Below, one piece after another: positions 1 through 34,229 of a stretch of 34,229 bases of DNA. Origin of the DNA: Candidatus Omnitrophota bacterium (GTDB lineage: Bacteria > Omnitrophota > Gorgyraeia > Gygaellales > Profunditerraquicolaceae); the NCBI GenBank assembly GCA_026387265.1, contig JAPLLZ010000021.1:1-34229 (forward strand), given 5' to 3'. The translations under genes and the position numbers were made by a program. Positions within the stretch are counted from its first letter, which is position 1. Every line of letters begins with the position of its first letter. A model generated the notes under the pieces. It saw nothing but the letters and a program-made list of their open reading frames with translations, did not search any database and had not been told where the DNA came from.

Positions 1-320
1 CGCAAAGTAATATTATCTTCCCAGGTTTTAATAAGTTCCTGATTGATTGTTTCATCCTTGATTATTTTGGCTTTGCCTTTAAGGCAATAACCGGTAAATT
101 TATGTTCATCCACCGCGCTGATACTTATATGCGGATCATGAGTAATATTCTTGACGGTTACCCCCTGATAAACATCAATCAGATAGACCTTACCAGCGGG
201 ATCGATCTTAACAATATCTTTACATGAACTATGCGGGAATCCGTTTTTGTCGATAGAAGAAACTATCACAAACCCCTGACTGCGCAAGAAATCAATAATT
301 ATTACAGGTATTGGTTTCAT
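1..320 (-). CDS. Pyridoxamine 5'-phosphate oxidase-like FMN split-barrel protein (3' part cut by left edge)
   Basis: The first 106 codons of a gene that runs off the left edge. The N-terminus (MKPIPVIIIDFLRS, then SSIDKNGFPHSS) and the later KVYLIDVYQG and HDPHISISAVD stretches are the usual opening strands of small FMN-binding split-barrel proteins of the pyridoxamine-phosphate-oxidase superfamily. Such proteins bind flavin or related cofactors; the exact substrate cannot be told. Its ATG overlaps the stop of the flavodiiron gene as ATGA (317-320), so it is probably translationally coupled as the last visible gene of the redox-defence operon. The C-terminal part is missing only because the window ends. 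Confidence 0.8.
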   Translation of the reverse strand, partial: MKPIPVIIIDFLRSQGFVIVSSIDKNGFPHSSCKDIVKIDPAGKVYLIDVYQGVTVKNITHDPHISISAVDEHKFTGYCLKGKAKIIKDETINQELIKTWEDNITL

Positions 321-1504
321 TTCAGGCCCTGTGCGAATTTAGCACCAAAATCAAAGCAACTACTTAATTCTAAGGGGTCCGGAACATATTTAAAAGATAG
401 ATCAGGAATAACCTGCTCAACCGCGCTATCCTTAAGCAACTCTTGCATTTCTTTAGTTGCTCCGCCGGCCCAACCATAGGAACCAAAAAAACCTACTTTT
501 CTTGCCTTTGGTTTTAATCCCTTAACAATTTCCAGAAATGCGGCGATATTCGGCAGCATATCATTATCATGAGTAGAGGAACCAAAAATAAATCCCTTAG
601 CAGTCAGCATTTGCGTAATCACTTCCGTACGATCACTCTGCGCGATATCATAAAGCTTAACCTCTGTCCCACAGGAAGCTATCCCCTCAACAATCTTTCT
701 GGCCATCTTCTCGGTCGATCCCCACATCGTTTCATATACAACCACCACTTTATTCTCTGTTTGGCCTTTAGCCCAGGAAATATAAGCATTAATTATTTTA
801 GCGGGATCATTTCTCCAGATAACCCCGTGGCTGGGAGCAATAATTTTAATCGGAATATTTAGTTTTTGGACTTCCTGAATCTTTTTAAGAATTACTGCTC
901 CTAGCGGCCAGAGAATATTAGCATAATACTTTTTAGACTCTTCCATTAAAACGCATTGATCAACCTGATCATCAAAACGGCTGCTGCTGGCAAAATGTTG
1001 ACCAAACGCATCATTAGGCATCAGCAGCGCATCTTGCGGGCAATATGTAAACATACTATCCGGCCAATGAATCATCGGTGCTTCGATAAAACTCAACGTA
1101 CGCCTGCCTAACTTGAGCTGGTCATTAGTTTTAACCACCTGAAAATCCCAATTTTTATAATAATGTTTATAAAGCCCTTCCTGGCATTTGGCGGTGCCTA
1201 AAATCTTGGCCTTAGGACAAAGCGCCATAATCTCCGGCAGCGCTCCGGAGTGATCTGATTCAATGTGATTAGTAATAATATAATCAATTTTCTCTAACGG
1301 GATAATCTCCTTAATATTATTAATTAATTCCTGAGCAAATGCTTCCTGCACAGTATCAATAAGGGTAATCTTCTCATCAATAATCAGATAGGCATTATAA
1401 CTAGAACCTCTCTGAGTAGTATAAGTATGCCCGTGAAAATTACGCACATTCCAATCCACTACCCCCACTGAATAAATATCCGGTAATATTTTTATCGCTG
1501 CCAT
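317..1504 (-). CDS. Flavodiiron protein (A-type flavoprotein, FprA/ROO family)
   Basis: A 395-residue soluble enzyme that reduces O2 to water and/or NO to N2O with electrons normally delivered by rubredoxin. The N-terminal metallo-beta-lactamase-like domain carries the full diiron ligand set: H80, E82, D84, H85 (in NHIESDHSG), H146 (MIHWPD), D165 (PNDAFG) and H226 (SHGVIW). A flavodoxin domain starts near residue 253 (VVVVYETMWGSTEKMA, the FMN phosphate loop). Length and ligand spacing match the standard two-domain class; no rubredoxin or reductase domain is fused, and both are encoded separately upstream. The ATG at 1504 follows GGAGGAG by two bases. Whether O2 or NO is the main substrate cannot be decided from sequence. 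Confidence 0.96.
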   Translation of the reverse strand: MAAIKILPDIYSVGVVDWNVRNFHGHTYTTQRGSSYNAYLIIDEKITLIDTVQEAFAQELINNIKEIIPLEKIDYIITNHIESDHSGALPEIMALCPKAKILGTAKCQEGLYKHYYKNWDFQVVKTNDQLKLGRRTLSFIEAPMIHWPDSMFTYCPQDALLMPNDAFGQHFASSSRFDDQVDQCVLMEESKKYYANILWPLGAVILKKIQEVQKLNIPIKIIAPSHGVIWRNDPAKIINAYISWAKGQTENKVVVVYETMWGSTEKMARKIVEGIASCGTEVKLYDIAQSDRTEVITQMLTAKGFIFGSSTHDNDMLPNIAAFLEIVKGLKPKARKVGFFGSYGWAGGATKEMQELLKDSAVEQVIPDLSFKYVPDPLELSSCFDFGAKFAQGLK

Positions 1505-1538
1505 AACTCCTCCATATCCTAACTATTACTACCAGCCA

Positions 1539-2243
1539 TTAATAACCCTGGAAATTTTCTGTAACCACCATCTCTTTTGCTACCCCCAACTCCTCGACCA
1601 ACAGTTTATGCAACCCCTCGACCATCTGCGGCGGGCCGCAAAGATAAAATTTTCTTTCTTGGTAGTCCGGAACCTCATTTTTAATTACCTGAAGGTCAAT
1701 CCGGCCAACTATACATTTAAACCCCAGTTCAGCTTCACTTAATACATAGGCTACTTTTAAACGCGGGTAACTTTTGGCCAGCGCATCAAAATCCTCTTTA
1801 AAAATCACATCTTTTGCCGAGCGATTGGAATAAACTAATACGATGTCGCTGCCTAAGTTTTTATCAACCACATATTTACAAATACTGCGGATAGGAGTAA
1901 TACCAATGCCGCCGGATAAAAAAGCAATCTTGGGAGATGACTCATCTAATATAAATTTACCGAAGGGATACGCAACGGTAACCTGATCGCCGGCTTTTAA
2001 ATTATCCAGGGTTTTTGAAAAATTACTTTGGGTTAACTTTTTAGTAAACTCTAAATAACGCTCTTCCGTAGGAGAGTTGGAAATAGAAAGATACCTTTTA
2101 AGCTGCGGATCATCTTTGAGTTTGACCAAAAGAAACTGGCCGGCCTGGAAATCTAAAATACCGGGGATTTCCAGGCGGAAACTCTTTACATTATAGTTAC
2201 GCTGGATAACTTCTTTAATTTTAACTTTGATCTCTACTGGCAT
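1539..2243 (-). CDS. FAD/NAD(P)-binding oxidoreductase of the ferredoxin-NADP reductase family (probable rubredoxin reductase)
   Basis: A 234-residue protein with the two-domain ferredoxin-reductase fold. The FAD site RYLSIS lies at 50-55, the pyridine-nucleotide loop GGIGITP at 111-117 and the NAD-domain signature CGPP at 202-205. There is no fused 2Fe-2S domain, so electrons probably go from NAD(P)H through FAD to a separate carrier. The rubredoxin gene directly upstream (75-base gap) and the flavodiiron gene directly downstream (34-base gap) make it the best candidate for the NAD(P)H:rubredoxin oxidoreductase of this operon. That role is inferred from context; the family also contains flavin reductases and hydroxylase reductase subunits. 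Confidence 0.88.
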   Translation of the reverse strand: MPVEIKVKIKEVIQRNYNVKSFRLEIPGILDFQAGQFLLVKLKDDPQLKRYLSISNSPTEERYLEFTKKLTQSNFSKTLDNLKAGDQVTVAYPFGKFILDESSPKIAFLSGGIGITPIRSICKYVVDKNLGSDIVLVYSNRSAKDVIFKEDFDALAKSYPRLKVAYVLSEAELGFKCIVGRIDLQVIKNEVPDYQERKFYLCGPPQMVEGLHKLLVEELGVAKEMVVTENFQGY

Positions 2244-2318
2244 GCTTATTTACTGCAGCAATAAATACTCCGCATCCTTTTGAGCAAAAACTAAATTCTC
2301 CCCGGACGATTTTCTTCT

Positions 2319-2480
2319 TTATATTATTTTCTCAAACTGATCCTTGCCCACCCCACATTCAGGACAAACCCAATCATCCGGTAAATCTTCAAAACTAGTT
2401 CCGCCAGCCACTCCATTATCTGGATCTCCGATTTTAGGATCATAAATATAACCACAAACCAAGCATTTATATTTGCTCAT
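2319..2480 (-). CDS. Rubredoxin
   Basis: A 53-residue one-iron electron carrier. Translation shows [14 protein letters not shown] at the start and [16 protein letters not shown] near the end. The two knuckles C6-x2-C9 and C39-x2-C42 ligate one iron, and the aromatic and Asp residues between them match type I rubredoxins. The ATG at 2480 is preceded by AAGGAGGAAATTA, an excellent ribosome binding site. It lies between the Met-rich membrane protein and the reductase and can feed electrons to both the flavodiiron protein and superoxide reductase of the same operon. Confidence 0.97.
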
Positions 2481-2567
2481 TAATTTCCTCCTTAGCTAAA
2501 TATTACACTCCCCGCAAATAAGCACCGAGTATCTAATCAGGGCGAGGTTATCGCCAAACGTGGGGCG

Positions 2568-2948
2568 TTATTCAGCCTTAGTAACAATACCTTTATTCGC
2601 TCCACATTTAGGCATCATGGGACGCTTTTCATCTTTAATCATCTGGCCTTTTTCCGACATCACCATACCTGATGGATTATCCTTCTTCATCATTTGCGAC
2701 ATACAATCCATTTTCATCTTCTGCTGCATCATGCCCTTGGCCATAAAAGATCCTTGGCCCATCCGATAAACTGCGCTTGAAAAAACCACGATGGTTGCCA
2801 ACCAAAGAAATCCTACTACGACATAACCAAATGCCTTAAGCGCCCTCTCTTCAACTTGACGTAAAGCAAAAATAACAAAAAAACTAGCGGTTAATAAAAC
2901 TGCAACCGGTACAATCGCCATCAAATACGATAATCTTAACACACACAT
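2568..2948 (-). CDS. Small membrane protein with methionine-rich C-terminal tail, unknown function
   Basis: A 126-residue protein not recognised as a known family. Two hydrophobic helices are visible (about residues 8-29 and 39-60), followed by a hydrophilic tail with about 14 methionines and two cysteines within some 55 residues (for example KGMMQQKMKMDC and SQMMKK). Met-rich tails of this kind are known to bind copper(I) or similar soft metals in other proteins; here that is only an inference. The ATG at 2948 follows AGGAGG by five bases. It sits in the operon between superoxide reductase and rubredoxin, with gaps of 40 and 87 bases, suggesting a membrane-linked job in the same stress response. 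Confidence 0.75.
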   Translation of the reverse strand: MCVLRLSYLMAIVPVAVLLTASFFVIFALRQVEERALKAFGYVVVGFLWLATIVVFSSAVYRMGQGSFMAKGMMQQKMKMDCMSQMMKKDNPSGMVMSEKGQMIKDEKRPMMPKCGANKGIVTKAE

Positions 2949-2988
2949 AGTATCCTCCTTGATTTAGGTAAAATTATTCTCTTTGTAC

Positions 2989-3384
2989 TTACTCTACTTT
3001 AACTTCTTTTTCGCTTCTCCAGAGGCCATGAATATTACAATAAGCAGTAGCCATAATTAACCCACCTTTTTCAGTCTTAAAAATCGCTGATACCTTAGGC
3101 TCTGAAAATATGGTGCTGGTATTTGGCCCCTGCGCAGATTCTCCATGCGCATTAAATTCAAACCGCGCCAACTGATAAGGAAACTTCTCGCCGGTGGCCA
3201 AAAAATACAGCTCAATAAACCGGATATGATGCTCAGTGGTATTAGGATGAGCAATCTGTTTGCCTACGCTTACTTCAATCTTTAAAACCTCCCCCTTACT
3301 TACCCTATCCGGGCCTTCAATGACCGGAACATGTTTTTCTGCCTTCCAATCTGCACTCTGTAACAAATCCCTTAAATCCGCCAT
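2989..3384 (-). CDS. Superoxide reductase (neelaredoxin/class II desulfoferrodoxin type)
   Basis: A 131-residue enzyme that reduces superoxide to hydrogen peroxide at a mononuclear iron centre, usually with electrons from rubredoxin. The Fe(His)4Cys ligands are all present: H18 (in EKHVP), H46 (AHPNT), H52 (TEHHI), C116 and H119 (CNIHGLW). The conserved lysine K17 next to the first histidine, important for substrate attraction, is also present. No N-terminal desulforedoxin iron site is seen, so it is the single-centre type. The ATG at 3384, six bases after AGGAGG, is preferred over an in-frame TTG one codon upstream. It is followed by the Met-rich membrane protein and preceded by Hcp. Confidence 0.95.
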   Translation of the reverse strand: MADLRDLLQSADWKAEKHVPVIEGPDRVSKGEVLKIEVSVGKQIAHPNTTEHHIRFIELYFLATGEKFPYQLARFEFNAHGESAQGPNTSTIFSEPKVSAIFKTEKGGLIMATAYCNIHGLWRSEKEVKVE

Positions 3385-3398
3385 CAACCACCTCCTAA

Positions 3399-4688
3399 TT
3401 ATTTCTTTAATATTTTCTTTAAATCTTCATCAGGCGTACTGATTAACTTTAGATCAAATTTCTCCTGCAAAACATTAAATACATTTTTGCTGATAAAAGC
3501 GGGCGGCGTCGGACCAATATAGATACCTTTAATATCAAGATACAGCAAAGACAACAGTATGGCAACTGCTTTTTGCTCAAACCAGGAAAGCACAAGAGTC
3601 AACGGCAAATCATTAACCCCGCAACCAAAAACTTTACTTAAAGCCAACGCTATCTGTACCGCAGAATAAGCATTATTGCATTGACCTAAATCAATTAACC
3701 TGGGAATTCCTTCGATTTGACCGAAATCCAGCTTATTGAAACGGTATTTTCCGCAGGCTAAAGTTAGAATAACGCAATCCTGGGGGACTTTTTCGGCAAA
3801 TTCAGTGTAATAGTTACGTCCGGGCTTTGCGCCATCGCAACCGCCGATTAAAAAGAAGTGCTTAATTTTCCCGGATTTAACCAAACTAACAATCTTATCT
3901 GCCAATCCCAACACTGCCGTATGATGAAAACCTGTCCAAATCTTTTTTCCTGGAACTTGCAGTAAAGGCGGCAGGGACCTAGCTTTCTCAATTAAAACTT
4001 TAAAATCCCGGTTCTTTAAATGTGTTGCTCCGGGCACTCCGGTAATTCCGATCGTAAACAACCTGTCCAAATAAGTACTCTCTGGAGGAATTAATACACA
4101 GTTAGTTGTAGCCAGTAACGCCCCGCCGAAAGCATTAAATTCTTTTTTCTGTTCCTGCCAAGCACCGCCATAGTTTCCTACTAAATGTTTAAACTTTTTG
4201 AGCTCCGGATAACCATGCGCAGGAAGCATCTCGCTATGTGTATAAATATTTATACCCGTGCCTTCTGTCTGCTTAAGTAACTCATAAAGGTCCAATAAGT
4301 CGTGGCCAGTAACTAATATTCCCGGGCCAGCTATTGTACCAGTTTCAACCTGCGTAGGCACCGGATTGCCAAATCTTTGCGTATGTGCTTTATCTAATAC
4401 CTCCATAATCTTATAATTCATTTGGCCGCATTTTAAAACTAATTCCAGGTATTGATTTAAATCAAAACTAACATTGGTAACGGTTTTAAAAAGAGCCTCG
4501 TGCATAAAGGCATCCACCTGCGGATCAAATGCTCCTAATTCACGAGCATGATAGGCATAAGCAGCAATACCTTTTAACCCATATAAAAGCGTGTCCTGCA
4601 AACTCTGGATATCTTCATTTTTACCACATACCCCGGATTTAGTGCAGCCTGTGCCGCCTGCTGTTTGCTCACGCTGATAACAGAACAT
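3399..4688 (-). CDS. hcp: Hybrid-cluster protein (hydroxylamine reductase), short class
   Basis: A 429-residue hybrid-cluster protein, a redox enzyme tied to NO and hydroxylamine detoxification. It is shorter than the roughly 550-residue classical enzymes, matching the short class that lacks part of the helical N-terminal region. All hybrid 4Fe-2S-2O cluster ligands are visible: H129 (TGHD), E153 (THSEM), C197 (TTNC), C284 (GGCDG), C312 (LACGKY), C337 (GQCNN), E371 and K373 (WFEQKA). The proximal cluster motif at the N-terminus is C3-x2-R6-x8-C15-x5-C21: the expected second cysteine is an arginine (CGT instead of TGT). The gene is two bases downstream of the zinc-ribbon gene, in the redox operon. 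Confidence 0.94.
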   Translation of the reverse strand: MFCYQREQTAGGTGCTKSGVCGKNEDIQSLQDTLLYGLKGIAAYAYHARELGAFDPQVDAFMHEALFKTVTNVSFDLNQYLELVLKCGQMNYKIMEVLDKAHTQRFGNPVPTQVETGTIAGPGILVTGHDLLDLYELLKQTEGTGINIYTHSEMLPAHGYPELKKFKHLVGNYGGAWQEQKKEFNAFGGALLATTNCVLIPPESTYLDRLFTIGITGVPGATHLKNRDFKVLIEKARSLPPLLQVPGKKIWTGFHHTAVLGLADKIVSLVKSGKIKHFFLIGGCDGAKPGRNYYTEFAEKVPQDCVILTLACGKYRFNKLDFGQIEGIPRLIDLGQCNNAYSAVQIALALSKVFGCGVNDLPLTLVLSWFEQKAVAILLSLLYLDIKGIYIGPTPPAFISKNVFNVLQEKFDLKLISTPDEDLKKILKK

Positions 4689-4690
4689 TA

Positions 4691-4921
4691 TTAACCTCCC
4701 TTTAACTGTTTATACCTGTCTTCCCCTATGCACTCTTTAGCAGCCTTACACCAATCCACACAAGAAGGCAACTTTTCTTTAGAAATTAAATTCCCACATT
4801 TAGGACAAACCACCCTAACCTCATCGGAGAAAATTTCCGCCAGATACCCACAATTATTACAATTTTTATTTTCTGCCCGAAAATTACGCCTATCTTGGCC
4901 CGGACACTGATTAAACATCAT
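4691..4921 (-). CDS. Small cysteine-rich zinc-ribbon-like protein
   Basis: A 76-residue protein with eight cysteines. C21-x2-C24 and C39-x2-C42 look like a zinc ribbon, or less likely an iron site. Further cysteines are C6, C54, C58 and C64, the last three in a short helical-looking tail (SCVDWCKAAKEC). Function is unknown. It ends two bases before the Hcp start and begins 28 bases after the Rrf2 gene, so it is co-transcribed and perhaps translationally linked with Hcp. A partner or electron-transfer accessory of Hcp is possible but unproven. Two ATGs in tandem (4921 and 4918) make the start ambiguous by one codon. Confidence 0.75.
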   Translation of the reverse strand: MMFNQCPGQDRRNFRAENKNCNNCGYLAEIFSDEVRVVCPKCGNLISKEKLPSCVDWCKAAKECIGEDRYKQLKGG

Positions 4922-4949
4922 GGTAATGATCTTTCTTTAAGACATAAAT

Positions 4950-5348
4950 TTACCCTTTAATTATGGAAGCAATGTTAATTTGCCTAAGCTGCATCAACGC
5001 GTTATTTTCAATAATGTTAATTTTCTTCCTCAAAAGACATTTACCCTTATTCGGGCAAACATCCTTTTTTAAAAAACACCCATTCAGGCTGACTGGGCCT
5101 TGAAAAATACGCATAATCTGAACAATAAAGATTTTTTTAGGAAGTATTCTTAACCGGAACCCTCCACCTTGTCCTTTATAGGATTCCAATATTTTCTCTT
5201 TACTTAACTTTTGCAGAATTTTCCGCATGAATGACCGCGGAACACCCAAAACATTAACTAACTCTGTTACCGTAATCACTTTTTTTTGTTGCGCAATATA
5301 ACAAACAGCACGTAAAGCATAATCGGTATTTCTAGTAATAAGTTTCAT
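4950..5348 (-). CDS. Rrf2-family transcriptional regulator with three conserved-type cysteines
   Basis: A 132-residue winged-helix repressor-type protein. The N-terminus (MKLITRNTDYALRAV) and the wing (GQGGGFRL, about 59-66) are typical of Rrf2/IscR/NsrR. A cysteine set C91-x6-C98-x5-C104 lies where IscR and NsrR bind an iron-sulfur cluster, so it probably senses NO, O2 or cluster status. The ATG at 5348 is chosen over an upstream in-frame GTG (5357) because it gives the standard family start and suitable distance from AAGGAG. It heads the redox-defence operon and probably regulates it, including its own synthesis, through the inverted repeat at 5504-5520. Confidence 0.9.
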   Translation of the reverse strand: MKLITRNTDYALRAVCYIAQQKKVITVTELVNVLGVPRSFMRKILQKLSKEKILESYKGQGGGFRLRILPKKIFIVQIMRIFQGPVSLNGCFLKKDVCPNKGKCLLRKKINIIENNALMQLRQINIASIIKG

Positions 5349-5382
5349 CGAACCCACTCTCCTTAAGTATTAAATAAAACAG

Positions 5383-5405
5383 CGGGTAGTTTTACGTCAT
5401 ACCCG
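5383..5405 (-). promoter_or_regulatory. Hairpin at the end of the leader ORF, possible attenuator
   Basis: On the minus strand CGGGTA and TACCCG form a perfect 6-bp stem with an 11-base loop that contains the stop codon of the leader ORF. It is followed by CTGTTTTATTT, a weak U-rich run. The position between leader peptide and regulator gene would allow a ribosome on the leader to control hairpin formation. The stem is short, so a true terminator is uncertain. Confidence 0.35.
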
Positions 5406-5474
5406 GGACAATCTACTACAACCATCGCTACAGTGAGCTACGGGTCGAAGCATATATCTAATTGTAATATCCAT
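5397..5474 (-). CDS. 25-codon leader peptide upstream of the Rrf2 gene
   Basis: A short ORF that starts ATG at 5474 behind a near-perfect ribosome binding site (AAGGAGGTGAT, five bases before ATG) and ends TGA at 5397. The product has two cysteines in an HCSDGC context and no hydrophobic segment. It lies between the operon promoter and the Rrf2 start, and a hairpin overlaps its stop codon. The strong binding site argues that it is translated. It may be a regulatory leader peptide (ribosome-mediated attenuation) or a small functional Cys peptide. I do not recognise a named family. Confidence 0.55.
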   Translation of the reverse strand: MDITIRYMLRPVAHCSDGCSRLSRV

Positions 5475-5501
5475 TTTAATCACCTCCTTCAATCTTAGCT
5501 A

Positions 5502-5529
5502 ATGATACCATATTAGTATCTTTTGTCAA
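5502..5529 (-). promoter_or_regulatory. Sigma70-type promoter with embedded inverted-repeat operator
   Basis: Minus-strand TTGACA (5524-5529), a 16-base spacer and TATCAT (5502-5507) form a strong promoter for the redox operon. The spacer and -10 are overlapped by the inverted repeat GATAC-N7-GTATC (5504-5520). A regulator bound there would block RNA polymerase, which fits autoregulation by the Rrf2 protein just downstream. The binding assignment is inference. Confidence 0.7.
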
Positions 5530-5542
5530 GAGAAAAAATAAT

Positions 5543-6580
5543 TTATTTAAAAAAGAAATTAAAAATATACCCTAGGACAATTACTTGCGGCACGGTAACC
5601 AGCGGCATCCAGAGAGCAACGCGCCTACCCAAATTACTCCACAGCAGGCCAATTTCCGTATAATCCGTAACTACCCCGGCCATTAAAAATACAAAACTGT
5701 TTCCTAGTGCCTGGGTCTGACGGTAGATCTCAAAAGCCAGTGGACTGGAGCCCTCTGAGCAAACCTCAATCACCGTCGCCATAATTAGTGTAACAAATAA
5801 GCCCGTAAAAGTAGGACCCATAAACTTATGGAAGAAATGTACCGGAATAAACGCTCCGGCAAGGCTGGCCAAAAGCACCCCCAGGATAATCCACCCTAAC
5901 ACCATTTCAGCAAGCGCAAACATACCCGCCAGGATGCCTTTAGAGTCTGCGACAATCGAATCTCTGTTAAATTTATAATCTCCTAGCCGTTTCCGGAAAT
6001 TTTCAATAATAGAATAATCCTGGGCTACCGGTACAATGTTTTTGTTTTGCTCAATCCACCCCTTTTTCTCCAAAAACATAAATATCAATCCGGTATTTAT
6101 TGCAATAATTATTGCTGCCAAAATAATCAGCAGCCCTTTTAAGCCAAATAAGCTCAACAGCATCATGGTTACCGCAAAATTTGCCCATGGGCTGGCTAGA
6201 AGAAAACTTACTACAGCCGGATTACTTGCCCCCTTCTTATGTAGCTGAATAGATAAAGCCAAAATTCCATGGCTGCAAGCGCTCATTAAAAATCCTAAAA
6301 ACACAGCATTTAAAATAGTCAGCGGAGATTTACGGGCTAGAATTTTAGAGATGTATTCCCTGGGAATATAATGTTCGATAATCCCACCCAAAAATAAACC
6401 CAACAAAACTGCCCACCAAATTGATCCTACATAATGAAATAAAACTTTACGAAAAGCTTCCAGCGGCACAAAAAGATAGGAAAGAAAAATTAAGGCAAGA
6501 GTAATAATTGAAACTAAAAATAACTTATTCTTAAAAAGACTGCGTTTACCCTGATGGCAACAATCAGGAGCTTGGGGCAT
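5543..6580 (-). CDS. Polytopic permease of the PF03773 family (ArsP/YraQ/SO_0444-like)
   Basis: A 345-residue integral membrane protein with about eight to ten hydrophobic helices. It carries the signature SACSHGI and the later VTDYTEIG segment in two related halves, typical of the permease family that includes ArsP and the SO_0444 Cu/Zn efflux proteins. The N-terminus has a Cys pair (PDCCHQG) before the first helix, which could help bind a thiophilic metal. The ATG at 6580, five bases after GGAGG, is preferred over a TTG at 6592. It follows the SLC13 carrier gene by two bases, so both are one transcription unit. Substrate (metal, metalloid or organoarsenical) is not determinable. Confidence 0.85.
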   Translation of the reverse strand: MPQAPDCCHQGKRSLFKNKLFLVSIITLALIFLSYLFVPLEAFRKVLFHYVGSIWWAVLLGLFLGGIIEHYIPREYISKILARKSPLTILNAVFLGFLMSACSHGILALSIQLHKKGASNPAVVSFLLASPWANFAVTMMLLSLFGLKGLLIILAAIIIAINTGLIFMFLEKKGWIEQNKNIVPVAQDYSIIENFRKRLGDYKFNRDSIVADSKGILAGMFALAEMVLGWIILGVLLASLAGAFIPVHFFHKFMGPTFTGLFVTLIMATVIEVCSEGSSPLAFEIYRQTQALGNSFVFLMAGVVTDYTEIGLLWSNLGRRVALWMPLVTVPQVIVLGYIFNFFFK

Positions 6581-6582
6581 GC

Positions 6583-7851
6583 TTACCTCCAAATAACCCA
6601 GACAAATAAATAAGCAGCAGCTACTGCAGCAAAGGTAAAAGGAATTCCTATCTTCATAAAATGCATAAATTTAACCGGATGGCCTTCTTTTTTGAGCAAA
6701 CCACAAACCACAATATTAGCTGAAGCTCCAATCGGAGTAATATTACCGCCAAGACTAGTGCCAATCAACAAACCAAAAAGAAATAGAGAAGGATTAATCT
6801 GTAATTTATCCGACATAATCATGGCGACAGGAAGCATGGCAACCAAAAAAGGGACATTATCAATAAAAGCGGAAAGAATTACCGACAAAAAGACGATTGC
6901 GGTGTAACCCAAAAAGATGTTGCTACCGACTAAACCAGCCAGGTAATTTGCCAGGACTTGAATCCATCCGGTAAGTGAAATTCCTCCCACAATAATGAAA
7001 ATCCCGATTAGAAAAAAAGTTGTATCCCAATCCAGTTTCTTAAGCCCGGATACGATGGAAGCCTTATTCACCATTTTCTCCCAAATTAAAGCCAAGATAC
7101 CAAAAACCATACAGATTTGCCCGGCTAAAGAGGTAAATCCGGAATCAAAAAATGAAGAAAGTGCCAATAAAACAATTAAACTTACTAAAAGAATAGTCGG
7201 CACCCAACTTTTAACCTTTTCTATCGGAACAAGCTGTGTTTTGGTCTGATGTTTTCTAAAGATAAAATAGAGTACAAAAAAAGAAACAAAAGCCCCTAAC
7301 TCTACGGCAAAAAATATGCTGGGTCTCCCTCGGTAAAAGAAGAAATCCCCGAAATTCATCTTAGCAAAACCTCCCAAAAGCATACTTGGTGGATCACCGA
7401 TTAAGGTAGCGGTCCCCTGCAAATTACTAGAGACAGCAATAGCAATCATCATGTTGGTAGGATTAATCTTTAACTTCTTGGCCAATGCCAAGGCAATCGG
7501 AGCAACAATCAATACGGTAGCCACATTTTCTACAAATGCAGAGATAAAACCGCTTAAGATACAAATAAATAGGATTGCCCAAGCTGTGCTCTTAGCTTTA
7601 TCCACCACCACTTCAGCAATATAAGCCGGAACCCTGCTCTGCATAAATACATCCGCCAGAATCAAAGTACCCACAAAAATACCCATGACATTCCAGTTCA
7701 CTGCCAAAAACGCATCCTTTAACGATACGGCGCCGGTGGCCACCAATAACAAGCTTCCTCCTAAAGCCACCCAGGTACGCTTATGCGGCAGGCAAACAAA
7801 CAGGATATAAGAAACTGTAAAGATAATTAAAGCAATAATTTTTGGATTCAT
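6583..7851 (-). CDS. ArsB/SLC13-type ion transporter (IT superfamily)
   Basis: A 422-residue membrane carrier with roughly eleven helices. The two-fold repeated signature is clear: FVENVATVLIVAP with NLQGTATLIGDPPS in the first half, and FIDNVPFLVAMLP with LGGNITPIGASAN in the second. These are hallmarks of the ArsB/NhaD/DASS group, which move arsenite, Na+/H+ or dicarboxylates. The neighbouring PF03773 permease makes metalloid or metal handling conceivable, but no arsenic regulator or ArsC lies nearby. A second, only distantly similar member of the same superfamily is encoded at 17462-18853. Confidence 0.88.
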   Translation of the reverse strand: MNPKIIALIIFTVSYILFVCLPHKRTWVALGGSLLLVATGAVSLKDAFLAVNWNVMGIFVGTLILADVFMQSRVPAYIAEVVVDKAKSTAWAILFICILSGFISAFVENVATVLIVAPIALALAKKLKINPTNMMIAIAVSSNLQGTATLIGDPPSMLLGGFAKMNFGDFFFYRGRPSIFFAVELGAFVSFFVLYFIFRKHQTKTQLVPIEKVKSWVPTILLVSLIVLLALSSFFDSGFTSLAGQICMVFGILALIWEKMVNKASIVSGLKKLDWDTTFFLIGIFIIVGGISLTGWIQVLANYLAGLVGSNIFLGYTAIVFLSVILSAFIDNVPFLVAMLPVAMIMSDKLQINPSLFLFGLLIGTSLGGNITPIGASANIVVCGLLKKEGHPVKFMHFMKIGIPFTFAAVAAAYLFVWVIWR

Positions 7852-7910
7852 GATTTAAATGTTAGCATAAATAACCAAACTGGGCAACCGGATTCAAAAA
7901 TACTCCACCC

Positions 7911-8294
7911 TTAGCTTAGGCTGACAAAAATTATCCCCACCACAATTAACCCTGTACCCAGCCAGCGGTTAAAACCCATCTTTTCTTTCAACACAAATCT
8001 GGAAGCCAAAGCAATAAAAATATAATGCATACTGTCAGCAGAGAAAGCAAAATTAAGGTCTGCCTTAGAAAGCACTACCAGCCAGATACACAAAGAAATT
8101 AAGCTAAAAACAAACCCCAACCAAAGCCGGGGTGTAATTAATAACTGAAAAATAAATTTAAATATTTTTACGATATTGAAAGTCGGAGTAAAATTCAATG
8201 AGTCAATCGTAGACTTTAAAAAAAGCTGATTTATCGTATCACACAGGCTAGTTAAAGCGATCAAAAAAAGAACCAGCAGTAATCCTTCTTTCAT
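7911..8294 (-). CDS. Single-domain EamA/DMT-family membrane protein (second of pair)
   Basis: A 127-residue protein with four hydrophobic helices and the C-terminal pattern of drug/metabolite transporters (FVLKEKMGFNRWLGTGLIVVG). Classical EamA proteins contain two such domains; this one has a single domain and must dimerise. Its start overlaps the stop of the neighbouring single-domain homologue by four bases (ATGA, 8291-8294), so the two are probably made together as a heterodimer comparable to ArnE/ArnF. The substrate is unknown. Confidence 0.85.
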   Translation of the reverse strand: MKEGLLLVLFLIALTSLCDTINQLFLKSTIDSLNFTPTFNIVKIFKFIFQLLITPRLWLGFVFSLISLCIWLVVLSKADLNFAFSADSMHYIFIALASRFVLKEKMGFNRWLGTGLIVVGIIFVSLS

Positions 8295-8707
8295 TTGGCC
8301 TGCTCCATCCTTTCTTTACTGCTTAAAGACACAAGGATTACTCCGGCCAAAACGAAGAACACCCCTAACCAGCGCAAAACAGTAATCTGCTCATGCAGGA
8401 AAATAATCGAAACCACCGGCACGAGAATATAACTAAAACTAGCAATGGGTACAGCTACACTTAAATCTATTTTTGAAAGAATCAACGACCAAAGAACAAA
8501 TACAGAAACTACTGCGGCTAATCCAACCCAAAAAAATGGCGAACAGAAAACTGCTTTCCAAAGAACCGCGGCGGTAGCTAAATCCGTTACTTGCCCATGA
8601 TTAGCCCCTAAAGTACTCTTCTTAAAGAAAAAATGTACAGTCGTCTCAAGAATATCGCTGGCAATCAACAAAAGCAGTATTTTAAATGTAACTTTTTTCT
8701 TAAACAT
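8291..8707 (-). CDS. Single-domain EamA/DMT-family membrane protein (first of pair)
   Basis: A 138-residue protein with four hydrophobic helices and the EamA ending FLHEQITVLRWLGVFFVLAGV. Charged residues at the inner ends (SKIDLSVAVP, compare SKADLNFAFS in its partner) show that the two proteins are paralogues. A heterodimeric small-molecule or lipid-linked-substrate exporter is likely. It is the promoter-proximal gene of a minus-strand group running through the ArsB-like carrier and the PF03773 permease, and it is divergent from the esterase at 8813. Confidence 0.87.
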   Translation of the reverse strand: MFKKKVTFKILLLLIASDILETTVHFFFKKSTLGANHGQVTDLATAAVLWKAVFCSPFFWVGLAAVVSVFVLWSLILSKIDLSVAVPIASFSYILVPVVSIIFLHEQITVLRWLGVFFVLAGVILVSLSSKERMEQAK

Positions 8708-8754
8708 AGGATTTATTCCGGGAGAACTTGATCAAAATTAGATTAAGAGTTAGC

Positions 8755-8782
8755 TTGCATTTTGCTCATTTTAACATAAAAT
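8755..8782 (+). promoter_or_regulatory. Promoter of the esterase gene
   Basis: TTGCAT (8755-8760), a 16-base spacer and TAAAAT (8777-8782) precede the plus-strand esterase ATG by 30 bases. The match to sigma70 consensus is moderate. Confidence 0.5.
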
Positions 8783-8812
8783 AGATAAATTGAATAATAG
8801 AAAAGGATATTT

Positions 8813-9676
8813 ATGATAATTTTTTCACTAAAAGAAGACCGGCGCTTAATCACAGATATACCCAATACCAGCTTTTTTCTTCCGGGAGATAAAAATCTTT
8901 GTTTCCTGATTCATGGATTAACCGGTACGGCTAAAGAGATGGGTTCAATTGCCCAAAACTTAAACAAAAATGGATTTTCTGTAGCCTGTCCCTTAATGAC
9001 CAATCATGATAAAACTATTTCCTGCCTGAAAAGAACATCTTGGGAAGAAATTTATGCCTCGATGCGTAATGAATTCGCCAAATACGCCAATAATTATGAA
9101 AACATATTTGTGGCGGGGCTGTCTTTCGGTGCACTTATCGGGATAATGCTCGCTCATGAATTCCCTAATAAAGTAAGGGCGTTAAACTGCTTTTCTCCCA
9201 CCCTATTCTTTGATGGCTGGGCTAACCCAAAGCTAAGATTTCTTTTACCTTTAGTTTATAAAACACCTCTGCAATATTATTTTTATCTCAAAGAAGGCTC
9301 TCCTTATGGCATTAAAAACCAAAGGCTACGCTCAAGGATTGAAAGCTTTTATAAAAAATCAGATTTATTTAATTACAGTAAAGTGCATCTCTACGGATAC
9401 CCGGTAATCCCGGTATCAAGCATGCATCAAAACCATTTATTGGCAAAACAGGTGATGAAAATACTGCCGTCTATAAACACACCAATACAATTACTGCAAG
9501 CCAAAGATGACGACGTAACTAGCCCTAAAAATTCTTATTATGTCTATAACCATATCGGATCAAAAAACAAGGAAATAGTACTATTTGAAGATTCCTACCA
9601 TATTATTATCGCTGACCAGGAAAGGGATAAAGTTGCGGCTAAAACATTAACTTTTTTTGAGAAATACAAGGTTTAA
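8813..9676 (+). CDS. Alpha/beta-hydrolase, carboxylesterase/monoacylglycerol-lipase type
   Basis: A 287-residue soluble hydrolase. The oxyanion-loop motif LIHGLTG lies at 32-38, the nucleophile elbow GLSFG has its serine at 104, and the remaining triad is supplied by the Asp of AKDDDVTSP and the His of DSYHII near the C-terminus. The layout resembles Bacillus Est30-type esterases with a cap region around residues 130-200. No signal peptide is seen, so it acts in the cytoplasm. It stands alone on the plus strand, with its stop overlapping that of the aminotransferase gene. The physiological ester is unknown. Confidence 0.87.
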   Translation: MIIFSLKEDRRLITDIPNTSFFLPGDKNLCFLIHGLTGTAKEMGSIAQNLNKNGFSVACPLMTNHDKTISCLKRTSWEEIYASMRNEFAKYANNYENIFVAGLSFGALIGIMLAHEFPNKVRALNCFSPTLFFDGWANPKLRFLLPLVYKTPLQYYFYLKEGSPYGIKNQRLRSRIESFYKKSDLFNYSKVHLYGYPVIPVSSMHQNHLLAKQVMKILPSINTPIQLLQAKDDDVTSPKNSYYVYNHIGSKNKEIVLFEDSYHIIIADQERDKVAAKTLTFFEKYKV

Positions 9677-11088
9677 GACTTCTTCAACGCCCTATTTAAC
9701 GCCTCTTCAAAAAGCTCTACGCCCAAATCAATCTCTTCATCCGTAATATAAAATGAAGGGGCAATGGTAAAGACATTTTTATAATAACCGCCGACATCTA
9801 AAATAAGCCCCCGCCGCTTACCGTTAACATTTAAAGATCCGCTTAAACCCAGATTCGTAATCTTATCGGTGAGCTCTTTATTCGGTGTATAACCGTCTTT
9901 TTCGCACATCTCTATTCTTAAAGCTAAACCAATACCATCTACGTCGCCAATCTGAGGATATTTTTTCTGCAGTTTTTTAAGCTGGGCAATAAAATAACGG
10001 CCTTTCTTAGGAATAGAAGTTGAGAAATCAGATTCTTCAATTAACTTCATTACCTCCAGACCCGCAGCTGTACCCAGGGGATTACTGGAAAATGTGGCGT
10101 GAGTTGATCCCGGAGGAAAAACTGTCGGCGAAATCAATTTTTCTTTAGCCCAAACTCCGCTAATTGGATTCAATCCGTTAGTTAATGCTTTTCCAAAAAC
10201 CAAGATATCCGGGGTAATATTAAAATGCTCAATCGCCCAAAATTTACCTGTGCGAAAAAAACCCATCTGTATTTCATCATCAATAAAAAGAATTCCGTAG
10301 CGATCCAGAATATCCTTAAGCTTTGAATAATACTCTTGGGGCGGTACGATATAGCCACCGGTACCCTGAATGGCTTCTGCGTAAAAAGCAGCAAATTCGC
10401 ACTTATTATTCTTTTTATTCACCACTGAATAATATTCTGTTTCAAAAAGCCGTTCAAATTGCTTCAAGCAGTATAAATCACAGAAATCTCTTTTTTTATC
10501 ATACGGACATCTAAAACAATACGGGTATGGGATAAACATCGCCCGGTCGCCAAAATGGCCGAAACGTTCCCGATACCTGAAGCTTGAGGTAATCGCAGAT
10601 GCCCCTAATGTCCGGCCATGGTAACCACCCATAAAAGCAAAAACCAGACTGCGCCCGGAATAATTACGTACTAACTTCAATGAGTCTTCCAGGGCACTTG
10701 AACCGCCCACATTAAAATGAATCCGCCCCTTCTCTTCAAAAGTACGTTCATTCTTTTGCGCTAACTTAGCCGCAAGCTGAATTTTTTCTTCATGTAAATA
10801 TTGACAGGCTAACTGCGGCAAAATATCAATCTGATTCTTCAGGGCAGTATTTAAGCGTTTATTCCGGTAACCAAAATTAACTGCTGAATACCACATCTGT
10901 AAATCTAAATATTCTACACCTTCTCGGTCGTAGAGGTAGCTTCCTTCCGCACTTTTAAATACATTAAGCTTCTCAGCATAATGCACGGTATCCCCCCAAG
11001 AACAATATTTAGCCTCTAAAGCTAGCAGTTCCTCCTGGGTAGAAGTTTTTTTATTCTTACTCTCTTTAATTAGTTGTTTTGGGTTCAC
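9673..11088 (-). CDS. PLP-dependent class III aminotransferase with a four-cysteine insert
   Basis: A 471-residue enzyme of the acetylornithine/4-aminobutyrate aminotransferase family. The PLP-binding lysine is K300 (LVFGKALTNG), preceded by the aspartate of FIDDEIQMGF at about 270; GGYHGRT at 154-160 supports the phosphate and ring. A short insert holds C191, C194, C203 and C207 (CFRCPYDKK then FCDLYCL), a possible metal-binding knuckle that related archaeal and bacterial members partly share. The start overlaps the phosphatase stop as ATGA (11085-11088), so the two act in one pathway. The amino donor and acceptor cannot be named. Confidence 0.9.
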   Translation of the reverse strand: MNPKQLIKESKNKKTSTQEELLALEAKYCSWGDTVHYAEKLNVFKSAEGSYLYDREGVEYLDLQMWYSAVNFGYRNKRLNTALKNQIDILPQLACQYLHEEKIQLAAKLAQKNERTFEEKGRIHFNVGGSSALEDSLKLVRNYSGRSLVFAFMGGYHGRTLGASAITSSFRYRERFGHFGDRAMFIPYPYCFRCPYDKKRDFCDLYCLKQFERLFETEYYSVVNKKNNKCEFAAFYAEAIQGTGGYIVPPQEYYSKLKDILDRYGILFIDDEIQMGFFRTGKFWAIEHFNITPDILVFGKALTNGLNPISGVWAKEKLISPTVFPPGSTHATFSSNPLGTAAGLEVMKLIEESDFSTSIPKKGRYFIAQLKKLQKKYPQIGDVDGIGLALRIEMCEKDGYTPNKELTDKITNLGLSGSLNVNGKRRGLILDVGGYYKNVFTIAPSFYITDEEIDLGVELFEEALNRALKKS

Positions 11089-11759
11089 ATTAATTTCCTT
11101 TTTAAATAGGTGAAAACATCTTTGAGATTATGAAAAGCCATATAATCCAATTTGCTTTCTTTTAGATGTTTAAGTAAGTGGTCTTTAGCAAACACTACAT
11201 GTGCATGCTTAGCCGGGCAAATATCCGATGACCCATCGCCAACATAGATAATCACAGAATCTTTCTTAGCTTTTGACAAAAGATTCTTGGTTTTACAATG
11301 CGCGCAAATCTGGCAATCTTTATCTTTAAAAGGATAATCCGTAATAATTTTATCCCGCGAAAAACTTAATTTATTAGCGTAAACTTTAAGCTTATTTATC
11401 CCGTTAATCTTCAAAACCCGGTTAAGGATATAGTCATAATTATCACTTAAAACCAGAGTCTTGACTTTTTTGGCCAATAAAAACTTGTAGATGGGCTTAA
11501 AATAAGGATCCAGCTTTATTTTAGGCAAATAAGCATCCAAAGATTTTTTATCTAAAGACATGCCGCGCAATTGGCCTTCCAGACAGGTCTTCGAACCAAT
11601 CTTGCCGCTTTGCCATTTTTTCTCCAACTCTACCCAACGGTCATCCTTGGAGAACAACAAAAGCATGTTATCAAAAACATCGCAAGTAGCAATTGTATTA
11701 TCAAAATCAAAAAATACGATGCACTTTTTAGGATTCAATGGGTTACTCTCTAATACCAT
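11085..11759 (-). CDS. HAD-superfamily phosphatase, MtnX-like (HAD-IB)
   Basis: A 224-residue phosphatase. The catalytic motif DFDNT (D18, D20) lies near the N-terminus, motif II is the LSDN segment near 103, and motif III/IV is YVGDGSSDICPA near 173. Between them is a cysteine knuckle (DCQICAHCK) that recurs in MtnX-like and phosphoserine-phosphatase-like HADs. It is coupled by a 4-base overlap to the aminotransferase. Methionine salvage would be one possible reading of MtnX similarity, but no other salvage gene is present. No Shine-Dalgarno sequence is seen before ATG 11759. Confidence 0.82.
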   Translation of the reverse strand: MVLESNPLNPKKCIVFFDFDNTIATCDVFDNMLLLFSKDDRWVELEKKWQSGKIGSKTCLEGQLRGMSLDKKSLDAYLPKIKLDPYFKPIYKFLLAKKVKTLVLSDNYDYILNRVLKINGINKLKVYANKLSFSRDKIITDYPFKDKDCQICAHCKTKNLLSKAKKDSVIIYVGDGSSDICPAKHAHVVFAKDHLLKHLKESKLDYMAFHNLKDVFTYLKRKLM

Positions 11760-11769
11760 ATAATAAGTT

Positions 11770-11800
11770 GTAAAAATATACCCCTATTGGTCATAGGGGT
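11770..11800 (-). terminator. Hairpin terminator downstream of the AmrS-like gene
   Basis: ACCCCTAT and ATAGGGGT form a perfect 8-bp stem with a 5-base loop (11780-11800), followed on the minus strand by TATATTTTTAC. It would end transcripts of the AmrS-like gene before the phosphatase gene. Confidence 0.6.
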
Positions 11801-11870
11801 AGTTTGTGGGCTAAATCAAGCTACGTAGTTTATTTTAAACCCAACCCTTGAACCTGTCAATACCAAAATT

Positions 11871-11898
11871 GTAGAGACGCAGAATTTTGCGTCTTTAC
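11871..11898. repeat. REP-like palindrome (GAGACGC...GCGTCT type)
   Basis: AGACGC and GCGTCT arms flank an AT-rich centre, with GTA/TAC at the outer ends. A close relative with GAGGCGC/GCGCCTC arms and the same AAAATTTT centre lies at 30400-30421. It could act as a transcription terminator or as a dispersed palindromic repeat. Confidence 0.55.
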
Positions 11899-11916
11899 AT
11901 TATACCGGATATTAGC

Positions 11917-12918
11917 CTAAAATACCCCCGGCAAAACCGCCTGACAGAATACACACCTATTTTGCTCTAAATATGACTCTAATACATTGAACCCATCCCG
12001 CTTAATCACGAATTTGCGACATTTACCGCATAAAGTATCTTGTCCCCAAACGCCAAAATTACCAACATACACATAACGTAACCCTTCTTCCAGACCTATG
12101 GCATAGGCTAATTTAAGCGTATGCTCAGGAGTAACAGGATAATCTTTAAATTTATAATCAGCGTGAAAACGTGAAATATGCCATGGAATATTTTTATCTA
12201 CCAGAGCAATAAATTTCGCTATTTTAGTTAACTCCTTAGGATCATCATTCTCTTTAGGGATAATTAAGGTAGTAATCTCCACCCAAACTCCCGAATCATG
12301 CAATAATTGTATGGAATCAAGAATCGGCCCAAGGCTAGCTGAACATATCTTTTGGTAAGAACTCTCCTTAAAAAACTTCAGATCAATATTAACCGCATCT
12401 ATATATGGAGTAAGCAATGAAATTGCCGGCCGGCTCAAATAACCGTTAGTCACGAATATATTCCGCAAACCTGCTTTTTTGGCTAACTTTGCTGTTTCTA
12501 AAACAAATTCGAAAGAAACCGTCGGTTCAGTGTAAGTATAAGCAATACTGCGGCAGTTAAACTGTTTGGCTAATTCAATGACTTTATCTGCGCTAAATTT
12601 TTCACCTAAGCCTTGATTATCCGGGCTAAATTGAGAAATTTCCCAATTCTGGCAGAAACCGCAACGAAAGTTACAACCTAAACTAGCAATAGAAAAAGTT
12701 AATGTCCCGGGCAAAAAATGGTACAAAGGCTTCTTCTCAACCGGATCAGCATTGGTAGCAACAAGTTGAGCATAATTTTGCGCATAAAGAACACCTGATA
12801 TATTCTGCCTTACTCCGCAAAAGCCAAATTTTCCCTCAGCAATTTTACAGCTATGTGCGCAAAGCTGACATTGTACTAGCCGGTTTTCTAAAGCAGTATA
12901 AAGCTGAGCTTCTTTCAT
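11917..12918 (-). CDS. amrS: Radical SAM enzyme of the AmmeMemoRadiSam system (AmrS-like)
   Basis: A 333-residue radical SAM protein. The SAM-binding cluster motif C82-x3-C86-x2-C89 (GCNFRCGFCQN) is exact. It is preceded by an N-terminal cysteine cluster (C17, C20, C24, C34) and followed by a C-terminal knuckle pair (CGKC and CVFC). This layout, together with HFLPGT and ISRFHADYKF, matches the AmrS branch related to pyruvate-formate-lyase activases. Usual partners (Memo-like and AMMECR1-like proteins) are absent from this window. The reaction of this family is not known to me with certainty. Confidence 0.9.
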   Translation of the reverse strand: MKEAQLYTALENRLVQCQLCAHSCKIAEGKFGFCGVRQNISGVLYAQNYAQLVATNADPVEKKPLYHFLPGTLTFSIASLGCNFRCGFCQNWEISQFSPDNQGLGEKFSADKVIELAKQFNCRSIAYTYTEPTVSFEFVLETAKLAKKAGLRNIFVTNGYLSRPAISLLTPYIDAVNIDLKFFKESSYQKICSASLGPILDSIQLLHDSGVWVEITTLIIPKENDDPKELTKIAKFIALVDKNIPWHISRFHADYKFKDYPVTPEHTLKLAYAIGLEEGLRYVYVGNFGVWGQDTLCGKCRKFVIKRDGFNVLESYLEQNRCVFCQAVLPGVF

Positions 12919-13006
12919 ATAAATAAATGCGTAAACTTTCCTTTGGGTAGTTGGGATACATGCTCAACGCTATCTTCCACTGAAGGAAATTGCCGGTAAA
13001 GTATCC

Positions 13007-13852
13007 TTATTTTACCCAACCCCACAACATCAGAATAGGCAGCCCCCTGACTAATGCCGCGGGACCGGCTAAATCTTTTTGGGGACCGAATAAATAATCA
13101 CCTGGCTGCGCTAAACGCGCAAGCTGATTATTCTCGCCTTCATCCCTGCCCACTACTAATCTGGTGTTACCGCTTAAGCGAAAATGCCTGCCTACTTTTA
13201 AAAGTTCTAAATTTTCTAAATTTAATTCATTATGTGCTAAAAGTTCCAGCAGCCTTTTAGAAAATCCAGGATCCGTCAATAAACATCCTCCAGCAGGATT
13301 AGCATAGTCATTAAACCCTAGATCTTTAGCTAAACGCATCTGCGGAGTACGTATCCGGCCGTTAAAATTAAGCAGTTTCTCTCTTTTCACCCAACCCTCT
13401 TTTTCCGCCAGAGTCGGCGAAAAAAATTGTGCTGAGAGCGGACGTAATAATAACTCATCTAGGCCACTTCTACGCTTAATCAATTTTAAAGCCTGTTTAT
13501 TCTGAGACATAGGACGTTGGCCAAGCACTTCTCCGGTAATAATAAATTTGGCTCCCAGCTCCGGCATCAATTCCTTGGCTTTACTAAACATAAGAATCTT
13601 ACAATCAATGCAAGGATTCATGTTTGAACCAAAACCATAGTGCGGCTGCCGGATAAGCTCAAGAAACTCTGCGCCTATATCTACTTCCATAATCTTTATG
13701 CCAATGTCCGGAAAGGATTTTTTAATATCTAGTTTACAAAAAGGAATTTTAAAATGCAGTCCAATAACTTCGCATCCTTGATCGCAAATAAGCTTAGCGG
13801 CCAATAAACTATCCAGGCCTCCAGAAATTAAAGCCAATGCTTTTATCTTCAT
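13007..13852 (-). CDS. PP-loop ATPase related to tRNA thiouridylases (ThiI/MnmA-like) with C-terminal NFACT-R-like domain
   Basis: A 281-residue protein with an N-terminal adenylating PP-loop, SGGLDS at 10-15. The pair C81-x2-C84 (NPCIDCK) and C190 in PAGGC are placed like the catalytic cysteines of tRNA 2-thiouridine and 4-thiouridine enzymes. The last 60 residues (VVGRDEGEN, then LFGPQKDLAGPAALVRG) resemble the RNA-binding NFACT-R domain. A role in sulfur modification of tRNA is likely; the target position is unknown. It lies 32 bases downstream of the ZIP transporter gene. Confidence 0.8.
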   Translation of the reverse strand: MKIKALALISGGLDSLLAAKLICDQGCEVIGLHFKIPFCKLDIKKSFPDIGIKIMEVDIGAEFLELIRQPHYGFGSNMNPCIDCKILMFSKAKELMPELGAKFIITGEVLGQRPMSQNKQALKLIKRRSGLDELLLRPLSAQFFSPTLAEKEGWVKREKLLNFNGRIRTPQMRLAKDLGFNDYANPAGGCLLTDPGFSKRLLELLAHNELNLENLELLKVGRHFRLSGNTRLVVGRDEGENNQLARLAQPGDYLFGPQKDLAGPAALVRGLPILMLWGWVK

Positions 13853-13884
13853 AGAACTTAATACATAAATTAGTTAATACACAG

Positions 13885-14628
13885 CTAGCATGGTAAGAAT
13901 TTCTTGGCTAGAGCCATAAATACTATCCCCAGCAAAAAAGCGGAAAAAGCGGCCATAGAACGTTTTAGATCATTTTCTTTATGCAGTTCCGGAATAAGAT
14001 CGCTAGTGGCGATATAAATAAATCCTCCGGCAGTAAGGGGCAAAATAAAATTCGAAAATCCCCGGACATAATCAAGAATAAAATATCCAGTTAAAGCCCC
14101 AACCATAGAGGTTAAAGCAGAGGCAAAATTAAATAAGAGCGCCTTTTTCTTACTAAATCCGCCATATACCAAAACGGCAAAATCGCTCAACTCCTGGGGG
14201 ATCTCGTGTAAAATAATGGCCAAGGTGGTTACTAAGCCCAATTGCAGAGAAACTACAAAGCTAGCAGCAATTACCATTCCGTCAACAAAATTATGAAAAC
14301 CGTCACCAACTAAAGTCAAATAAGTAAAAGCATGGGTTTTACAAGCACCCTCTTCATGGCAATGCCGCCAATGCAAGAACCTTTCCATAATAAAAAAGAT
14401 TATAATTCCTAAAATCAGGTAAGAAAATACAACGGTACTTTTATCATTTTCCAAACATTCCGGAAGGATATGTAAAAAAGCGCTACCAATAAGTGCACCG
14501 GCAGAAAAACCAATCAAGCAAAAAAGGATCTTATGCAACAAATCATCCTTGATCGCTAAAGTAAAGATGCCGATTAAGGAGATTAAGCTGACTAAAAATG
14601 AACTGGCTAAGATCCAAAATAAAACCAT
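13885..14628 (-). CDS. ZIP-family metal transporter
   Basis: A 247-residue membrane protein with about eight helices. Helix IV carries HNFVDG (with the following MVIAA) and helix V carries HEIPQELSD, the two metal-site motifs of ZIP proteins importing zinc, iron or manganese. A His/Cys-containing loop (HWRHCHEEGACKTH) between helices III and IV could gather metal. The gene begins ten bases after the small basic peptide ORF and precedes the PP-loop gene, so the three are probably co-transcribed. Confidence 0.92.
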   Translation of the reverse strand: MVLFWILASSFLVSLISLIGIFTLAIKDDLLHKILFCLIGFSAGALIGSAFLHILPECLENDKSTVVFSYLILGIIIFFIMERFLHWRHCHEEGACKTHAFTYLTLVGDGFHNFVDGMVIAASFVVSLQLGLVTTLAIILHEIPQELSDFAVLVYGGFSKKKALLFNFASALTSMVGALTGYFILDYVRGFSNFILPLTAGGFIYIATSDLIPELHKENDLKRSMAAFSAFLLGIVFMALAKKFLPC

Positions 14629-14638
14629 ATGCAGGAAT

Positions 14639-14719
14639 TTAACCTAAATTAGGTTTTCTGCCTTTATTCGCTTTCTTGGAACGCCAATTAAGTTTTCCCC
14701 TACGTTTTCTTTTTCCCAT
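14639..14719 (-). CDS. 26-residue highly basic peptide, bTHX-like
   Basis: An ORF of 26 codons starting MGKRKRRGK and ending KGRKPNLG, with more than half its residues basic. The pattern MGK-x-RRGK followed by spaced Lys/Arg and a late Pro resembles bTHX, a 26-residue ribosomal small-subunit peptide known from Thermus; the similarity is by eye only. The ATG at 14719 lies immediately downstream of the GIY-YIG element. Its original Shine-Dalgarno (AAAGGA) is now on the far side of the element, and GGGG from the element end occupies the same spacing. It is followed by the ZIP gene. Confidence 0.6.
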   Translation of the reverse strand: MGKRKRRGKLNWRSKKANKGRKPNLG

Positions 14720-14721
14720 GT

Positions 14722-14983
14722 TTACCCCGTTAGAGATAGGAAACGCTTCAGCCGATTCTTCAGATAGCGTTTACCCATTCCTGTTTTTAAATATCTTTCC
14801 CTAGTAAATGCGTCTTCTTTATCAATACAACCCTCATAATACACTAATTCAAAAGGGTCTCTGTTTTTAGTCGATGTTACTTTTGCCTGCATTATGTTCT
14901 ATGAAGCGTTTCCGTAAATCACCAGTTGTGCCGGTGTAGTACTTGTTATCTTTTATGCTTCTGATTACGTATGTATATACCAT
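14722..14983 (-). pseudogene. GIY-YIG (URI-type) nuclease, frameshifted
   Basis: Read from ATG 14983, the frame gives YTYVIRS, KYYTGTT, DLRKRFIEHN and then stops. One base removed from the AAAA run (TTTT at 14881-14884 on plus) restores the usual continuation: STKNRDPFELVYYEGC, the Glu/Arg-rich RERYLKTG, and KRYLKNRLKRF. The intact version would be 86 residues, the normal size of stand-alone GIY-YIG proteins, ending SLTG encoded by the terminal repeat; its TAA stop comes from the flanking TTTA copy. Catalytic-site equivalents (Tyr of the GIY-like and YIG-like motifs, Arg and the His of EHN) are kept. It may be a decayed gene, a sequencing error, or need a frameshift. Confidence 0.85.
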
Positions 14984-15004
14984 GCGCCGTAATCTCTAAC
15001 GGGG
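14725..15004 (-). mobile_element. Minimal GIY-YIG insertion element with 13-bp terminal inverted repeats
   Basis: CCCCGTTAGAGAT (14725-14737) and its exact reverse complement ATCTCTAACGGGG (14992-15004) bound a 280-bp unit holding only the GIY-YIG frame. TTTA directly flanks it on both sides (14721-14724 and 15005-15008), as expected for a 4-bp target duplication. Deleting the element plus one TTTA joins AAAGGA to the next ATG at the ideal five-base spacing. No transposase other than the nuclease frame is present. An internal inverted pair GGAAACGCTTC/GAAGCGTTTCC lies at 14739-14749 and 14903-14913. Confidence 0.8.
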
Positions 15005-15005
15005 T

Positions 15006-15650
15006 TTATCCTTTATAATAATTTTGCGGTACATTCTGTACAATAAAACGGCCGGCTTCAATAATACAGTCGTAAATAACCTTGCCCATCGGAGTATCTA
15101 CATAATGGCTAAAACCGCTCCTAAAAGCCCTATCCTGTGGAAATTTTATTTTCTTCCCGGGATGTTCCACTACCTGGCTTTGGATATCCCGGCTGTTGAT
15201 TACTTCCGAAGTAGCCCGATCAATAATCTTCAGGCTTAATTGCATGTTGGCTTTATTTAAAACTTCACCTAATAAACCACCCATAAAACCGCTAGCGCTA
15301 CTTCCGCCGCCAGCTAAACCGCTCTTGCCACCTGAGTTTTCCGGTACAAACTCCTCAATCCCGATACTAATAATAATATCCGCCTCTTGGGGCGCAACCA
15401 GCATAAAACGTTTTGTTCTATTTAAAATGTTGACAAGATATTCCTTAAGTGCCGCACTAACCTGGACATCAGCGCTGGATGTTTTTAATTCAAAATCATT
15501 AACGGAAATTTTAACTTGCGGCCCCCGATACGAATCCGATAAATCCCCAACAGAATTTTTATCCAATACAGAATGGGGTTTTGACGAAAAACACCCGCTC
15601 AGGGATAATAATATTACTATACCACTTAATAACTTTAAACCATTTTTCAT
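15006..15650 (-). CDS. Outer-membrane-type lipoprotein, CsgG/LpoB-like
   Basis: A 214-residue protein with a lipoprotein signal: Lys near the start, a hydrophobic run and the lipobox LSGC with Cys20. The mature part has an alternating strand pattern (VKISVNDFEL, ADIIISIGIEEFV, ANMQLSLKIIDRATSEVI) and a Gly/Ser-rich loop at about 108-125, resembling CsgG/LpoB-type lipoproteins; a specific role is not assignable. The final codons and TAA stop (15008-15006) contain the AAAGGA that once served the following peptide gene. The GIY-YIG element starts right at this stop. Confidence 0.7.
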   Translation of the reverse strand: MKNGLKLLSGIVILLSLSGCFSSKPHSVLDKNSVGDLSDSYRGPQVKISVNDFELKTSSADVQVSAALKEYLVNILNRTKRFMLVAPQEADIIISIGIEEFVPENSGGKSGLAGGGSSASGFMGGLLGEVLNKANMQLSLKIIDRATSEVINSRDIQSQVVEHPGKKIKFPQDRAFRSGFSHYVDTPMGKVIYDCIIEAGRFIVQNVPQNYYKG

Positions 15651-15992
15651 GCTTGGTTTTTAATATATTACCGATTAACCGTACTGTCAAGGAGAATTGG
15701 CCGGTTAGGCCACACCAACGCAACTCCACATAAGCGTTGGGTGCCCATCAACTAATACCGCGCAATTCCAATTAGCGCGGGGTGCAAAGCCTGAGGGGAC
15801 ACCGACGCAATACCTATTAGCGTCGGGTGCCAACGCCCTAAGGTCACACTAACGCAATTTCGCCACCTGGCGAACACCCGCGCAATTTGCGCTACCTAGC
15901 GCATACCAACATAACTCCTATTAGTGTTGGGTACCAATCAGCGCGGAGTGACCAAAGTTAACGTTAGGTGCCCCCCACGGTTAGGTGCCCGC
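15651..15992. repeat. Gap filled with a cluster of degenerate REP-like palindromes
   Basis: No gene is seen here. At least four palindromes share arms near CACCRACGC and GCGTYGGGTG around a CCTATTA-like centre: 15713-15743, 15756-15784, 15800-15829 and 15905-15932. Between them are related hairpins such as CGCCACCTGGCG (15860-15871). A nearly identical unit occurs at 30271-30300, again next to the CGCCACCTGGCG-like palindrome. The units vary in sequence and spacing and lack a conserved direct repeat. Such clusters may serve as transcription ends or be mobilised by a REP-associated transposase elsewhere. Confidence 0.75.
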
Positions 15993-16631
15993 TTAAAATA
16001 GTTCAGCTAAATCCCCGATTGCAGGAATAATTTTAAACGGCTGCTCTCTTCTAATTTCCGATTTACTGCTTGAACCGCTGGTTACAATTATGGTATTAAT
16101 TTTTGCGCGCCTGCCGGCCTGGGCATCAATAGCCATATCACCGACATATAAAGCCTGGGATTTCTTAAGCGCAAACCGCTTAACTATTCTATTTAACATC
16201 TCAGGATGCGGCTTACTATGCTTGGACTGATCCGCGCAAAGAACATAGTTAAAAAAGCCGCTTAAACCCAAATGCTTTAATAAAATGCGGGAAAATTTAC
16301 TGGGCCGGTTACTAGCTACTGCCAATTTATAACCTTTATTTTTTAGGCGGCGTAAAAGAGTTCTAACCTGTGGATATAGATGCGAATACTTAAGCAGGCT
16401 ATGCTTATGGTGAGAGCGATACAACTTTAATGCGCGTTTTAAATCTTTCGGCAAAACATACGGTTTAAATAAGTTTACATCTCCCCACCCCACCAAACGC
16501 CGAATAGTGTTTGAGCTCTGCGTTCTTAACCCTAAATTACGCATCAAATAATTGAAGCTTTTTTCAATTGCAGAATAAGCATCAATCAAGGTTCCATCTA
16601 AATCAAAAATAATTAATTTAATATTTTTCAT
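15993..16631 (-). CDS. HAD-superfamily hydrolase, phosphoglycolate-phosphatase-like
   Basis: A 212-residue phosphatase-type protein. Motif I is DLDGTL with nucleophile D10 and acid D12. Motif II is VASNRP, motif III is the lysine of SKPHPEM, and motif IV is YVGDMAIDAQAG. A helical cap lies at about 20-90. The family acts on small phosphorylated metabolites; phosphoglycolate or pyrophosphate are typical, but the substrate is not fixed by sequence. It stands between the palindrome cluster and a terminator hairpin, probably as a single-gene unit. No clear Shine-Dalgarno sequence precedes the ATG. Confidence 0.85.
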   Translation of the reverse strand: MKNIKLIIFDLDGTLIDAYSAIEKSFNYLMRNLGLRTQSSNTIRRLVGWGDVNLFKPYVLPKDLKRALKLYRSHHKHSLLKYSHLYPQVRTLLRRLKNKGYKLAVASNRPSKFSRILLKHLGLSGFFNYVLCADQSKHSKPHPEMLNRIVKRFALKKSQALYVGDMAIDAQAGRRAKINTIIVTSGSSSKSEIRREQPFKIIPAIGDLAELF

Positions 16632-16656
16632 CGTAAATTTTATTTTGGTCTACAAA

Positions 16657-16687
16657 ATTTAGGCAGGGTTTTAAGGCCCTGCCTAAA
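16657..16687 (-). terminator. Rho-independent terminator of the secreted-protein gene
   Basis: TTTAGGCAGGG and CCCTGCCTAAA form an 11-bp perfect stem (16658-16668 with 16677-16687), followed on the minus strand by a short T-rich run (ATTTTGT). It lies 37 bases beyond the stop of the gene at 16725. Confidence 0.8.
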
Positions 16688-16724
16688 ACACAGCAATTTA
16701 AATTACGTACAACCGGATAAAAAC

Positions 16725-17405
16725 TTACTGCGGCTGACTTTGAGTAGATGGAGCTGGTTCTGATGCAACCGGCGCAGGAGTTGAAGAAACTTCGCTAGTG
16801 GCCACAGGTGCACTAGCGGGCGCCTCTGGCTGCGCAACTGGCTGCGTAAGAACAGCGACGGGCTGCTCCACAGCAACAGCAGGCTGTGCTGTTTCTACAA
16901 CAGTTTTCTCTGCAACCACCGGCTGTGCTGTTGCAACAACGGCATTCTCTATAACAGACGGTGAAGCAGGCAACGGAGTATTTTCTGCTGCCGGGGCAGC
17001 AGTTGAAGATGAGACATCCGGTTTCTCAAAGCTAATATTCTTAGCAATATTCCGGTTATCCGCTCCGATCATATAATCAATGCTCAAGGTATCTTTTACC
17101 TTCAGCTGGCTAAAATCTTTTATATTCTCAAACGTAGTACTTTCATCAACCACTAAAACCAGATCTTTTTCCTGGTCAGTTTCATAATCAAGATATTTTA
17201 AGGTCAGAGTTTTAGACTGGCTATCTAAATTAGTTACTTCTCCCCAGGCCCATTGCAGATCATTTTGTAAATTGGGCTGCTGGCTAGAAACCGCTACCGC
17301 AGAATCTACCGGCACTGCTGCAACCTCTTCAGCCAAGACAATTTGCGCAGTAGTCGCCACCGCAATAGCTAAACCGGATAAAATAATAAAATTTTTCCAA
17401 TTCAT
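16725..17405 (-). CDS. Secreted protein with small beta domain and Pro/Ala/Val-rich tail
   Basis: A 226-residue protein with a Sec signal peptide (hydrophobic residues 6-24, cleavage likely after VLAEE or close by). Residues about 50-130 form a small domain (WAWGEVTNLDSQSKTLTL, then DTLSIDYMIG) like secreted OB-fold domains of the DUF5666 type. From 135 the chain is a low-complexity tail of VVA-x-QPVA-like repeats ending PAPSTQSQPQ, probably an extended linker. The gene has its own promoter, strong ribosome binding site (AAAGGAGG) and terminator. Function unknown. Confidence 0.7.
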   Translation of the reverse strand: MNWKNFIILSGLAIAVATTAQIVLAEEVAAVPVDSAVAVSSQQPNLQNDLQWAWGEVTNLDSQSKTLTLKYLDYETDQEKDLVLVVDESTTFENIKDFSQLKVKDTLSIDYMIGADNRNIAKNISFEKPDVSSSTAAPAAENTPLPASPSVIENAVVATAQPVVAEKTVVETAQPAVAVEQPVAVLTQPVAQPEAPASAPVATSEVSSTPAPVASEPAPSTQSQPQ

Positions 17406-17432
17406 CTTAAGCCTCCTTTAAGGTTGTTTTCA

Positions 17433-17461
17433 AATTATCATAAGTTTTCCGGCTTGTCAAG
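17433..17461 (-). promoter_or_regulatory. Promoter of the secreted-protein gene
   Basis: Minus-strand TTGACA (17456-17461), a 17-base spacer and TAATTT (17433-17438) precede the AAAGGAGG ribosome binding site and ATG at 17405. Confidence 0.65.
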
Positions 17462-18853
17462 TTATCTATAAAACGGCAAGAAAACCAGTGCTACCATCAC
17501 AATCAAGGTAGTAATTAAACCAACGGTTAAACCCACCCAGAACCAATCCAAAAAAGTAATCTTCAACCGCTTTTCCTTCTCTAAGATACCGATCGCCACG
17601 ATATTAGCGGTCGAACCAATCAAAGTAATATTACCCCCCAAGCAACCGCCAAAAAGCAAAGCCCACCATAATGGCTGCAAATTCATATTTAAGCTCTGAA
17701 AACCCTGGACTACCGGTATAAAAGCTGCCACCAAAACAACATTATCCAGGACACTTGAGCCTATTGCGCTTATCCACAACATAGCTCCAGTTAAAAGGTT
17801 GAGGCTATTTCCAGTTGCCGCTAACATATGCTGAGCAATAAAAACAGTCGCTCCGGTATATTTCAATGTCCCGGCTTGCACGAATAAAAGCAAAAAGAAA
17901 AGCAGCGTCCACCACTCCACATCCTTTTCAATATATTTTCTGGCCTTTTGATGCTTCCAAATCATTACGGCGCCGCTAGCCACTAGTGGCACAACTAATA
18001 AAACAGTATTCGGCGGCAGGCCCCAAGCAATCTCCATACGGTGATGCAAAGAGATAAAAATCAGCATTATCCCAAATATTCCCAGACTTAATTTAAGATT
18101 TTTATCCGGAGGAACAGAAATTAGCCTGATTAATATTTCATTGGCCCCCAATCTTTGCATCTGCTCATTAAGCAGCTTTATGGACTTTCTATACCAAAAC
18201 AAAAGAATGCAAATAGTAGTAACCAAACAAACCAACGCCAGAGGAAAAGCCTTAACAATAAAATCTTCAAAGGTCAGGCCTGACTTAGAAGCAATCAATA
18301 TACCGATAGGATTTCCTAAAACAGTAGCGGCAGACCCAATATTGGTAGCTAAAACAGAGATAATTACAAAGGGGATGGGGTTAACCTCAAAATAATCACA
18401 AATTTCCAAAACCGCCACCACCATAAAAATAATCGAGGTTACTTCATCAACCGTACAAGCAAGTAAAGCAGACAAAAGGCTGATCAACAAAACAAATTTA
18501 ATGCCGGTTAATTTGGGAATCCGCAGAATAATACTGACGATCCAGGTAAAAACTCCGGAATCTTTCAGTAATCCGATAATTACCATCATCCCCACCAAAA
18601 AAAGAATTACCTCCAGCGATGAGAATTCGATGACATGCTCCAAATCAACCGTCTTAGTCATTAATAATACGGAAGTACCAATGAAAGCGAAACTGAGGCG
18701 GAAATCCCAGAAGAAAAGTGTACCAAGAATGGATGCAGAAAATATGCCTATAGACAGAGCCTGGTGCGCGTTCATCCCAGAAAAATGAGCGCAGGCCCCT
18801 AAAGAAAATGCCAAAAGAAACAAACAAACTAACTTCAGAGAGAGGCTTTTCAT
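17462..18853 (-). CDS. ArsB/NhaD-type ion transporter (IT superfamily)
   Basis: A 463-residue membrane protein with about twelve helices. Paired signatures are present: CTVDEVTSIIFMV with NIGSAATVLGNPIGI in the first half, and SVLDNVVLVAAFIPV with LGGNITLIGSTANI in the second. The VDEVTS and NPIGI forms are closer to the NhaD/P-protein side than those of the carrier at 6583. Sodium/proton exchange or anion transport are both possible. The first helix contains LGAC but lies in a longer hydrophobic stretch, so a lipoprotein is unlikely. The gene precedes a secreted-protein gene that has its own promoter. Confidence 0.87.
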   Translation of the reverse strand: MKSLSLKLVCLFLLAFSLGACAHFSGMNAHQALSIGIFSASILGTLFFWDFRLSFAFIGTSVLLMTKTVDLEHVIEFSSLEVILFLVGMMVIIGLLKDSGVFTWIVSIILRIPKLTGIKFVLLISLLSALLACTVDEVTSIIFMVVAVLEICDYFEVNPIPFVIISVLATNIGSAATVLGNPIGILIASKSGLTFEDFIVKAFPLALVCLVTTICILLFWYRKSIKLLNEQMQRLGANEILIRLISVPPDKNLKLSLGIFGIMLIFISLHHRMEIAWGLPPNTVLLVVPLVASGAVMIWKHQKARKYIEKDVEWWTLLFFLLLFVQAGTLKYTGATVFIAQHMLAATGNSLNLLTGAMLWISAIGSSVLDNVVLVAAFIPVVQGFQSLNMNLQPLWWALLFGGCLGGNITLIGSTANIVAIGILEKEKRLKITFLDWFWVGLTVGLITTLIVMVALVFLPFYR

Positions 18854-18885
18854 TTATTAAAATGGTCCTCTAGTAATTTCTAAAA

Positions 18886-19455
18886 CTAATAAAGCGCAGA
18901 CTTAACCCTTGCCCGCAGTTTATTATAAACCACTGTCGCCAGAGAAACCTTTAATATATCGCCCAGTACAAACGGTAAGAAACCCAGCAGAAAAGCTTTA
19001 TGCAGCGGGATAAACATGCTTATTCTTAACCAAAGTGTACCGCTAAATAAAATTATGAAGTCCGCAGCTAATAATTTAATAAAAACAGTAGCCATGCTTT
19101 GTTTTTCTACGGATAAAAAACTTCCAACAAAAAAAGAAGCTAAAACAAACCCTACCAGATAACCTCCGGTTGGCCCTAACAAATACAGGCTACCGCTGCC
19201 CAGGCCGGTAAATACCTGCTGGCCAGTTAAACCTAAAAACATATAAGCAGCCTGAGAGATTACTCCCAATTTTTTTCCCAACAAAGCTCCAGAGAGCAAA
19301 ACAAAAAATGTCTGTAAGGTAAGTGGCACCGGGGTGTAGGGCAAAGGTATGCGCACAAAAGCTGATAAAGTAGTAAAAATAATAAAAACTCCCACCCCGA
19401 ACAACCGACAGAGCTTCTTATCGACGATCAACTCTCTATTAATAATTGCTTCCAT
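18886..19455 (-). CDS. bioY: BioY-type biotin transporter substrate-binding component
   Basis: A 189-residue S-component of the ECF family with about six helices. The family signature is plain: PLPYTPVPLTLQTF, then SGALLGKKLGVISQ, and LGPTGGYLVGF. It imports biotin, alone or with a shared energising module not seen here. Two start ATGs exist; the second (19455), six bases after AGGAG, fits better than the first (19461), which abuts it. Biotin genes or BirA sites are not seen nearby. It sits 32 bases upstream of the ArsB/NhaD gene. Confidence 0.93.
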   Translation of the reverse strand: MEAIINRELIVDKKLCRLFGVGVFIIFTTLSAFVRIPLPYTPVPLTLQTFFVLLSGALLGKKLGVISQAAYMFLGLTGQQVFTGLGSGSLYLLGPTGGYLVGFVLASFFVGSFLSVEKQSMATVFIKLLAADFIILFSGTLWLRISMFIPLHKAFLLGFLPFVLGDILKVSLATVVYNKLRARVKSALY

Positions 19456-19542
19456 GTCCATCTCCTATTATTATTGTGAAAGTTATAATTTCTATATTAT
19501 ATATGAAAACTAAATAATAGCAAAAGAAATAGAGTAAGCCCA

Positions 19543-19598
19543 TAAAAAAGGGCGTTTGCTGTTTTTAAGTCAGCCATAAAAACAACAAGCACCCTTCT
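19543..19598 (-). terminator. Rho-independent terminator after the Cys-rich mini membrane protein
   Basis: On the minus strand AAGGGTGCTTG-TTGTTTTT pairs with AAAAAC-AGCAAACGCCCTT and is followed by a run of T. The long, slightly imperfect stem and T tail are typical of intrinsic termination. It separates this gene from bioY. Confidence 0.75.
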
Positions 19599-19613
19599 TT
19601 GTAGGATTATTTT

Positions 19614-19838
19614 TTATTCTTTAGCAATAGCTAAAGTAATCACACCGGCTAAAATTAAAAACAAGCCGATACCGCCCTTAATTATCCCCAGTAGGTCTGC
19701 CCAAAAATTCAAAATCGCTAAACCTCCTAGAATTAAGAGCGCTAATCCTAAAGCAACCTTAAAAAGAGTGGCTAAGGTCTTCTTGGGATCGCAACATTTC
19801 TTTTCTACATCACAACATTTTTTCTCTTCTGCTACCAT
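19614..19838 (-). CDS. 74-residue membrane protein with paired KKCCD motifs
   Basis: A small protein with the cytoplasmic-looking start MVAEEKKCCDVEKKCCDPKK, in which EKKCCD occurs twice in tandem, followed by two hydrophobic helices (about 24-45 and 52-72). It is not a family I recognise. The two Cys pairs could bind a soft metal or an iron-sulfur cluster. The ATG at 19838 follows GGAGG by six bases and a strong terminator follows the gene, so expression is well supported. It may be cotranscribed with the acyltransferase upstream, 51 bases away. Confidence 0.7.
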   Translation of the reverse strand: MVAEEKKCCDVEKKCCDPKKTLATLFKVALGLALLILGGLAILNFWADLLGIIKGGIGLFLILAGVITLAIAKE

Positions 19839-19889
19839 TTGAACACCTCCTTTACTTTAAATGATTTAACTTACCAACACGGTTATCCT

Positions 19890-20810
19890 CTATTGAGCCG
19901 GGCGGCTCTTCCATCTGCGATGAATCCAACCCCACTCCGCCGGATATTTGCGGATATATGCTTCAATTATATTGGTAAGCCTTTGAATATTAATTAAGAT
20001 CACGCTCCGGGGATCATCGCCTTCTTCTAATTTTAATTCTGGTTCAAAAATTATCTTGTGCTGATCATCAGGCTGCCTAAGAATAAAGCAGGGAATTAAT
20101 GCTGCCTTGGTCCTTTGCGCCAAAACCACCGGACCGGTAGCCGTGGCGGCTTTTTCGCCAAAAAAATCCACAAATACTCCGGCAGTGCCAAAATTTTGAT
20201 CAATCGGTATAAAAATTAATTCATTGTTACGCAAAGCATTGATCGAATTATTCACGCATTCATTGCGCGGTTGACTATAAATAGTCCTAACTCCGAACTT
20301 CTCTCTTTTTTTAAGAAAAATTTTCTCCATTCTAGCATCATGCATCGGCTTCATAATGCCGCCGGCTTTATAGCCATCCACGGCTAATCTGCCCAAAAGA
20401 AGCGGAAAATTGCCAAAATGCGCACTAACTAAAATAACACCACGGCCGCAGGCTAAAGCTTTATCCAGGTTTTCCTTCCCCTGAATCTGCACAAATTTTT
20501 TTAAAGCTTGGGGTTTATCAAAGAAAAACATCAACTCCACTGCGCTTTTAGCCATATAAGTAAAGCAATCTTTAGCTATTTTCTCAATCTCCTGGGCGGT
20601 CTTTTCTTTGCCAAAAGCAATACCTAGGCTATCTAAGGCGATTTTTTTCTGTTTCTTGGCAAAAACATACGCTAATGCGGCAATATTTTTGGCAAAAGCA
20701 TAGAGGCAGCTTGCGGGAATGACCCTAACAATCAAAGAACATATATTTATCCCTAACCAAGCAGCGAAACGGCTAAAGCTTTTACGAACTTTTTTAGTAT
20801 CCATAGTCAT
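19890..20810 (-). CDS. Lipid A biosynthesis acyltransferase (LpxL/HtrB family)
   Basis: A 306-residue inner-membrane acyltransferase homologue with an N-terminal membrane helix (about 20-45). It keeps family landmarks SAHFGNF (H131), PMHDARMEKIF, IPIDQNFG with GVFVDFFGE, and the closing EWGWIHRRW. The active-site H-x4-(D/E) pattern reads H-F-G-N-F-P here, so the acidic partner is proline (P136). This might mean altered chemistry or a variant subfamily. The start at ATG 20810 (or 20804) is supported by a promoter just upstream; a longer frame from a GTG at 20864 overlaps that promoter. Confidence 0.87.
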   Translation of the reverse strand: MTMDTKKVRKSFSRFAAWLGINICSLIVRVIPASCLYAFAKNIAALAYVFAKKQKKIALDSLGIAFGKEKTAQEIEKIAKDCFTYMAKSAVELMFFFDKPQALKKFVQIQGKENLDKALACGRGVILVSAHFGNFPLLLGRLAVDGYKAGGIMKPMHDARMEKIFLKKREKFGVRTIYSQPRNECVNNSINALRNNELIFIPIDQNFGTAGVFVDFFGEKAATATGPVVLAQRTKAALIPCFILRQPDDQHKIIFEPELKLEEGDDPRSVILINIQRLTNIIEAYIRKYPAEWGWIHRRWKSRPAQ

Positions 20811-20822
20811 TAATTTTAGCAA

Positions 20823-20850
20823 ATTATAGCAAACTACCCTTAAATTGCAA
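20823..20850 (-). promoter_or_regulatory. Promoter of the acyltransferase gene
   Basis: Minus-strand TTGCAA (20845-20850), a 16-base spacer and TATAAT (20823-20828). The predicted transcription start is only about six bases before ATG 20810, so the message is nearly leaderless. Confidence 0.6.
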
Positions 20851-20885
20851 GGAGAATTGAACACCTCAAGCTTTAATCAAGAGTG

Positions 20886-20906
20886 AAATCCCGCAACAGC
20901 GGGATC
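20886..20906 (-). terminator. GC-rich hairpin between adenosine-specific kinase and acyltransferase genes
   Basis: ATCCCGC and GCGGGAT form a 7-bp stem with a 4-base loop (20888-20905), followed on the minus strand by TTCACTCTT. It is a modest terminator candidate for the gene at 20968. Confidence 0.4.
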
Positions 20907-20967
20907 AAGTACCAATAAGTTCTTATCTAACGAAATCCTTGCGCGCCAGCGAACAAGGACAAACACC

Positions 20968-21450
20968 TTAAAGTTTATAACCAATTTTGCGCAAGAAGTT
21001 TTTACGCCAGGCAACATCCTCAAGCCCCTCTACCCCCTGGGGAACTGATCCGTCAATTACTCCTAATATGCCGCGGCCGGATTGACTTTGGGCTACGATT
21101 ATTTCAGCGGGGTTAGCCGTAGCACAATATATATTGCATACCTCAGGAATATTCTTAATGGCATTTAAAACATTAATCGGGTAGGCTTGCTTAAGAAAAA
21201 TAATAAAACTGTGCCCACAAGCAAGCTCCAGCATATTTTTACAGGCTAAATCCACCAAAGCTTGATCATTACCTTCCCTTCTTATCTTACATGCCCCGGA
21301 AGCTTCGGCAAAAGCCAAACCAAACTTTATCCCGGGAACATTAATCAAAACTTCATAAAGGTCTTCCACGGTCTTAATGAAATGACTTTGGCCTAAAATA
21401 AAATTTAAATCCGCAGGTTTATCAATCTTTACCGTTAACAGCTCTAACAT
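20968..21450 (-). CDS. Adenosine-specific kinase family protein (PF04008)
   Basis: A 160-residue protein that matches the compact archaeal/bacterial adenosine-specific kinase family throughout: NFILGQSHFIKTVEDLYE near residue 20, KFGLAFAEASG near 45, GHSFIIFL near 80, IYCATANPAEIIVA near 105 and GVIDGSVPQGVE near 132. A crystal structure and adenosine-binding activity are known for the family, but its physiological role is poorly defined. The ATG at 21450 follows AAGGGGG. It lies nine bases downstream of the PIG-L gene and is probably cotranscribed with it. Confidence 0.9.
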   Translation of the reverse strand: MLELLTVKIDKPADLNFILGQSHFIKTVEDLYEVLINVPGIKFGLAFAEASGACKIRREGNDQALVDLACKNMLELACGHSFIIFLKQAYPINVLNAIKNIPEVCNIYCATANPAEIIVAQSQSGRGILGVIDGSVPQGVEGLEDVAWRKNFLRKIGYKL

Positions 21451-21459
21451 ATGGCCCCC

Positions 21460-22869
21460 TTATTTAATTTTTACTTTACGAAAAACCACGGCATCAATAG
21501 GCAGGTTACCGTGATAAGCTTTAAGCGCTGTAAGTGTATAATCCGGCTGGCCCAAAAGATTAAGCGGAATCTTAATAATCAAATAATTCTTTTTAAAATC
21601 CAATATAACCCCTGGCTTAACTATCCTCTTTTTAGCACTAAAAACTTTACAGCTTCTTCCCATAGTAACAATGCGAATCTTGGGCATCAAAGCAAACGGG
21701 GTATTACGGTTATATCCAAATATATAAAGCATTATTCCGAACCGGCTGCTCAATTTCTTGGGCTTATCCAAACGCACAATAAAATATTCACCTGCGGCGG
21801 CGTAACTTACCGATCCTTTGTTTTCTATTGTTTCATCAGGTTGTTTAAAATCGGCAGGATGTTCTGTTTCTTCAAACATCTCTGAAACATCAGAATAAAC
21901 AATATCCTTATCCTCTGAAGCTGCTTGAGGCTTTAATTCCAGTTCCGGATAATCACTAAACAACTCATTCTTCCTGGCAAAAGCAAATAAATAAAAGGCG
22001 CTGGATTCCGTTTGGCTCTTATAAAAAAGAATCGACCGATACTTCTTATCTAATTCATCCAGGCTTAAATCTAAATGTTGCCAGCTAAGCTGGGAATCAA
22101 TAAATTTATCCGGAGGATGCAATCCCAACTCTGGATGGTAGTGGCGTGGTTTAGGCCAACCCACACAGTGCACAAGATAAGGATAGACTTGCGGTTTAAC
22201 TATAAGCGAACCTAAATCACTCAAGGCCACTTGAAGAAATAAATACAGCGCTTTATGATCAACATTAACATCCGCAGCGTGCGATACAAATATTTTATCC
22301 GGCCGATAATCTAAAAGCTGTTTAGTGATATCTGCCAGGATATTTTCCCCAATATATTCAGATCCATAAGAAGGATTATCTTGATAGGGCACGCTGGATA
22401 TGCGGGTTAACCGGTCGCGAAAGGGATTACCGGTTTGCCAATATTTACAAAAAATCTCAAAAGTCCCATAATCCGGATACCCTAAAAACACCAAATCTTT
22501 TTCCGCTAACCCTAAAAATTTCATTGCCTTAGTTGATTCTTGCTGCCGCACTTTACCCAAATGGATAAACTCACCCTGACGCATGGTGATTCTTTTTTCG
22601 TAAACTATAAAAGCCAGCTCATTATGATCACCATTAGTTAAATAAACTATCCGGACCTGAGCGCCTGCTTTAAGTGCCTTCTGGATAATTCCGGCACAAG
22701 CAATCGCTTCATCATCCGGATGCGGCGCCAGGATCAAAACTTTTTCCCCTGGTTCAAACATAGCTAATTGCATCTGACTATCTTGCCGCTGCGAACCAGG
22801 CTGTTTAGCTCTAACACAGCCTCCGGACAATAGAAGTAGCACAAGGATAATCGCTTTCATTTTACGCAT
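21460..22869 (-). CDS. PIG-L-type N-acetyl-sugar deacetylase, exported lipoprotein
   Basis: A 469-residue protein with an export signal ending LLSGGC (Cys18), probably a lipoprotein. The PIG-L/LmbE metal site is complete: PHPDDE with H48, D50, D51, and the late HAADVNVDH. The N-terminal half is the usual deacetylase domain that removes acetyl from GlcNAc-type sugars. The C-terminal 170 residues are a separate strand-rich extension (SVSYAAAGEYFIVRL, LGIMLYIF-like, NYLIIKIPLNLLG) that I do not recognise and that may bind a glycan or a partner. The TAGAAT box ends seven bases before ATG, suggesting a leaderless message. Confidence 0.85.
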   Translation of the reverse strand: MRKMKAIILVLLLLSGGCVRAKQPGSQRQDSQMQLAMFEPGEKVLILAPHPDDEAIACAGIIQKALKAGAQVRIVYLTNGDHNELAFIVYEKRITMRQGEFIHLGKVRQQESTKAMKFLGLAEKDLVFLGYPDYGTFEIFCKYWQTGNPFRDRLTRISSVPYQDNPSYGSEYIGENILADITKQLLDYRPDKIFVSHAADVNVDHKALYLFLQVALSDLGSLIVKPQVYPYLVHCVGWPKPRHYHPELGLHPPDKFIDSQLSWQHLDLSLDELDKKYRSILFYKSQTESSAFYLFAFARKNELFSDYPELELKPQAASEDKDIVYSDVSEMFEETEHPADFKQPDETIENKGSVSYAAAGEYFIVRLDKPKKLSSRFGIMLYIFGYNRNTPFALMPKIRIVTMGRSCKVFSAKKRIVKPGVILDFKKNYLIIKIPLNLLGQPDYTLTALKAYHGNLPIDAVVFRKVKIK

Positions 22870-23233
22870 GAGTTTATTCTACCATCGAACTAATTTTTTA
22901 TCGAGGAAATTTAATGAGCGCTTAACTTACGAACACCTGCCTACCGACAGGCAAACGCTAGTGTGAGTAAGTTAATGCGCGAATTAACCCCACACCCAGA
23001 TAAAACTAGGAGTTAATGTTTTCTGGATGCGGGGTCTTCCCCTATTAAATATAATATTTTTGACTTACGAATACGGTAGTACGAATAAGTCAATAGCGTA
23101 TTTGCGCTAACTTGAATTGCGCAAGTGCGCGCTTGCTGCGCGAATTTGAGCACCTTGGTTTTAAATACAGCGAAATACTTACGAACGCAGTAAGTATAAT
23201 CCATAACTTATAATCCAACGTATGATTTAACAT
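22870..23233. repeat. Divergent intergenic gap with ACTTAC-type palindromes
   Basis: The gap between divergent genes contains no convincing gene. Three palindromes share an ACTTACGAA core: 22922-22975 (TTAACTTAC with GTAAGTTAA-like arms around an inner TGCCT/AGGCA hairpin), 23061-23092 (TGACTTA/TAAGTCA) and 23175-23197 (ATACTTAC/GTAAGTAT, perfect 8-bp). A related one lies at 30188-30218. A larger hairpin with CCCC/GGGG and AAAAC/GTTTT arms lies at about 22988-23035. Confidence 0.65.
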
Positions 23234-23261
23234 TTGCAAACTACAGCAATTATTATACAAT
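23234..23261 (+). promoter_or_regulatory. Promoter of the CDF transporter gene
   Basis: TTGCAA (23234-23239), a 16-base spacer and TACAAT (23256-23261). The -10 box ends six bases before ATG, so transcription would start at or beside the start codon (leaderless). Confidence 0.6.
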
Positions 23262-23267
23262 ATTGCC

Positions 23268-24146
23268 ATGACCACAGATACCCAGAAACATTATCAAAAA
23301 ATCAGAAAAATCCTGATTATCGTGCTGGCTTTAAACTGGGCAGTGGCTTTAGCCAAGATAATTTACGGCCTAAGCAGCCGCTGTTTCAGTATGACCGCGG
23401 ACGGTTTCCATTCTTTATCTGACGGCACCTCCAATCTTATCGGAATTGCCGGCATTTATTTCGCCTGCCAACCGGTAGATAAAGACCATCCCTATGGGCA
23501 CAAAAAATATGAAACTTTATTTTCTCTGGGGATCGCCGCCATGCTGTTTCTGGTTTCCTTCAATTTATTAAAACAAGGCTGGGAGCGTTTGCATCATCCA
23601 GTCTCTTTCCAGGTAAACCTGAGCAGTTTTATAGTAATGCTGATGACTGTGGCGGTAAATATCTATGTCATGCGTTATGAGTTCAAAAGAGGCAAAGCCC
23701 TAAAAAGCGATATCCTGGTTTCAGACTCAATGCATACCCGAGCAGACATCTTTACTTCATTTTCAGTAATTATTTCCTTGGTCGTAACCCGAATGGGTTT
23801 TCCTTTAATTGACCCCATCGTAACTATCTTAATATCTTTATTTATCGGATATGCTGCTTTTGAAATTGCCAAACAAAGCTCAGATGTACTATGCGATACG
23901 GCAGTTTTTCTGGATGATCAAAAAGTTAGGGATATTGTATTAAAAGTGGAGGGAGTACGCGCCTGCCATAAAATCCGTAGCCGTGGCAGAATTGATGATA
24001 TTTATATAGATTTACATGTCCAGGTTAATCCCCGCATGCATATTGATAACGCCCATCAAATAAGTGACCGCATTGAAGAAGCAATTAAATCCGCCATTCC
24101 CGGAATATCTGATGTAGTCGTGCATATGGAACCCCTGGAGCGCTAA
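23268..24146 (+). CDS. Cation diffusion facilitator (CDF) metal efflux transporter
   Basis: A 292-residue membrane protein with six helices followed by a cytoplasmic metal-sensing domain. The first metal-site half ADGFHSLSD is at about 44-52, the second is SDSMHTRADIFTS, and the loop DHPYGHKKYE is the family signature. The C-terminal domain (VRACHKIRSRG, DIYIDLHVQV, HQISDRIEEAI) is the ferredoxin-like dimerisation fold. HxxxD/DxxxD type sites favour Zn, Mn, Fe or Co; the metal is uncertain. It is one of two plus-strand genes here and its end overlaps the M23 peptidase gene by four bases (convergent). Confidence 0.95.
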   Translation: MTTDTQKHYQKIRKILIIVLALNWAVALAKIIYGLSSRCFSMTADGFHSLSDGTSNLIGIAGIYFACQPVDKDHPYGHKKYETLFSLGIAAMLFLVSFNLLKQGWERLHHPVSFQVNLSSFIVMLMTVAVNIYVMRYEFKRGKALKSDILVSDSMHTRADIFTSFSVIISLVVTRMGFPLIDPIVTILISLFIGYAAFEIAKQSSDVLCDTAVFLDDQKVRDIVLKVEGVRACHKIRSRGRIDDIYIDLHVQVNPRMHIDNAHQISDRIEEAIKSAIPGISDVVVHMEPLER

Positions 24147-24631
24147 ATATACTCCAGCGGATCCTGCGGAACACCGTTTTTTCTTACTTCAAAATGTAGA
24201 TGAGAAAGCATATCGGCAGCTTTGGCATTACCGGTTTTACCTACCCGGCCAATTACCTGGCCCTGACGCACATACTCAGCCTGACGCACACAAATATTTG
24301 AGAGATGCCCATAAATAGTAATAATATTATCCCGGTGCCGGATAATCACATATTTACCCATTCCCCTATTTTCGGTAGCGCTCAAAACCCTGCCGCTTTT
24401 AGCAGAACAAACCGGAACCCCCACCTGCGCTAAAAGATCCAACCCCTTATGAATTCTTCTGCCGCTTCGAGCGGAAGCAAATGAACCATCTCCGCGATGA
24501 TCATTACGGACAATAATATCATTCTTATATACAATCGGACAGATAAAATACTGTTTATCCGTTGAGCTTAGGCCTAAGAAGACGTAAGCACAAATTACTA
24601 CTAGAATAATTAATAAAATTTTCTTAATCAT
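24143..24631 (-). CDS. M23-family (LytM-type) peptidoglycan endopeptidase
   Basis: A 162-residue protein with an N-terminal membrane anchor or signal (residues 3-21) followed directly by a LytM domain. Metal ligands are in place: H61 and D65 (HKGLD) and the HLHFE motif (H144, H146), with the GHL at 108-110 as usual. It would cut peptide cross-links in the periplasm. The family often has an N-terminal coiled coil, which is absent, so this is a minimal form. Its ATG overlaps the lnt stop as ATGA (24628-24631), making it the last gene of the prfB-secA-lnt operon. Confidence 0.93.
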   Translation of the reverse strand: MIKKILLIILVVICAYVFLGLSSTDKQYFICPIVYKNDIIVRNDHRGDGSFASARSGRRIHKGLDLLAQVGVPVCSAKSGRVLSATENRGMGKYVIIRHRDNIITIYGHLSNICVRQAEYVRQGQVIGRVGKTGNAKAADMLSHLHFEVRKNGVPQDPLEYI

Positions 24632-26139
24632 TTTTTATTCCGTAAAAAACATATTATAACACAGACGTCAAGTAGTAAGCAAAAAACAGGAAAAAAATCT
24701 CCATAACGGTTATAAATTGTACGCTTAGCTAGCGCCAAACAAATATTCCGGCTGCTGCAGCCTTCCACAAAGATTTCTTTCCCCGCAGTATTCCGTATTA
24801 CTCCAGATATTCTACCGCAAGGATCAATAAAGCCGGAAATTCCAGTATTGGCAGCCCGGGCCAAATACACACGATTTTCCACCGATCTAAAAACCGAAGC
24901 AGCAAAATGCTGATACGGCGCACTGCCTTCTTTATACCAGGCATCATTAGTAATATTAACCAGAAATCTTGCACCCCGTTTTACAAACTCCCGGGATAAC
25001 TCCGGAAAAAGATCTTCGAAACAAATCAGCACGCCAAAATTAGCCGGCTGCGCAAAGGCGCGTACCGGCCTTTCCGATAAGGCCGGGTGCAGCTTAAATA
25101 TTGTATATTCCTTACCAGGCTGAATATCCCCGATCGGAGCAATTGTTTCTAAAAATGGAAAAATATTTTTAAGCGGGATGTACTCACCAAAAGGGACTAA
25201 ATGCAGCTTACTATAGTTTGCTATCGGAATGCCCGACCCGTTAATAAGTAAAGCACTATTAGAATAATTTTGATTAGAATATGCAACCGTACCTACCAGC
25301 AAATTAGTATTAAGCTGGCTGGCCAGAGAGAAAACCTGCATAAATTCAGCATCATCCCTGCCCCAAAGCCCCGGAACAGAAGCTTCCGGCCAAATAATCA
25401 ATTCCGGTTTACCTAAGGCGGCATCAACCGTTAAATCCCGATATCTATTCTGGATAAAAGCAACCGCCCGCTTATCCCATTTTAAATCCTGCGGGATATT
25501 ACCCTGGACTACCGAAACTCTAAGCTGCTCTTTACCATTACACCAATCTGATTGATAATTTAATTTCGCCACGCCGTAGCTAAGCGACAAAGTCAGCACT
25601 AAAACAGAAATCAGCAAAATTTTCTTTCCGCCATTTCTGCGTAAAAACAAATAAAGCGCGGTATTAACTAAAATTACCAAAAAACAAACACCCCAGGCTC
25701 CGGTAATATCCGCAATCTGAATAACTGGTAAATTTCTATATTGAGAAAACCCGATTAAGGCCCACGGGAATCCAGTAAATAAATAACTACGTAAGTATTC
25801 TAAAAAAACCCAGCTTGCGGGAAGAAAAAAAAGACGGCTACCCACGGAAAGAAAACGTGAAAAATACACCGCACAACCAAAGAGAATAAAATAAACGGAC
25901 AGGTACAATATTAGAATCACCTGGCCAAGCAGGGTAACATGGATTAACCAATAAACAGTCAGGCTCCAAAAAGTTACCCCACAAATTAAAGCAATGACTA
26001 ATACCTGGCGCAAAGGCTTATTTTCTAGCGCCATAAATAAAGGAATAAAACCGCACCAGGCAAATAACCACAGGTTAAAACTGGAAAAGGAAAGGGATAA
26101 TAATACCGCAGCAAAAATAGATAGGGCTACAACCTTCAT
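24628..26139 (-). CDS. lnt: Apolipoprotein N-acyltransferase
   Basis: A 503-residue inner-membrane enzyme that adds the third acyl chain to lipoproteins. Several N-terminal helices (to about 190) precede a nitrilase-type domain with the catalytic triad E252 (WPEAS), K311 ([12 protein letters not shown]) and C373 ([10 protein letters not shown]). The ATG at 26139, overlapping the secA stop as ATGA, is preferred over a GTG four codons upstream. Its presence implies a diderm-style lipoprotein pathway, consistent with the lipoproteins in this window. Confidence 0.95.
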
Positions 26140-29057
26140 TCTCCGCAACACTTCTTATATTTCTTTCCTGAACCACAGGGGCAAGGTTCATTACGGCCGA
26201 CCTTGGGCTGATGCGACTGCACAGACCTAGCGGCATGTTTAGGTGTAATCTGATCTTGTGATACAACATTTTCCTGCCGGGAAGAATCCGGAAACTGCGC
26301 TGATTCCGGGTGGCTTAGTTCTTTAGGCAAAGAACTAAAAACCCCCTGGAACCTGTCCGGTTTAACCGGCTCCAATTTAAAAATAGTCTGCACTGCATCT
26401 TCTTCAATAGCGTTAATCATTTGGCTAAACATGCCAAAAGCTTCGCGTTTATACTCAATTAAAGGATCTCTTTGCCCATAAGCCCGCAGGCCGATACCTT
26501 CACGCAAACTATCCATAGCATAAAGATGATCCTTCCATTTACTATCGATAATCTGCAAGAAAACCATGCGCTCCAGGTTACGCAACAGCTCCTGGCCAAT
26601 AATCTTCTCTTTATTCTCATAAACCGATAGTAACTCCTGGTTTAATTTTTCCTTAATCGCATCAGCGCTTTGATTATTAAATACTTGCGCATCCAATTGC
26701 AGGCCAAAATTTAAACCCATAAAACTAATTAAACCTGCACTATCCATCTGGGCAGAATCAGTGGGCTGATAAATTTTTGAATAGTCATCTGCCAGCTTAG
26801 AGATAATTTCAATAATATTATCCCGCAAAGAGAACCCTTCCAAAATCTGGAGGCGCTGCCCATAGATAATCTCTCTTTGCTTATTCATTACATTATCGTA
26901 CTCTAAAAGCTGCTTTCTAATCTCAAAGTTATGCTGTTCTACTCGGCGCTGGGCAATTTCAATTGAACCGCTCACCCAGGGATGTTCAATAACCTGGCCT
27001 TCTTCCAGGCCTAGTTTTTCCATTAACCCGATAATCCTGTCGGAACCAAACAAACGCATAAGATCATCTTTTAAAGACACATAAAAACGCGAACTCCCAG
27101 GATCCCCCTGGCGGCCGCAGCGACCGCGTAGCTGATTATCAATACGCCGGGCTTCATGGCGCTCAGTGCCTAAAACATGCAACCCCCCCAATTCTACTAC
27201 TTTATTATGTTCAACAGCAGCAGTAGATTTATAATGCTCAAGAATTTTTTTATACTCAATAGTATAATTCGGATCTTCGGGATTTAATTTCTGCTTAGCC
27301 ACATTTTTAGCCACAAATTCGGGATTACCTCCCAAAAGTATGTCCGTACCGCGGCCAGCCATATTCGTAGCAATAGTTACCCCTTTATAGCTACCGGCCT
27401 GGGCAATAATCTGAGCTTCCATTTCATGATATTTAGCATTTAATACCTGATGTTTAATCCCCCGGCGCTTGAGCATCTCAGAAAGCCTCTCGGATTTATC
27501 AATAGTAATCGTACCTACCAACACAGGTTTACCTAGGTTGCTTAATTCAGTAATCTCCTCTACTACTGCAGCAAATTTCTCTTCTTCCGTCTTATAAATA
27601 CGATCCGGATAATTCTTGCGCACTAAAGGCTGGTTAGTCGGCAAGACTACTACGTCCAGCTGATAGATGCTTTTAAATTCATTAGCTTCGGTAAAAGCCG
27701 TACCGGTCATCCCGGCTAATTTTTCATACATCCGGAAATAATTTTGAAAGGTAATTGTAGCCAGTGTCTGATTTTCCCGTTCAATTTTTAACCCTTCTTT
27801 AGACTCAACAGCCTGATGTAAACCATCAGACCAACGCCTACCCGGCATTAACCGTCCGGTAAATTCATCAACAATAATTACCTCTCCATCCTTAATCACA
27901 TAATCTACATCGCGCTGGAAAAATTCTTTTGCCCGCAAAGCCTGGATAGTGTGATGACGGTATTCAATGGTTTCTAAAGCATGTAAAGTTTCCACCCCCC
28001 AAAGCTTGGAAGCCTTGACCTCACCGGCTTCGGTAAGGGCTACGGTTTGCGCTTTTTCATCTGCCACATAATCAAAACCCTTTCCTAAATCTATTCCCTT
28101 ATATTTTGCGTCAATCTCATCACGTTCTGTAACCCTGCGCCCGGTTAACTGTTCCACTAATTTTTTAGCAGTATAATATTTTTCAGTTGATTCTTCCGCT
28201 GGGCCAGAGATAATCAAAGGAGTACGCGCTTCATCAATGAGAATAGAATCCACCTCATCTACAATCGCATAATAAAATGGCCTCTGCACCAAATCCTGTG
28301 TTGAATATTTCATATTATCGCGCAAATAATCAAACCCAAATTCATTATTGGTGCCATAAGTAATATCGCAGGCATAAGCAAGTTTTCTTTCGGCATCCGA
28401 CATATCGTGCTGGATAGTCCCTACGGATAAACCTAAAAATTCATAGATTGGCCCCATCCACTCACGGTCGCGGCGGGCTAAATAATCATTAACGGTTACC
28501 ACATGCACGCCCTTGCCTAATAAAGCATTAAGATAAGCGGATAATGTAGCCACCAAAGTCTTTCCTTCTCCAGTAGACATCTCCGCGATGCGGCCTTCAT
28601 GTAAAATAATGCCTCCGATAATCTGCACATCAAAATGCCTTAAGCCGATTGTCCTGCGCGATGCCTCTCTGACTACGGCAAAAGCCTCAGGCAATATTTC
28701 TGCAAAAATCCGGTTGCGGCTGATTTTTAACTTTTCTTTTATTTTCTCTTTTTCTTCAGGCATGGCCACATTAAGCATTGCCTGCTGTAATTCTTCAAAC
28801 TCCTGCTGGTACTTTGCAGATTTATTTTTTAAATGTTCTTTAAACTCATTTGTTTTAGCGGCAAGCTGGCTGTCGGTTAAAACGCTTATCTGGCTTTCTA
28901 AAGAATTCACCAGATTAACCAGACGTGCCACTTCCGCTATCTTATTCATAGACGGACTGGGCATATCCACATGTAAAGTAATATTTAATTTAGGATATTT
29001 TTTGCTAATTAAACCTTGTTTATTTTTAAGAATGGCTTTCTTGATTAACCCTAACAT
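26136..29057 (-). CDS. secA: Protein translocase ATPase SecA
   Basis: A 973-residue motor that drives Sec-dependent export. Walker A is STGEGKT near 161-167 and the DEAD-like box is DEVDS near 270; [13 protein letters not shown]-type, REAxR-like and [12 protein letters not shown] motifs II-VI follow. The C-terminus is the zinc-binding SEC-C motif [13 protein letters not shown], which docks SecB or phospholipid. Walker A sits about 55 residues later than in E. coli, because of a longer start and an extra helical insert around 80-120 ([13 protein letters not shown] and following). The ATG follows AAAGGA. prfB lies eight bases upstream. Confidence 0.98.
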
Positions 29058-29065
29058 GGTTTCCT

Positions 29066-30164
29066 TTATTTATTAGCACTAAACTTTAAATACGCCTCGA
29101 TAAAATCATCTAACCCGCCGTCTAGGATCTTTTGGCTATCTCCGGTTTCAAAATCCGTACGGTGGTCTTTTACTAAATTATAGGGATGCAAAACATATGA
29201 GCGGATTTGACTACCCCACTCGATTTTTTTCTTATCCGCATCCTGCTGCCTTACCTCTTCTGCTTTCTTGGCCTGCTCTGCTTCATAAATACGCGCCTTA
29301 AGTATCTTTAAGGCAGTTTGTTTATTTTGGTATTGCGAACGCTCATTCTGGCACTGCGCGATAATTCCGGTGGGAATATGGGTAATCCTTACCGCCGAAT
29401 CCGTAGTATTAACACTTTGACCGCCGGCGCCCTTAGAGCGGTAAACATCGATGCGTAAATCGCTCTCCTCAATTTTAATATCTAATTCTTCTTCAATCTC
29501 CGGAATCACATCCACGGAAGCAAAAGAAGTATGCCTGCGTTTATTCGCATCAAAAGGCGAGATGCGCACTAACCGATGCACCCCCCGCTCTGCTTTAAGA
29601 TAACCAAAAGCATAGAGGCCCTCGATGAGCAAAGTAACGTTCTTAATCCCTGCTTCTTCTCCGGAGAGAATATCAATAGTCTTTACGCTATAGCCGCGGC
29701 TTTCGGCAAACCGGCTATACATTCTCAAAAGCATCCCTGCCCAATCGCATGACTCTGTACCGCCGGCGCCGGAATTAATGCTTAAAATTGCACTATTCTT
29801 ATCCAGCGGCCCACCCAGAAGCACTTGAAATTCTAATTTGTCAATTATACCAATCAAGCTGGTGGCACTGCGGGTTAACTCTGCAACCAAGTCTTGATCA
29901 TTATCTTTAAGCAAAGGAATGAGTTCAGCCAACTCCTGATATTTTTTGTAGGCGGACTCCCAAGGCTCAACCGTCGCCTTAAGATTCTTTAAATCCTTAA
30001 CTATCCTGGTAGAACGTTCGGCGTTATTCCAAAAACCTTCTTCGGACATCTGGCCGCTTAACACATCGATCTTTTGCCTTTTATTGGCGACGTCAAAGAT
30101 AACCTCTTAAGTTCTCCATCCTTACGCCAATCTCAACCAGTGTAGCTTTAATCTCTTCAATCAT
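29066..30164 (-). CDS. prfB: Peptide chain release factor 2, expressed by programmed +1 frameshift
   Basis: The gene starts ATG at 30164 after AGGAG and reads 23 codons to RGYL followed by an in-frame TGA (30095-30093). The site AGAGGTTAT-CTT-TGA-C is the classical RF2 autoregulatory frameshift: slipping one base gives CTT then GAC (Leu-Asp). The joined product is 365 residues, the same as E. coli RF2. The stop-codon tripeptide SPF lies at 202-204 and the catalytic GGQ at 247-249. RF2 shortage favours the shift, so expression is self-regulated. It heads the secA-lnt-peptidase operon. Confidence 0.97.
30093..30107 (-). promoter_or_regulatory. prfB programmed frameshift site
   Basis: Minus-strand AGAGGTTATCTTTGA includes a Shine-Dalgarno-like AGAGGT three bases before the slippery CTT and the in-frame UGA stop. 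The spacing matches the known prfB site, with AGAGGT in place of the more usual AGGGGG. Confidence 0.9.
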
Positions 30165-30432
30165 GATAGTCTCCTAAATGAGCAGATAACTTACGGAGCC
30201 CGAAGGGCAACGTAAATTATAGTCCGTTAATATTTGTAGCGGACGTCTACGAATTCCGCCACCTGGCGGACACCGACGCCATTCCTATTAGCGTCGGGTG
30301 CTATCCCGCCGAATATACCAAAATTCTAGAGAATTTTGGTATAGCTTTTGAGGCGGAAACTTCTTTATTAATATAAAAACAAAAAATTATTATTTTTCCG
30401 AGGCGCAAAATTTTGCGCCTCTACATCCAGGC
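30165..30432. repeat. Gap with four palindromes of families seen elsewhere
   Basis: No gene is seen. In order: AACTTACG/CGTAAATT (30188-30218); a CGCCACCTGGCG-type palindrome (30257-30268) beside a CACCGACGC/GCGTCGGGTG unit (30271-30300); TATACCAAAATTC-TAGA-GAATTTTGGTATA arms (30314-30343) enclosed by CCGCC and GGCGG (30307-30356); and the perfect palindrome GAGGCGCAAAA/TTTTGCGCCTC (30400-30421), which could terminate the PilT-like gene transcript. Confidence 0.75.
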
Positions 30433-31506
30433 CTACGGCTTCTTAATCCCCCTATACGCCAACATAAATTCTTCACGGCTGTCTGCAGCAAGCACAGCAT
30501 CTTCTAAAGCTACCTTACCTTCCTGCACCAGTTTAACCAAAGACTGATTAAATGATTGCATGCCGAATACCGCTCCATCATCAATAAACTGCGGGATCTC
30601 CCAAATTTTACCTTCACGGATTAATCGGCTAATCGTCGAGGTAAGCAGCATCACTTCATAAGCCGGAATACGGCCTGAACCGTCCTTAGCGGGAACCAAG
30701 CGCAAAGAAATTACTCCTTTTAACAACGTGGCTAACTGATTCCTGACTTCCTGATGTTGATGCGGAGGGAAAAGGTTAATCAATCTTTCCACGGTTTGCG
30801 AAGCGTTAATCGTATGCAGGGTACTTAAAACTAAAACTCCGGTTTCTGCCGCGGCCATTGCCGAAGAAACTGTATCATAATCACGGATATTACCGATAAA
30901 CATAACATCCGGGCTTTGCAAAGTAAAGGCACGCAGCGCTACCGAATAAGTAGACACATCAATCCCCAGCTCGCGCTGGTTAATAATTGATTGCTTATCT
31001 TCAAAAGTGTATTCAATCGGCTCTTCAACAGTTAAAATATGTTTCTTGGCATTAATATTTATATATTCCACCATACTGGCGATAGTCGTAGATTTTCCAC
31101 TGCCCATACTTCCGGTTAAAAGCACAAGACCCCGGGTCTCCATGGAAAGCTTTTTTAATATTTCCGCGGGAAGGTTAAGCTGTTCAAATGAAGAAATGCT
31201 GTTACGAATGTTACGAATAACAATTGAGGGCCAATTTCTTTGCGTAAATATGCTCACCCGGAAACGCCGGTTAAATTCCGACAAATATACTGCAAAATCA
31301 ACATCCAATTTATTTCTGAATACTTCACACTGTTTGGTATTGGCCAACTGCTCTGTAGCCAACATCACATCTTCTATGCTTAAAACCCGGGTATCTATAG
31401 GGACAACTTTACCACCAATGCGTAAACGGGGTATTCCTCCTGCCCGGAAAAAAAGATCGGAGGCATCCCGGGAAACCATCTCCTGCATTAATTTTTTAAT
31501 ATCCAT
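30433..31506 (-). CDS. PilT-like secretion ATPase with altered Walker B region
   Basis: A 357-residue hexameric-ATPase family member related to type IV pilus retraction motors. An N-terminal PAS-like domain is followed by Walker A TGSMGSGKST (131-140), the Asp box TVEEPIEYTF, and the His box STLHTINASQTVERLI (H231). Walker B reads PDVMFIGNIRDYDT; the Glu of the usual GEMRD is Asn206, and the preceding ALRAALREDPD consensus has become ALRAFTLQSPD. ATP hydrolysis may be weakened, or the motor may be a PilU-like helper. The C-terminal GMQSFNQSL region is conserved. It lies 25 bases downstream of the glycosyltransferase gene, in one likely operon. Confidence 0.88.
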   Translation of the reverse strand: MDIKKLMQEMVSRDASDLFFRAGGIPRLRIGGKVVPIDTRVLSIEDVMLATEQLANTKQCEVFRNKLDVDFAVYLSEFNRRFRVSIFTQRNWPSIVIRNIRNSISSFEQLNLPAEILKKLSMETRGLVLLTGSMGSGKSTTIASMVEYININAKKHILTVEEPIEYTFEDKQSIINQRELGIDVSTYSVALRAFTLQSPDVMFIGNIRDYDTVSSAMAAAETGVLVLSTLHTINASQTVERLINLFPPHQHQEVRNQLATLLKGVISLRLVPAKDGSGRIPAYEVMLLTSTISRLIREGKIWEIPQFIDDGAVFGMQSFNQSLVKLVQEGKVALEDAVLAADSREEFMLAYRGIKKP

Positions 31507-31531
31507 AAACCCTCCCGCAAATAAATATTGA

Positions 31532-33025
31532 TTATAACACTTTATTGCCTTTTAACGTAGGATTAAATTCCATGTACCTGCCCAGCATCAGGCGGGTTTG
31601 GGCATCAATTGCCGGAGTTGAACCGATAATCAATATAATAAATGGGACAAAAATCCATTCCAGAATTAAAAACACATGTTTAAGCCAGCTTATCCCTTTA
31701 GGCCGGGGCGGTAAAATCGTCCAGCTTAGAAATATCCAAGTTAAGCTGGTGTATAATGTGAATTTAAACAACAAGCCGGTAATCTTTGGTAAATTATAAG
31801 CAATGGCCATCTGGCTAAAAAAAGCTCCGCCGAAAAAAATAGGTAATGGCCCAATCACCACTAAAATTACTGCCCAAACTGCCCAGGTTACATGGCTCTC
31901 TAAGAGATGAAAAGACCTTCTTATTTTATTAATCAGCGGAATATTCTTGTTGGCCATAAAACCTTTTACCACAAAAGGAAAGTTTTCCACTCCCCAGGCC
32001 CATCTTCTTTTCTGTTTATACTGCACAACCATCGTCCGCCAAATATTGCTGGAATAAGCTACGTCCAGAGAAACCGTAACATACAGCGGAATCACGCGGT
32101 AATCTCCATTGTAATGCAAATAACCTTTCCAATAAATCACCGAATCATCGGAAATCATATTCGTCGGCCAATAATCTATTTCCACCAGGGTTTTAAAGCT
32201 CATGCTATGGCTGGAAAAAGTAACGAATTTCTCCAGGCGCATGCTTTCAATCATCTGACAGAATGAACTGCTAATCTCCACCAGGCGGGCAAAAGAAGGT
32301 GCCTGCCAGATATTATTATTATAAACCGGCATCGGCTGATAACTTGCCTGGTGCTTTTTTTCAGAAGTCAAAAAATGGTAACTTAAACAACCAAAATATT
32401 CTTTATCCACACAGGTATCTGCGTCAAAGCAGGAAATTACCACCTGCTCATAAGCAATCTTGCGTTTATCCAAAAACTTTCTGGCTGCCTTTGCTGACCA
32501 GGTAGCATTAGCCCCCTTAGTGCGGCTTTCTCCGGGCAGTCCATCAGGATGGAATGTAGATAAGTATGCTCCGAAACGGCTGCTGAATTCTTCTTCTAAA
32601 ATTAGAGCGTTATCATGGGCATGGATATTTCTTTCTTCAAAAGCCATAACTACAATTAGTTTATCTTTAGGATAACGGATAGCACTTAAGGCCGCCAGTG
32701 AAGGCCGCAAGACCTCCAGCCCCTCATTGTAAACCGGAAAGATAACTACCTGATACAGCTGTGAAAAACCTAAATCTGCAGACAAGTCCTGACAACGGGT
32801 GAGCCAATCTTCATTTCTCTGGCGGAAAAGCCGATGATGGGCCATTACCAAAAGCGTGGTCAAATAAACTGTACGAATAATCCAATAAAAATCAAAAGAA
32901 ATAATGATAATCGCGCTGGATACCGGATGCAAAAAAGACAGGGCGATCAAGACAATAATTATACCCCAAGATAATCCTCCGGGTATAATTTCAAGGGCAC
33001 GTTTATAAAACAAGGCTTTATTCAC
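31532..33025 (-). CDS. Membrane glycosyltransferase family 2, cellulose-synthase-like
   Basis: A 497-residue processive-type glycosyltransferase. Two N-terminal helices (about 15-65) precede a GT-A domain with PVYNEG, the metal site DADT (201-204), the acceptor-site acid in MISDDSVIY, and QKRRWAWG, equivalent to the QxxRW motif of cellulose and hyaluronan synthases. Four to five C-terminal helices follow. No PilZ domain is seen. The start GTG at 33025, seven bases after AAGGAG, is preferred over a TTG at 33061, and it overlaps the PEGA gene end by eight bases. Its polysaccharide product is unknown. Confidence 0.9.
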   Translation of the reverse strand: MNKALFYKRALEIIPGGLSWGIIIVLIALSFLHPVSSAIIIISFDFYWIIRTVYLTTLLVMAHHRLFRQRNEDWLTRCQDLSADLGFSQLYQVVIFPVYNEGLEVLRPSLAALSAIRYPKDKLIVVMAFEERNIHAHDNALILEEEFSSRFGAYLSTFHPDGLPGESRTKGANATWSAKAARKFLDKRKIAYEQVVISCFDADTCVDKEYFGCLSYHFLTSEKKHQASYQPMPVYNNNIWQAPSFARLVEISSSFCQMIESMRLEKFVTFSSHSMSFKTLVEIDYWPTNMISDDSVIYWKGYLHYNGDYRVIPLYVTVSLDVAYSSNIWRTMVVQYKQKRRWAWGVENFPFVVKGFMANKNIPLINKIRRSFHLLESHVTWAVWAVILVVIGPLPIFFGGAFFSQMAIAYNLPKITGLLFKFTLYTSLTWIFLSWTILPPRPKGISWLKHVFLILEWIFVPFIILIIGSTPAIDAQTRLMLGRYMEFNPTLKGNKVL

Positions 33026-33989
33026 CGACCTGCTCCTTTTGCGCTTCCTTACCCTGGCCAAATGGCTGAGTAATTAATCTTTCCAATAAATAAAGGTTAG
33101 CACTTAATTCCAATTTATACAGATTATTATAAAAACTGCCGTCAATGCTCCTTTGGCTATCGCTAAAATAGAGCACATCTTCTTTTGTATCATAAAATGC
33201 CTCCGGGCCGCCTTTATTCAATTCTACCAGATTAATTGGTAAAGCCCCCTGGCGTGATTCAATAACCTGAATATTTTTATCAGTCATAACCACTAAATGG
33301 TAACTATCGGAATGCCAGAAAACATCATTAATCTTATCCTGCGGGTATTCTAAAAATACCGGAGAAACAGGATATTCATAATCTCCCTGATTATCAAAAA
33401 ATATTACGTTAATTTGATGCTGGTTAAAAATAAAAAATTTTCTTTTATCCGGGGAAATTTCCCAACCGGTAATCTGAGCAAACTTATCCGGAAGGCTGGC
33501 AATATCTTCAAAGTTATTGGCGTCTAAGCTTGAGCGATAGACAACCTTTTTGTCCTGATCCAGATAATAAATTAGTTTCTTTTCAATATCAATACGGAAT
33601 AAGGAAAATTTCTCCTGGTTTAACTGCTCTAAATTGGGCCGCATCGGAAAAAGAATAACTTTATCCACCCGGCTGACCTTACCTGCCTCAACTTCCACAT
33701 CCGCTTTCCAGGGATAATGTTGCGCTAATTCCAGGGTAACCTTATAGGTCCCGGGAAGCAATTCCTGCATACTCGCAGGGCTTTTTTCAGTAATGAGCTT
33801 ACCGTTAAGATAAATTTTTGCTCCGACAGGCTGAGTTTTAACAAAGATTAACCCGGTCTTTACAAATTTTAAAGAATGTGTATTGAATTTATACCCCAAA
33901 GCAAAAGTCAGGATAAACGGAAGGCCGGCAAAAAATAAAAACACACTTACGTAAAATAAGAAACTTCTTATTTTTTGGAAAGTATACAT
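33018..33989 (-). CDS. Membrane-anchored PEGA-domain protein with beta-propeller-like C-terminus
   Basis: A 323-residue protein with one N-terminal membrane helix (about 10-32). A PEGA domain (about 46-112) is marked by QPVGAKIYLNGK and LLPGTYKVTLE. The remainder (about 130-310) has repeated strand motifs (FSLFRIDIEKKLIYYLDQ, ITGWEISPDKRKFFIF, VFWHSDSYHLVVM) like WD/TolB-type propellers. The ATG at 33989 follows AAGGAA by eight bases. The tight overlap with the glycosyltransferase gene suggests a surface or cell-wall polysaccharide partner, which is inference. Confidence 0.85.
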   Translation of the reverse strand: MYTFQKIRSFLFYVSVFLFFAGLPFILTFALGYKFNTHSLKFVKTGLIFVKTQPVGAKIYLNGKLITEKSPASMQELLPGTYKVTLELAQHYPWKADVEVEAGKVSRVDKVILFPMRPNLEQLNQEKFSLFRIDIEKKLIYYLDQDKKVVYRSSLDANNFEDIASLPDKFAQITGWEISPDKRKFFIFNQHQINVIFFDNQGDYEYPVSPVFLEYPQDKINDVFWHSDSYHLVVMTDKNIQVIESRQGALPINLVELNKGGPEAFYDTKEDVLYFSDSQRSIDGSFYNNLYKLELSANLYLLERLITQPFGQGKEAQKEQVGE

Positions 33990-34229
33990 TTTACTAATTC
34001 CTTTTCCAAAGCTAATAAAAATACCTTGCGCTTAACCCCGAGATTATATCCTCCTATTTTCCGATTACTACTTACTACTCGGTGGCAGGGAATAATCAAG
34101 GGATACGGATTACGTTTTAAAATCTGTCCGACTGCCCGGCAAGCGCCCGGAGAACCGGCTTGTTTAGCTACCCACTTATAACTACGTACCTGGCCCAAAG
34201 GTATGCTTAAAACTACCCGGTATACCTTA
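33968..34229 (-). CDS. Methylated-DNA--protein-cysteine methyltransferase (C-terminal part, cut by right edge)
   Basis: The visible 3' part of an O6-alkylguanine-DNA alkyltransferase, a suicidal DNA-repair protein. The frame stays open to the right edge: VYRVVLSIPLGQVRSYKWVA is the helix-turn-helix start, followed by GSPGACRAVGQILKRN and the active-site PCHRVV with acceptor cysteine; IGGYNLGV follows as in Ogt/AdaB. The N-terminal domain and start codon lie outside the window. Its end overlaps the PEGA gene start by 22 bases, so the two are probably cotranscribed. Confidence 0.95.
   Translation of the reverse strand, partial: KVYRVVLSIPLGQVRSYKWVAKQAGSPGACRAVGQILKRNPYPLIIPCHRVVSSNRKIGGYNLGVKRKVFLLALEKELVKCILSKK

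Follow-up and report, generated by a model that had tools for sequence, protein, structure and literature searches.

A frameshifted copy of a probable minimal transposon family whose only gene encodes a GIY-YIG nuclease

The window analysed here, a stretch of 34,229 nucleotides (G000:C14:1-34229), is part of the 1.56 Mb draft genome of an Omnitrophota MAG. At positions 14725-15004 it carries an element of 280 bp, delimited by its inverted ends, its flanking duplication and its alignment with relatives of 279 bp, and with a GIY-YIG nuclease gene on the minus strand. The terminal inverted repeats are 13 bp long and perfect: CCCCGTTAGAGAT stands at 14725-14737 on the plus strand, and the repeat next to the start of the gene (14992-15004, minus strand; 5' end) is its reverse complement. 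The target-site duplication TTTA (TAAA on the minus strand) occupies 14721-14724 and 15005-15008, and a single copy of it is present in the empty sites of congeners. Read on the minus strand, the first repeat encodes the C-terminus of the nuclease (...LSLTG), and the TAA stop of this frame (14724-14722) lies within the adjacent TTTA copy; the upstream lipoprotein gene terminates inside the other copy, with its stop at 15008-15006. A previous sequence-only reading of this DNA had described the exact repeats bounding 280 bp, the TTTA duplication, the terminal repeat coding for SLTG and the stop given by the target copy, and all of these were confirmed. No RNA family, tRNA or tmRNA was found within the window.

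That reading had also assumed one intact GIY-YIG frame, which is not what the element contains. The N-terminal part (14886-14983, minus strand, with its ATG at 14983-14981) begins MVYTYVIRSIKDNKYYTGTTGDLRKRFIEHNAGK..., has the GIY, YIG and Arg motifs and gives a PF01541 match with internal stops. The C-terminal part (14722-14884, minus strand) translates as ...STKNRDPFELVYYEGC...KRFLSLTG up to the TAA in the duplication and is one base out of phase with the first. We aligned the element with the copy of G006 and with an intact G000 copy assembled from two contig ends, and found exactly one surplus base in the window copy, near 14885 (280 bp versus 279 bp in the aligned relatives with open frames). 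Because the related copies are open and this one has an extra base, the window copy is, by sequence comparison, a frameshifted pseudogene of an 86-aa nuclease ending in ...KRFLSLTG. A programmed frameshift was ruled out, since the G006 and the intact G000 copies are single open frames, and an assembly error is the less likely source of the extra base.

Two genes define the insertion site. Upstream lies a CsgG-like lipoprotein gene (15006-15650, minus strand; Pfam CsgG, E 1.4e-7) and downstream a gene for a conserved 26-aa basic peptide, MGKRKRRGKLNWRSKKANKGRKPNLG (14639-14719, minus strand), near-identical in 21 of the 21 congeners examined. The peptide has no match in Pfam; it is reminiscent of small basic ribosomal proteins, e.g., bTHX, which we take as a lead only. 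The region at 15690-15990 is non-coding and words such as GCGTTGGGTGCC/AGCGTCGGGTGCC recur in it; a search over 15650-16020 scored nothing as a repeat.

With a nearby ZIP-family gene and the 26-aa peptide (MGKRKRR...) as landmarks, we followed the locus through 21 genomes of the genus. The element is missing from 19 of them, G022 among these (...TATAAAGGATAAAAAACATGGG); G000 contains a single copy, and G006 a tandem pair (TAAA-element-TAAA-element-TAAA). Orthologous loci without the insert, which the sequence-only reading had proposed to look for, are thus common. The same reading had argued that removing the element restores a perfect spacing of the ribosome-binding site: the site is indeed empty in relatives, but the spacing was off by about 3 nt (real empty sites AAAGGATAAAAAACATGGG in G022 and GGGGTAAAAACGTGGG in G017 versus AAAGGATAAACATGGG predicted from the window). 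Among the empty nineteen, a different palindromic stretch (ACACCCCGCGC...GCGCGGG...) is present at this locus in G021 (L096), G009 (L104) and G020 (L111), which suggests a site where insertions, or the turnover of terminators, are frequent.

The window copy is one of many. There are 13 matches to PF01541 in G000, and the same ends accompany GIY-YIG sequence at five or more further places of this genome; four of these are at contig ends, as expected of near-identical repeats. The pattern CCCCGTTAGA occurs 33 times in G000 versus 5 times for the reversed control pattern. The genome also has about 13 short palindromes with the ends of the window element (44-110 bp where both ends are exact), one of them 21 bp past the end of the window (C14:34250-34314), and these are often flanked by 4-bp direct repeats (TAAA, TGAA, TTGA, CTAA). 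The GIY-YIG element of G047 has a variant end, CCCCGTTCGAAAT. Allowing up to one mismatch, we counted 94 instances of this end in G047 (control 2) and none in G000, and about 45 palindromes of G047 have this variant of their resident element. The GIY-YIG element of G264 bears the end YCCCGTTAGACC, which is found 185 times in that genome (control 0), the listed occurrences pairing at short distance. Some short elements of G264 stand in tandem exactly 4 nt apart (e.g., C1:13934-14051 and C53:7143-7258), a spacing expected if a new copy enters the duplication left by an earlier one. Among 39 elements of G047 and G027, the 4-bp duplication is perfect in 26 and matches at three of four positions in 10 more, while shuffled pairings of the same elements gave a mean of 6 perfect duplications and a maximum of 13. 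Overall, the duplicated 4-mers include TAAA, TGAA, TGAG, CAAA, TTGA, CTAA and TGGA.

The sequence-only reading had counted ends without a GIY-YIG gene as evidence against its proposal. Such ends are frequent, in the short non-coding palindromes, and they match the resident GIY-YIG element genome by genome. Because of this genome-specific match, the palindromes are, judged by their behaviour, best read as non-autonomous derivatives of the GIY-YIG element. G047, G264 and G000 all contain what is understood by MITEs, i.e., short non-coding elements with the ends of a coding element of the same genome. Between such ends, no coding element besides GIY-YIG was found in G000 and G047. We also considered, and rejected, that such ends might bound a larger element that had escaped notice: the unpaired ends of G047 belong to short palindromes, lie at contig edges or are single, and no larger coding element was recognised at the single ones.

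A scan of the genome collection confirmed at least 548 relatives, and we kept the best 80. According to their record titles, these 80 cover at least 10 phyla, including Omnitrophota, Planctomycetes, Desulfobacterales, Aminicenantes, Auribacterota, Acidobacteria, many groups of Patescibacteria, Bacteroidetes, Cloacimonadota, Endomicrobia and Schekmanbacteria, among others. Inverted-repeat ends (score at least 9) were found in 77 of the best 80. With a threshold of 12, such ends were present around 47 of the 56 related GIY-YIG genes and in none of 51 control windows 500 bp away, which rules out chance inverted repeats. The coding elements mostly measure about 265-300 bp, with terminal inverted repeats of roughly 10-17 bp (usually YCCCGTTAGA...). 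In most groups they duplicate 4 bp of the target, either TRAA (TTYA on the other strand) or TGAG; the non-coding palindromes with the same ends measure about 25-125 bp. We did not use the agreement between end sequence and protein distance as evidence, since both are inherited on one DNA and agree under any mechanism.

The sole gene encodes a GIY-YIG nuclease of about 90 aa (PF01541, E 1.5e-14), in which the catalytic Tyr, Tyr, Arg, His and Glu are invariant across 45 sequences. Its predicted structure (pLDDT 84) is closest to the folds of the UPF0213 protein 1zg2 and of Slx1. In a tree of 132 proteins (83 columns, weak support), most UPF0213-like genes lacking terminal inverted repeats fall outside the clades of the elements. 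A small clade without such repeats is nested within them in this weakly supported tree (L067, L069, L070, L380, L386), possibly representing copies that lost mobility and were then retained.

Many GIY-YIG elements of relatives are inserted in start codons, with the organisation ATGAA, then YCCCG...CGGGR, then TGAA. The nuclease (MNPVR... or MSPVR...) begins at the ATG of the host gene and stops at a TGA that the duplicated target provides. The element finishes with G or A, and this base together with the TG of the duplicate forms a GTG or ATG that opens the host frame. About 34 GIY-YIG elements lie inside ATGA start codons in this way (duplicated bases TGAA/TGAG), and so do most palindromes of one genome. 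The rebuilt starts open at or near the conserved starts of the families concerned: NrdR, TrpS, HisD, NusA, the PHP domain of DnaE, CTP synthase, a YchF-type GTPase, DnaJ, McsB and iPGM. When partnered elements were chosen by the 15-mer ATGARYCCCGTTAGA, the same four bases were repeated at the right in 37 of 46. Of the 384 genomes of the phylum, 59 contain this 15-mer, with 58 occurrences in G264 by itself, and its reverse is almost absent. The start codons of nrdR and of a glycosidase-like gene are empty in some congeners and filled in others. At the glycosidase-like locus (L314, L315) the end of the element, CCC CGT TAG, gives the overlapping upstream gene a stop, and therefore both overlapping neighbours stay readable. 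Short palindromes are also present in the start codons of phage genes, on the phage contigs L395, L401 and L411, with TGAA duplicated. A second GIY-YIG subfamily with other ends (CCCCGCACCTTCTT and similar) inserts in start codons likewise.

Ends beginning with T, which rebuild ATG and not GTG, were found in 23 of 34 elements at start codons and in 1 of the 41 at other sites (Fisher p 5e-10); this looks like an adaptation to the start-codon niche, though the elements are mutually related. All 34 GIY-YIG insertions in start codons are in sense orientation, a count to be read knowing that the class label itself requires a sense TGA, and no antisense insertion (TTCA/TTCAT) was found among the duplicated GIY-YIG elements. 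The sense bias could result from selection for expression or from a directional mechanism. Across the 384 genomes, those with start-codon sites tend to contain close GIY-YIG relatives as well (odds ratio 35, p 9e-13 at the strict threshold; odds ratio 6 at the loose one), in a test that includes some of the nuclease elements in its own counts and takes no account of phylogeny. In some genomes with several start-codon sites, e.g., G351, the threshold applied yielded no close relative of the nuclease, although the assemblies are incomplete. Neither the short palindromes nor the start-codon insertions of relatives figured in the sequence-only reading.

The short direct target duplication, made in most groups, is absent from one clade. 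Elements whose proteins end in YLTG (L138-L196, e.g., L145, L153, L168, L192, from Bacteroidetes, Patescibacteria and others), together with scattered others, have TTYA, the element, then TRAA: the flanks are inverted instead of duplicated, and no consistent duplication was found further out. Recombination between copies (inversion) could give inverted flanks sporadically, but hardly as the rule of a clade.

These elements have the anatomy of DNA transposons: terminal inverted repeats, a short target duplication, and presence or absence at orthologous sites. The proposal of an inverted-repeat element with target duplication and a GIY-YIG nuclease as its sole gene is backed by the empty sites, the many copies, the varied 4-bp duplications and the many phyla; where the sequence-only reading called the element GIY-YIG-driven, the anatomy has been borne out and the driving role is what we infer, the nuclease being the sole gene found there. 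We thus think that the window probably holds a dead copy of a minimal transposon family mobilised by this enzyme. We favour, with somewhat less assurance, the broader reading that this is an undescribed class of transposons present in many phyla, with the nuclease of about 90 aa as the transposase and one large branch specialised in start codons, where the elements borrow the ATG and ribosome-binding site of the host gene and hand back a GTG or ATG, and with miniature derivatives in dozens of start codons of one genome. In such a mechanism, the nuclease would recognise paired or hairpin-forming ends of the element and cut the target with a 4-nt stagger, host gap filling would yield the 4-bp duplication, and strands would be joined by host functions. 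The recognition of hairpin-forming ends is plausible because the predicted fold matches Slx1, a cutter of branched DNA. GIY-YIG nucleases hydrolyse DNA and are not known as strand-joining enzymes, which is why joining is assigned to the host. This counts against the explanation, as do the clade with inverted flanks and genomes such as G351. We know of no GIY-YIG chemistry among prokaryotic transposases.

DDE insertion sequences and their MITEs typically show inverted ends, 4-bp duplications and miniature forms. On a rival view, the palindromes are MITEs of the usual kind, mobilised by a DDE or HUH transposase that is encoded elsewhere, has escaped notice and recognises the YCCCGTTAGA ends, and the GIY-YIG gene is a captured passenger. 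In incomplete genomes, an autonomous partner could be missed. Yet the survey of the ends in G000 and G047 found no DDE transposase between them, Pfam recognising GIY-YIG only, and the nuclease is intact and catalytically conserved across phyla, which is unexpected in a passenger. Moreover, two GIY-YIG subfamilies with different ends act alike. We regard this explanation as unlikely. What differs from DDE insertion sequences is precisely the small nuclease standing alone, the start-codon target and the rebuilding of the start codon; internally unrelated miniature copies with only their ends in common recall the type II sense of MITE (PMC10969869). A replicative or hairpin-mediated route like that of IS200/IS605 or of REP/BIME palindromes with their RAYT, in which a GIY-YIG enzyme takes the place of the HUH one and the single-stranded hairpins at the ends are cleaved at the tetranucleotide of their foot, would suit the near-perfect palindromes of the short elements and their preferred tetranucleotide at the foot, as well as the nearness of the fold to UPF0213 and Slx1, the latter cutting branched DNA, and it might accommodate the clade with inverted flanks. 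REP/BIME systems are also high-copy short palindromes with a foot tetranucleotide and one resident gene. However, the varied, exactly repeated 4-mers resemble true target duplications, which IS200/IS605 elements are not known to make, and we give this route little credence. Instead of an HUH (Y1) transposase and a GTAG-type foot, we found a GIY-YIG fold and TAAA, TGAA or TTTA feet, the TRAA/TGAR tetranucleotide is duplicated, and the ends are common to the gene-bearing element and the palindromes.

The GIY-YIG domain with its conserved active site is that of the free-standing homing endonucleases (I-TevI, seg type), the classic homing enzymes, and NCBIfam gives a weak match, under its cut-off, to group I intron endonucleases. 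Spread of such an enzyme by gene conversion between alleles is nonetheless hardly credible here: homing requires flanking homology and insertion into a cognate allele, whereas these elements, with inverted ends and a 4-bp duplication, occupy many unrelated host genes with only about 4-5 bp in common, and non-coding palindromes with the same ends insert too. Penelope-like retroelements use a GIY-YIG endonuclease in their insertion, with target duplication as here; they differ in having a reverse transcriptase, for which an element of about 280 bp with short inverted ends has no room, and no such match was found in it. The nearest folds, those of the small UPF0213/YhbQ-like proteins and of Slx1, belong to single host genes without inverted ends. 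A survey of the GIY-YIG family from 2006 points out that the mobile DNA which carries a homing enzyme is not what that enzyme recognises (PMC1564403). Rickettsia palindromic elements, compared by description, are likewise palindromes tolerated at coding genes, with no known mobiliser, and offer a lead (PMC10969869); they are about 150 bp long and lie inside frames.

Our literature search (GIY-YIG transposons, start-codon palindromes, UPF0213, Omnitrophota repeats), with subscription papers and preprints outside its scope, found this family undescribed. Relative to the literature searched and to general knowledge, we could find no described bacterial transposon that uses a GIY-YIG nuclease or a start-codon target. 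The 2006 survey leaves open a role of further GIY-YIG members as molecular parasites (PMC1564403), and the words nuclease and start codon are absent from a 2024 review of prokaryotic MITEs (PMC10969869). Should the nuclease be all that is needed for movement, the element would rank with the smallest known autonomous transposons, and GIY-YIG would join the short list of transposase chemistries. It would then become testable how some 90 residues handle both the recognition of the ends and the choice of the target. The reading would also explain the many multi-copy 'GIY-YIG nuclease' genes of Omnitrophota, Patescibacteria and Bacteroidota, and the non-ATG starts of genes adjoining them. The start-codon habit makes this a rare mobile element whose insertion appears built for tolerance in essential genes, such as dnaE, pyrG, nusA, trpS and gpmI.
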